Below, one piece after another: positions 1 to 51,091 of a stretch of 51,091 bases of DNA. The translations under genes were made by a program, and so were the position numbers. Where the stretch lies: assembly GCF_025770765.1 (NCBI RefSeq), contig NZ_JANZKY010000020.1, forward strand, positions 1-51,091. Direction: 5' to 3'. The stretch's first letter is position 1, and each line of letters opens with the position of its first letter. The stretch is from Propionivibrio soli (GTDB lineage: Bacteria; Pseudomonadota; Gammaproteobacteria; Burkholderiales; Rhodocyclaceae). Below the pieces are notes generated by a model, which had not been told where the DNA came from, made no database searches, and worked only from the letters and a program-made list of their open reading frames with translations.

Positions 1-115
1 ACCTTTCGAGTTCGTCAAGTGAGGCTCTGAGGCGCGGCTCCATCACGCTCCAAAGCTTCTGTGGAATGCGTACTGCTTCGCCTTCAGACGACGACAAGTC
101 CGACTCGCTGCTCAT
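1..115 (-). CDS. Partial cassette ORF, unknown, cut by window edge
   Basis: An ATG on the minus strand at 113-115 opens a frame with no stop for 38 codons to the left edge. The product begins MSSESDLSSSEGEAVRIPQK and goes on with a Leu/Arg/Glu-rich stretch. The start lies 4 bp inside the cassette boundary at 119-125 (GTTGGGC on the minus strand), where a cassette-4 gene should begin. Only the N-terminus is visible: hydrophilic, serine- and acid-rich at first, no signal peptide or membrane segment. I do not recognise it. No Shine-Dalgarno is evident, as is common for cassettes read from an external promoter. Confidence 0.55.
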   Translation of the reverse strand, partial: MSSESDLSSSEGEAVRIPQKLWSVMEPRLRASLDELER

Positions 116-118
116 GAT

Positions 119-205
119 GCCCAACGTAGAGCTAACCGGCGCTGCGCGGCTTTATCGCGCAGCGTCCAGCGACCGAAGGGAGCGAGGTTGAGCGCCATGT
201 TAGAG
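119..205 (-). repeat. attC site of cassette 3
   Basis: Read on the minus strand, the site opens with CTCTAAC (inverse core) and closes with GTTGGGC (core, G^TT crossover), about 87 bp in all. The inner arms CGCTGCGCG and CGCGCAGCG, around a GCTTTAT loop on the plus strand, form a strong hairpin. The central sequence is close to that of the other two attC sites here. The stop codon of the cassette-3 gene (200-202) lies inside the inverse core, as is frequent in cassettes. Confidence 0.88.
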
Positions 206-805
206 CTTTTTATCAAGCGACTTGGATAGCTTTACAAATTCTTCACGCAGCTTTCCAAGCTCCTCGACTATCGGGTCAGTCTGAACAACCGTGTTGATGT
301 ACGGACGGAGATCAACAATCGAAGTCTCGGATATCGACTCGGAGCCTGACATGTACTTTGCTGTAACTTGAAACTGCAACGGGCAAAGCTCTTCGATATT
401 CGAACCACCGAAAAGCGAAGGGCCGTTGCCCAAAATAAAAAGGAGTTGTCCCTCGGGCGGCAGACTGTCTATGACACGCGAAAATGCCGCACTGTTAGCA
501 ATATTACGTTCGTCACGCTTTTCACCAAGTTGATAGAAGCTTTTGTCTAAAGAAAGCCTCAGGCTAAGCGCCGCCGTCTTGCCCACGTTCTTGATAGAAA
601 GGCAGAAAAGCTGTGTTCCCGTTCTCACGGTAGCTGATACGAGGATGTAGGGGCGCATCGCTGCGTTTTGTTGGTTCCGCATTGCTGAGACCATGGATTC
701 GTTTGCACGAAGAATCTTGAGTGTTGCCCAAGCGTAGAACGCTGTGATGACAACGAGTGCAAGTGTGAGCCAGTCAGTATTAGTCATGATCGGAAGTGTG
801 GGCAT
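200..805 (-). CDS. Cassette 3: single-pass membrane protein, unknown
   Basis: A 201-residue cassette protein of unknown function. Residues about 13-33 (LALVVITAFYAWATLKIL region) form one hydrophobic membrane segment close to the N-terminus. A short Met/Gln/Asn-rich linker follows, then a soluble part from about residue 50 (RPYILV...) with alternating hydrophobic residues that looks like a beta-sandwich, and a charged C-terminal helix rich in Glu and Lys. This N-in membrane anchor plus beta domain plan is common among unnamed proteobacterial proteins; I assign no activity. ATG at 787 is an alternative start that keeps the membrane segment. The gene fills the cassette, its stop falling in the attC inverse core. 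Confidence 0.75.
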   Translation of the reverse strand: MPTLPIMTNTDWLTLALVVITAFYAWATLKILRANESMVSAMRNQQNAAMRPYILVSATVRTGTQLFCLSIKNVGKTAALSLRLSLDKSFYQLGEKRDERNIANSAAFSRVIDSLPPEGQLLFILGNGPSLFGGSNIEELCPLQFQVTAKYMSGSESISETSIVDLRPYINTVVQTDPIVEELGKLREEFVKLSKSLDKKL

Positions 806-818
806 AGTGGCCTGAAAG

Positions 819-887
819 CTCTAACGTTCAAGGTAACCGGCCTTGCGCGGCTTTATGCGCAAGGTCCGATTGACCGCAGGGTTGGGC
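819..887 (-). repeat. attC site of cassette 2
   Basis: On the minus strand it runs from GCCCAAC (complement of 881-887) to GTTAGAG (complement of 819-825), 69 bp. The inner arms CCTTGCGC and GCGCAAGG flank a GGCTTTAT loop, and a nearby CGG/CCG pairing is interrupted by one unpaired base, as expected for the extrahelical bases that set strand choice. The inverse core matches the canonical RYYYAAC; the core (GTTAGAG) deviates only at its last base. Confidence 0.88.
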
Positions 888-1157
888 GTCTAGCGTTTGC
901 TCAAGATAGTTGACGATGTACTCAACCGGCTCTTGATCTTTGCTCTTGAGCGTTGCGTGGCAGATGCTGCAATAGTCGTCCTTGCCCGGGTCAGGCGCGA
1001 AACAAAGTGTGGCAAGAGAGAGGTCGGAAACGGAGAATCCCTCGGCGGCCAAGATGGCCTCGAATTTCTCGCGAAGCCCTTTCAGTGACAACCTCAAGGG
1101 CTCGATTTCAGCAAACTGAGGTGGGCAAGGGTCAGCCGCCAGTAGATTGACTTGCAT
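828..1157 (-). CDS. Cassette 2: small CxxC protein, unknown
   Basis: A 109-residue frame from the ATG at 1157, unrecognised. It is soluble, with a CSIC pair (Cys-x2-Cys) about residue 65 preceded by acidic residues, which could bind metal or form a disulfide. The frame stays open upstream to an ATG at 1307, but that codon lies in cassette 1's attC, outside this cassette (825-1294), so it cannot be the native start; a GTG at 1277 is a second candidate. The frame runs through the cassette's own attC and stops at 828-830, so about 20 C-terminal residues are encoded by the recombination site. Confidence 0.6.
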   Translation of the reverse strand: MQVNLLAADPCPPQFAEIEPLRLSLKGLREKFEAILAAEGFSVSDLSLATLCFAPDPGKDDYCSICHATLKSKDQEPVEYIVNYLEQTLDAQPCGQSDLAHKAAQGRLP

Positions 1158-1288
1158 GTGCCCAATGCTGGCGCTGCGGCAGGCGCGTAAGACATGAGGA
1201 TGCACATAGGACAAGCCACTCACTGCATGGTGAGCAATGCTGTGGCATACGCTACGGAGTCTTTTCCTACGCGGCACGATGTCTAGAC

Positions 1289-1355
1289 GCCCAACGTTTG
1301 AATTCACCGGACTGCGCGGCTTTTCGCGCAGGTCCGGTGGAATGATGGGTTAGCC
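1289..1355 (-). repeat. attC site of cassette 1
   Basis: On the minus strand the site runs from GGCTAAC to GTTGGGC, 67 bp. The plus strand shows CACCGGA-CTGCGCG, a short GCTTTT loop, then CGCGCAG-G-TCCGGTG. The two arms pair perfectly except for one extra G, the extrahelical base typical of folded attC. It is the clearest of the three attC hairpins. Confidence 0.92.
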
Positions 1356-1365
1356 ATCTGCACAA

Positions 1366-1884
1366 TCAAAACACTCCATGTCCAGAGAATAATACTGAAA
1401 GCTCTTCGCGCTTCTCTTTGGACGGAGCTTTCTCCAGTGCTTGCGCAGCCTCGGCGCAAGCCTCTTCAGGGCGACCAAGAGCGCTGAGCGATACGGCCTT
1501 GGTGTACCTCAAAAGCCACTCAAGCGTGACTCCATTTTTCAGAGAAGGCTCCACCGTTTCCAGTGCCAACAACGGCTCATTGCAATGGAGGTAATGCTCA
1601 GCAAGGAAATGGCGAGCAACTACCACACCCGAAGTGAATTCGTCTTGATCTTGTTGCCGCTGAACGGCCAAAGCCAACTGGTATTGCTCTCGCGCTTCCG
1701 CATACCTGCCAAGAGTCGAGAGCGTACCAGCAAACTCCCCATGATAATCAGGTAGTCCAAGATGCTGAGGGTCAGCTAGGCGAAGTGCTTCTTGATAAAG
1801 AGGCACGGCCCTTTCTGCTTGGCCGCCTTGCCAAAAATCAAAAGCCTGTTTTGCCAATTGCGATGCGTGTGATTGATTACTCAT
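1366..1884 (-). CDS. Cassette 1: TPR-like protein
   Basis: A 172-residue, mostly helical soluble protein in the intI-proximal cassette. Two or three tetratricopeptide-like repeats are visible: one around residues 8-37 (AKQAFDFWQGGQAERAVPLY), one around 50-75 (TLSTLGRYAEAREQYQLAL) and a weaker one around 123-153 (RYTKAVSLSALGRPEEACAE). The G-x-x-x-x-A positions fit TPR helix pairs. Such proteins bind partners, and nothing identifies the partner. Being first in the array, this cassette would normally be the most recently inserted and best expressed. No convincing ribosome site precedes the ATG. The stop is 10 bp before attC, so the gene is intact. Confidence 0.8.
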   Translation of the reverse strand: MSNQSHASQLAKQAFDFWQGGQAERAVPLYQEALRLADPQHLGLPDYHGEFAGTLSTLGRYAEAREQYQLALAVQRQQDQDEFTSGVVVARHFLAEHYLHCNEPLLALETVEPSLKNGVTLEWLLRYTKAVSLSALGRPEEACAEAAQALEKAPSKEKREELSVLFSGHGVF

Positions 1885-1888
1885 GGGA

Positions 1889-1910
1889 ATGGCTAACGTA
1901 AAGTAGCCAT
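1889..1910. other. attI core: inverted integrase-binding boxes
   Basis: The plus strand shows ATGGCTA, 8 bp, then TAGCCAT, a 7-bp inverted repeat. On the minus strand this is a left box followed by GTTAGCC, the core at which cassette 1 is joined (crossover G^TT at 1897/1896). The position next to intI and in front of the first cassette makes it the attI simple site. It was identified by geometry, not by similarity to a named attI. Confidence 0.8.
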
Positions 1911-1917
1911 CCTAAAA

Positions 1918-1955
1918 GACGGAAAGTTTTGCGTCATGACGGAAAACTTTCCGTC
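1918..1955. repeat. 13-bp perfect inverted repeat in the attI region
   Basis: GACGGAAAGTTTT is followed 12 bp later by its exact complement AAAACTTTCCGTC, and GACGGAAA also recurs directly within the spacer. The element lies between the attI core and the LexA box/intI promoter. It has no T-run after it and is not an obvious terminator. Accessory integrase-binding repeats are known in some attI sites, so that role, or an operator or cassette promoter, is possible but only inferred. Confidence 0.7.
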
Positions 1956-1961
1956 AAATAA

Positions 1962-1977
1962 CTGTACAGACATACAG
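1962..1977. promoter_or_regulatory. LexA box upstream of intI
   Basis: CTGTACAGACATACAG fits CTGT-N8-ACAG exactly, the gammaproteobacterial/betaproteobacterial SOS box. A possible promoter overlaps it: TGTACA (1963-1968) as -35 and TGATAA (1986-1991) as -10, 17 bp apart, so bound LexA would cover the -35. LexA control of intI is established for class 1 and Vibrio integrons. The lexA gene in this window has a box of the same form. Confidence 0.85.
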
Positions 1978-2037
1978 GTTTTGGGTGATAAACTACGTTC
2001 GATCATGATCTTATGTCGAATTTAGTGGGGCCCAAAA

Positions 2038-3048
2038 ATGTATGCAAACCCGTCATCGGTCGAAGAGGCTTCGCCGCGCCTTCTTGATCATGTGCGCAGC
2101 CGGATTCGCTTGAAGCACTACAGCATCCGTACCGAGCAGGCTTATTTGGATTGGATTAGACGTTTTATACGTCATTTTGGCAAGCGCCATCCCAAAGACA
2201 TGGGGGCGGACGAAGTCCAGGAGTTTTTGAGTCATTTGGCGGTACAGGGACGGGTCTCCGCGTCGACTCAGAATCAGGCTAAAAGCGCGCTATTGTTCCT
2301 TTACAAGGAGGTTCTTGCGCTGGAGTTGCCTTGGCTGGAGAAGGTGGAATCGGCCAAAACGTCGAAGCGACTTCCGGTTGTTCTCACGCGTGAGGAAGTG
2401 GCAGCGCTCCTCGATCAACTGCAGGGAACGCATGCGTTGATTATTCGGTTGCTCTACGGGACCGGGCTGCGTGTCATGGAGGCGCTGCGTCTGCGAGTGA
2501 AAGACGTGGACTTTGCGCGTGGAGAGATACTTGTGCGAGACGGGAAGGGAGCGAAGGATCGCGTGACAATGCTTCCATCAAGCCTTGCTTCTGCGTTGCG
2601 CGAACACTTGCTCAGAGTACGCGAATTACATCGTCGCGACCTTGAGAGCGGGCGCGGCGAGGTGTACTTGCCCTATGCGCTCGAACGCAAATATCCGAAC
2701 GCGGGGCGGGAGTGGATGTGGCAGTACGTTTTTCCTTCGGCCTCTCTTTCTGAGGACCCGCGTTCGGGCGCTGTACACCGTCACCACGTTCAGGATCAAG
2801 CTGTCCAGCGAGCAATACGCCAAGCGGTGCGCAATGCAGGCATCGCCAAGCCCGCGACGCCGCACACCTTGCGCCACAGCTTCGCCACCCATTTGCTTGA
2901 GTCCGGGCACGACATTCGCACAGTGCAGGAGTTGCTCGGCCACTCCGATGTGTCGACCACGATGGTTTACACTCACGTACTCAACCGCGGTGGACGCGGC
3001 GTGTTGAGTCCGCTGGACCGACTGAAAGAAAACGCTAGCGTGCGGTAA
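2038..3048 (+). CDS. intI: Integron integrase IntI
   Basis: Site-specific tyrosine recombinase that inserts and excises cassettes at attI and attC. It has 336 residues, the usual IntI length (IntI1 is 337). The N-terminal SAM-like core-binding domain spans about 14-100 and the catalytic domain about 112-320. The catalytic set is visible: Arg145 (GTGLR), His276 and Arg279 (HTLRH), His302 (LGHSD) and Tyr311 (MVYTH). The insertion around 214-234 ([19 protein letters not shown]) is the patch that separates IntI from XerC/XerD. It is divergent from the cassettes, with a LexA box upstream, so expression should rise after DNA damage. The frame is intact, suggesting an active integrase. The start is preceded only by a weak GGGG-type ribosome site. 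Confidence 0.97.
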
Positions 3049-3082
3049 CGCTTTTCTGGTGACGAAGGGATTATCAGGGGCA

Positions 3083-3109
3083 TCGGCCGGGCTCTTTGAG
3101 CCCGGCCGA
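3083..3109. terminator. Hairpin between convergent intI and cysN
   Basis: A perfect 12-bp stem, TCGGCCGGGCTC and its complement, around a TTT loop. It lies between the ends of intI (plus) and cysN (minus), where a bidirectional terminator is expected. No uninterrupted T-run follows on either strand, so termination may be weak or assisted. Confidence 0.6.
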
Positions 3110-3126
3110 AGATCAGGAAAGAAAGA

Positions 3127-4407
3127 TTAGAGAATCATTCCGGCCCCCACCGTGTTGTTTGTCGATTCGTCAATGACGATGAAAGCCCCCGTACCGCGAT
3201 TGACGGTATAGCGATCGACGAACAACGGCTGCGCGAGCTTGATGCCCACCTTGGCGATGTCGTTCATCACAAGACGTTCGGCCGACTGCTGCTCCATCGT
3301 GTTGATATCGGCGCGGAAGTCGATGCGCCCGAGCAGCGCCTTGCTGTCGCGCGTAGTATGCCGGACGAGGTATTTACGGCGCGGGTCGAGCGGGGTCTCG
3401 GAGAGCCAGCAGAGCATTGCGTCAATCTCCTTGGCGACGGTCGGCGCCTCGCCGGCTTTTACGATCATGTCCCCGCGCGAGATGTCGATTTCGTCGTCGA
3501 GCAAAAGCGTGACCGACTGTTCGGCAAAAGCACGCGGCAGAGACCGGTCGATGATGCGGATGTCCTTTACGTGCGTTTCCCGCCCCGCGGGCAAGATCGT
3601 TACTGCGTCGCCGATGCCGATCGACCCCGACTCTACACGGCCCATGAAGCCTCGGTAGTCATGCAGTTCGGGGTTGGCCGATTCCTGCGGTCGGCAGACG
3701 TATTGCACCGGGAAGCGAAACTGCTCGTTGTGTTCGGCGTGCGAAGCGGTGGCGTTTTCGAGTAGTTCGACAAGCGTTGGCCCGGTGTACCAGCCGAGGC
3801 GGTTGCCGCGTTCGACGACCATGTCGCCATTGAGTGCGGACATCGGAATAAACCGAACGTCATTGATACCGATCTGCGAGGCGAAGGCCAGGTAATCATC
3901 CCTGATGCGGTCAAAGACATCCTGCGCGTAATCGACAAGATCCATCTTGTTGATGGCGACCACGAGATGCGGGATGGTCATCAAGTGGGCGAGGTACGAG
4001 TGCCGGCGCGTCTGAGCCAGCACGCCTTTGCGTGCGTCGATCAAGATAATGGCCAAGTCCGCCGTCGAGGCAGCGGTTACCATGTTGCGCGTGTACTGCT
4101 CGTGCCCGGGCGCGTCGGCGATGATGTACTTGCGCGTGCCGGTGGTGAAGTAACGGTAGGCAACGTCGATCGTTATCCCTTGTTCGCGCTCTGCCTGCAG
4201 ACCGTCGGTGAGCAGCGAGAGGTCGATGGCGTCCATGCCGCGCTTCTTGGATGTGCGCGCGATCGCATTCAGCGTGTCGGCCAGAATCGCCTTGGTGTCA
4301 TAGAGCAGGCGGCCGATCAGCGTGCTCTTGCCGTCATCGACACTGCCGCAGGTGAGAAAGCGCAGCAAGCCGTGGTCGATGGGCGGAATCGGTTCAATCG
4401 CTGACAT
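3127..4407 (-). CDS. cysN: Sulfate adenylyltransferase GTPase subunit CysN
   Basis: The large subunit of ATP sulfurylase: GTP hydrolysis by CysN drives formation of adenylyl sulfate (APS) from ATP and sulfate by CysD. It has 426 residues, shorter than E. coli CysN and without a fused CysC kinase. The EF-Tu-like G domain shows the P-loop GSVDDGKS (21-28), DAPGHE (99-104) and NKMD (154-157), followed by beta-barrel domains. The start codon overlaps the cysD stop (TAATG), so the two are translationally coupled. No APS kinase gene is near, which fits the APS-type CysH two genes upstream. Confidence 0.96.
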   Translation of the reverse strand: MSAIEPIPPIDHGLLRFLTCGSVDDGKSTLIGRLLYDTKAILADTLNAIARTSKKRGMDAIDLSLLTDGLQAEREQGITIDVAYRYFTTGTRKYIIADAPGHEQYTRNMVTAASTADLAIILIDARKGVLAQTRRHSYLAHLMTIPHLVVAINKMDLVDYAQDVFDRIRDDYLAFASQIGINDVRFIPMSALNGDMVVERGNRLGWYTGPTLVELLENATASHAEHNEQFRFPVQYVCRPQESANPELHDYRGFMGRVESGSIGIGDAVTILPAGRETHVKDIRIIDRSLPRAFAEQSVTLLLDDEIDISRGDMIVKAGEAPTVAKEIDAMLCWLSETPLDPRRKYLVRHTTRDSKALLGRIDFRADINTMEQQSAERLVMNDIAKVGIKLAQPLFVDRYTVNRGTGAFIVIDESTNNTVGAGMIL

Positions 4408-5321
4408 TAGAAATACCCTTCCTTCTTGCGTTGTTCCATGGACGCTTCGGACGTCTGGTCATCCAGGCGCGTGGCGCCGCGTTCGGTGATCGTCGTTGTC
4501 GCCGTTTCGGCAATAATCTTGGCGATCGTGTCGGCATCGGATTCCACGGGCGCTGTACAGGTGATGTCACCGACGGTACGGAAGCGGACCTTCATGTGTT
4601 CGACCGTGTCGCCCGGTTTGGCCGGGGTCACTTCAGTTACCGGCAATAGGCCGCCGGCTTTACGTACCACTGGGCGCGTGTGGGCGTAATAGATCGATGG
4701 CAGTTCCAGCTTCTCGCGTTCGATGTATTGCCAGACGTCGAATTCGGTCCAGTTGGAGATGGGGAAGACGCGGATGTTCTCGCCCTTGAAAGCACGTGCG
4801 TTATACAGGTCCCATAACTCCGGCCGTTGGTTCTTCGGGTCCCATTGGCCGAACTCGTCTCGGAACGAAAAAATGCGTTCCTTGGCGCGCGCCTTCTCTT
4901 CGTCGCGCCGCGCCCCGCCGATACAGGCGTCGAAACCGAATTCCTCGATCGCTTCGAGCAACGTCACCGATTGATGTTTGTTGCGCGATTCATCGGGCGA
5001 TTTGAGCACGACTGTTCCGCGCCGCATCGAATCCTCGACCGAGCGTACGATCAACCGTTCGCCTAGCTCGGCAGCGCGCCGGTCGCGGAAGTCGATCACT
5101 TCTTTGTAATTGTGCCCGGTGTCGATATGCATCAGCGGGAAGGGAAAACGCCCGGGCCGGAAAGCTTTCTCAGCAATGCGCAACATGCAGATGGAATCCT
5201 TGCCTCCGGAAAAGAGCAGGACCGGGTTGCTGCATTGGCCGGCGACCTCGCGCATGATGTGGATTGCTTCGGACTCAAGCCAATCGAGATGGGTGAGCGT
5301 GTGTCGGGTTACGGTCGTCAT
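4407..5321 (-). CDS. cysD: Sulfate adenylyltransferase subunit CysD
   Basis: The catalytic subunit of ATP sulfurylase, transferring AMP from ATP to sulfate. It is about 304 residues from the ATG at 5321, matching the family (E. coli 302). The PP-loop SGGKDS lies at about 38-43, with the family stretches HIDTGHNY and GGARRDEEKARAK after it. An in-frame ATG six codons upstream (5339) has no ribosome site; the chosen start follows a GAGAA stretch. The gene lies between cysH upstream and cysN downstream, with a gap of about 115 bp after cysH, so the transcript probably starts before cysI. Confidence 0.95.
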   Translation of the reverse strand: MTTVTRHTLTHLDWLESEAIHIMREVAGQCSNPVLLFSGGKDSICMLRIAEKAFRPGRFPFPLMHIDTGHNYKEVIDFRDRRAAELGERLIVRSVEDSMRRGTVVLKSPDESRNKHQSVTLLEAIEEFGFDACIGGARRDEEKARAKERIFSFRDEFGQWDPKNQRPELWDLYNARAFKGENIRVFPISNWTEFDVWQYIEREKLELPSIYYAHTRPVVRKAGGLLPVTEVTPAKPGDTVEHMKVRFRTVGDITCTAPVESDADTIAKIIAETATTTITERGATRLDDQTSEASMEQRKKEGYF

Positions 5322-5437
5322 GGTCGATTCTCGGATCATGGTGGTGTCGGCTCTGCTTTGCGTTATGAGTTGCTGGTGGTAGGCGGTTGTACGCGCGATG
5401 CTTGTTTATGCGCCCCGTTTTGGCTTCGGCCGGCATT

Positions 5438-6217
5438 TCATGCCTTAACCTCCACTTCGCGGAGGTTGGCCTTCGCCGAAACTCCGCCTAATGCGTCCTT
5501 CACATGAAGGCCACATTCTTTCGTGGCGGGGTTTTCCCACCACCAGCGGCCGGCGCGGACGTCTTCGCCGGGGGTGATTGCTCGTGTACATGGCGCGCAG
5601 CCGATGCTGGGGTAGAAGCGGTCATGCAGCGCGTTATACGGCACGCGGTTCTGTCGGATGTATGCCCATACCTCGCGCTCGCTCCAGTCGGCGAGCGGGT
5701 TGAATTTCTCCAGACCGTGGGCTTCGTCGAATTGCTGAACAGGCAATCCGTCACGGGTCGCGGATTGCTGCGCACGCATGCCAGTAATCCACGCTTTCTT
5801 GCCCGCCAAAGCCCGTTGCAGCGGTTCCACCTTGCGTACGAAACAGCATCCTTTGCGTAACTCCACCGACTCGTAAAACGCGTTGATGCCGTGCTCGCGC
5901 GTGTAGCTTTCGACGAGGTCGTGACGCGGGTAGTAAAAGGTAAGCTTGCGGCCGTAACGCGTTTCGGTCTCGGCCATCAGTTCGTAGGTTTCGGCCGGCA
6001 GACGGCCGGTGTCGAGCGAGAAAATCTCGATCGGCACATCGATGATGTGGATGAGGTCCGTGAGCACCATGTCTTCGGCGCTCAGGCTGTTGGCCAGCGC
6101 CGCGGGCGCATAGTCGGTGGCGATCGAATTCAGTAGAGCCTTCGCTTGTTCGACCTTGCCGGTAAGCGATTCCAACAGCCGCGGGTCGTCGAGATTGAGC
6201 CGGTCTATGATGCCCAT
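5438..6217 (-). CDS. cysH: APS reductase (assimilatory), CysH family
   Basis: Reduces adenylyl sulfate to sulfite and AMP with thioredoxin. It has 259 residues. Two cysteine pairs, Cys124-Cys125 (KGCCF) and Cys207/Cys210 (GCAPC), are the 4Fe-4S ligands that mark APS reductases and are missing from PAPS-specific enzymes. The C-terminal ECGLH motif (Cys235) carries the nucleophile that attacks APS. Long open sequence upstream is not coding: GGAG sits six bases before the ATG at 6217, which decides the start. The APS specificity fits the absence of cysC. The enzyme depends on Fe-S assembly, encoded at 34965-41799. Confidence 0.94.
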   Translation of the reverse strand: MGIIDRLNLDDPRLLESLTGKVEQAKALLNSIATDYAPAALANSLSAEDMVLTDLIHIIDVPIEIFSLDTGRLPAETYELMAETETRYGRKLTFYYPRHDLVESYTREHGINAFYESVELRKGCCFVRKVEPLQRALAGKKAWITGMRAQQSATRDGLPVQQFDEAHGLEKFNPLADWSEREVWAYIRQNRVPYNALHDRFYPSIGCAPCTRAITPGEDVRAGRWWWENPATKECGLHVKDALGGVSAKANLREVEVKA

Positions 6218-6228
6218 TGTCATCTCCG

Positions 6229-6747
6229 TCAAATGGCACGCCGGCGGAAGAGCGGGTACGGTTGGTCGACGGCGGTCTGGTAGCTTTCGCTGAAAGGGCG
6301 CAATCCGCCAAGTGCAGCTTCGATGTCCTTGTCGGCCCGCACGGCGTATGCGTCGATCCCGCACCGCTTCATGAAAAAGAGCTGGTCATGAAGAACATCG
6401 CCAATGGCGCGAATCTCGCCCTTGAAACCGTAGCGTTCGCGCAACAGCCGCGCCGTCGAGTAACCGCGGCCATCGGCGAATTTCGGGAAATTGATGCCGA
6501 TTACGGCGAAGCGATCGAGATCACCAGCTAGCGCTTCGGGGCCGTCACTGCTGTCGAGCCAGACACCGACCGGCCTATCGTCGGCATGCGCCGAAAGAAT
6601 TTCGTCCTTGCGCGCTTTCCAGACCGCGAGCGGCAACAGCACTTGCCCGGCTGGCAGGGTAGCCGTTTCGGCGATTTCACCTTCGCCGAGCTTGAAGACT
6701 TCCCACGCGTCGTCGACGACGCTTTCGTGCTTGATGATCTTAGGCAT
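6229..6747 (-). CDS. DUF934 protein, sulfite-reduction associated
   Basis: A 172-residue soluble protein of the DUF934 family, which regularly sits between sulfite reductase and cysH in proteobacterial sulfate-assimilation operons; no activity is established to my knowledge. Conserved-looking stretches include INFPKFADGRGYSTARLLR (about 100-118) and a helical C-terminal part. The start at 6747 is supported by AAAGGAGC upstream and it overlaps the end of cysI by 8 bp, so translation is coupled to cysI. With no cysJ flavoprotein in the window, a role in CysI electron supply or maturation is plausible but only inferred. Confidence 0.85.
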   Translation of the reverse strand: MPKIIKHESVVDDAWEVFKLGEGEIAETATLPAGQVLLPLAVWKARKDEILSAHADDRPVGVWLDSSDGPEALAGDLDRFAVIGINFPKFADGRGYSTARLLRERYGFKGEIRAIGDVLHDQLFFMKRCGIDAYAVRADKDIEAALGGLRPFSESYQTAVDQPYPLFRRRAI

Positions 6748-8443
6748 GGGTGGCGCTCCTTTCGGCGCTGGCGACAGGGCGGCGTGTTTCACGGCCGGCA
6801 TAAGCGCGCTCCTTGAATGGCGTGATGCCGAGCCGACGCACGGTATCTATGAAGCGTTCGGTTGGCGAACGCTGTTCGAGATACACGCCGATAAGTGCCT
6901 CGACGACTCCCGGTACGTCGACGGCCGAGAACGAGGGGCCGATCACCGTGCCGATGGCGGCATGGTTGCCCTGTTCGCCGCCGATCGTCACCTGATACCA
7001 CTCCTCGCCGTTCTTATCGATGCCGAGGACGCCGATCGCCGCCACGTGATGGTGGCCGCAGGAGTTCATGCAACCGGAGATATTGAGCGAGATGTCGCCA
7101 ATGTCGTAGAGATAGTCGAGATCGTCGAAGACGCGCTGCACGGCTTCGGCGATCGGCACCGACCGCGCGTTGGCGAGCGCGCATAGATCGCCGCCCGGGC
7201 AGCAGATGATGTCGGTGAGCAGACCAATGTTCGGGGTCGCGAGATTGTTCTTGCGCGCGACTTGCCAGATTGCATAGAGATCTCGCTCGCTAATATCGGG
7301 CAGGATGAGGTTCTGCTCGTGGCTAACACGCAACTCCCCGAAACCGAAGCGATCGGCCAGGTCGGCGGCGACGTCCATCTGTTCATCGGTGATGTCCCCA
7401 GGCGGTACGCCGGTTTTCTTTAGTGACAAAGTGACGGCGGCATAGCCGGGAACGCGGTGTGGATGCACGTTACGTTTAGCCCAAGCGGCGAAGGCTTTGT
7501 CCTGTGCCAGTCGATCGGCATGCGTCGCATCGTATCCCGGCAGCTTCTCGTAGGGAGGCGGAGCAAAATGCGCCGCGATGCGTTCGAATTCCTCGTCGGG
7601 CAGCGTGGCCGGCCCGTCTTTCAGGTGAGCCCACTCCGCCTCGACCTGGCGCGCGAATTCCTCAATGCCCAGCGCATTAACAAGAATCTTGATGCGCGCC
7701 TTATACAAGTTGTCGCGCCGTCCGTAGCGGTTGTAGACGCGCAGGATGGCTTCGAGATAGGTGAGCAGATGGCGTCGTGGCAGGAATTCTCGGACCACCT
7801 TGCCAAGTATCGGGGTGCGGCCGAGACCGCCGCCGACGAACACTTTGACGCCGATTTCGCTGTGTTCGTCCTTGAGCACTTCGAACCCGATGTCATGCGC
7901 TTGGATAACCGCGCGATCTTCGGCGGCAGCATTGACGGCAATCTTGAACTTGCGCGGCAGGAAGGCGAACTCCGGATGGAAGGTTGACCACTGGCGCAGG
8001 ACCTCGCAGTACGGGCGAGGGTCGGTGAGCTCGTCAGGAGCGATGCCGGCAAAGTGGTCGGTTGTGATGTTGCGGATGCAGTTGCCCGAGGTCTGGATCG
8101 CGTGCATCTGCACCGTTGCCAACTCGCCGAGGATTTCTGGCGTCTCGTCGAATTTCGGCCAGTTGAGCTGCATGTTCTGCCGCGTCGTGAAGTGGCCGTA
8201 GCTCTTGTCGTAGCGCCGCGATATCTCGGCGAGCTTGCGCAACTGGCCCGAGTTGAGTTGGCCGTAGGGGATGGCGATGCGCAGCATCGGCCCATGGCGC
8301 TGGATGTAGAGCCCGTTTTGCAGGCGCAGGGGCCGCAACTCGTCGTCGGAGAGCGTGCCGGCCAGGTTGCGTTCGATCTGGCCGCGGTATTGCGCGACCC
8401 GTTCGTCGATCAGGCGTTGGTCAATGGCGTCGTAACGGTACAT
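6740..8443 (-). CDS. cysI: Siroheme sulfite (nitrite/sulfite) reductase CysI
   Basis: Catalyses six-electron reduction of sulfite to sulfide. It has 567 residues with two ferredoxin-like half-domains and two siroheme-4Fe-4S domains. The cluster/siroheme ligands are Cys415-x5-Cys421 (CCPGGDLC) and Cys458-x3-Cys462 (GCMNSC). AAGGAA eight bases before the ATG supports the start. No cysJ is adjacent, so the donor is probably a ferredoxin or another flavoprotein. The family includes nitrite reductases; the cys neighbours favour sulfite as substrate. It appears to be the first reductive gene of the transcript, downstream of the exporter gene at 8465-9241. Confidence 0.94.
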   Translation of the reverse strand: MYRYDAIDQRLIDERVAQYRGQIERNLAGTLSDDELRPLRLQNGLYIQRHGPMLRIAIPYGQLNSGQLRKLAEISRRYDKSYGHFTTRQNMQLNWPKFDETPEILGELATVQMHAIQTSGNCIRNITTDHFAGIAPDELTDPRPYCEVLRQWSTFHPEFAFLPRKFKIAVNAAAEDRAVIQAHDIGFEVLKDEHSEIGVKVFVGGGLGRTPILGKVVREFLPRRHLLTYLEAILRVYNRYGRRDNLYKARIKILVNALGIEEFARQVEAEWAHLKDGPATLPDEEFERIAAHFAPPPYEKLPGYDATHADRLAQDKAFAAWAKRNVHPHRVPGYAAVTLSLKKTGVPPGDITDEQMDVAADLADRFGFGELRVSHEQNLILPDISERDLYAIWQVARKNNLATPNIGLLTDIICCPGGDLCALANARSVPIAEAVQRVFDDLDYLYDIGDISLNISGCMNSCGHHHVAAIGVLGIDKNGEEWYQVTIGGEQGNHAAIGTVIGPSFSAVDVPGVVEALIGVYLEQRSPTERFIDTVRRLGITPFKERAYAGRETRRPVASAERSATHA

Positions 8444-8464
8444 GAGATTCCTTTTTCTTGACGG

Positions 8465-9241
8465 CTACGCCGCGATCAGCTTTCCGCCGACGAGCATCAG
8501 CATCGTGGCGAGCAGCGGGCGTAGGACGCGTTCGGGGACTTTGGCTGCCGCGTGGCTGCCCAGCCAGATGCCGGGCAGCGATCCGAGCAACAGGCTGGCG
8601 AGCAATGAGAGATCGACGCTCCCGATGAGCCAATGCCCGATGCCGGCGACCAGGGTGAGCGGTACGGCGTGAGCGAGGTCGCTACCCACGATTCGGATGG
8701 CCGGGAAACGTGGGTAAAGGAAAAAGAGGACGGCAACACCGAGCGCTCCGGCGCCGACCGAGGAGATCGAAACCAGAACGCCGAGGAGCGTCCCAATGGC
8801 GACGGTGATGGGTGCCCGGAATTGCGTATGCGCCGCATCATCCGCATGGCTCAAGGCATAACCTATTAGTTTTTGGCGGAAGATGATCGCCACGGCCGTC
8901 AGCAGAAGAGCGACTCCGAGTGAGACTGAGATGAGATTAGTGACCTCGGGGCTCTGTTTCGGCAAATGCGAGATCGTCCAGATGGTCAGGGCGGAAGCCG
9001 GCAGGCTGCCTGCGGCGAGCAAGCCAGTAATACGCCAATCGACGTGACGCTTCCTCGCGTGTACCATCGTGCCCCCGGCCTTGGTGACCGCTGCATAAAG
9101 CAGGTCGGTGCCGACCGCCGTCGCCGGATGGACGCCGAACAGCAGTACCAGCAGCGGCGTCATCAGTGAGCCGCCGCCAACGCCGGTAAGTCCGACGATG
9201 CCACCGACGACGAAGCCAGAGAGGGTGTAGAGGTAGTCCAT
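8465..9241 (-). CDS. TauE/SafE-family sulfite or sulfonate exporter
   Basis: An integral membrane protein of 258 residues with about seven or eight hydrophobic segments arranged as two halves. The N-terminal GLTGVGGGSLMTPLL motif (about 18-32) and a related SSVGAGALGVAVL motif near the middle are the duplicated TauE/SafE signatures. Members export sulfite, sulfoacetate or related anions, and some import sulfate. Just upstream of cysI on the same strand, 21 bp away, and divergent from cysB, it could prevent toxic sulfite build-up or move sulfate. The direction is not decidable from sequence. Confidence 0.9.
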   Translation of the reverse strand: MDYLYTLSGFVVGGIVGLTGVGGGSLMTPLLVLLFGVHPATAVGTDLLYAAVTKAGGTMVHARKRHVDWRITGLLAAGSLPASALTIWTISHLPKQSPEVTNLISVSLGVALLLTAVAIIFRQKLIGYALSHADDAAHTQFRAPITVAIGTLLGVLVSISSVGAGALGVAVLFFLYPRFPAIRIVGSDLAHAVPLTLVAGIGHWLIGSVDLSLLASLLLGSLPGIWLGSHAAAKVPERVLRPLLATMLMLVGGKLIAA

Positions 9242-9371
9242 GGGGAACCGGGTCTGAAGTTGGAATTCATGCTAACAGCCGTCTCTTGCTCGAAAAAGAA
9301 TATCGGGTTAGATTGTTAGAACTGCTAGTTATTTATAACAAACCGGGTTTGACCCGCTTGCCTCTCACGTC
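9242..9371. promoter_or_regulatory. Divergent promoter region, exporter-cys operon / cysB
   Basis: This 130-bp gap separates the minus-strand TauE-cysI-DUF934-cysH-cysDN block from cysB on the plus strand. It holds an AT-rich core (about 9310-9345, TTATTTATAAC) unlike the surrounding GC-rich sequence. LysR regulators usually bind such divergent regions, so CysB control of both directions is likely. I could not fix a single CysB site by eye because its consensus is loose. Confidence 0.5.
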
Positions 9372-10319
9372 ATGAAACTGCGGCAGCTCAAATACCTCGT
9401 CGAAGTCGCCCGCCGGGGCCTCAACGTCTCGGAGGCCGCGGAGGCGCTTTACACGTCGCAACCGGGGGTCTCGAAACAGATCAAGCTCCTTGAGGACGAG
9501 TTGGGTGTGATCGTCTTCGAGCGCTCGGGAAAACGGCTTACGGCGGTCACCGAGCCGGGCCGACGCGTGCTGGAGATCGCCGAGCGCATCCTCAACGAGG
9601 CGGACAACATCAAGCGCGTGGGCGAGGAATACGCCGGCGGCGATTCCGGTAGCCTGGTGATTGCCACGACGCACACACAGGCCCGCTACGCGCTGCCGAC
9701 GGTGGTCAAAAGCTTCATGGAGCGTCATCGGAGGGTGCAATTGCAGATGCATCAAGGGAGCCCGACGCAGATCGCCGAGTGGACGGTCAATGGCGAAGCG
9801 AACATTGCCATCGCCACCGAAGCCCTCGACCAGTATCCCCAACTCGTCATGCTCCCTTGCTACCAATGGGGGCACAGCGTCGTCGCGCCTGAGGGCCACC
9901 CGATCCTCGCTGAGAAATCGCTCTCGCTGGCGACGCTTGCGCACTGGCCGTTGATTACCTACGACCCGCAGTTCGCCGGGCGGTCACGGATCAACCACGC
10001 ATTCGATCGGGCCGAACTGACGCCGAACATCGTTCTCACGGCGATCGATGCGGACGTAATCAAGACCTACGTCACGCTCGGTCTTGGTCTCGGAATCATC
10101 GCGAGCATGGCGTACGATCCGGCCCGCGATGCCGGATTGCAGGCCATGGACGTTGGCCATCTGTTCGGCTCTAACACAACGCGCATCGGGCTGAGGCGCG
10201 GAACGTATATCCGCCAGTACGAATACGATTTCATCGAGTTGTTTGCCTCACACCTCTCGCGTCGGGCGGTCGACATGGCGATGGCTGGCGCAGGAACCGA
10301 AGATGAATACCAACTTTGA
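9372..10319 (+). CDS. cysB: LysR-family sulfur regulator CysB
   Basis: A transcription factor that, with N-acetylserine or O-acetylserine as inducer, activates sulfate assimilation genes in enterics. It has 315 residues with the winged helix-turn-helix at 1-60 (MKLRQLKYLVEVARRGLNVS) and a two-lobed effector domain from about 93. It matches CysB/Cbl closely: TTHTQARYALP, QGSPTQIAEWT, and the C-terminal DYDFIE-like stretch. It is divergent from the exporter-cys block. The 3' end overlaps the next small gene by 17 bp. Confidence 0.95.
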   Translation: MKLRQLKYLVEVARRGLNVSEAAEALYTSQPGVSKQIKLLEDELGVIVFERSGKRLTAVTEPGRRVLEIAERILNEADNIKRVGEEYAGGDSGSLVIATTHTQARYALPTVVKSFMERHRRVQLQMHQGSPTQIAEWTVNGEANIAIATEALDQYPQLVMLPCYQWGHSVVAPEGHPILAEKSLSLATLAHWPLITYDPQFAGRSRINHAFDRAELTPNIVLTAIDADVIKTYVTLGLGLGIIASMAYDPARDAGLQAMDVGHLFGSNTTRIGLRRGTYIRQYEYDFIELFASHLSRRAVDMAMAGAGTEDEYQL

Positions 10320-10656
10320 TCCGCGTCGCGGCGGTCCGCAGGGGGTGATTGCCCAGGTTGTCGCCGTGATCGTTGGCGTGCTCGCGCTTGGCGCGGCCTT
10401 CATGTTTTCGCTCGTCGTTTTTGCTGTCGTTGCCGTCGCCGGTCTCGGTTTCTGGCTTTACTTCTGGTGGAAGACGCGGGCAGTGCGCAAAGCGCTCCGC
10501 GAACAGATGGAGGCGGCGCGTGGCATGTCGTCTGGCGGTGATTTCAAGACAGGCCAAACGTCCGGGCCGCAAGCTGGTGGCGACATCATTGAGGGCGAAT
10601 CGGTGCGCGTGGTTGAACCGGATAAGCGGCTCGATGAACGCGGCAACCGGGGTTAA
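10303..10656 (+). CDS. Small membrane protein downstream of cysB, unknown
   Basis: A 117-residue protein from the ATG at 10303, inside the last 17 bases of cysB. It has a hydrophilic N-terminus, one or two closely spaced membrane segments (about 16-52, IAQVVAVIVGVLALGAAFMF then FAVVAVAGLGFWLYFWW) and a charged cytoplasmic tail ending in EGESVRVVEPDKR. No family is recognised with certainty; short double-pass proteins of this shape are common behind cysB-like genes in betaproteobacteria. Overlap with cysB suggests co-translation. Function is unknown. Confidence 0.75.
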   Translation: MNTNFDPRRGGPQGVIAQVVAVIVGVLALGAAFMFSLVVFAVVAVAGLGFWLYFWWKTRAVRKALREQMEAARGMSSGGDFKTGQTSGPQAGGDIIEGESVRVVEPDKRLDERGNRG

Positions 10657-10663
10657 GGACCTG

Positions 10664-10691
10664 CCGGTTCCCAACCTCGCGAGAGAACCGG
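10664..10691. terminator. Weak hairpin between convergent genes
   Basis: CCGGTTC and GAACCGG, 14 bases apart, form a 7-bp stem in the short gap between the small membrane protein (plus) and the HDOD-GGDEF gene (minus). No T-run follows. It may act as a modest bidirectional terminator or be incidental. Confidence 0.3.
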
Positions 10692-10698
10692 ATACGGC

Positions 10699-12615
10699 CT
10701 AACGAGCCGCGACGACGCGATTTCGGCCGGTCTGCTTCGCTTGGTAGAGCGCGTTGTCTGCCGCCTGGATAAGGTCCTGGCTGTCTTCTTCCGTCCCCGT
10801 TGAAACCGCCACACCGACGCTCAGCGTGACCGAGATGCTTTGATCCTGCCAACGGAAATCGGTTTTCTCCACGATGCCGCGGATGCGTTCGCCGATCTGA
10901 GTGGCGATGCGCACATTGGCATTGGTGAGGATGGCGGCGAACTCTTCGCCGCCGTAACGAAACACCATGTCTTCCGAACGCGACGTACCGCGCAGGATCT
11001 CGGCCAGTTGCCGAAGGATCTCGTCGCCCGCCGCGTGGCCGTAGGTGTCGTTGATACGCTTGAAGTGGTCGATGTCGAGCATCAGGCAGGCGAGCGGGGA
11101 GCCGCTGGTCTGCGTGAAGCGCCATTCCGACGCGAGGAAGTCGAGGCCATTGCGCCGGTTGGGCAGTTGCGTCAGCGTGTCGGTTAGCGCGTCCTGTAGC
11201 AAGCGTTTCTGGGCCGAAGCGAATTCGTCGGTCGAACGCAGCACGCCCAGGCGCTCGCGGTGAATTTCCTCACGCAGCATCAGCATGCGGCCGGCGGTGT
11301 TGAGGTGCACGCGCAAGGCTTGCAGGTTGACGGGTTTGATCAAAACGTCGTCGGCCCCGGCAGTAAGCACGTCCGGGATACGGTCTTCGTCTTCCGGCGC
11401 GGCCAAGAGGAGGATGTATCCGTCCTTGCCGAGCGGCGTGCGGCGCAATGTCTTGCAAAAATCGGCCGGCTTGAAACCCGGCATCGACATGTCGGCGATG
11501 ATGATCTGCGCCGGGCGGCGCAGCGCTTGCTTGAGCCCGTCCGGGGTGTCGTCGACAAGCACCGGCTGGTGTCCCAGGCTGTCGATCTGCTGCATCAGCG
11601 GATTTAGGTCGGACGCGTGGATGCCAATCAGCTGTACGTTGAGGCTTGGCGGGCGAACGCGCCGGTTCTCGTTGTCCGGGCCCACTCCCATGCGCCGCAA
11701 CGGTGGGCTTGCCGCGAGAATTTCGGCAAACGGAGGGATGTCCTGCGTACGCACCTGCAGCTTGCTTCCCCATTCGCGCCACCGTTTGACGGTGCGGTCG
11801 ACCATCTCGTTCAAGGTATCGCCGCTGATACCGAGACGTGCCGCGCGGGCGAGCAAACTGGGCAAAAGACTCCAGCGGGATTCCTCGTCAACCATGCAGA
11901 TATGGGCGAGGGCACTCGCGAAACTCAACGAATGGGTTAGGGTCAGCACGCGTGAACCGTCCGCAAAGCCCGCCGCGTCGGGGTTCTCGTGGTGAAATGC
12001 CGCCTGGATGAGCACATCGGGCAGGCCCCACTCCTGCAGCATCGTCGCTGCCAGTTCCCGGTGGTCGAGCGAAAAACGCTCCTGTTCGAGACCGCCGATC
12101 TCGATGTTGCGTTCGCGCGCTTCAGTCAGCAGCGCGGAATACTCCTCCGGGAAAATCGCCGCCAGCGCGAGTTCGCCTACGCGGGCGAGCAACCCGATGG
12201 TAAAGATCTCTTCACTCGGAATCTGGGCGAAATGGGCAAGTTCCTGGCAGGCGATCCCGGTGGCCAGCGAATGGCCCCAAAAAGCGTCGTAGTCAAAAGC
12301 GGGGCATTGGCCGCTGCGATGACTGTGCATCACGGATAGGCCGATGACGAGGTCGCGTACCCGGAACGAGCCGAGTGCGACGATCGCGCGGGGCAGTGAG
12401 ACCATCGGTCGCGAGCGGCCGAACGCGGCCGCATTGGCGAAGTAGAGGATGCGTCCGGCGATTGCCGGGTCGGATTGGACGAGTTGTACGAGGTCAGCGA
12501 TCCGGAAGTCGTCGCGCTGCAGAAGACGAATGATGGACAACGCGACGCCTTTCGGGGAAGGCAGCTTGCCCGTGGCTTTCAGTGCAGCATATCGATCCGG
12601 GTCGACAAAACGCAT
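10699..12615 (-). CDS. HDOD-REC-GGDEF diguanylate cyclase
   Basis: A 638-residue cytoplasmic signalling protein. An HDOD domain spans about 18-215 and a receiver-like domain about 327-440, with the phospho-acceptor Asp375 (IIADMSMPG) and Lys427 (LIKPVN). A GGDEF domain spans about 470-635, with GGEEF at 555-559 and an inhibitory RxxD site (RSED, 546-549) five residues before it. The cyclase site looks intact, including FKRINDTYGH for substrate and metal, so it should make c-di-GMP with product feedback. No cognate kinase is next to it. It stands alone on the minus strand, about 135 bp downstream of the ICMT-like gene. Confidence 0.92.
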   Translation of the reverse strand: MRFVDPDRYAALKATGKLPSPKGVALSIIRLLQRDDFRIADLVQLVQSDPAIAGRILYFANAAAFGRSRPMVSLPRAIVALGSFRVRDLVIGLSVMHSHRSGQCPAFDYDAFWGHSLATGIACQELAHFAQIPSEEIFTIGLLARVGELALAAIFPEEYSALLTEARERNIEIGGLEQERFSLDHRELAATMLQEWGLPDVLIQAAFHHENPDAAGFADGSRVLTLTHSLSFASALAHICMVDEESRWSLLPSLLARAARLGISGDTLNEMVDRTVKRWREWGSKLQVRTQDIPPFAEILAASPPLRRMGVGPDNENRRVRPPSLNVQLIGIHASDLNPLMQQIDSLGHQPVLVDDTPDGLKQALRRPAQIIIADMSMPGFKPADFCKTLRRTPLGKDGYILLLAAPEDEDRIPDVLTAGADDVLIKPVNLQALRVHLNTAGRMLMLREEIHRERLGVLRSTDEFASAQKRLLQDALTDTLTQLPNRRNGLDFLASEWRFTQTSGSPLACLMLDIDHFKRINDTYGHAAGDEILRQLAEILRGTSRSEDMVFRYGGEEFAAILTNANVRIATQIGERIRGIVEKTDFRWQDQSISVTLSVGVAVSTGTEEDSQDLIQAADNALYQAKQTGRNRVVAAR

Positions 12616-12750
12616 TCAGCGGGTTCTCGATCATACATATGCTCATCTTAATCCGAACCCGTCATATCGCAACGCCGGCTGTAAGTGTATCTTTTCGTCG
12701 GGTTCTCACTGAACGGGGCCCGAGACACGAGCGCCAGTCCGGCGAGGTAG

Positions 12751-13212
12751 TTACAGCCAGCGGCGCACTTTCCTCATGTAGCTGTCGTATTCCGGCCCGA
12801 ATTTGGCGGCCAGAGCCCTTTCCTCGGGAGCAATTTGGAAACGGCTGATATAAAACACGAAGAAAATGGGACCGAGTCCCGCGAGCAGGTGCTGCAAACG
12901 GACCGCCCATGCAACGAGGATCAGCAGCAGCGCGAGATACATCGGATTGCGGCTGAAGCGATAGACGCCGTCGGTCACGAACGCGGTGGCTGATTCGGGG
13001 TGGTGTGGATTGATTGTGGTACGCAATCGGCGGAAGGAGAGCACGGCGCCAACGCCAAAAATGCCGGCGACCGCAATCAGCGCACTTACGATGACGGATT
13101 GTCCCGGAACCGGGTGGATGTAACCGGGAAAAAAGTCGGCGGTCCACCACATCGTAAGCGCACATCCCACGACGATGACGGGTGGAGGAACGCTGAGTTC
13201 GAGTGCTCTCAT
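12751..13212 (-). CDS. ICMT-like membrane methyltransferase family protein
   Basis: A 153-residue membrane protein with about four hydrophobic segments. The C-terminal half has the isoprenylcysteine methyltransferase/phospholipid methyltransferase signature: RTTINPHHPES, GVYRFSRNPMYLA (about 82-94) and EERALAAKFGPEYDSYMRKV. Bacterial members are presumed SAM-dependent methyltransferases of lipids or small molecules; substrates are mostly unknown. The start at 13212 overlaps the upstream gene's stop (ATGA), so it is coupled to the alginate-lyase-like gene. Upstream open sequence lies in that gene and is not part of this protein. Confidence 0.85.
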   Translation of the reverse strand: MRALELSVPPPVIVVGCALTMWWTADFFPGYIHPVPGQSVIVSALIAVAGIFGVGAVLSFRRLRTTINPHHPESATAFVTDGVYRFSRNPMYLALLLILVAWAVRLQHLLAGLGPIFFVFYISRFQIAPEERALAAKFGPEYDSYMRKVRRWL

Positions 13213-14324
13213 TGCAGGAGTTCCCAAGGTGCACGACGGTTCGTCGGCGGCAGGCCGATATGGCGGCTCGTTTCCTCCCAGCGCTGGTCCAGCCGAGATG
13301 CCAGCCAAAAAGCCAGACTCGCTCTTTCGGCCGAGAACGGGCCTTTGAATCCCGAAACCCCAGCCGCCGCGCGTTCGGCGTCGAAGCGGACGGTGGAGTG
13401 GGCGAACTCCTCATGTGTCTTTTCGCCCCTCGCATACGGCTCAAGCCATGCCAGCGTGCGAGTCAGGCTCTGGCCTTCCGGCCCGGCAACGCCAAACAAG
13501 GCTTGGCCATCGTGCTGTGCGAATAAGGCCGCTTCAAGGAGAGGCTCGATGCTATAGACCACATAGTGGATGGCGTCGCGTTCGTCAAAGTCGATCGATT
13601 CGCCGTTTGGCCGCAGGTTCCGCGTTATTTGCTCCTTGAACGCGGCCATCGCAACGGCGATGCGCTCGTTATCGCCACAGACGAGAGCGCCCATGACCGC
13701 CAACTTGACGCGATGGCTTTGCCAGTTGTTTGTCGACGTCTTGCGGTTAGCCGGCTGCGGTTGCAAATATCGCTGCGACATTGTGCAGGCGAAATTGCGC
13801 AGACGGGCGCGAAGTCCGGCTTCGAGGGTAGGTCCGATAAGATGGTCGGCGAGTAGCCATTCGCTGAGTCCAGTCTCATCGATCGGGTTGCCACTGATCC
13901 GGTAGGTATCCAGCCATGCCGTCAGGTATTGGCCAGCGCGCTCGGCGTAACGGCGTTCGTTGGTGGCTGCGAACGCTGCCGCAAGTTCCGAGATCCGAGT
14001 CCAATCACGCTTTGACTCGTTCGCCCGTCGGTATTCGGCCGTGGTGGGCAGGACTCCTTCGACATGGACGACGGGAAGCGGATCGGGCGGTTTGTTCATG
14101 GCGCCGTTCGCGGCGCGGCGTAGCTGCGCCATGTCGGACGGGGTGAGCAAAATGATCCGGCCTCCATTGGAAGCCATTCCTTTCGCCTCGGCGCCTGCTG
14201 CCTTCTCGCTTGCGCGAGACAACGATACGACGAGGTCGGCGGTACAGGCACCGACAACAGCGAGGGCTACTGCGAGTGCGAGGATGCGTTCCTTTGGCCG
14301 AAACCCTTGGAGCAGACTACCCAT
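13209..14324 (-). CDS. Alginate-lyase-family polysaccharide lyase
   Basis: A 371-residue exported or membrane-anchored protein. A hydrophobic stretch near residues 15-33 (LALAVALAVVGACTADLVVS) is a signal anchor or lipoprotein-like signal. The body resembles the alpha/alpha-toroid alginate lyase fold: ISELAAAFAATNERRYAERA, YLTAWLDTY, and TNNWQSHRVKLA (about 197-208), corresponding to the catalytic Asn/His segment, then NGESIDFDERDAIHYVVYSI. The family cleaves uronate polysaccharides by beta-elimination. No alginate biosynthesis genes are in the window, so the substrate may be another periplasmic or extracellular polymer. First gene of a two-gene operon. Confidence 0.78.
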   Translation of the reverse strand: MGSLLQGFRPKERILALAVALAVVGACTADLVVSLSRASEKAAGAEAKGMASNGGRIILLTPSDMAQLRRAANGAMNKPPDPLPVVHVEGVLPTTAEYRRANESKRDWTRISELAAAFAATNERRYAERAGQYLTAWLDTYRISGNPIDETGLSEWLLADHLIGPTLEAGLRARLRNFACTMSQRYLQPQPANRKTSTNNWQSHRVKLAVMGALVCGDNERIAVAMAAFKEQITRNLRPNGESIDFDERDAIHYVVYSIEPLLEAALFAQHDGQALFGVAGPEGQSLTRTLAWLEPYARGEKTHEEFAHSTVRFDAERAAAGVSGFKGPFSAERASLAFWLASRLDQRWEETSRHIGLPPTNRRAPWELLQ

Positions 14325-14326
14325 TT

Positions 14327-14357
14327 TTCCATTTCGGACGCGAATATTCCATTTCGG
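14327..14357. repeat. Two 11-bp direct repeats at the lyase/etfB divergent region
   Basis: TTCCATTTCGG occurs at 14327-14337 and again at 14347-14357, exactly 20 bp apart, i.e. on one face of the helix. The first copy ends 2 bp before the lyase start codon. The spacing fits a dimeric activator or repressor, or translational control in the leader. No regulator can be named. Confidence 0.6.
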
Positions 14358-14439
14358 GACGTGACCGCTGGCCGCTGCGTCGAGGCCCAGTGGGCTTCAG
14401 AGCCTCCTTCAACACAACGAAAAACGCTGAGAGCACGGT

Positions 14440-14468
14440 TTGACAGGCCTTCTGACGATCCGTATTCT
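14440..14468 (+). promoter_or_regulatory. sigma70 promoter for etfBA
   Basis: TTGACA (14440-14445), a 17-bp spacer and TATTCT (14463-14468): a full-consensus -35 with a four-of-six -10. It gives a leader of roughly 120 bases before etfB. The rest of the 272-bp gap (14325-14596) holds only the direct repeats noted separately. Confidence 0.75.
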
Positions 14469-14596
14469 CCGGCGTGCCTCGGAACAAAGCCGATTGTCCT
14501 GTCGGCTTCTCTTCATTGTCAAACTACTGGCTCAGAACCGAATGCGGGGTTGCGCACTCGAAGGGGGCGCATGCGTCAAGTTAAAGGAGATGTGAT

Positions 14597-15346
14597 TTGA
14601 AAGTCCTCGTTCCCGTCAAGCGCGTCGTTGATTACAACGTCAAGGTGCGTGTCAAGGCTGACGGTTCCGGCGTCGATACCGCCAACGTCAAAATGTCGAT
14701 GAACCCGTTCGACGAAATCGCCGTTGAAGAGGCCGTCCGCCTCAAGGAAGCCGGCGTGGCGACGGAAGTGATTGCCGTCTCGGTAGGTGTTGTGAATTGT
14801 CAGGAAACCCTGCGGACCGCCATGGCACTCGGCGCGGATCGCGCCATTCTGATTCAGACCGACGCCGAGCTGCAGCCGCTCGCCGTGGCTAAACTGCTTA
14901 AAGCCATATGCCAGAAGGAACAGCCGCAGATCGTGCTGTGCGGCAAGCAGGCCATTGACGACGACGCCAACCAGACGGGCCAGATGCTGGCTGCACTGAT
15001 GGGCTGGGCACAAGCCGCGTTTGCCTCGAAGGTTGCTGTGGCGGGCAACAAAGCCACCGTTACGCGTGAGATCGACGGCGGCACGGAGACGGTCGAAATC
15101 GCGCTGCCCGCCGTTGTGACCGCTGACTTGCGGCTCAACGAACCGCGCTATGCAACGCTGCCGAACATTATGAAAGCGAAAAAGAAGTCCCTCGACGTTG
15201 TGACTCCCGAAGCGCTCGGCGTCGACATCACACCGCGACTGAGAACACTGAAAGTCGCGGAGCCGCCCAAACGTGCGGCCGGCATAAAAGTGAGCAGCGC
15301 TGCGGAGTTGGTCGAGAAACTAAAGAACGAAGCCAGGGTGATTTGA
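14597..15346 (+). CDS. etfB: Electron transfer flavoprotein beta subunit
   Basis: The beta subunit of ETF, which accepts electrons from acyl-CoA and other dehydrogenases and passes them to ETF-quinone oxidoreductase. It has 249 residues and opens [17 protein letters not shown], with the AMP-binding region [16 protein letters not shown] (about 115-130) and the recognition loop [15 protein letters not shown] (about 192-206) that docks dehydrogenases. The start is TTG, decided by AAAGGAGA about eight bases upstream. etfA follows one base after the stop, and a strong sigma70 promoter lies upstream. Confidence 0.96.
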
Positions 15347-15347
15347 C

Positions 15348-16277
15348 ATGAGCATTCTCGTAATTGCCGAACACGACAACGCGGCACTCAAATCCGCGAC
15401 GCTCAATGCCGTTACCGCCGCGGCTCAGATCGGAGGCGACATTCATCTGCTCGTTGCCGGGGCGGGGTGCGGTGCCGTGGCGGAAACGGCAGCGACAATC
15501 GATGGCGTCGCCAAGGTTCTGCTCGTTGACGCTCCCCATTACGGCAATCATCTGCCGGAAAACCTCGCCGTTCTAGTTGCCGCCCGCGCTCAAGGGTTTA
15601 CGCACATCCTCTCCGCCGCGACGACGGCCGGAAAGAACCTCATGCCCCGCGTTGCCGCGTTGCTCGACGTGGCGCAGATTTCCGAGATCGTGGGTGTCAA
15701 GACGCCGGATACCTTCGATCGGTTCACCTATGCCGGCAACGTGTTGACGACGGTGCAGTCTGCCGACCCGGTGAAGGTGCTGACTATTCGTACGACGGCG
15801 TTTCCAGCTGCGGGCGAAGGCGGCCATGCACTGGTCGAAACGCTGGAACCGGCGGCGGATGTTGGCGTCAGCCGGCTTATCGGTCGTGAGCTGACCTCAT
15901 CCTCGCGCCCTGAACTGGCTACGGCGAAGGTGGTTGTCTGTGGCGGTCGTGGGCTCGGCAGCGGTGAAAACTATCACGCCTTGCTTGAACCACTGGCTGA
16001 CAAACTTGGTGCGGCGCTGGGGGCCTCGCGCGCGGCCGTCGATTCGGGATTCGCCCCCAACGACTATCAGGTGGGCCAGACCGGCAAAGTGGTCGCGCCC
16101 GAATTGTATATTGCCGTTGGCATATCGGGCGCCATCCAGCACGTGGCAGGGATGCAGGATAGCCGGGTCATCGTGGCCATCAACAAGGACCCCGAGGCGC
16201 CGATCTTCCAGATTGCCGACTATGGGCTGGTGGGGGACCTGTTCGATGTGGTCCCGGCGCTGACAGCCGCTTTGTAA
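15348..16277 (+). CDS. etfA: Electron transfer flavoprotein alpha subunit
   Basis: The FAD-carrying subunit of the ETF heterodimer, 309 residues. Domain I has an N-terminal Rossmann-like fold ([14 protein letters not shown]). The C-terminal FAD domain shows [57 protein letters not shown] and the final [19 protein letters not shown]. It lies one base after etfB and is clearly co-translated. The partner ETF-QO is at 17319-18965 on the other strand. Confidence 0.96.
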
Positions 16278-16293
16278 GAGAAGGCACATTGGG

Positions 16294-16332
16294 CCGGGGA
16301 AAGACCCCGCCTCCGTTGGCCTCGGTTTTTTT
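16294..16332 (+). terminator. Possible terminator after etfA
   Basis: CGGGG-AAAGA-CCCCG forms a short stem and a run of eight T's follows some 18 bases later; a GGCC/GGCC pairing could enclose it. The T-run is convincing, the stem geometry is not ideal. Confidence 0.35.
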
Positions 16333-16409
16333 TGCGCTGCCGTCTCCTTGTCCCGCATTCCGGCAAGCGTTTAGAATGCGTACTGAATTTCCGTTCCTGG
16401 AGGCATCGC

Positions 16410-17267
16410 GTGGGTCAAACCGTATATGAAGCCGCCGAAGCGCTGCGCCGCGTAGTGAGTTCGGCTTCGATCGGCGAACTGAGTTTCCCGACGAGCCTGG
16501 ATGCCAGCCGCCGAGTGCTCAAGGCGGTGGAGAATCCGGACATCGGAATGGCGGATCTGGCGAAGATCGTCGTTGCCGAACCCCTGCTGTCGGCGAAGGT
16601 AATCCGTCTGGCCAATTCCGTCGCCCTCAACCCAAGCAACCTGGTCGTCCGCGATGTACGCCAAGCCGTTGTCCGTGTGGGCATGGAGCCGATCAAGGCG
16701 CTGGCCATGACGTTGATCATGGATCAGTTGCGCCAGACACAACGACACAGCGGCTGCCGCGAGCTTTCCAACCGGTTGTGGGAACGCAGTGTTCACGTGG
16801 CCGCGTTGTCGTACGTGCTGGCACGCAAACTCACTCGGCTCAATGCCGACGAAGTCATGTTCGCCGGTGTCGTGCGCGACCTGGGTCGCTTCTACCTGCT
16901 GGCACGGGCGGCCGAGTATCCAGCCCTGCTTGAAGACCAGACGATGCTCGCCGAGACGATCAATGACTTGGCGGATCGTGCGGCAGCGATGGTCTTGAAC
17001 GAACTCGATCTGCCGTCGACCGTTGTGGACGCGGTCATGTCATCACGTCGCTTTAGCGGCACGCTGCCTTTGGCTAATGCGGGCGATGTCCTGTTCGTGG
17101 CCGCCGCTTTATCACCGCGTCGCGACCCGTTCGACGAACTCGATCCGCGCGCCGTGCCGGCGTCCGAGAGCGCAGCGAGCCTCGGCCTCGACCAGACGAC
17201 GGTGAGCGAAGTCATCGCCGCATCGGGCGACGAAATCTATTCGATCGTGATCGCGCTGGACAGCTGA
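16410..17267 (+). CDS. HDOD domain protein
   Basis: A 285-residue cytoplasmic protein made almost entirely of one HDOD domain (about 15-220), a metal-free relative of HD phosphohydrolases used in signal transduction. Typical elements are SFPTSLDASRRVLKAVENPD, AEPLLSAKVIRLANSV, the VRDVRQAVVRVGMEPI helix and FAGVVRDLGRFYL. There is no output domain. The start is a GTG at 16410 with GGAGG eight bases upstream; upstream open sequence extends into the etfA terminator region and is rejected. It may ride on the etfBA transcript if termination leaks. Partners are unknown. Confidence 0.88.
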   Translation: MGQTVYEAAEALRRVVSSASIGELSFPTSLDASRRVLKAVENPDIGMADLAKIVVAEPLLSAKVIRLANSVALNPSNLVVRDVRQAVVRVGMEPIKALAMTLIMDQLRQTQRHSGCRELSNRLWERSVHVAALSYVLARKLTRLNADEVMFAGVVRDLGRFYLLARAAEYPALLEDQTMLAETINDLADRAAAMVLNELDLPSTVVDAVMSSRRFSGTLPLANAGDVLFVAAALSPRRDPFDELDPRAVPASESAASLGLDQTTVSEVIAASGDEIYSIVIALDS

Positions 17268-17318
17268 TCTGATTCGGCCGACTGCGCCCCGGGGATCGAC
17301 CCGGAGCGTTTCAGAGGA

Positions 17319-18965
17319 CTACATATTGGGATAGTTCGGGCCGTCCCCGCCTTGAGGGACGACCCAGACGATATTCTGCGTCGGGTCCTTGATATCGCAA
17401 GTTTTGCAGTGCACACAATTCTGCGCGTTGATTTGTAGCCGCGGCGCGGCTTCAGGCCCCTCGCGCACGATCTCGTAGACCGCGGCCGGGCAATAGCGCT
17501 GTTCGGGAGCGTCGTAGAGCGCCAGATTGACGTTCACCGGTACCGAAGCATCCTTGAGCGTCAAGTGGCACGGCTGGTTCTCTTCATGGTTAGTGTTCGA
17601 TAGATAGACTGACGACGGGCGATCGAAGGTGAGTACGCCGTCGGGCTTCGGATAATCGATCGGGCGACTATGGGCGGCTTTTTTCAGTTTGAGATGGTCG
17701 GGGGTTTTGTGTTGCAGGGTCCATGGCGCTTTACCGCCGAAGAGCATCTGATCAACGCCGAACATCGCGCTGCCAACATAGAGCCCTTTGGCCATCCACG
17801 GCTTGAAGTTTCTCGCTTTGTACAACTCGTCAAAGAGCCAACTCGCCCGGAACGACTCCGGATAGCGCGATAGTTTATCCGCTTGGCGACCGGACGCGAC
17901 GGCCTCGAAACAAGCCTCGGCCGCGAGCATTCCCGACTTGATCGCGCAATGGGAACCTTTGATGCGCGCTGCGTTGAGGAACCCGGCGTCGTCGCCGATC
18001 AGCGCGCCACCAGGAAAAACCAGCTTGGGCAACGACTGCAGTCCGCCTGCCGTGATAGCACGGGCACCGTAGGCCACGCGCTTGCCGCCTTCAAGAAACA
18101 CGCGCAGTGCGGGATGCGTCTTGAGGCGCTGGAATTCCTCGAAAGGAGAGAGGAAAGGATTGCTATAGCCGAGGCCAACGACAAGCCCTACGGAAACGAG
18201 CTTGTCCTGCATGTGGTACATGAAGCCTCCGCCGTAGGTCGCGGCGTCGAGTGGCCATCCGGCCGTGTGCATGACCAGACCGGGCAGATTCTTTGCGGCG
18301 TCGACTTCCCACAATTCCTTGATGCCGATTCCATAGACCTGCGGATCGATGCCCTCGCGCAAATTGAACCGCTCCTCGAGTTGCCGCCCGAGGTTGCCTC
18401 GACAGCCCTCAGCAAAAAGGGTGTAGCGGGCATGCAATTCCATTCCCGGCTGAAACGTCGGCCCCTCGCTACCGTCCTTGAGGCGACCCATGTCGCCCGT
18501 GGCGACGCCTTTGACCGATCCATCGTCGTTGAAGAGTACTTCGGCGCCGGCGAACCCCGGATATATTTCGACACCCAATTCTTCTGCTTGTTGGCCGAGC
18601 CAGCGGCAGAGGCTTGCCAGACTGAGAACGAAGTTTCCCTCGTTCTGAAAACACTTCGGCAATAACCATTCCGGAATCCGCGACGCGCCATGTTGGTCGA
18701 GCATCAGGAAACGATCCTCGCTCACCGGTGCGCCGATCGGTACTTCCTTTGCTGACCAATCGGGTATTAGTTCGGAGAGCGCGCGGGTATCGAAGACGGC
18801 GCCCGACAGGATATGGCCGCCGATCTCGGCGGCCTTCTCGATCAGGCAGACGGTGACTTCCCTGTCGTTGCTGCTGGCGAGTTGCCTGAGCTGGATCGCG
18901 GCGGATAATCCGGCGGGACCGCCGCCGACGATCACGACGTCGTACTGCATTGATTCGCGTTGCAT
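17319..18965 (-). CDS. ETF-ubiquinone oxidoreductase
   Basis: A membrane-associated FAD and 4Fe-4S enzyme that passes electrons from ETF to ubiquinone. It is about 548 residues from the ATG at 18965. The N-terminal Rossmann motif VVIVGGGPAGLSAAI binds FAD; the middle carries the ubiquinone-binding region; the C-terminal ferredoxin-like part shows CVHCKTCDIKDPTQNI and the family ending GGDGPNYPNM. A second ATG five codons in (18950) is possible; upstream residues to 19034 look non-coding (Pro/Arg-rich). Together with etfBA it completes the dehydrogenase-to-quinone route. Confidence 0.96.
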   Translation of the reverse strand: MQRESMQYDVVIVGGGPAGLSAAIQLRQLASSNDREVTVCLIEKAAEIGGHILSGAVFDTRALSELIPDWSAKEVPIGAPVSEDRFLMLDQHGASRIPEWLLPKCFQNEGNFVLSLASLCRWLGQQAEELGVEIYPGFAGAEVLFNDDGSVKGVATGDMGRLKDGSEGPTFQPGMELHARYTLFAEGCRGNLGRQLEERFNLREGIDPQVYGIGIKELWEVDAAKNLPGLVMHTAGWPLDAATYGGGFMYHMQDKLVSVGLVVGLGYSNPFLSPFEEFQRLKTHPALRVFLEGGKRVAYGARAITAGGLQSLPKLVFPGGALIGDDAGFLNAARIKGSHCAIKSGMLAAEACFEAVASGRQADKLSRYPESFRASWLFDELYKARNFKPWMAKGLYVGSAMFGVDQMLFGGKAPWTLQHKTPDHLKLKKAAHSRPIDYPKPDGVLTFDRPSSVYLSNTNHEENQPCHLTLKDASVPVNVNLALYDAPEQRYCPAAVYEIVREGPEAAPRLQINAQNCVHCKTCDIKDPTQNIVWVVPQGGDGPNYPNM

Positions 18966-19095
18966 GGAGCGCCTTGAAAAAGGGGTCGGGGAATAAGGGA
19001 ATGGTCTCGGTCGGCATGCCGCCCGGAACGGCATCCTAAGAAAGATGCCACGCCAAGGTCAATGAATCTCTCGCGGCTGCCGTCACGGCGAGGGG

Positions 19096-19512
19096 CTACA
19101 GACCGGCGAGATTGTCGGTGGTGGCGCGCAACCGTTCAGCGAGCTTGAGTGCGACGGACTGGTAGAAGCGGCTTGCCAACCCAGGAACGGAAACTAGCAA
19201 GGACAGGACATCGGCCTTTTCGAGTACGTCGATTTCCGAAGGTTCCGTCGCAATCACGGTAGCGCTCGCCGGTTGGCCATCGACGAAAGAAACTTCTCCG
19301 AACACTTCGCCGGGCGCGAGAGCGGTGACGAGGTAGGGCGTCTTGCCGGAACGTTTTTCGACTCTCACCCGGCCCGAGCGAATCACGTAAATGCCGCGCG
19401 TCTCGCGTCCTTCGCCGAGGACAATTTCTCCCGCAAGGTGCGTAACCCGCTTCGCCTTTTCTGCCAACAGGCGCAGGTCGTCGGTCGTCAGAAACTGGAA
19501 GACATCGCTCAT
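19096..19512 (-). CDS. Cyclic-nucleotide-binding-fold protein without HTH
   Basis: A 138-residue protein consisting of one cNMP-binding beta-roll (about 4-110) plus a C-terminal helix, with no DNA-binding domain. It starts SDVFQFLTTDDLRLLAEKAK and has the GEVFGEVSFVDGQ phosphate-cassette region. In CRP the cassette reads E-R-S-A; here it is P-A-S-A (about 81-84), so the arginine that holds the cyclic phosphate is Ala. It may bind no cyclic nucleotide, or another ligand. The ATG at 19512 is preferred over an upstream TTG. It is divergent from lexA, whose LexA box is about 140 bp from this start. Confidence 0.85.
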   Translation of the reverse strand: MSDVFQFLTTDDLRLLAEKAKRVTHLAGEIVLGEGRETRGIYVIRSGRVRVEKRSGKTPYLVTALAPGEVFGEVSFVDGQPASATVIATEPSEIDVLEKADVLSLLVSVPGLASRFYQSVALKLAERLRATTDNLAGL

Positions 19513-19645
19513 GAAGGCCAGTAAAGCAGAAAAGATCCTCGATTGCCAAGACAACCATTATCCAATGCCACTGCGCGCGAGCGCATTTGGAAAAAGTAGG
19601 CTTACGCCTCAAACGCCCCGTGGGCCATAGTGCCTTGATTATTTT

Positions 19646-19673
19646 CTGTTGCTGTATAAAAATACAGCAACAG
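19646..19673. promoter_or_regulatory. Extended LexA box of lexA
   Basis: The core CTGTATAAAAATACAG (19652-19667) fits CTGT-N8-ACAG and is flanked by CTGTTG and CAACAG, making a 28-bp dyad. It lies 13 bases before the lexA start, as expected for autoregulation. The same box could also affect the divergent cNMP-fold gene. Confidence 0.93.
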
Positions 19674-19685
19674 AAAGGAAGCCCG

Positions 19686-20288
19686 ATGAACAAGCTAACG
19701 CCACGTCAGCGAGAAATTCTCGACTTCATCCGTAATACTGTCGAAGTCCTCGGCGCACCGCCAACACGCGCGGAAATTGCGAACGCATTCGGCTTTGCGT
19801 CGCACAACGCGGCCGAGGAGCATCTAAAGGCGCTGGCAAAGAAGGGCGTCATCGTGCTCGAACCTGGATCGGCGCGCGGCATTCGCCTGGTTGAGCAGCT
19901 TGGGTTGCCGCTCGTCGGCAGCGTGGCGGCGGGTAGCCCGATCCTGGCGGTGGAAAACGTGCAACGGCGCTATGCGCTCGACGCAAGCCTGTTTACCCCG
20001 CGGGCGGATTTCCTCTTGCGCGTGCGAGGCCTGTCGATGATCAATGCTGGCATCTTCGACGGTGATCTCCTTGCCGTGCATCGCACGAGCGAGGCGCACA
20101 ACGGGCAAATCGTGGTTGCCCGCCTGGACGATGAGGTGACCGTCAAGCGCTATCGTCAGCACGGCCGCGTCGTCGAACTGATCGCTGAGAATCCCGACTT
20201 CGCGCCGATAGTCGTCGATACGCGCGAGCAGTCTCTGGAGATAGAGGGTATCGCCGTGGGACTTATCCGCGGCGGCGAGGGGATGTGA
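19686..20288 (+). CDS. lexA: SOS repressor LexA
   Basis: Represses SOS genes and self-cleaves when RecA filaments form on damaged DNA. It has 200 residues. The winged-helix DNA-binding domain (1-65) opens [16 protein letters not shown]. The cleavage site is Ala82-Gly83 (VAAGS) and the catalytic dyad is Ser117 (GLSM) and Lys154 (VTVKR). AAAGGAAG precedes the ATG at 19686; the frame is open upstream but crosses the LexA box. Likely regulon members in this window are lexA itself and intI. Confidence 0.97.
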
Positions 20289-20300
20289 TGTCAGCGTAAT

Positions 20301-20323
20301 CGCTTCCGCCGTCACGCGGAGCG
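20301..20323. terminator. Weak hairpin between lexA and ankyrin gene
   Basis: CGCTTCCGC and GCGGAGCG pair with one bulge in the 39-bp convergent gap. There is no T-run. Low-confidence bidirectional terminator. Confidence 0.3.
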
Positions 20324-20327
20324 TGCC

Positions 20328-20990
20328 CTATTCCTTCGGCGTGTAAGGTTTGAGCACCGCCGTCGTCTGCGGGTGCCGATTCTGTATGGCGTAGAAGAGC
20401 GGCATCTTGCCGTCGGCGTCCTTGCTCGCCGGGTCTGCGCCGCGGTCGATCAACATTTTCGAGAGTTTTGGTTGGCCGGTTGCCGCGGCAAGGTGAAGGG
20501 CTGTCTGGCCGGAATCCGACTTGGCGTTTATATCGGCTTTCTTTTCAAGCAACAGCTCGACTTCCTGCCGCCCCCCTGAGAGGACAGCGGCGTGGAGCGG
20601 CGTCATTCCCACGCGATCCTTCGCGTTGATATCGGCTCCACCGGAAAGCAATAAAGCGGTCGTCTTCGGACGGCCGTAAAACGCGGCCATATGCAGCGGC
20701 GTGCGTCCTAACGCATCACGTACGTTTAGGTCGGCGCCCGATTCGAGCAGCGTTTTGATTTGGGCAAGATCGCCTTGAGTCGCGGCCTGTGCCAACTCCG
20801 ATACTGCAACGGGGAGGGGCTCTTCGCTGCTGACCGGCGAACGGGTTTTTTCCGATGATTTGCCGCAGCCGGCGACGGTCAGCGTCAAAGCGGTCAGGAT
20901 GATCGTGGCGCCGGTAGCGGCGATACGGAAAGGGTCCCGGAAACGATTTGTCGGGAAGCCGGAACAACGACGATGACTGCTGGAGTTCAT
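20328..20990 (-). CDS. Ankyrin-repeat lipoprotein
   Basis: A 220-residue envelope protein. After a positively charged N-terminus and a hydrophobic stretch, the lipobox LTVAGC (about residue 41) predicts signal-peptidase II cleavage and lipid attachment. Four ankyrin repeats follow from about residue 65 (AATQGDLAQIKTLLESGADL, GRTPLHMAAFYGRPKTTALL, GMTPLHAAVLSGG, GQTALHLAAATGQ), ending in a shorter capping repeat. Ankyrin repeats bind proteins; the partner is unknown. An in-frame GTG at 21014 would add eight residues. It is convergent with lexA and alone on its strand. Confidence 0.88.
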   Translation of the reverse strand: MNSSSHRRCSGFPTNRFRDPFRIAATGATIILTALTLTVAGCGKSSEKTRSPVSSEEPLPVAVSELAQAATQGDLAQIKTLLESGADLNVRDALGRTPLHMAAFYGRPKTTALLLSGGADINAKDRVGMTPLHAAVLSGGRQEVELLLEKKADINAKSDSGQTALHLAAATGQPKLSKMLIDRGADPASKDADGKMPLFYAIQNRHPQTTAVLKPYTPKE

Positions 20991-21096
20991 GGTTTTGTTG
21001 TGTCGCGCAATCACGGATCAATCACGGGTCAAGGGTCAATCATAAACGATTGTGGCGTAGCTGGCCGGCTTGCGTTGTTCGGGAAGGTGACCGTGA

Positions 21097-23642
<2,546 letters not shown>

Positions 23643-23723
23643 TCGCGCCGGCTGTGAAGCCAGGATCACTCGAAGAACGAGGCCAATAGTTCGAGAAGCG
23701 GTTACGCTGTGCATCATCTTTAG

Positions 23724-25022
<1,299 letters not shown>

Positions 25023-25120
25023 ACCCTTCCAGGATAATGGCGCGCCGCTCCGAAGATGGGCTGTCGGAGGGCGTCGTCGGAAGCACCTTCCTCCACCTTC
25101 CTCGTTAGGCGGCGCCAAAA

Positions 25121-25450
25121 ATGCGTTGGCTCTCCGTTGCGCTGGTCGCCTTGCTCGCCTTGTTGCAGTACCCGCTATGGATCGGAAAGGGTGGGTGGCT
25201 TCGCGTCTGGGACGTCGACCACCAGCTGCAGCAACAGAAGGAGGCGAACAAGCAACTTGAGGTCCGCAACGGTGGCCTTGACGCCGAAGTGCGTGACCTC
25301 AAGCAGGGCTACGACGCGATTGAGGAACGCGCACGCTTTGAACTGGGCATGACCCGGCAAGACGAAGTGTTTGTCCAGATACCCGAGAAACCAACGCCGC
25401 CGCAAGCTGAAAAAAAACCTTCATCGCCACAGACCGGCGGTAAACCGTAA
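25121..25450 (+). CDS. ftsB: Cell division protein FtsB
   Basis: A bitopic divisome protein that forms the FtsQLB complex at the septum. It has 109 residues: a short cytoplasmic N-terminus, a membrane helix (about 3-20, [18 protein letters not shown]), then a periplasmic coiled coil (about 30-70, [20 protein letters not shown]) and a proline/lysine-rich tail. The [22 protein letters not shown] segment is diagnostic of FtsB/DivIC. It follows eno by 98 bp, its usual place in beta- and gammaproteobacteria. Confidence 0.93.
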
Positions 25451-25488
25451 GGTCGATCAGCTTTTCTCCGTCGGTTGTCAGCGAAGGC

Positions 25489-26193
25489 TCACTGCAGTTC
25501 GACTTGCCCCGAGACGCTGACGCTTATCTGCGATTCCCCAGCTTCCACCGGCATAGGCGCGATCTCGGACGCCATTGTCTTCGGTGCCGCCCGGAACATC
25601 GGTTGGACGATGCGGCCATCTGTATTGACAGAAATCTGCTTGATCCGGTAGGGCTTGCCCAGAGCTGACGCCAACACGTTGGCGCGTTCGCGAAAGGCGG
25701 CTAAAGCGTCCAGCATAGCCGCGTCCTCGGCCTTCTTGCGCGTCTCCGGCGACGGCTCCATGACGAGGTTGGAGACCCCGAGTGTGGCTTGCAGCTTGCC
25801 GAGGAGCTCGGATAGCGCGCCCGTGTCGCGCGATTCGAGCGCGAGTTGGGAGCGCATCCGCCACGATTCGATTTTTCCGTTTTTTGCGTAAACAGGATAG
25901 GTATTGGTTCCGCCGCTCTGTGTTTTCACAGATGCGTACCCATTCGCTATCCGCAGTGCGTTTGCAATCTGACTATTGACTTGCGCCGCTAGCTCCCCTG
26001 GCGTCACTCCAGCAGCTTCCGCGGAAACTACTGCGCGAACCAGATCATTTGCCGCTGGTCGACTGGCTTCGGCGGCTAGCTCGACGATCGTTGGTTCTGC
26101 GACGACCGGCGCGGCGGCAAATATCGCGAGTAAGGGTAGTGCGCGAATCGGCAGGAATAATTGGGGAGTGTTGCGAAGGATACGGTAAAACAT
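25489..26193 (-). CDS. SIMPL (DUF541) periplasmic protein
   Basis: A 234-residue protein with an N-terminal signal peptide (LFLPIRALPLLAIFAAAPVVA) and a SIMPL/DUF541 domain over most of the mature part. Visible family features are ANALRIANGYASVKTQSGGTNTYPVY, the RSQLALESRDTGALSELLGKLQ stretch, RERANVLASALGKPYRIKQI and the terminal QISVSVSGQVELQ. The family is periplasmic or outer-membrane associated with no defined biochemical role, although some members affect stress responses. It is convergent with ftsB and alone on its strand. Confidence 0.88.
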   Translation of the reverse strand: MFYRILRNTPQLFLPIRALPLLAIFAAAPVVAEPTIVELAAEASRPAANDLVRAVVSAEAAGVTPGELAAQVNSQIANALRIANGYASVKTQSGGTNTYPVYAKNGKIESWRMRSQLALESRDTGALSELLGKLQATLGVSNLVMEPSPETRKKAEDAAMLDALAAFRERANVLASALGKPYRIKQISVNTDGRIVQPMFRAAPKTMASEIAPMPVEAGESQISVSVSGQVELQ

Positions 26194-26404
26194 GGGTGTC
26201 CTTTTGCGTGATGGCCGAATCTTTTACAAGACCTGCGGTCTTTGCGAAGGTTCTGAAAAACGAGAATCGGATAGCCGGAATTTTCACGTCTATTGTAGCG
26301 TTGGAAACGGGCTGATTTGTTATAGTCAGCCGCAGGAAGCTTGGTTAGAATCCGCCTGACCCGACCGCCGGTGGTGCTGAGGGTCGGGTCACTGAGGAGG
26401 CAGA

Positions 26405-26875
26405 ATGCTGAAAGCTGGACAGGCGGCTCCGATGTTTGTTCTTCCGGACGCAGACATGGAGTCGGTAGACATTGCTGAGTTTCAGGGCAAGAACAACGTC
26501 ATATTGTTCTTCTACCCACGAGACGACACGCCTGCCTGCACGCTGGAAGCAACCGATTTCTCCGATCACGAGGACGAGTTTTCGCGGCATGGTTGCGTCG
26601 TCATGGGTATCAGCCGGGACGATTGCATCAAGCACGCGGAGTTCCGCGACAAACACGGCATTTCCGTGCGCTTGCTTTCCGACGAGGATGGGGCAGCGTG
26701 CGAGAAGTACGGCGTATGGCAGGCGAAGGAAGTGGATGGCGTCAAGAAGCACGGCATCGTCCGTTCCACCTTTGTCATCGACAAACAGGGCGTACTCCGA
26801 CTGGCGCTTTACGGGGTGAACGCGAAGGGCCACGCGCTTGAAGTATTACGCGCAGTTAAGGAACTCAATCGATGA
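26405..26875 (+). CDS. bcp: Bcp/PrxQ-type peroxiredoxin
   Basis: A thiol peroxidase reducing hydrogen and organic peroxides. It has 156 residues in a thioredoxin fold. The peroxidatic cysteine is Cys45 in DDTPACTLEATDF. In E. coli Bcp a resolving cysteine sits five residues later; here position 50 is Thr. Other cysteines (HGCVVM, DDCIKH, AACEKYG) are present, so it may use another resolving residue or act as a 1-Cys enzyme. A GAGGAGG-type ribosome site precedes the ATG. The stop overlaps the next start (ATGA), coupling it to slyD. Confidence 0.94.
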   Translation: MLKAGQAAPMFVLPDADMESVDIAEFQGKNNVILFFYPRDDTPACTLEATDFSDHEDEFSRHGCVVMGISRDDCIKHAEFRDKHGISVRLLSDEDGAACEKYGVWQAKEVDGVKKHGIVRSTFVIDKQGVLRLALYGVNAKGHALEVLRAVKELNR

Positions 26876-27366
26876 ATATGCAGGTTGCAAAAAATACGGT
26901 CGTCACGCTTGACTACAACGTGACCGACCCGGATGGCGAGTTGGTTGATGCCGGAGAAGAGCCATTGGTCTACCTGCACGGTGGATACGACGACATCTTT
27001 CCGATGATCGAGGAGGCCGTCCAAGGCAAGGCGGTCGGTGAGACGGTTGTCGTGAAAATGCAGCCCGACGATGCGTTTGGCGAATACGATGCGCAACTCG
27101 TGCAGATTGAGCCGCGCAAGGATTTCCCTAAAGAACTGCAGGTGGGAATGCAGTTTGAAGGATTGCCGGAAGGCGGCGACGAGGACGAAGCGATCATTTA
27201 TCGCGTAACCGATATTGCCGACGACCGAGTAGTGCTGGATGGCAATCACCCGCTCGCCGGCATGGCGCTTGTGTTTACGTGCACCGTCACGTCGGTTCGG
27301 CCGGCAAGTGCTGATGAGATCGCGCACGGCCACCTGCACGATGGAGACTGCGACCACGACGACTGA
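26872..27366 (+). CDS. slyD: SlyD-like FKBP prolyl isomerase
   Basis: A peptidyl-prolyl cis-trans isomerase and chaperone. It has 164 residues. The split FKBP domain (VVTLDYNVTDPDGELVDAG at the start, and HPLAGMALVFTCTVTSV near 125) encloses an insert-in-flap domain. The C-terminal tail is His/Asp-rich with one Cys (HGHLHDGDCDHDD), a short version of the SlyD metal-binding tail that can bind nickel or zinc. Translationally coupled to bcp by a 4-bp overlap. Confidence 0.93.
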   Translation: MNMQVAKNTVVTLDYNVTDPDGELVDAGEEPLVYLHGGYDDIFPMIEEAVQGKAVGETVVVKMQPDDAFGEYDAQLVQIEPRKDFPKELQVGMQFEGLPEGGDEDEAIIYRVTDIADDRVVLDGNHPLAGMALVFTCTVTSVRPASADEIAHGHLHDGDCDHDD

Positions 27367-27471
27367 ACGTCGACCGGCGCCCGGCGCGTCTGGGGTTAAA
27401 GGAGATTCTTCCCGATTGCCGGTGCTCGGGAGCTGTAAGGGGGTCGTTTTTTAGGCCCGTTCAGACCCAGT

Positions 27472-28413
27472 TCAGTCGGCTCGTGCCCCTGTACCTTGGC
27501 GCGGCGTATAGCTGCGCACTTCAAATCTGAATAGGCCCGATGCGTCGGTGTCGATAAATACTTTTACCCATCCCATGAACGGATAACCAAACGTTTCGAG
27601 GCGGGTGAAGTTTGCGATAGGTTGGTGGGTACCCGGGTGTCGTAAAGGATGATCGATGCGTTGCCAATGGGTGTCGCCGTGGATGAGCAGGACTTGTCCT
27701 GAAAACGCGAGGGTTTCCCGGCGCAAGGTCTCGAGCAACTCTCGATAGCCTTCATGAGGCAGTCCGGCCGCAAAATGATCAAAGCTCGGATTCCCTTGCA
27801 TCAGAATAACGATGCCCGCCAGCTTTTCGCCCCGAGCATCCGAGAAGGCGCCCTTCATCCAGTCAATGACCTTCGGGTTCCGCGTCTTGAATTCACGCGC
27901 GGGCACTTTCCGCCGCCCGAAATTGTTGTCCGGCCCGGGAACATTGAGAGATACAAAAAGCACAGGGCCCAGGCGCCATGACATATGCTCGGGCATTCCG
28001 GGCTGTTGGGTGACCGGAATACGTTTTTTTCCGAGCGAGTAAGGTTGCGAGAAGAAGATTTCTCGCAGTTTGTCCAAACGCTCCAATTCGTCGTAACCGC
28101 CCGCGATCACCCGCCTGCAATCCGTCCACTCGTTGTCGCCCGGAGCAAAAATGAACGGAACGGGCGAAGCGTCAAAGACAGCATGGCGGTCGCGAAAAAG
28201 CTCGTCGGAGCAGCGTTCATTGCTGTGCTTGATATCGCCTGCGTGGACGATGAGTTCGGGATACTCAGCCGCGATTTCGTCGATCATGCGCGGTAGTTCC
28301 CGGCGCTCGTAATCGCTATAAGGAATATCCCCAATCGCAGCGAATCGCCAAGTCTCGGCCGGAGACAGTACCGGCAAACACAAGCAGAAGGCGAGCAAGG
28401 CAAGGCGCAGCAT
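27472..28413 (-). CDS. Secreted metallophosphoesterase
   Basis: A calcineurin-like phosphoesterase of about 313 residues from the ATG at 28413, opening with a signal peptide (LRLALLAFCLCLPVLSPAETW). Metal-binding motifs appear in order: AAIGDIPYSD, IVHAGDIKHS, APGDNEW (GDNE in place of GNHE) and LIHGDTHWQR. The substrate is unknown; related periplasmic enzymes act on phosphodiesters or nucleotides. An upstream ATG (28512) would add 33 polar residues and make the hydrophobic stretch internal; I prefer the signal-peptide start, with moderate certainty. It is divergent from aroD. Confidence 0.85.
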   Translation of the reverse strand: MLRLALLAFCLCLPVLSPAETWRFAAIGDIPYSDYERRELPRMIDEIAAEYPELIVHAGDIKHSNERCSDELFRDRHAVFDASPVPFIFAPGDNEWTDCRRVIAGGYDELERLDKLREIFFSQPYSLGKKRIPVTQQPGMPEHMSWRLGPVLFVSLNVPGPDNNFGRRKVPAREFKTRNPKVIDWMKGAFSDARGEKLAGIVILMQGNPSFDHFAAGLPHEGYRELLETLRRETLAFSGQVLLIHGDTHWQRIDHPLRHPGTHQPIANFTRLETFGYPFMGWVKVFIDTDASGLFRFEVRSYTPRQGTGARAD

Positions 28414-28551
28414 TTCCTGGGGAGTGATTGCTGAGCCGTATCGAGCGAAACGTTCTTTGATGGCGTTGGCGCGTGCGCGCGTGGCAAATCCGGGCGAGGT
28501 AGAATCGGACATCAGGACCGTTATTTACAGAGGATAGGGAGGGAACGAGGT

Positions 28552-29334
28552 ATGAAGCAGCCAAAACCGATCTGCGTTCGCGGCAGGCCGCTCGGCGATG
28601 GGACGCTGCCCGTCATCATTACGCCGCTCGTGGGCAAGACCCAAGCGGGGATCCTGGACGAGGTCGCCGCCATTGTGCCAAAAAAACCGGATCTGCTCGA
28701 ATGGCGGGTTGATTTCTTTGAAAGGATTGGTGAGCCCCAGGTCGTGGTTGAAACGGCGCTTGCCATACGCCGTGCCGCTCACGACATACCCGTTCTCCTC
28801 ACGCGTCGCAATGTGACGGAGGGGGGCAACCCTATCCCGATCGGCGAGCCGCAAGTGTTGGCGATGTACGTTGCGGCCTGCGAGGCGGAGTGCGTCGAAT
28901 TGATCGACTACGAGCTCTCCAACGCACAGGAAGACTTCAAGCGGCTGCGCGACGTATCGTCCGCGCATGGCATCACCATGATTGCGTCGTACCACAACTT
29001 TCAGATGACGCCGGATGCTGCCACGCTGGATGGCAAGTTTGCCGCCGCAGAGAAGGCCGGCGCCGACGTCGCGAAGGTCGCCGTCATGCCGCAGAATCCC
29101 AACGATGTGCTGGCGCTCCTGGAGGCTACGTCTCGCGCCAGCCAAGCGATCCGTCTGCCGCTGATCACGATGTCGATGGGCGGCGTTGGGTCGCTTTCGC
29201 GCATGATGGGATGGGTGTACGGATCAGCGGCGACATTTGCGGTCGGCAAGAGCAGTTCGGCCCCGGGGCAGGTCGCCATCGAGGATTTGCGCTTGGTCTT
29301 GTCGACGGTACGCAAAGCCGTGACCGGCGCCTGA
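28552..29334 (+). CDS. aroD: Type I 3-dehydroquinate dehydratase
   Basis: The third step of the shikimate pathway, by a Schiff-base mechanism. It has 260 residues in a TIM barrel. The catalytic pair are the His of IASYHNFQM (about 145) and the Lys of DVAKVAVMPQN (about 173). LLEWRVDFF, RRNVTEGG and ITMSMGGVGSLSRM are further type I signatures. Many betaproteobacteria use the type II enzyme AroQ, so the type I form is notable; both may coexist. It stands alone between a divergent phosphoesterase and convergent mutS. Confidence 0.95.
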   Translation: MKQPKPICVRGRPLGDGTLPVIITPLVGKTQAGILDEVAAIVPKKPDLLEWRVDFFERIGEPQVVVETALAIRRAAHDIPVLLTRRNVTEGGNPIPIGEPQVLAMYVAACEAECVELIDYELSNAQEDFKRLRDVSSAHGITMIASYHNFQMTPDAATLDGKFAAAEKAGADVAKVAVMPQNPNDVLALLEATSRASQAIRLPLITMSMGGVGSLSRMMGWVYGSAATFAVGKSSSAPGQVAIEDLRLVLSTVRKAVTGA

Positions 29335-29378
29335 ATCCGTTTCTATCTGGTGACTCGCCTTGGGTCCTGGTTCCGCCG

Positions 29379-29408
29379 GGGAGCGCTGCCGCAGGCGCGC
29401 TCCCTTTT
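29379..29408. terminator. Terminator between aroD and mutS
   Basis: GGGAGCGC and GCGCTCCC, 10 bases apart, form an 8-bp GC stem followed on the plus strand by TTTTCCTC. It fits a rho-independent terminator for aroD in the convergent gap. Confidence 0.6.
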
Positions 29409-29415
29409 CCTCTGC

Positions 29416-32004
29416 TTAAGAGGCGAGTTTCTTTAACTCGTAAAGGGCGTCGAGCGCTTGCTTGGGGGTCAGCTCGTTGGGATCGATCCCCGATAGCCGT
29501 TCCAGTGCGGGATGCGGCGGTTCTTCCGCCGGTTCAGGAACAGCGGCGAATAGATCGGGTTGCAATGGATTGATCGACGCACGCTGTTCGAATTCCCGCA
29601 ATTGCCGCCGCGCGGCTTTGACGACGGACACCGGGATACCAGCGAGCGCCGCGACCTGAATTCCGTAACTCTGGTTAGCCGGTCCTTCCTCGACCGCGTG
29701 CAGGAATACGATGCGCTCGCCGTGTTCGACCGCGTCGAGATGAACGTTGGCGAGTTCGGCGTATTCGTTGGCGAGCAACGTCAATTCAAAGTAGTGCGTG
29801 GCAAACAGCGTGAGCGCGCGATTCTTCTCGACGAGGTGGCGGCAGATCGCGAATGCCAGAGCCATGCCGTCGAACGTGGACGTTCCGCGTCCAACTTCGT
29901 CCATCAACACGAGGCTCTTTTCGGTGGCGTGATGCAGGATCGCGGCAGATTCCGTCATTTCGACCATGAACGTCGAACGTCCGGAGGCGAGGTCGTCTGA
30001 GGCGCCGATGCGCGTGAATATTTGGTCGATCGGGCCAAGCACGACGCGACGGGCCGGGACGAAGGCCCCCACATGCGCCATTAGCGCGATGAGCGCCGTC
30101 TGCCGCATGTACGTCGATTTGCCGCCCATGTTCGGACCCGTGATAAGGAGCAGGCGGCGTCCGTCTCCGAGCTTCGTATCGTTGGCGATGAAGCTCTCGC
30201 CGCCTGCGAGTTCGCCTTCGACGACCGGGTGGCGGCCGGCTTCGACGAAAAGTCCCGGCTCAGTCGAAAACAGCGGACGACAGTAGTTACGCGTGACGGC
30301 GATTTCTGCAAAGGTGCCAATCAGATCGAGGTGCGCGATCGCGCGTGCGATACGCTGTAGGGTTTGCAGTTCGCTTTGCAGCGCCTCGAGCACTCCGTCG
30401 TAGAGCATCTTCTCACGCGCGAGCGCCCGGTCCTGTGCCGAGAGCGCTTTGTCCTCGAAGGTCTTCAGTTCGGGCGTGATGTAGCGCTCGGCGTTTTTCA
30501 GCGTCTGCCGGCGGCGATAGTCGTCGGGAACCTTGGCCGTGTTGGCATGCGTGATTTCAATATAGAAACCATGTACGCGGTTGTATTCGACTTTCAGGTT
30601 GGCAATGCCCGTACGCTCTCGTTCGCGAGTTTCAAGATCGACGAGGAAAGCGCCGCAGTTCTCGTTCAGGGCGCGTAATTCGTCAAGTTCGGTATCGAAC
30701 CCGCGGGCTATGACGCCACCGTCGCGAATCAGCGCCGCCGGCTCGGCAAGAATGGCTCGGCCGAGCAGGTCGAGCGCGCTTTCCGGTGTTGCCAGTTCTC
30801 CATGCAGTTCCACCAGCAGCGGCGCGGGTGTTTCGGCGATCGGCCGCCGGAGTTCGGCAAGGCGTGCGAGGCTGTCGCGCAGACTGGAAAGATCGCGCGG
30901 ACGAGCACTGTAGAGCGCAATGCGACCGGCAATGCGTTCGACGTCGGCGAAGCCGCGCAGTGTTTGCCGCAGTTCGCGCAGGGGAACGCCGTTCTCATCG
31001 ATCAGCGCTTCTATCGCTGCGTGGCGAGCGGATGGAATCGCCGGATCGCGGAAAGGATGGTGCAGGGCGTGACGCAGTGCCCGCGAACCCATCGACGTGA
31101 CGCAAACGTCAAGCAAGCTGCACAACGTAGGTGCGGGTTGCCCGCGAAGGGTCTCGGTCAGTTCAAGGTTGCGCCGAGTTGCTGTATCGATGCCGAGAAA
31201 CGTGCCGTCGCATTCGACGATTAGCGCTTGCACGTGCGGCAGTGCCCGCGCCTGCGTCGCCTGAGCATAGCGCAGGAGTGCGCCGGCCGCTGCCAACGCC
31301 GGGCGCAGACCGTCCGCTCCGAAGCCAGCCAGCGAGGCGGTGCGGAAGTGGGTGCAGAGGTCGCGCACCGCCGCTTCACTGTCGAAGTGCCAGTCGGGTT
31401 GGCGTGTGACTGTTGCATCGGGATCGATCGGCAGCTCCGTACTTTCGCCGATGACGATTTCTGCCGGCCGGATTCGATCGAGCGTCGGTGCAAGTTTGTC
31501 ATGTGCGACCTCGCAAACGCGGAATTCGCCGCTCGCCAAGTTCAGCCAGGCGAGCCCAGCGGTTTGACGAGACAAAGCGACAGCCAGCAGAAGTACGTCG
31601 CGTTTTTCATCCAGCAGCGCGGCGTCCGTCAGCGTGCCGGGGGTTACGATGCGGGAGACCGCTCGTTCGACTGGGCCTTTCGATGTGGCTGGATCGCCGA
31701 TCTGCTCGCAGATGACGACCGATTCACCGAGCTTGACGAGCCGCGCGAGATACGGCTCGAGCGCATGATGTGGGACGCCGGCCATCTTGATCGGCACACC
31801 GGCACTCTGCCCGCGGGTCGTTAGCGTGATGTCGAGCAGTCGCGCCGCCTTTTCCGCGTCGTCGTAGAACAGCTCGTAAAAATCCCCCATACGGTAGAAC
31901 AGCAGCAAGCCCGGGTATTGCGCCTTGAGCCGCAAGTACTGCTGCATCATCGGCGTATGCTTTTCGAACTCGTCGGTTTGTGGCTTCTGCACGCTGTCCC
32001 TCAT
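29416..32004 (-). CDS. mutS: DNA mismatch repair protein MutS
   Basis: Recognises mismatches and starts repair with MutL. It is about 862 residues from the ATG at 32004. The mismatch-reading Phe-x-Glu is in [11 protein letters not shown] near the N-terminus. The ABC ATPase domain carries Walker [14 protein letters not shown], the signature [10 protein letters not shown], Walker [17 protein letters not shown] and [10 protein letters not shown]. The upstream open frame to 32127 is Arg/Pro-rich and probably not translated. The usual C-terminal tetramerisation segment is present. It is intact, so the strain is not expected to be a mutator through this gene. Confidence 0.97.
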
Positions 32005-32234
32005 GGCCGCTTTCTGGCGTTGAGCAATCCTGATCCTCTCGGGGAGAGACGGGTCATGCCGCCTGAATGCCGAGAAAAAGGCCAAGATTATTGGCCGCGA
32101 TACCTCGAATGGCAAGCCGCGCCGCAAGGCGGTGCTGTATTCAATCGGCTACGCTTGCGGTCTCGCCAAGTCTCAGCCGTCACGGTTAAAGCTTCGCGGG
32201 ATGGCTGGCGCAAAGAGTCCGCGTCGTTAAAGCC

Positions 32235-33044
32235 TCAAGCCGTGAGCGCAGGCGTACGGTGGTTGTCGATCACCTGCAATATCTGCGAGAAGATCCGCGG
32301 TGTGCCGGCGATGATATTCCCGGTCTTGAGGTGGGTGTCTCCGCCCGCAAGGTCGCCGACCAGCCCACCGGCCTCGGTGATAAGCAGGCAGCCGGCGGCG
32401 GCGTCCCAAGGCATGAGGCCGAACTCCCAGAATCCGTCTAGCCGCCCGCAGGCAACATACGCGAGGTCGAGCGCAGCTGACCCGGCACGGCGCACGCCGG
32501 AGGATCGCTGCGTGAACTCCTTGAACGTGGCGAGGTACGGATCGATATGGTCGAAAACGCGGAACGGGAACCCCGTACCGAGCAGCGCGCTTTCGAGCTT
32601 TAAGCACTTGCTCACGCGGATGCGACGTTCATTCAAGTAGGCCCCGCCGCCCTTGCTGGCCGTGAACATTTCATTGCGCAGGGTGTCGTAAATAACGGCT
32701 TGGTTGAGCTGTCCCTTGTGCGCAAGGGCGATTGAAACCGCGTATTGCGGGAACCCGTGAATGAAATTGGTGGTGCCGTCGAGCGGATCGATGATCCATT
32801 GATACTCGCTGCCCGAGCCCACGCCGTCTGCGCTGCCCGACTCTTCTGCTAGAATCCCGTAGTCGGGATACGCCTCGCGCAACACCTCGATAATCGCGGC
32901 TTCCGCGGCCTTGTCTACTTCTGTAACGAAGTCGCTTTGCCGTTTGGCGGTGACCTTCAAATGCTCCACATCCTGTGAAGCGCGGTTGATGATCTGGCTG
33001 GCCCGGCGCGCGGCCTTGACCATGATGTTCAGAGCTGGATGCAT
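32235..33044 (-). CDS. suhB: Inositol monophosphatase SuhB
   Basis: A Mg-dependent phosphatase acting on inositol phosphates; the enteric SuhB also joins rRNA antitermination complexes. It has 269 residues. Metal ligands are in LAEESGS (about 73), [14 protein letters not shown] (about 88-101) and [15 protein letters not shown] (about 213). It is divergent from trmJ, 139 bp away, the same pairing as in many beta- and gammaproteobacteria. Confidence 0.95.
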
Positions 33045-33183
33045 GGGTGTCTTCTAGAAAAAGCCGCTGGCAGCCATCTAGGGCGGGGCTGCCGAAGTCG
33101 TTGTGCGGAATCGCGTATTTTAATATGAACCGACCCCCTTCGTCTCTCTGGTCACCCTTTGGGCTGTTTCCGTAGCCGTATCC

Positions 33184-33954
33184 ATGCCGCACACCAACAT
33201 CAATATCTCCCTCCGTTCTGAACTCTTTGCCCGGGTACGCATCGTTTTGTCCCATACCAGCCATCCGGGAAACATCGGTGCCGCCGCGCGCGCAATGAAG
33301 ACGATGGGGCTCTCTCGTCTCTTTCTGGTGAACCCGAAATCTTTCCCCGATGTGCAAGCCTCCGCGCGTGCAGCGGGTGCCGATGACGTGCTATCTCGCA
33401 CGACCGTTTGCGCGAGCCTGGACGAGGCGCTAGCCGGGACGATTTTTGCTGTCGCTGTGTCCGCTCGTCACCGTAATTTGGGCCCAGAACCCGTGTCAGC
33501 CCGCGATGCAGGGCCGGAGTTGCTGGCCGCCGCGGAGCGAGGCGACGTGGCACTCGTTTTTGGCAACGAAACGGCAGGACTGTCGAATGCTGAGGTGCAG
33601 CGCTGCCAGAAAACCGCTTTCATTGCAGCCAACCCTGAGTACAGTTCCTTGAATCTAGGCGCCGCTGTTCAGGTGCTCTGCTATGAACTCCGCCAGGCGG
33701 CATTTGCCGGAAAGCCCCCGATTGTTACGAAGGCTGTGCCATTTTCCTCGCCGCTCGCGGGTAATGATGACCTCGAGCGTTTCTATGCGCACCTTGAGCG
33801 GGTCATGGTGAGAACACGTTTTCTCAATCCGCAGCAGCCACGGCGCTTGATGTCGAAGCTGCGTCGTCTTTTTGGACGCGCCGCCGTGGAGCGCGATGAA
33901 ATGAACATCCTACGGGGCATCCTCGACTCCGTGGAAAAGTGCCTTCCCGACTGA
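33184..33954 (+). CDS. trmJ: tRNA C32/U32 2'-O-methyltransferase TrmJ
   Basis: A SPOUT-family methyltransferase that 2'-O-methylates position 32 of tRNAs. It has 256 residues. The N-terminal part shows VLSHTSHPGNIGAAARAMKTMGLSRLFLV. The knotted SAM site is in VALVFGNETAGLSNAEVQRC and SSLNLGAAVQVLCYELRQA. The C-terminal extension (about 175-256) is the dimer/tRNA-binding part of TrmJ. In E. coli trmJ sits directly before iscR; here cysE lies between them, with a 199-bp gap. Confidence 0.94.
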   Translation: MPHTNINISLRSELFARVRIVLSHTSHPGNIGAAARAMKTMGLSRLFLVNPKSFPDVQASARAAGADDVLSRTTVCASLDEALAGTIFAVAVSARHRNLGPEPVSARDAGPELLAAAERGDVALVFGNETAGLSNAEVQRCQKTAFIAANPEYSSLNLGAAVQVLCYELRQAAFAGKPPIVTKAVPFSSPLAGNDDLERFYAHLERVMVRTRFLNPQQPRRLMSKLRRLFGRAAVERDEMNILRGILDSVEKCLPD

Positions 33955-34089
33955 TCTCGATAGTTTCAGCAAGCCGGCGGACAAAGGCGACGGTTATCGC
34001 GTGTTTTCGAGTGCTGTTCGTTCTTATTCCGGCGGCCAATGGCTTGTTCCCCTCTCGGCAAGGCCGATTAACCCCGGTTCTCGGTGGAA

Positions 34090-34126
34090 TGATTGATCAA
34101 ATCACTCGGGTATTCTAGAATTACCC
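34090..34126. promoter_or_regulatory. Two dyads upstream of cysE
   Basis: TGATTGATCAAATCA (34090-34104) is a near-perfect dyad. GGGTATTCTAGAATTACCC (34108-34126) is a second, around a perfect TTCTAGAA centre. They sit 28-64 bases before the cysE start, are AT-rich in a GC-rich neighbourhood and lie about 20 bp apart. They look like operators. I cannot name the regulator. Confidence 0.45.
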
Positions 34127-34153
34127 ATTAGGCTCAAATGGAGAATCAGACTC

Positions 34154-34906
34154 ATGTTCAGCCGCCTGCGTGAAGATATCCGCTCGGTATTTGCGCGCGA
34201 CCCTGCAGCGCGCAACACGTGGGAAGTGCTCACCTGTTATCCGGGCGTTCACGCGGTATTGATGTATCGCTTGGCCCATTGGTTCTGGCTCCGTCGGTTG
34301 CGTTGGCTCGGTCGCTTCGTTTCGCATCTGGCGCGTTTTTTCACCGGAATAGAAATTCACCCCGGCGCGACGATCGGTCGGCGGTTCTTCATCGACCACG
34401 GAATGGGTGTAGTAATCGGCGAAACGGCCATCGTCGGAGACGATGTGACGCTCTATCACGGTGTGACCCTCGGCGGAACGTCGTGGAACAAAGGCCGTCG
34501 GCATCCGACCCTGGAGGACGGTGTGGTGATTGGAGCTGGGGCAAAAGTCCTCGGCCCGATAACGGTGGGTACCCGAGCAAAAGTTGGGTCGAACGCGGTG
34601 GTGGTCAAGGAAGTCCCTCCGGGAACTACGGCGGTTGGCAACCCGGCCCGCATCATCGAGCCCGGCCAGGCACAGAAGCGGGAAGAGAAGGCAACACAGA
34701 TGGGCTTTTCCGCGTACGCACTTTCAGGTAACGATGACGATCCACTGGCCAAGGCGATCCACGGTTTGCTCGACCACGCGGTGGAAACTGATCGACGGCT
34801 GGAGGTTCTGGTCAAGAAACTCGAAAGTCGTGGTGTATGTACCGAGGATGAATTGGCAACAGCCGACACGTTTGATCCAAAATACCTGAGTAAAATAGTT
34901 GACTAA
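34154..34906 (+). CDS. cysE: Serine O-acetyltransferase CysE
   Basis: Makes O-acetylserine, the acceptor for sulfide and the precursor of the CysB inducer. It has 250 residues. An N-terminal helical domain is followed by a left-handed beta-helix of hexapeptide repeats from about residue 65: [22 protein letters not shown], with the catalytic Asp-His in FIDHG, then LYHGVTLGG and [10 protein letters not shown]. The C-terminal segment is longer than the minimal SrpH/NifP-type enzyme and helical. It lies directly upstream of iscR; the first Isc box overlaps its stop codon, so cysE and isc are regulated separately or nested. Confidence 0.95.
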
Positions 34907-34918
34907 TGAGTCGAACTT
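34895..34918 (+). promoter_or_regulatory. IscR type-1 site, distal copy
   Basis: ATAGTTGACTAATGAGTCGA followed by ACTT fits the ATASYYGACTRWWWYAGTCRRSTAT consensus in the left half and centre, less well at the right end. It overlaps the last codons of cysE. Together with the proximal copy it forms a tandem pair ahead of iscR. Confidence 0.7.
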
Positions 34919-34923
34919 GTCGC

Positions 34924-34948
34924 ATAGTTGACTGGTCTTATCGGGTAT
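34924..34948 (+). promoter_or_regulatory. IscR type-1 site, proximal copy
   Basis: A 25-bp element starting ATAGTTGACTGG and ending ATCGGGTAT matches the type-1 Isc consensus in both outer halves. It lies 16 bases before the iscR start, next to AGGAGG. Cluster-loaded IscR is known to repress isc operons from such sites when Fe-S supply is adequate. Confidence 0.82.
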
Positions 34949-34964
34949 TGACAGGAGGCACTCT

Positions 34965-35459
34965 ATGAGGTTGACCACGAAAGGGCGTTTCGCCGTTACC
35001 GCGATGATCGATCTTGCGCTGCACGGCAGCGACGGTCCCGTAACGCTGGCCGGCATCAGCGATCGACAGAAGATTTCGCTGTCTTACCTGGAGCAGTTGT
35101 TCGGCAAGCTGCGTCGGCACAATCTCGTAGAAAGCGTGCGGGGCCCCGGCGGCGGATATTGCCTTGCGCGCCCGGTGGAACAAATGACCGTTGCGGACAT
35201 CATCCGGGCAGTCGATGAGTCGCTCGATGCGACGCAGTGCGGCGGCAAGGAGAATTGTCGCGATGAGGACCGTTGTATGACCCATGAACTGTGGTCGACC
35301 CTCAATTTCAAGATGTACGAATACCTTACCTCGGTAACTCTGGCAGACCTCGTGCAGAAACAACTGAGTAAGGTAAGCGGTGATGTTGCGGTCCTGAAGG
35401 ACGCACGCGGAACGCATCCGAATGTCGGCAGCAGCAGGACGGTCGCTGCCGCTGCGTAA
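34965..35459 (+). CDS. iscR: Fe-S cluster regulator IscR
   Basis: An Rrf2-family repressor that senses Fe-S status through its own 2Fe-2S cluster. It has 164 residues. The winged helix occupies 1-70, with LSYLEQLFGKLRRHNLVESVRGPGGGY as recognition part. The ligands Cys92, Cys98, Cys104 and His107 (CGGKENCRDEDRCMTH) match E. coli numbering exactly. The ribosome site AGGAGG lies 8 bases before the ATG. It heads the isc operon and has two type-1 sites upstream, so negative autoregulation is expected. Confidence 0.97.
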   Translation: MRLTTKGRFAVTAMIDLALHGSDGPVTLAGISDRQKISLSYLEQLFGKLRRHNLVESVRGPGGGYCLARPVEQMTVADIIRAVDESLDATQCGGKENCRDEDRCMTHELWSTLNFKMYEYLTSVTLADLVQKQLSKVSGDVAVLKDARGTHPNVGSSRTVAAAA

Positions 35460-35462
35460 GTC

Positions 35463-36620
35463 ATGTTTGCTCCGGTTTACCTCGATCACAACGCTACGAC
35501 GCCTATAGATCCACGGGTGCTGGAGCGTATGCGACCGTGGCTGAGTGAGCAATTCGGTAATGCATCGAGCCGGCATGAATATGGGCGTGCAGCGCGGCGG
35601 GCCATCGACGAAGCGCGTGAGCAGGTTGCTGCGGCTGTTGGCGCTCATTCCACCGAAATTGTTTTCACAAGCGGTGGTTCAGAGGCAAACAACCTGTTCA
35701 TCAAAGGTGCGGCTGCTTGGTACAGGCCGGGAATCGTTGCCGTGAGCGCCATTGAACACCCCTGTGTCATGAGACCCGCTGAGCAGTTGGCGCGGCATGG
35801 CTGGACATTGCGCCGGATCGGAGTGGGCGCCGAAGGACGAGTTCAGGCCGGCGACTACTCCGCCGTGTTGGCCGAGAAGCCGGTCTTGGTGTCCGTCATG
35901 GCGGCGAACAACGAAACAGGTGTTTTGCAGGACGTAGCCAGTTTGGCGCCCGAGGCACGAAAAGCGGGCGCGGTATTCCACACGGACGCCGTGCAAGCTT
36001 TCGGAAAGATTCCGATTGATTTTCGCGCGCTGAACGCGGCCGGCGTGTACGCGCTAACGCTTTCGGCACACAAGATCGGCGGTCCGAAAGGGGCCGGTGC
36101 CTTGGTGATGGACAAACGGCTGGAGCTTGAACCACTTATCGCGGGCGGAGGTCATGAGCGTGGCTTGCGCTCGGGTACCGAGAACGTCGCGGCGATCGTT
36201 GGCTTTGGGGCGGCATGCGAGTTCGCCGCAGAACGCTTGGCAGTGACGCAACGGCAGTTGTCCGACCTGCGAGGCGCCTTGGAGGATGGACTCTTGAGGA
36301 TGGGGGCGATGTTATTCGGGTCCGGTGCTCTGCGCCTGCCGAACACGACCTATTTCTCGTTGCCGAACATTGACGGGGAGACGCTGGTTGGCCAGTTGGA
36401 CCGGGCCGGATACGCCGTAGCCAGCGGTGCGGCGTGCTCAAGTGCCAATCCGGAACCGTCGCACGTACTGAGGGCGATGGGCATTGAGCCGGGGCTTGCG
36501 CGCGGAGCGGTGCGGGTAAGCCTGGGAGCGGGGAACAATGACAAGCACGTACAGGGTTTTTTGGACACGTTGCGGGAAACGGTGGCGAAACTGCATGGAA
36601 TGACCGCCCTCGTGGCCTGA
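35463..36620 (+). CDS. Second cysteine desulfurase, NifS/IscS-like
   Basis: A PLP enzyme that takes sulfur from cysteine as persulfide. It has 385 residues. It starts [18 protein letters not shown], has the PLP lysine Lys204 (LSAHKIGG) and the catalytic loop cysteine Cys325 ([20 protein letters not shown]). It is a diverged paralogue of the next gene, iscS, in particular Ser instead of Thr after the cysteine. It begins three bases after the iscR stop. Such a desulfurase between iscR and iscS occurs in several betaproteobacteria. Whether it serves ISC, thiouridine or another acceptor is not known from sequence. Confidence 0.93.
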
Positions 36621-36669
36621 AAGGGCGCACCAACGGAAAGTAATACCAATAATGAATGGAGCTAAAACA

Positions 36670-37881
36670 ATGTTGAAACTGCCGATCTACCTAGATTATT
36701 CGGCAACGACTCCGGTTGATCCTCGGGTCGCGGAAAAGATGATTCCTTACCTCGTTGAGAAATTCGGCAATCCCGCCTCGCGATCACACGCTTTCGGGTG
36801 GGAAGCCGAGGCCGCCGTCGAGGAGGCGCGCGAGGAGGTGGCGCGTCTGGTGAATGCGGATCCTAAGGAAATCGTATGGACCTCCGGCGCGACCGAGTCC
36901 GACAACCTCGCGATCAAGGGCGCGGTTCATTTCTATTCGAGCAAGGGCAAGCACGTCATCACGGTGAAGACGGAGCACAAGGCCGTCCTCGATACCTGCC
37001 GGGAACTCGAGCGCCAAGGTTTCGAAGTAACCTACCTCGACGTGCAGGAAAATGGTTTGATCGACCTCGATACGTTCAAGGCGGCGCTGCGCCACGACAC
37101 GATCCTTGTCTCGGTGATGTTCGTGAACAACGAGATCGGCGTTATCCAGCCGATTGAGGAGATCGGCGAGATTTGTCGGGAGAAGGGAATCATCTTCCAT
37201 GTCGACGCGGCTCAAGCGACTGGCAAAGTGGATATCGATCTTGGTAAGTTGAAGGTCGATCTGATGAGCTTCTCGGCCCACAAAACCTATGGACCGAAAG
37301 GTATCGGTGCGCTCTATGTGCGGCGCAAACCGCGCGTACGGCTGGAGTCTCAAATGCACGGAGGTGGTCACGAGCGCGGCTTCCGCTCTGGAACGTTGCC
37401 GACGCACCAGATTGTCGGTATGGGCGAGGCCTTCCGCATTGCCCGTGAGGAAATGGCGGTCGAGAATAAACGTATCGGCGCGCTACGCGACCGCTTGCTG
37501 AAAGGCCTTTCGGACATCGACCATGTGTTCGTCAACGGCGACCTCGAACATCGCATTCCGCATAACCTCAACGTGAGCTTTGCCTATGTCGAGGGTGAGT
37601 CGATGCTGATGGCGATCAAGGATCTCGCCGTTTCGTCGGGATCGGCCTGCACCTCGGCGTCGCTCGAACCGTCGTATGTCCTGCGGGCCCTTGGCCGTGA
37701 CGACGAACTCGCGCATAGCTCGATTCGCTTCACGCTCGGCCGTTTCAACACCGAGGAAGAAGTTGACTATGCGATCAAGTTGCTGCGCGAGAAGATCGGC
37801 AAGTTGCGCGAGCTTTCGCCGTTGTGGGAAATGGTGCAGGAAGGCGTCGACCTGAACACCGTGCAGTGGGCGGCGCACTGA
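36670..37881 (+). CDS. iscS: Cysteine desulfurase IscS
   Basis: The main sulfur donor to IscU and to tRNA thiolation. It is 403 residues from the ATG at 36670, almost the E. coli length. It opens [20 protein letters not shown]. The PLP lysine is in [12 protein letters not shown] (about 207) and the active cysteine in [21 protein letters not shown] (about 329). An ATG six codons upstream (36652) is in frame, but GGAG nine bases before 36670 and the family N-terminus favour the later start. The C-terminal [22 protein letters not shown] is the IscU-binding tail. Confidence 0.97.
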
Positions 37882-37904
37882 TTTGAAACACAGGAGAATT
37901 GGCA

Positions 37905-38288
37905 ATGGCTTATAGCGAAAAAGTCCTCGATCATTACGAGAATCCGCGCAACGTAGGCTCTTTCGGCAAGGAAGAGGAGGGCGTGGCCACCGGGATGGTC
38001 GGTGCGCCGGCGTGTGGCGACGTAATGAAACTCCAGATCAAGGTCGGCAAGGATGGAGTGATTGAGGACGCGAAGTTCAAGACCTACGGCTGTGGTTCGG
38101 CGATCGCTTCGTCGTCCCTGGTCACCGAGTGGGTAAAAGGCAAGACAATCGATCAAGCCCTCGAAATCAAGAACACTCAAATCGCCGAGGAACTTGCCTT
38201 GCCGCCGGTGAAGATCCACTGTTCGATCCTTGCCGAGGATGCGATCAAAGCGGCCGTTGCGGATTACAAGAAGAAGCACACCGAGTAA
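37905..38288 (+). CDS. iscU: Fe-S scaffold IscU
   Basis: The scaffold on which 2Fe-2S clusters are built before transfer. It has 127 residues. All assembly residues are present at E. coli positions: Cys37 and Asp39 (GAPACGDV), Cys63 (TYGCGSAI), His105 and Cys106 (KIHCSIL). The LPPVKIH stretch just before is the HscA-binding LPPVK motif. CAGGAGAA upstream supports the ATG at 37905 over an upstream in-frame TTG. Confidence 0.97.
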
Positions 38289-38325
38289 GTCCCGGTGGCT
38301 GGTATTTCATAAGGAGATAAAGCAA

Positions 38326-38649
38326 ATGGCGGTAACGCTTTCCGAAAAGGCGGCAAAACACGTAGCCTCCTACATGGCCAAGCGGGGTAAGGGGATTGGC
38401 CTGCGCCTTGGTGTACGCACAAGCGGGTGTTCCGGTGTTGCGTACAAGCTGGAGTTTGCCGATGCGGCCGAACCCGACGATGTCGAGTTCGAGTCTCATG
38501 GCGTAAAGATTCTGATCGATGCAAAAAGCCTTCCTTACCTTGACGGAACGGAACTGGACTATGCGCGCGAAGGCTTGAGCGAGGGATTCAAATTCAACAA
38601 CCCGAACGTCAAGGACGCGTGCGGTTGCGGAGAGAGCTTTAGCGTCTGA
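38326..38649 (+). CDS. iscA: A-type Fe-S carrier IscA
   Basis: An A-type carrier that helps form or deliver 4Fe-4S clusters. It has 107 residues. The three ligand cysteines are Cys35 (SGCSG), Cys99 and Cys101 (ACGCGESF). AAGGAGATAA lies before the ATG at 38326. The 131 bp before hscB hold no gene; a short stem (CTGCCT/AGGCAG, near 38730) is the only structure seen. Confidence 0.96.
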
Positions 38650-38780
38650 CGATGCGCAGCGCGGCTGTTTGGTGGCGACCAGAATGCCAACGCGTCCAGC
38701 CTGCGGGGATATAGCGACGTTTTGTCCTGCCTAGGCTACCGAGGCAGATCGCAGTCAAGTAATAACACCATAATACGACC

Positions 38781-39308
38781 ATGGACTTTTCGGCCGATCA
38801 TTTTTCGCTGTTCGGGCTTCCGCAGACTTTCCGGCTTGACGATGCGGGGCTCGACAAGCGCTATCGCGAAATCCAGGCACAAGTGCATCCTGACCGTTTC
38901 GCGAGTGCCGGCGACACGGAACGCCGCCTGTCCCTGCAGAATGCGACACGAGTAAACGAGGCCTACCAGACGCTCAAGAAGCCGTTGTTGCGGGCCCAAT
39001 ACCTCCTGGGATTGGCGGGGCACGATCTGGATACAGAGAGCAATACGGCGATGCCGCCGGAGTTCCTGATGGAACAGATGGAATGGCGCGAAGCCGTGGC
39101 CGAGGCGCGCCTTGCCCGGGACCTGGACGAGCTCGAGCAACTTCATCATCGTGTGAAACAGCGGATGAACAGCCGCTATGAGCAGCTGGCCAATCTGCTC
39201 GACGATCAACGCAAGTACGCGGCGGCGGCGGATCGGCTGCGCCGTCTGATGTTTCTCGAAAAGCTGCTGGCAGAAATCGACGACGCGATGGCCGCGCTCG
39301 AAGCGTAG
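38781..39308 (+). CDS. hscB: Co-chaperone HscB
   Basis: A J-protein that brings IscU to HscA. It has 175 residues. The N-terminal J domain (about 1-75) shows HFSLFGLPQTFRLD and the HPD triad in VHPDRF (about 36-38). The C-terminal three-helix IscU-binding domain follows (MEWREAVAEARLARDLDELEQL). It lies in the standard iscA-hscB-hscA order. Confidence 0.95.
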   Translation: MDFSADHFSLFGLPQTFRLDDAGLDKRYREIQAQVHPDRFASAGDTERRLSLQNATRVNEAYQTLKKPLLRAQYLLGLAGHDLDTESNTAMPPEFLMEQMEWREAVAEARLARDLDELEQLHHRVKQRMNSRYEQLANLLDDQRKYAAAADRLRRLMFLEKLLAEIDDAMAALEA

Positions 39309-39341
39309 ACCGCGGCATACAATCGGAAAGAAAAACACGGC

Positions 39342-41255
39342 ATGGAACTCTTGCAAATCGCAGAGCCGGGGCAATCGGCGGCGCCGCATCAGCACAAACT
39401 CGCGGTCGGTATCGACCTCGGTACAACGAACTCGCTAGTCGCCACCGTACGTAGTGGACTCTCCGTGGTCATCAGCGACGAACTCGGGCGACCGTTGTTG
39501 CCGTCGGTGGTGCGTTATCTTCAAGACGATGTTCCTGCCAAGGTTGGCTACGAGGCCAAGGACGCCCAGGCGCTTGACCCGCGTAATACCATTTCGTCGG
39601 TCAAGCGTTTCATGGGGCGAGGACTGAAAGACATCGCCCACCGTGAGTCGATGCCTTACGATTTCGAAGACAGCGCCGGCATGGTTAGGGTGCGTACCGT
39701 CGCGGGCAGCAAAAGCCCGGTCGAAGTGTCCGCCGAAATTCTCAAGACTCTTCGTGAACGCGCGGAGGCATCGCTTGGTGGCCAGCTTGTCGGCGCGGTA
39801 ATTACCGTTCCGGCTTATTTCGACGACGCGCAGCGGCAAGCGACCAAGGACGCGGCGAAGCTCGCGGGCTTATCGGTGCTTCGCCTGCTCAATGAGCCGA
39901 CGGCGGCAGCGATCGCGTACGGACTTGATAATGCGGCCGAGGGGGTCTACGCCGTCTATGACCTCGGCGGCGGTACCTTCGACATATCGATTCTCAACCT
40001 GTCGCGCGGCGTCTTCGAGGTTATGTCCACGGGGGGGGATTCCGCCCTTGGCGGCGACGATTTCGACCAGCGCATTTTCTGCTGGATTCTTGAAGCTGCA
40101 AAATTGCAGCCGCTGTCCGCCGAAGATGCCCATGTTCTACTAACCTGTGCGCGTGAAGCCAAAGAATACCTGACGCAGCATGGCGTGGCCCCGATCAGAG
40201 CGCGCCTGAATAGCGGTGAAATCGTCGATCTCAAATTGACGACGGAAGTGTTTACCGAGATTACCCGGACGCTCGTCACCAAGACGATCCAGCCGGTCAA
40301 GAAGGCTCTGCGTGATGCCGGCCTTACTGTGGACGACGTCAAAGGCGTGGTCATGGTAGGCGGGGCGACGCGCATGCCGCAGATTCAACGGGCTGTGGGC
40401 GAATTCTTCAAGCAAGAACCGCTCAATAACCTTGACCCGGACAAGGTCGTTGCACTCGGTGCGGCTGCCCAAGCCAATCTGCTTGCCGGTAATCGCGCGG
40501 CTGGCGATGAGTGGCTGCTGCTCGACGTAATCCCGCTTTCGCTGGGGCTTGAGACGATGGGGGGGCTGGTCGAGCGCATTATCCCGCGCAACTCGACCAT
40601 TCCGGTTGCCCGGGCGCAAGAGTTCACGACATTCAGGGATGGGCAAACGGCGATCGCCATCCACGTCGTGCAGGGGGAGCGCGAACTCGTTTCCGACTGC
40701 CGTTCGCTAGCCCGCTTTGAACTGCGCGGGATTCCACCGATGGTCGCCGGTGCCGCCCGCATTCGTGTCACGTTCCAAGTAGACGCCGACGGCCTGTTGT
40801 CCGTCAGCGCTCGCGACTCGACCTCGGGCGCGGAAGCGAGCGTTACGGTCAAGCCGTCCTACGGCCTTTCAGACGACGAAATCGCGAATATGCTGAAGGA
40901 TTCGCTCGCGCACACCAAGGACGACGCGCAACGCCGCGCCTTGAAGGAAGCGCAGGTAGAGGCGCAGCGATTGATCGAGGCGGTTCGCTCTGCATTGAAG
41001 AACGATGCGGATCTGCTGGTAGCCGAGCAACAGTCGGCGATCGAGACAGCGATCGCCAAATTGCAGGCGGCCATGCTCGGCGAGGAGCGCCGCGACATAA
41101 CGCTGGCGATGGACGCGGTGGAAGTCGCGACGCGCGACTTTGCTGCACGGCGAATGGATAAATCGATTCGCCGTGCGTTTGCCGGCAAGACGGTCGACGA
41201 GATCGGGGTGATCAGTGAATCGGAAGACAACAAACACATGGGAGAGCACGCATGA
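39342..41255 (+). CDS. hscA: Fe-S chaperone HscA
   Basis: A specialised Hsp70 that, with HscB, releases the cluster from IscU. It has 637 residues. The ATPase domain begins [16 protein letters not shown], with [14 protein letters not shown] and [13 protein letters not shown]. The substrate domain follows ([20 protein letters not shown]), then a helical lid. The N-terminal 18 residues before the nucleotide-binding fold are typical of HscA rather than DnaK. The stop overlaps the fdx start by 4 bp (ATGA). Confidence 0.97.
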
Positions 41256-41593
41256 CGCAAGTGGTTGTATTGCCGCATGTCGAGCTTTGCCCCGAAGGAG
41301 CGGTCATTGAGGCCCGCGCCGGCGAGTCGTTGTGCCAAAACTTGTTGGAAAACGGAATTGCTATCGAGCATGCGTGCGAGATGTCGTGCGCTTGCACGAC
41401 CTGTCACGTGATTGTGCGCGAAGGCTTTGCTGGGCTTGAGCCGTCCGAGGAAGAAGAAGACGACTTGCTGGACAAGGCATGGGGTCTGGAGCCAAATTCG
41501 CGGTTGTCCTGCCAGACCATCGTCAATGAAACACCTCTCGTTGTCGAGATTCCGCGGTACTCGATCAACATGGCGAAAGAAGGCAAGCGATAG
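41252..41593 (+). CDS. fdx: ISC-type 2Fe-2S ferredoxin
   Basis: An adrenodoxin-like ferredoxin providing electrons for cluster assembly. It has 113 residues. The ligands are the Cys-x5-Cys-x2-Cys set in [14 protein letters not shown] (about 42-54) and the later Cys of RLSCQTI (about 87). It is coupled to hscA. It is also a candidate donor for the orphan sulfite reductase CysI, though only by inference. Confidence 0.96.
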
Positions 41594-41604
41594 GAGTCAT
41601 AGCG

Positions 41605-41799
41605 ATGAAATGGACAGATACTCAAGAGCTTGCCGTCGAACTCTCCGAAGCGCATCCCGACGTCGACCCCCTCAAAGTCAATTTTGTGGACCTCATGAAT
41701 TGGGTGGCCGCCTTGCCTGGATTCAACGACGATACAAAATACTGCGGTGAGAAAATTCTCGAGGCGATTCAGCAAGCCTGGATCGACGAAGTGGCATGA
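41605..41799 (+). CDS. iscX: IscX, Fe-S assembly adaptor
   Basis: A small acidic protein of 64 residues that binds IscS and tunes desulfurase activity in response to iron. Family features are KWTDTQELAVELSE, HPDVDPLKVNFVDLMNWV and EKILEAIQQAWIDE. It is the last canonical isc gene and its stop overlaps the start of a DUF2237 gene (ATGA). Confidence 0.95.
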   Translation: MKWTDTQELAVELSEAHPDVDPLKVNFVDLMNWVAALPGFNDDTKYCGEKILEAIQQAWIDEVA

Positions 41800-42185
41800 A
41801 GTCCGACGAGTTTGGCGGCGTTCAACGCAACGTTCTGGGCGGTCCGCTTGGCGTATGCAGTAACCGGCCAATGACCGGTTTTTTTCGCGACGGCTGCTGT
41901 AATACCGGCCCACAGGACATTGGAAGTCACACGGTCTGCGTGCTGCTTACTGATGAGTTCCTGGCGTTTTCCAAGGCCCGGGGCAACGACCTCTCGACGC
42001 CGCGTCCTGAGTTTGAGTTTCCAGGTCTGAAAGAGGGCGATCGGTGGTGCCTGTGTGCGGCTCGGTGGCAAGAAGCGCTAGTGGCCGGTAAAGCGCCTCG
42101 CGTGGTGCTGAACGCGACGAATGAAGCGGCGCTCGAAGTCGTGCGTCTCGAAGACTTGAAGCGCTACGCGATCGATTTATCGTAG
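41796..42185 (+). CDS. DUF2237 family protein at end of isc operon
   Basis: A 129-residue soluble protein of the DUF2237 family, with no known function to my knowledge. Family features are NVLGGPLGVCSNRPMTGFFRDGCCNTGPQDIG, HTVCVLLTDEFLAFSKARGNDLSTP, FPGLKEGDRWCLCAARWQEA and VVLNATNEAALEVV. There are six cysteines, including a CC pair and a CLC, so metal or cluster binding is possible. A 4-bp overlap with iscX implies co-translation, so a link to Fe-S assembly or repair is a reasonable hypothesis. Confidence 0.88.
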   Translation: MKSDEFGGVQRNVLGGPLGVCSNRPMTGFFRDGCCNTGPQDIGSHTVCVLLTDEFLAFSKARGNDLSTPRPEFEFPGLKEGDRWCLCAARWQEALVAGKAPRVVLNATNEAALEVVRLEDLKRYAIDLS

Positions 42186-42201
42186 CTTGCAGCGGGTCAC
42201 G

Positions 42202-42223
42202 ACGGCGTCCTGCCGTTTTGCTT
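42202..42223 (+). terminator. Possible terminator of the isc operon
   Basis: ACGGC and GCCGT pair around GTCCT, followed by TTTTGCTTT. The stem is only 5 bp, so the call is tentative. It lies 17 bp after the DUF2237 stop. Confidence 0.4.
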
Positions 42224-42309
42224 TCCTCGGCATCGAATTTCGAAAGTGCGTGCATTGTGCTGCCGCCGCTTCTGTCTCTGCGCCGTTGGGATATTCGGTA
42301 CAAGCGCTA

Positions 42310-42336
42310 TAAAGTCCGGCCGGTTTGTGTCGTGAT
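42310..42336 (+). promoter_or_regulatory. Possible sigma28 (FliA) promoter of the chemoreceptor
   Basis: TAAA (42310-42313), a 15-bp spacer and GTCGTGAT resemble the flagellar TAAA-N15-GCCGATAA promoter, but the -10 matches only about half. A FliA promoter would be usual for a chemoreceptor gene. The rest of the 42186-42472 gap holds no other clear signal. Confidence 0.3.
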
Positions 42337-42472
42337 TGTGTCAATTGCTTGCCGCGACTAGTGCGCGGCGGATGGATGGGGTACGATGCCCCGGATTGCT
42401 CAGCGCGGCATCAAGACCATCGACGCGTTGGGGAAAAACCGAGCGTTCACAAGGAAACACAGGGGGCTGCAA

Positions 42473-44086
42473 ATGTTGATCAGCAGGAAAGTATGGCTTT
42501 TGGTCGGGATTGCGATGGCGACGTGCGGCGCCGTTTCGACGTTTGGGCTGTACGGGCTAAAGAGCGTCAATTCGAACATGGTCGAGGTCGCCGGAACATC
42601 CGTTCCCGCGCTGATGAAGGTCAGCAGCATGCGGAGCGACTATCTTGCCCTTATCCCCCAGTTGTACGAGCGCGCGAGCCTAGGCGCGGACGAGAAGGGC
42701 AAAGGCCTGCAAGAAAAGATTGAAGCCGGGAATCAGAACCTCCTCAAGCAGATCGGCGAGTTTGGGGAACATGTGACCAACGAAGAGGAAAAGAAGGCTC
42801 TGGACGAGGCCAAGATGGGCCTCATTTCGTTCGTTACACGGATGCGTTCGATCGGATCGCTTGCCGGCACGGGAGAGACCCAACTTGCCATGGATATGAT
42901 CCAGCGTGACTTCGGCCCTCTCCACCAACGCCTCTCCGCCGCCTTCGACGAACTCGTGAAGATCAACGTCACCAACGTCAACGCCGTGGCGGCCTCCGCC
43001 GAATCGGCCTTCACGCGGACCCTGGCCATCACCCTCTCCGCCGCCGTACTCGGCGTCGCCGTCATCGGCGTCATGGGCTTCTTCTTCGGCCGCTCCATCA
43101 CCGGCCCGCTTGGCGCCATGCAACGCGCCATCACCCGCACCGCCAACGAACTCGACTTCCGCGACACCATTGCCGTCACCTCCAACGACGAAGTCGGCCG
43201 CACCTTGCACGCCTACAACGAACTCCTCACCCGCCTACGCAGCAGCTTCAGCGAAGTTCAGGCCGCCGCCGCCCGCATGGCCGCCATCACCGACGAAGTC
43301 AACACCACCTCCAGCGAAATCGCCGAAAACTCCCAAGCCCAGAGCGACGCCTCCTCCGGCATGGCCGCCGCCATCGAAGAACTCACCGTCAGCATCTCCA
43401 TGGTCGCCAACCAAGCCCAGGACGCCAGCCACAACACCCAAGCCTCCCGCGACAAAGCCGACCAAGGCGCCGACGTCATCTTCTCCACCGTCCACGGCAT
43501 CCAGACCATCTCCGACTCCGTGCGCGAAGCCTCCGGCCGCATCGAAGCCCTGCGCAACGACAGCGAAAGCATCTCCTCCGTCGCCAACATCATCAAAGAG
43601 ATCGCCGACCAGACCAACCTCCTCGCCCTCAACGCCGCCATCGAAGCCGCCCGCGCCGGCGAACAAGGGCGCGGCTTCGCCGTCGTCGCCGACGAAGTGC
43701 GCAAACTCGCCGAACGCACCTCCAAATCCACGCAAGAGATCTCCACCCTCCTGCAACAGATGCAAGGCAGCGCCAAACAAGCCGTCGACAGCATGGTCGC
43801 CGCCGTACGCGAAGTCGACGTCGGCGTCGAGAACGCCCAACGCGCCGGCGAATCCATCCAAAGCATCAAAGAAGGCTCCAACTCCGTCGTTGGCGCCGTC
43901 GAAGAGATCAGCGAAGCCGTGCGCGAACAGAGCGCTGCCAGCACCTCCATCTCCCAGCGCATCGAACAGATCGCCCAGATGACCGAGCGCAACACCGCGG
44001 CGGCCGAGAGCACCGCCCAGGCCGTGCATCGCATGAGCGAGATGAGCCGCGAGATCGCCCAGGCCCTGGCGGTGTATAAGGTCTAG
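42473..44086 (+). CDS. Methyl-accepting chemotaxis protein
   Basis: A 537-residue membrane chemoreceptor. The first membrane helix is at about 7-27 ([20 protein letters not shown]), then a periplasmic four-helix-bundle-type sensor (about 30-180) and a second helix (about 181-205). A HAMP domain and a long cytoplasmic coiled-coil signalling domain follow, with the hairpin tip [20 protein letters not shown] and [20 protein letters not shown] (about 373-415) that binds CheA/CheW. The start at 42473 is the ATG before the first membrane helix. Codon use changes sharply near 42900: downstream, C-ending codons and GAA/CAA dominate, producing long false antisense frames. Confidence 0.95.
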
Positions 44087-44119
44087 ACGACCGACGACCT
44101 GACTCTCGGCAAACGAAAG

Positions 44120-44146
44120 GGCCGCGGGAAATCCAAACCCGCGGCC
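44120..44146. terminator. Hairpin between convergent chemoreceptor and EAL gene
   Basis: GGCCGCGGG and CCCGCGGCC pair perfectly around a 9-base loop (AAATCCAAA). It is central in the 122-bp convergent gap. No T-run follows, so termination may depend on the stem alone or on Rho. Confidence 0.5.
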
Positions 44147-44208
44147 AGGCAAGCCTACGGCCAGAGACTACGGAACGGGGCGGCGCGCGGGCGGGCCAGC
44201 TAGGGGGC

Positions 44209-46383
44209 TCAATCGAGCGATAGCCGGTGCCCCTGCCGCAACAGGTGTTCGAAGGCTTCCGGTGCGACGGGCGGGCTGAAGAGATAGCCTTGCAGCTGAT
44301 CGCACCCGAGGTTGCGCAGGAAATTCATTTGCGCATGTGTTTCCACCCCTTCGGCAACGATCTCCTGGCGTAGCTGTTTGCCCATGGTCACAATGGCTTG
44401 AGCAATAGCGCAGTCGTTCTCGTCGTCGGGGACACCGATGACGAATGTGCGGTCGATCTTCAGCGTGGTGATCGGAAACTTCTTGAGGTAGGCCAAGCTT
44501 GAGTAGCCGGTGCCGAAGTCATCGAGCGCAAGAGTGAAACCCAGGGCGACCAAATCGTTCATCAGCGGGATCATCTTCTCCGGATCGCGAACCAGTAGGC
44601 TCTCGGTAATTTCAAGCCGTAATAGTTCGCACGGAATGTCGTAGCGCTCGGTCGCCACCTTTAGCCGCTCAGGCAACTGCGCATCGAATTGCCGAGCGGA
44701 CAAGTTGATCGCGATCGGAACCAAGTCGAGCCCCGCATCAAGCCAAGTACGGATCTGTCGGCAGGCGGCGTCGAGAATCCAACCTCCCAGATCAAGGATC
44801 AGCCCTGTTTCTTCTGCTAGCGGGATGAACTTGGCCGGTGGAACCATACCGTGTTTGGGGTGGCGCCAGCGGACCAAGGCTTCGGCCCCGACAATGCGCC
44901 CGGTACGCAAGCTCACTTTTGGCTGGAAGTGCAGCAGGAGTTGCTGGGCAGCGAGCGCTTGCCTGAGCTCGGTCTCCAACTGCCATTGCTCCTTCGCCAG
45001 CACATTCATTTCGGGGCTATAGAAGAGGTGGCTGGATTCACTGGCGTGCGCGCGTTTCATAGCCACATCGGCGAAGCGCAACAGGGCGGCGGTATGCAGT
45101 CCATCCTCGGGGTAGATCGCGATTCCGATGCTGGCCCCAATATGGACCGCATGCGATTCAATGATGAACGGGGTTGCCAGCGACGCGAGCAGCTTTTCGG
45201 CCACTAGGCCGCTGTGTTCGCGCTTGTGGATCGTGAATAGCGCAACAACGAACTGATCACCGCCGAAGCGCGCGAGGATATCTTCTTCGCGCAGCACTTC
45301 ACGGAACCGATGACCTACCTGCTTGAGGAGTTCATCTCCAACTTCGTGGCCCAACGTGTCATTTACCGTGGCAAATCTATTGAGATCGATGACCAGCAGG
45401 GCGCCGTGATCGTTATTCCGGCGGGCGGTCGTCAACGCCTGCTCGACGAGTTGTTGGAAGAGGGTACGGTTGGGCAGACCGGTCAGACTGTCGTAGTTGA
45501 CGATCCGCTGCATGCGCTCTTCGGCGGCGCGAAGGACGCTGATATCGGAGAAAATGGAGAAGGCGTGAGTAATCCGGTCTTCAGCGTCGCGCACGACGCC
45601 AATCGATACTGACTGCGGAAAGAGTTCGCCGTTCTTCCGCTTGCCAATAATCTCTCCGTGCCAGGCGCCGGCGCCGCGCATGGCCGACATTACCTCGGCC
45701 CTGAAATCGGCGCTGTGGACACCGGAACGGAGGAGGTCCGGTGTCTGGCCGATGGCTTCGGCGGCCGTGTATCCCGTAATGCGCGTGAAGGCGGCGTTCA
45801 CCGAGACGATCCGGTTGTTCGTGTCGGTGATCATGATGCCTTCTTCGCTGTTCTCGATAATGCTGGCGTGCAGGCGACGCTTTTCTTCAGCGGACAGGCG
45901 ATCCTCGATTTCGTAATAGTGAGCCGTCATGCCGACGGGTTCCCCGTTCTCGTCGCGTACGTGCCCGAGCGAAAGGTTGACCCGGAAGGTCTCACCCGAT
46001 TTCTTCCGGCGGCGCACTTCCATCAGCGAACTGCCGTGGTCGAGAAAGAGCTCGTGGATCCCATTGTCACGGTCTGCCGGTTCGTCGGCATACAGGAACA
46101 GGATATGTTGCCCGATTGCTTCTTCGGGCGTGTATCCGAAGAGCATCTGAGCACCACGATTCCAGCCGGTAACGTAGCCGGCCAAGTCGGTCGTAATCAG
46201 CGGTTCTTTGATCCACTGTTTCTCGGGACCGCTCAGGAACTCGGCAGGAACCCCATTGCGGTCGTGACTCAATAGTTCGAGTTCTTGCTTGAGTGAGTCG
46301 AGCGTTTGCGCGAGATCGTCGCCTTGCGCTTGCCGGGCCATGGCGCAGAGGTCCAGACAGCGATCGATGCGCGCGTCAGTCAT
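44209..46383 (-). CDS. PAS-PAS-GGDEF-EAL c-di-GMP phosphodiesterase
   Basis: A 724-residue cytoplasmic protein. PAS domains lie at about 56-165 (TDLAGYVTGWNRGAQMLFGY) and 172-290 (SEEGIMITDTNNRIVSVNAAF). A GGDEF domain (about 292-455) has a GGDQF signature (374-378), Gln in place of the catalytic Glu. An EAL domain (about 465-715) has EALVRW (501-506), EITES (from 591) and DDFGTGYSS (621-629), so hydrolysis of c-di-GMP is likely. The degenerate GGDEF is probably a GTP-sensing or structural domain. It overlaps the end of the upstream HDOD gene by 8 bp, implying one operon. Confidence 0.93.
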   Translation of the reverse strand: MTDARIDRCLDLCAMARQAQGDDLAQTLDSLKQELELLSHDRNGVPAEFLSGPEKQWIKEPLITTDLAGYVTGWNRGAQMLFGYTPEEAIGQHILFLYADEPADRDNGIHELFLDHGSSLMEVRRRKKSGETFRVNLSLGHVRDENGEPVGMTAHYYEIEDRLSAEEKRRLHASIIENSEEGIMITDTNNRIVSVNAAFTRITGYTAAEAIGQTPDLLRSGVHSADFRAEVMSAMRGAGAWHGEIIGKRKNGELFPQSVSIGVVRDAEDRITHAFSIFSDISVLRAAEERMQRIVNYDSLTGLPNRTLFQQLVEQALTTARRNNDHGALLVIDLNRFATVNDTLGHEVGDELLKQVGHRFREVLREEDILARFGGDQFVVALFTIHKREHSGLVAEKLLASLATPFIIESHAVHIGASIGIAIYPEDGLHTAALLRFADVAMKRAHASESSHLFYSPEMNVLAKEQWQLETELRQALAAQQLLLHFQPKVSLRTGRIVGAEALVRWRHPKHGMVPPAKFIPLAEETGLILDLGGWILDAACRQIRTWLDAGLDLVPIAINLSARQFDAQLPERLKVATERYDIPCELLRLEITESLLVRDPEKMIPLMNDLVALGFTLALDDFGTGYSSLAYLKKFPITTLKIDRTFVIGVPDDENDCAIAQAIVTMGKQLRQEIVAEGVETHAQMNFLRNLGCDQLQGYLFSPPVAPEAFEHLLRQGHRLSLD

Positions 46384-47365
46384 CGGCCTCGTCCCGCTTG
46401 TCGTGCAGCACGCCGAGCATCCAAAGGTGCGCGGAGAGCACAAGCTCGTTATAGCGCGATATGGGTATGCCGGCTTGGTCCAGTTCTATCGCCAGCTTTT
46501 GGTCCTCTTGCTGACGGAGCTCCGTGATCTTCAGCAGGCGACCGATCGGACCATCGTGATGGAGCACGGCGGAGGCCAGCCCCTCTGGCAGCTTCAGGGG
46601 CACGAGCACATCAGCGAGCGGCATTCCAAACAAAACACCGATGAGCGAAAACATCCCGGCCATGAATGCCTGTTCCTGCGCGGAGCGATCCAGACCAACG
46701 AATTCAGCGGCGAGTTCAGTCGTGCGTGCGCGTACGGCAACGTGCGCGGTCAGCATGGCAGAGCGGTGATCGTCGCGGCTGGCAGCAAAAAGCATGAGGT
46801 GAAGCCAACGCTTTAGCTGCTGACGACCGAGGATAAGAATGGCCTGCGAAAAGCTGGAAATCCGCCGGGCCATGCTCACGCCCAGCGAATTTACAAGGCG
46901 GATGAGGTGGTAAGCGAGGACAGGATCCTGACGGAAAAGAGCTTCGATCTCGCCCGTCTCCGCGTCCGTTGCGACAAGATGCAGCAATTTGAGCGACAGG
47001 ATGCGGGAGGCGCTCTGCGCGCTGGATACATGCACTGGGGGATTGAAGGGCCAGCTGCCCGCCAGCCATAGGGCGGAATCGGGAAAGGTAGGCTTTCCGC
47101 GTGCTTCGGAGCGATAGAGTGATTGTTTATTGAGCGCTTGGCACCCCGCCGCAGTTGCCAAGTGAAGAAGCCCCTCAGGCAGCCTTGCCATCAGGCCAGG
47201 AGCGATGAAGCAGGGAAACTCGGTCGCGAATGCCGAGAAACGGGTATTGTCGATAAGCGGCGACCATTCGTTCAGGTCTCCACTTCCTGCGTCGAGGAGG
47301 GCGGCTGCTGGCTGCAAGTTGCGATCAGCCAGTAGTTCGACATGAAGTATGGGCACGTCGCTCAT
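46376..47365 (-). CDS. HDOD domain protein with degenerate N-terminal half
   Basis: A 329-residue cytoplasmic protein. The HDOD domain spans about 115-320 (SRILSLKLLHLVATDAETGE, DPVLAYHLIRLVNSLGV, AFMAGMFSLIGVLFGMPLAD). The N-terminal ~110 residues (ILHVELLADRNLQPAAALLD...) may be the remnant of an EAL domain, as in the EAL-HDOD (YuxH-like) family, but no catalytic EAL motif is left. The 8-bp overlap with the GGDEF-EAL gene suggests they act together. No enzymatic activity is expected. Confidence 0.85.
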   Translation of the reverse strand: MSDVPILHVELLADRNLQPAAALLDAGSGDLNEWSPLIDNTRFSAFATEFPCFIAPGLMARLPEGLLHLATAAGCQALNKQSLYRSEARGKPTFPDSALWLAGSWPFNPPVHVSSAQSASRILSLKLLHLVATDAETGEIEALFRQDPVLAYHLIRLVNSLGVSMARRISSFSQAILILGRQQLKRWLHLMLFAASRDDHRSAMLTAHVAVRARTTELAAEFVGLDRSAQEQAFMAGMFSLIGVLFGMPLADVLVPLKLPEGLASAVLHHDGPIGRLLKITELRQQEDQKLAIELDQAGIPISRYNELVLSAHLWMLGVLHDKRDEADD

Positions 47366-47708
47366 AGCGCTCTCGTAGTTGCGTCTGCCGTCGCGTCTCG
47401 GTCTTCGTTGTTAATGAGGTTGGGCGATGAAACACAAGTTACGGTCGCCTACGGCAAAAAAACTCAAAGTTGTAACCGTAGAGTCTCGCTATCACCCCGC
47501 TTGGTTCCTTTTCTCAAATATACACTGGCCGGACCCTGGGCGCTTGAAGAAAAACCGCCAAACCGTACCGCGTGTACTGACGAGCAGTTACGAACGGGGT
47601 TCAACGAGCGGAAGAACAGGGGTTACATGTGTAGGAGGGAACGCAAATATCGTTTCGGCATCAACGAGTTGCCCGCCCTAAAAATCTTTGGTCATTTGCT
47701 GACCGCGG
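47366..47708. other. 343-bp intergenic leader of the HDOD/EAL pair
   Basis: No convincing gene. It lies upstream of the minus-strand HDOD gene and downstream of the minus-strand PAS-GGDEF gene, so it should carry the promoter of the HDOD/EAL pair or connect all three. AT content is above average near 47440-47530. A 6-bp CTACGG/CCGTAG repeat is the only dyad seen. An 84-codon plus-strand frame here (47427-47681) has atypical composition and no ribosome site, so it is not called. Confidence 0.5.
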
Positions 47709-48617
47709 CTATATGGCCCCGTCATCGATGCAGAAACGGTTGCGACCGGTATCCCGTGCGTGAACCAGCAAGGCCGTGCTGCGCTCGACCAACGCCGCGC
47801 CGTGTTCGCCGGTGAATTCCGTGATGCCGCCGCTTATCGTTATGCGCTCGCCGGTCTTGGCGAGTATCTCAGTCTCGATGAGCGCACGTAGCCTTTCCAG
47901 CGCGCCAAGCGCGTCGGTAAGATGGGTATTGGGCAGAATCAGCAAGAACTCATCGGTTCCGATGCGGCCCACGATGTCGGTTTCGCGCAGAGCTTTTGAC
48001 AACAGGTAGCCAAGTGCCGCTAGGATGCCATCTGCCACGCTTTGACCCCGCGTAGCCGCGAGTTCATGGAAGTGATCGACATCGATTTGCGCGAGCGTGA
48101 AGGGGGTGCCGTAGCGGCGCCCTCGCTGGACTTCGCTTTCCAGCAAACGCATCACTTGCCGCTCGTTGAATACGCCAGTCAAGGAATCGTGTACTGAAAG
48201 GCGTTCAAGTCGGCTCTCCAGGAATTTCTGCTCGGTGATCTCGGCGAGCACGAGCAGGGCTCGCCGGATGGTGCCGCGATCGTCAAGGATGGGTAAGGCA
48301 TTGGTATTGAGCCAGGTTACATGGCCTTCGTTGTCACGGACGGCGACGATTCTCTCCAGCACAGGCTGTGTTGTCCGTAGAACCGAACACAATGGCATCT
48401 CGTCGTCCGAGAGTGATTCGTTTTTTTCGTTTTCCCAGGCGAGAGCTGGGTCGTGCAGGAGCTTCTCGGCGGTGGCATTGCGCCACAAGGGAGTTGCGTC
48501 AGCTGCGTGGACCGACAGTCCTATGCCGAGGATGTCGAGGAGAATGCCGTAGCGTTTGATTTCGTCATCGTCGGCATGTTTTCCGGGGAGGGGCTCGGGT
48601 GGAGTGGCCAAAGTCAT
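47709..48617 (-). CDS. PAS-GGDEF protein with degenerate cyclase site
   Basis: A 302-residue cytoplasmic protein: a PAS-like domain at about 20-130 (LLDILGIGLSVHAADATPLW) and a GGDEF domain at about 140-300. The signature reads GTDEF (220-224) instead of GGDEF, and the substrate region FKxxND reads FHELAA. The RxxD inhibitory site (RETD, 211-214) is kept. It is probably a c-di-GMP sensor rather than a cyclase, though weak activity cannot be excluded. A perfect 30-bp palindrome lies 12 bp upstream of the start, and no clear ribosome site is visible. Confidence 0.88.
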   Translation of the reverse strand: MTLATPPEPLPGKHADDDEIKRYGILLDILGIGLSVHAADATPLWRNATAEKLLHDPALAWENEKNESLSDDEMPLCSVLRTTQPVLERIVAVRDNEGHVTWLNTNALPILDDRGTIRRALLVLAEITEQKFLESRLERLSVHDSLTGVFNERQVMRLLESEVQRGRRYGTPFTLAQIDVDHFHELAATRGQSVADGILAALGYLLSKALRETDIVGRIGTDEFLLILPNTHLTDALGALERLRALIETEILAKTGERITISGGITEFTGEHGAALVERSTALLVHARDTGRNRFCIDDGAI

Positions 48618-48629
48618 GAAGAATTACGT

Positions 48630-48659
48630 CTAGTGCTATTACTTTAGTAATAGCACTAG
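48630..48659. promoter_or_regulatory. Perfect 30-bp palindrome before the PAS-GGDEF gene
   Basis: CTAGTGCTATTACT, two T's, then the exact complement AGTAATAGCACTAG. It is AT-rich against a GC-rich background and lies 12 bp upstream of the PAS-GGDEF start, after the end of metY. No T-run follows on the minus strand, so it is not a standard terminator. An operator or a translation-controlling hairpin over the start region are the main options. Confidence 0.85.
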
Positions 48660-48730
48660 GGTAACCGAAATTGCCCCGGCTGCGTGTGCAGTTGTCTGCA
48701 CTTCATCGCAGGGCCCAGCGCCAAGCGGCG

Positions 48731-50002
48731 TCAGGCGGCGGCGAGCGCCTGATCGAGGTCTTCAAGCAGGTCGTCGATATGCTCGATGCCGATCGACAGT
48801 CGGATCATGTCTTCCGATACGCCGGACTTCACTAACTCTTCGGGAGAGAGTTGCCGGTGGGTCGTCGAGGCCGGGTGGCACGCCAACGATTTCGCATCAC
48901 CGATGTTAACGAGCCGGGTAAACAGCTTGAGCGCGTCCTGAAAACGGGCGCCACCAGCCAAGCCGCCCTTGACGCCGAAGGTGAGAACACCCGAGGCATG
49001 ACCACCCATGTATTTCTGGACCAGCCCATGGTCCTTGTGGTCCGGGAGTCCTGCGTAATTTACCCAGGAAACTTTCGCATGCGTTTTGAGGAACTCGGCG
49101 ACCTTGACCGAGTTCTCGCAGATCCTTTCCATGCGCAGGGCCAGCGTTTCCAGTCCTTGCAGAATCAGGAATACGTTGAATGGGGAAATCGCCGCGCCCA
49201 TGTTACGCAACGGGACGACGCGTGCACGGCCGATGAAGGCCGCTTCGCCGAGAGCCTCGGTGTACACGACGCCGTGGTAAGACACATCCGGCTCGTTGAG
49301 CCGCCGGAAACGCGCTTTGTGCTGAGCCCATGGAAATTTCCCACTGTCGACGATGATGCCGCCAATCGAGTTGCCGTGCCCGGCGATATATTTCGTCAGC
49401 GAATGGACGACGATGTCCGCACCGTGCTCGAACGGGCGACAAAGGTAGGGGGACGGCACGGTGTTATCGACGATTAGAGGGATGCCGTTGCGGTGGGCAA
49501 TGTCGGCCAGCCTTTCAAAGTCGGTGATGTTGCCCAGCGGATTACCGACAGATTCGCAGTAGATGGCCTTCGTTTTCTCGTCGATCAGTTTCTCGAACGT
49601 CGCGGGATCGCGATAGTCGGCAAAGCGGACGGCGATTCCGTACTGCGGGAGCGTATGCGCGAAGAGGTTGTACGTGCCGCCGTACAAAGTCGAGGCCGAG
49701 ATGACATTGTCGCCGGCCTCGGCGATCGTCATGATCGTGTAGGTTACAGCCGCCTGACCCGAAGCGAGGGCCAGAGCGCCGACCCCGCCTTCCATCGCGG
49801 CCACACGCTTTTCCAATACGTCCTGCGTCGGATTCATGATGCGCGTGTAAATGTTGCCGGCGACTTTTAGGTCGAAAAGATCGGCTCCGTGCTGTGTGTT
49901 GTCGAACGAGTACGAGGTCGTCTGGTAAATCGGCACAGCGACGGCTTTTGTCGTGGGCTCGGGAGAGTATCCGGCATGGATGGCGAGGGTTTCGATTTTC
50001 AT
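48731..50002 (-). CDS. metY: O-acetylhomoserine sulfhydrylase MetY
   Basis: A PLP enzyme making homocysteine directly from O-acetylhomoserine and sulfide, the last use of the sulfide made by CysI. It has 423 residues. It opens KIETLAIHAGYSPEPTTKA; the PLP lysine is in HSLTKYIAGHG (about 206); YTRIMNPTQDVLEKR and the C-terminal ASTTHRQLSPEEL and IRLSIGIEHIDDL are family marks. It stands alone with a bidirectional terminator upstream. A MetZ or cystathionine gamma-synthase assignment is less likely given the length and N-terminus. Confidence 0.95.
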   Translation of the reverse strand: MKIETLAIHAGYSPEPTTKAVAVPIYQTTSYSFDNTQHGADLFDLKVAGNIYTRIMNPTQDVLEKRVAAMEGGVGALALASGQAAVTYTIMTIAEAGDNVISASTLYGGTYNLFAHTLPQYGIAVRFADYRDPATFEKLIDEKTKAIYCESVGNPLGNITDFERLADIAHRNGIPLIVDNTVPSPYLCRPFEHGADIVVHSLTKYIAGHGNSIGGIIVDSGKFPWAQHKARFRRLNEPDVSYHGVVYTEALGEAAFIGRARVVPLRNMGAAISPFNVFLILQGLETLALRMERICENSVKVAEFLKTHAKVSWVNYAGLPDHKDHGLVQKYMGGHASGVLTFGVKGGLAGGARFQDALKLFTRLVNIGDAKSLACHPASTTHRQLSPEELVKSGVSEDMIRLSIGIEHIDDLLEDLDQALAAA

Positions 50003-50104
50003 TCTTCATCCCTTGGCGAAAGTGGGGGAGGGCCGCATCTTAGCATTCGGTTTCGCGTCCAAATAGAACGAGAATGCATATCCTAATTACCGCCTCTATA
50101 AAGG

Positions 50105-50131
50105 AAAAGCGCCCCGCTGGGGCGCTTTTTT
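50105..50131. terminator. Strong bidirectional terminator
   Basis: AAGCGCCCC-GCT-GGGGCGCTT with six T's on the plus strand and four T's on the minus strand. It lies just after the end of the glycine-zipper gene (minus strand) and before metY on the same strand, so it mainly ends the glycine-zipper transcript. Confidence 0.88.
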
Positions 50132-50165
50132 GCGGTTCGGGCCTCCTTGCGGCCCGAGGGCGATT

Positions 50166-50876
50166 TTACAGCGCGACGAGTTGGCCGTTGCTGATCCGTA
50201 CGCGGTCACCACGCTGCCATGTCGGCGCCTGCGATTGAGTGAAGAGACGCGTATTGCCATTTTCAAGACGTACCGTTACTTCATATTGTGTCGTGCTGCG
50301 CACACGCTTTTCGACTTCGTTCCCCGCGTAGGCTCCGCCCACGGCGCCGACCACGGCACCGACGATCTTGCCACGACCGCCGCCGATCTGATTACCAAGC
50401 AATCCACCGAGAACGCCACCGCCGACTGCGCCGAGGCCGGTACCGTCCCCGTTCTGTTTCACTTCGCGCACATTCTCTACGACGCCACAATCGCGGCAAG
50501 TATTCGCGTACGACGGATTCGACGTGCTGTTTTCTACATAGATGCCGCTATCGTTGATCGGGTAGCTCGGGGACGTGGCCGGGCGTTGCTCGTCGGATGT
50601 GCGGACGTAGCCAGCCGGACGTTCGCGAATCGGCTCACGGGTGGCGGTTTGCCGTACGGGAGCGGTTGTCTTGGCCTTTACCGATGCTTTGGCCGGTGGC
50701 TCGGCCGGAACGACGGGTACGGAGGGAGCAGCCGCGAGCGGTTCCATCTGAGTGGTCGTTGCTCCGCTTTGGGGAATCCAGCCGGCGAACGAAGCAGCGG
50801 CCGTCAAGCTTGCGATCGTTACGGCGGTCGCGGCGACGATAATCATCGGGTGCGGTCTGCGGGTTTGGTTTTCCAT
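50166..50876 (-). CDS. Glycine-zipper 2TM envelope protein
   Basis: A 236-residue protein. An N-terminal membrane anchor (about 11-31, IIVAATAVTIASLTAAASFA) is followed by a Pro/Ala-rich linker. A glycine-zipper region (about 147-185, GAVGGGVLGGLLGNQIGGGR then IVGAVVGAVGGAYAGNEV) resembles the 17-kDa surface antigen family. A C-terminal beta part (TTQYEVTVRLENGNTRLF, RGDRVRISNGQLV) resembles SlyB-like lipoproteins, but no lipobox is seen. There is a CRDC pair before the zipper. Likely role: envelope integrity; direct evidence is absent. The start at 50876 gives the membrane anchor; upstream frame to 50948 is rejected. Confidence 0.85.
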   Translation of the reverse strand: MENQTRRPHPMIIVAATAVTIASLTAAASFAGWIPQSGATTTQMEPLAAAPSVPVVPAEPPAKASVKAKTTAPVRQTATREPIRERPAGYVRTSDEQRPATSPSYPINDSGIYVENSTSNPSYANTCRDCGVVENVREVKQNGDGTGLGAVGGGVLGGLLGNQIGGGRGKIVGAVVGAVGGAYAGNEVEKRVRSTTQYEVTVRLENGNTRLFTQSQAPTWQRGDRVRISNGQLVAL

Positions 50877-51034
50877 TGTGGCCTCACGCTGTGGTTGGTA
50901 CTGAGCAAACAACGAACAGGCCGAGCCCCAGGACGACTGGGGAAACAAACGATTACAACTTTGGGGCCGCCGTTACGGCGAGGCCTGAAAAGAGGTGAGT
51001 ACGAGACCCGGTAGTTCGATAAGGGCCGGCGGCG

Positions 51035-51071
51035 AAAAAAAACGCCTCGGATAGCCCGAGGCGTTTTTTTT
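51035..51071. terminator. Strong bidirectional terminator at right edge
   Basis: CGCCTCGG-ATAGC-CCGAGGCG with eight A's before and eight T's after, so it works on both strands. The 159 bases from the glycine-zipper start to here hold no other gene. It separates that gene from whatever lies to the right. Confidence 0.9.
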
Positions 51072-51091
51072 ACCTCTTGGTAATGCGAAGC

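Follow-up and report, generated by a model that had tools for sequence, protein, structure and literature searches.

The window, a 51,091-nt stretch of Propionivibrio soli (contig NZ_JANZKY010000020.1, labelled C13 among the contigs of this genome), in all likelihood carries an intact chromosomal integron, probably under SOS control. Its integrase perhaps serves other attI sites as well, and a dyad in attI is likely protein-binding; these readings are drawn from sequence comparison. The integron comprises a full-length intI, attI and three complete cassettes beside cysN.

Integrase, cassettes and chromosomal site

The intI gene (2038–3048, plus strand) encodes 336 aa and, as first annotated, is intact. 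The reading frame contains zero internal stops, and a profile search gave 501.1 bits with TIGR02249 (cut-off 265); scores with the XerC and XerD models fell far under those models' cut-offs. Residues 16–329 align to IntI4 (PDB 2a3v), and the alignment includes R, K, HxxR, H, and Y, which we take to be the motifs of tyrosine recombinases. These results place the protein in the integron integrase family. In the tree proposed as a check by the initial annotation, it clusters with Propionivibrio IntIs (support 98/87) and with other Rhodocyclales IntIs, separate from XerC/D as represented by two Xer-type proteins of its own genome. The IntIs of the genus form no single clade and are scattered. Among the matches listed, IntI1 records are 59.4–59.7% identical, which does not allow assignment to class 1, and the top-ranking match from a plasmid has 61.1% identity; the 60–80% identity band holds 163 of the 5000 best records. 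A second IntI is encoded on contig C33 of the same genome. IntI-like ORFs in relative locus L187 were considered as cassette-borne integrases and rejected because they adjoin IS91-type transposase sequence.

The attI site (1891–1938, minus strand) adjoins intI and consists of a dyad copy and the core, with the crossover in GTTAGCC at 1891–1897, the annotated core, and a cassette inserted at G^TT. It scores 60.9 bits with an attI model (R2) whose training set includes the dyad copy of the window. As initially described, the cassette ORFs diverge from intI; they occupy the minus strand. Cassette 1 (1295–1896, minus strand), bounded by the attI and attC cores, encodes a 172-aa TPR protein (1366–1884; Pfam TPR) and ends in an attC at 1289–1355. 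The longest ORF of cassette 2 (825–1294, minus strand; ORF 828–1307, 159 aa) and the ORF of cassette 3 (125–824, minus strand; ORF 200–805, 201 aa) have no family match; their minus-strand attCs lie at 819–887 and 119–205.

All three attCs were recovered at their exact positions by model R1 (82.2, 72.3, and 70.6 bits), trained partly on these same sites, and by R3, a hold-out model made with 18 attCs of this genome, none of them from the window. R3 gave 83.4, 69.4, and 67.5 bits for cassettes 1, 2, and 3, well above background; its sole additional match in 51 kb was the complement of one window attC, at 19 bits. Single-strand folding z scores are −4.1 and −3.9 for the attCs of cassettes 1 and 2 and only −1.5 for that of cassette 3, where 19 of 200 shuffles fold equally well. 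R'' is complementary to its own cassette start in all three cassettes (7/7 each), as expected from the complementarity with the inverse core noted at the outset. No Rfam family matched the window at gathering score. A permissive Rfam search of 1–3100 returned three chance-level matches, including TD-2 over attI (1890–1990, E 0.96), and these were disregarded.

The sulfate-assimilation cluster reported beside the integron was confirmed as CysN, CysD, and an APS/PAPS reductase. The ends of cysN (3127–4407, minus strand; TIGR02034, 570.7 bits) and intI lie ~80 bp apart. The location is chromosomal on both sides, with cysN on one and, on the other, contig C17 genes found near cysN in relatives. 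Among the intI loci of relatives, many of which span only a few kb, CysN was found next to intI in no case, and in 9/9 same-genus genomes with both genes (intI over cut-off, strong cysN match) the two lie on different contigs. The site therefore does not look ancestral, and since the locus is not conserved across the genus, the integron is called chromosomal rather than sedentary. Of the original reading as a resident chromosomal rather than a mobile class 1 integron, the chromosomal and non-class 1 parts stand, on IntI1 identity and the tree; residence at a conserved ancestral site is unsupported, given the missing cysN/intI pairing and the divided genus IntIs. The within-array attC similarity offered as a sign of residence is also weak, as the attC types recur in other arrays of the genome and this array itself mixes several types.

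LexA box and attI dyad

A perfect CTGT-N8-ACAG LexA box (CTGTACAGACATACAG, 1962–1977, plus strand) lies between attI and intI. The window contains two such boxes against 0.32 expected; the other (19652–19667, plus strand) is at host lexA, which ends at 20288 (TIGR00498, 232 bits). Dyad analyses of attI regions identified copy 1 (TGACGGAAAGTTTTCCGTCA, 1937–1956) and the abutting copy 2 (1917–1936; fold z −7.7), the copy included in R2. Together they form a 38-bp near-perfect palindrome.

A strictly spaced 20-bp dyad ~30 bp from the crossover is found in 28 of 78 attI regions at spacing 10, and in none at spacings 4–9 and 11–19; loci L046, L080, and L095, with too little upstream sequence, were omitted from this count. 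Regions <130 bp were omitted from a separate palindrome survey of relatives' attI regions. Dyad covariation is 0.288 versus 0.155 ± 0.023 when shuffled. Half sites TGAYG are conserved, and the inner arms vary yet remain paired more than shuffled arms. Of 25 printed loci, 19 have a dyad–core unit of 48 bp (L052 and L059 skipped). Outside the four attI loci of the genome, one near-match with 3 mismatches was found, no more than in the control. A promoter-like TTGACG-N17-TAGGAT spans the dyad in 5 of 40 loci examined; the would-be promoter over the window dyad has 8/12 matches by hand, and none passed a sigma-70 promoter scan of 1850–2120. Some three helical turns separate the dyad from the crossover, and its most likely role within attI is to bind protein, as accessory IntI sites or as an operator covering the cassette promoter.

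Two other roles for the dyad were unsupported: as an intrinsic terminator (none found in 1850–2120) and as a global regulator site (the rest of the genome has no good copy). Many more distant IntI relatives have a different palindrome beside the core, of the AGTAGACACC-GGTGTCTACT type. The 44-bp attI-like sequence of genus genomes G001 and G005 and a long attI pattern had no exact matches in viral contigs.

Probable array continuation and integrase-less attI sites

The array was said to run off the window, and it does continue, by an inferred join, into contig C17. Positions 1–124 (minus strand) are the start of a further cassette, X, that continues in C17:46984–47483 and seems common to the C34/C19 array. 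The first 127 bp of the window match the last 127 bp of C17 and the end of C19 (119 bp), and the last 127 bp of C34 match C17:46984–47110. Cassette X is identical between contigs over 127 bp at its C34-side end and 119–127 bp at its C13/C19-side end, and the surrounding sequences diverge within 4 nt of both crossovers. From these overlapping contig ends, two arrays seem to contain the same cassette; its middle was seen once, and no contig spans it in the C34/C19 array. In five of nine relatives, the region downstream of cysN contains matches of ~75–85% identity to ORFs of the left part of C17, whereas ORFs of C34 and C19 have only weak matches there (≤46%).

With C17 as the continuation, the array has 14 attCs. 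Complementarity between R'' and the start of the cassette holds for 12/14 of these and for 23/33 over six arrays checked; the two most distal C17 attCs are decayed (R'' 5/7 and 1/7). PADLOC returned a single weak match (E 0.0045) among 10 cassette proteins. Ten C17 proteins were searched against Pfam: of nine in the array, two matched (AAA/kinase-like; DJ-1/PfpI) and seven did not; the one protein from outside the array is a patatin.

The window integron is not the only integron-like locus of the genome, which has 39 attC matches at E ≤ 0.01 over nine contigs. Besides the second IntI, three further attI copies without an intact intI each head an array with at least two attCs, as in a CALIN. 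The copies on C19, C3, and C31 match the window attI at 47, 45, and 41 of 48 positions before the crossover and at 7, 7, and 6 of 30 beyond, so that identity ends at the core. R'' complementarity of the first cassette is 7/7 at each. All that C19 retains of intI is an N-terminal fragment corresponding to residues 11–52; by eye, C31 apparently has only the region upstream of intI, and C3 only attI. Pfam identified one NYN domain among 10 proteins of these three contigs and none in the other nine. In 28 genomes of the genus, this one included, an intact intI adjoins 4 of 22 attI sites, and 13 of the 18 others head attCs. These sites were counted at E ≤ 1e-5, leaving out two opposite-strand rows (G005:C12:31323-31368 and G001:C351:1805-1838); G005:C15 (2.2e-5) falls outside the count though it heads attCs.

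Established family biology provides the proposed mechanism. LexA cleavage would allow IntI to be made; IntI would bind attC sites through their folded bottom strand, excise cassettes, and insert them at attI (G^TT), and the newest cassettes would therefore adjoin attI. The same IntI may also act on sites with a truncated or missing intI, namely the near-identical attI of C19 and perhaps the older ones of C3 and C31. Cassettes may have moved between platforms, a possibility to which the common ends of cassette X point. The C33 IntI could be an alternative enzyme at some sites. A wider and rather tentative proposal from these comparisons is that Propionivibrio has a distributed integron, in which one SOS-induced IntI would act in trans on scattered integrase-less capture sites with their own arrays, and the covariation-kept dyad would mark sites for IntI or couple cassette expression to recombination.

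The integrase-less sites may instead be dead relics of former integrons, with frozen cassettes and nothing acting in trans. We give this nearly even chances: the intI remnants and the drifted C31 attI fit it, but no difference separates the ends of cassette X, against 6% between the C13 and C19 platforms (94% identity over 300 bp), first cassettes still fit attI, and dyad symmetry at the 18 integrase-less sites (7–9 of 10 pairs) resembles that at the four intI-bearing sites (7–9; shuffled mean 5.7). It is also quite possible, if somewhat doubtful, that an ordinary transcription factor uses the dyad as its operator, outside the recombination machinery. Conserved half sites and the occasional overlying promoter-like sequence suit an operator; its restriction to attI copies in this genome (bar one control-level match), the maintained pairing, the 48-bp unit of most loci, and the poor would-be promoter of the window argue against one. 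It is improbable that a transposon or plasmid brought a mobile integron to its place beside cysN. The site is not shared with relatives and genus IntIs are scattered, as arrival would predict, but in the tree this IntI falls among those of Propionivibrio and other Rhodocyclales, its identity to IntI1 is 59.7%, both flanks are chromosomal, and no adjoining transposase was noticed in an unsystematic look. A reading of the elements as palindromes arisen by chance beside a Xer recombinase has no supporting points and is refuted by the TIGR02249 score, the tree, the R'' complements, and the hold-out attC model.

Comparison with known systems

An integron of this sort is already known; the integrase-less attI satellites and the attI dyad set this one apart as a variant. 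CALINs are described as common, with integron degradation proposed as their origin, while attI is little characterised beyond class 1 and goes undetected by IntegronFinder 2 (PMC9024848). In our attI model, many integrase-less arrays in one genus retain attI at the head, so the question of one integrase and many platforms is directly testable. The dyad is a handle for locating attI sites in Rhodocyclales and relatives.

The window integron resembles class 1 integrons in integrase family and LexA box (PMC3108266) and differs in its IntI, 59.7% identical to IntI1; attI1 is described with direct repeats DR1/DR2 rather than this dyad (PMC9892861). As in Xanthomonas and Vibrio cholerae, intI, attI, and the cassette array are on the chromosome; compared with those integrons as described, several attI copies per genome and a dyad in attI are found here (PMC12444791, PMC3948777). 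The V. cholerae integron promoter Pc is CRP-controlled (PMC3948777). Like the present genome, Xanthomonas has CALINs elsewhere in the genome; its integron sits downstream of ilvD, whereas the locus described here is not common to the genus (PMC12444791). Shewanella prophage M16-3 similarly has a complete integron and an integrase-less array headed by the same attI type (PMC9892861). That account concerns one case in one prophage, whereas here there are three copies in one genome and, across the genus, 18 of 22 attI sites without an intact intI, 13 of them with attCs.

Integron and chromosomal setting

The initial annotation placed an integron at 1–3048, and its integrase, attI core, and divergent cassette ORFs are all confirmed, as is the integron as a whole. 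IntI (2038–3048, +) scores 501.1 bits against TIGR02249 (cut-off 265). Its residues 16–329 align with IntI4 of PDB 2a3v and keep the tyrosine recombinase motifs R, K, HxxR, H, and Y. An 87-row tree places IntI apart from two Xer-type proteins of the same genome and groups it with five Propionivibrio rows (support 98/87; two pairs of the five are identical). Further IntIs of the genus are placed elsewhere in the tree, so a single IntI was not simply passed down in the genus. The three annotated attCs, at 1289–1355, 819–887, and 119–205, are recovered at 83.4, 69.4, and 67.5 bits by a hold-out model trained on 18 of the genome's attCs from outside the window. Up to E 1, this model finds beyond them in the 51 kb only the complement of one (19 bits). 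A second attC model, whose 21 training sites include these three, places them at the same positions. In single-strand folding, two of these attCs clearly outdo their shuffled versions (z −4.1 and −3.9; the third, −1.5).

The genome is 4.76 Mb in 36 contigs, and the window is C13:1–51091. The integron neighbors cysN, cysD, and an APS/PAPS reductase gene. CysN was found beside intI at none of the relatives' intI loci, many of which are short, and the two genes are on separate contigs in 9/9 same-genus genomes that have both a strong cysN match and an intI above cut-off. The first 127 bp of C13 equal the last 127 of C17 and, over 119 bp, the end of C19; the last 127 bp of C34 equal C17:46984–47110. 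A cassette of about 500 bp (X), which starts at C13:1–124 and continues in C17, therefore appears to have two contigs leading into it and two leading out. ORFs in the left part of C17 have matches of ~75–85% identity downstream of cysN in 5/9 relatives, whereas no match of C34 or C19 ORFs exceeds 46%, pointing to C17-X-C13 as the likely chromosome order. C17 holds 11 attCs, giving 14 with the window. The attC end R'' is complementary to its own cassette start at 7/7 positions in 12 of the 14; the two most distal attCs, at 5/7 and 1/7, are decayed. Complementarity holds in 23/33 when the six arrays checked are counted together. Most cassette products have no family. Taken alone, the integron is ordinary.

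attI sites without an integrase

The attC model trained on 21 attCs, three from the window, finds 39 attCs (E ≤ 0.01) on nine contigs of the genome, a lower bound because scoring covered just 150 of the 4461 first-look candidates, and 21 of the 39 trained the model. An attI model, trained with the window attI included, finds four sites, on C13 (60.9 bits), C19 (59.3), C3 (50.2), and C31 (35.7). Only an N-terminal piece of intI is left at C19, and no intI was found at C3 or C31. Up to the core (1891–1897, −), C19, C3, and C31 match the window attI at 47/48, 45/48, and 41/48 positions; beyond it, at 7/30, 7/30, and 6/30. The first cassette matches attI 7/7 at each. Locus L009 (12188–12535) has intI truncated at about residue 52, running into sequence beside an EamA transporter gene, and intI fragments of like length (1–43 and 1–51) occur at attI in L187 and L190.

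Across 28 genus genomes, the window's own included, the attI model finds 22 near full-length sites (E ≤ 1e-5) in eight genomes, a count that leaves out two rows on the opposite strand of counted sites; E-values are rough, 150 candidates were scored per genome, and several sites reach only 29–37 bits. An over-cut-off intI lies within 1 kb of 4/22, and fragmented assemblies may hide others at contig ends. In 13 of the remaining 18, an attC follows attI within 3.5 kb; some of these attCs are weak (23–31 bits), and one is separated from attI by 3 kb with IS91-type sequence. The other five show none. The integrase-less array of L187 (G005:C12) contains two copies of an IS91-type element with a tyrosine recombinase, the second copy having a split transposase frame; one of the two lies just after attI. 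A shorter 44-bp attI-like sequence precedes attCs in five places (L193, L194, L201, L202, and L203, in genomes G005 and G001). The three G005 copies share a repeated block of ~3.2 kb, which in L193 includes a gene for a GH108 lysozyme, and one G001 copy has a NinB gene nearby; prophages carrying integrase-less arrays are therefore suggested.

attI dyad and predicted regulation of intI

The window attI contains a dyad, a 20-bp inverted repeat ~30 bp from the crossover. Upstream of intI, inverted repeats of score ≥8, all palindrome types counted, occur in 38/77 regions versus 1.6 expected from shuffles. TGAYG-N10-CRTCA is in 28/78 regions, with zero at other spacings from 4 to 19. Inner arms of 26 distinct dyads are complementary at 79/130 positions versus 58.8 ± 5.7 shuffled (3 of 10,000 reach 79). 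In an alignment of 24 loci, chosen by the outer motif and therefore biased at outer pairs, covariation is 0.288 versus 0.155 ± 0.023, and pairing is 81%, falling to 28–45% with partners slid 1–3 columns; relatedness of loci can inflate these tests. Six pairs changed on both sides, matched by 45/500 shuffles and not striking as a measure alone. Dyad and core together span 48 bp in 19/25 loci, or 21/25 when L022 and L023 are taken from the nearer copy. Across the genome, the pattern is confined to the four attI loci apart from one match with 3 mismatches elsewhere (control, two per strand). Two adjoining copies in the window form a 38-bp palindrome (fold z −7.7). Symmetry is as well kept at integrase-less attI sites as at intI-bearing ones (G001:C21 represented by L019), and the dyad may have a function in attI. 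A second type of attI precedes intI in many of L064–L098; its AGTAGACACC/GGTGTCTACT-like palindromes abut the core.

A perfect LexA box is at 1962–1977, and the sole other in the window is at lexA (19652–19667). The host lexA gene, with this box of its own, lies in the same window (~19686–20288). From the two boxes, host LexA very likely reads the predicted intI box, and intI would be SOS induced; such reading is described for many integrons in the available text of PMC3108266. TTGACG-N17-TAGGAT overlaps the dyad in 5/40 loci looked at. A promoter scan of the window attI region found none, and a cassette promoter at this place is highly tentative.

Possible cassette movement and precedents

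The C13 and C19 attI-headed sites are 94% identical versus identical ends of X, which favors a recent move of a cassette to or from the integrase-less array, X being known in the second array through contig ends alone. A second, distant IntI on C33 (371.5 bits, 50% identity to the window IntI) could also be responsible. For the window integron, the parts are intact, cassette boundaries are correct, and identity between attI copies breaks at the crossover. The window IntI is probably active in recombination and may serve the integrase-less attI sites in trans. The locus L011 of the second IntI (G000:C33:65183–66109) is accompanied by an array of about five attCs of its own.

The integrase-less attI copies and the covarying dyad raise the integron to a variant worth testing. 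In the parts of the sources available, attI outside class 1 is called poorly described (PMC9024848), attI and the cassette promoter are treated (PMC12901181, PMC3948777, and PMC4792948), and CALINs, two or more attCs without an intact intI, are said to be mobilizable in trans (PMC12444791). No report of the dyad, or of counts of attI-headed CALINs in Propionivibrio, was found in the literature searched, which covers few subscription journals. The nearest precedent to the integrase-less attI sites, from the available text of PMC9892861, is a Shewanella prophage whose CALIN has its own attI.
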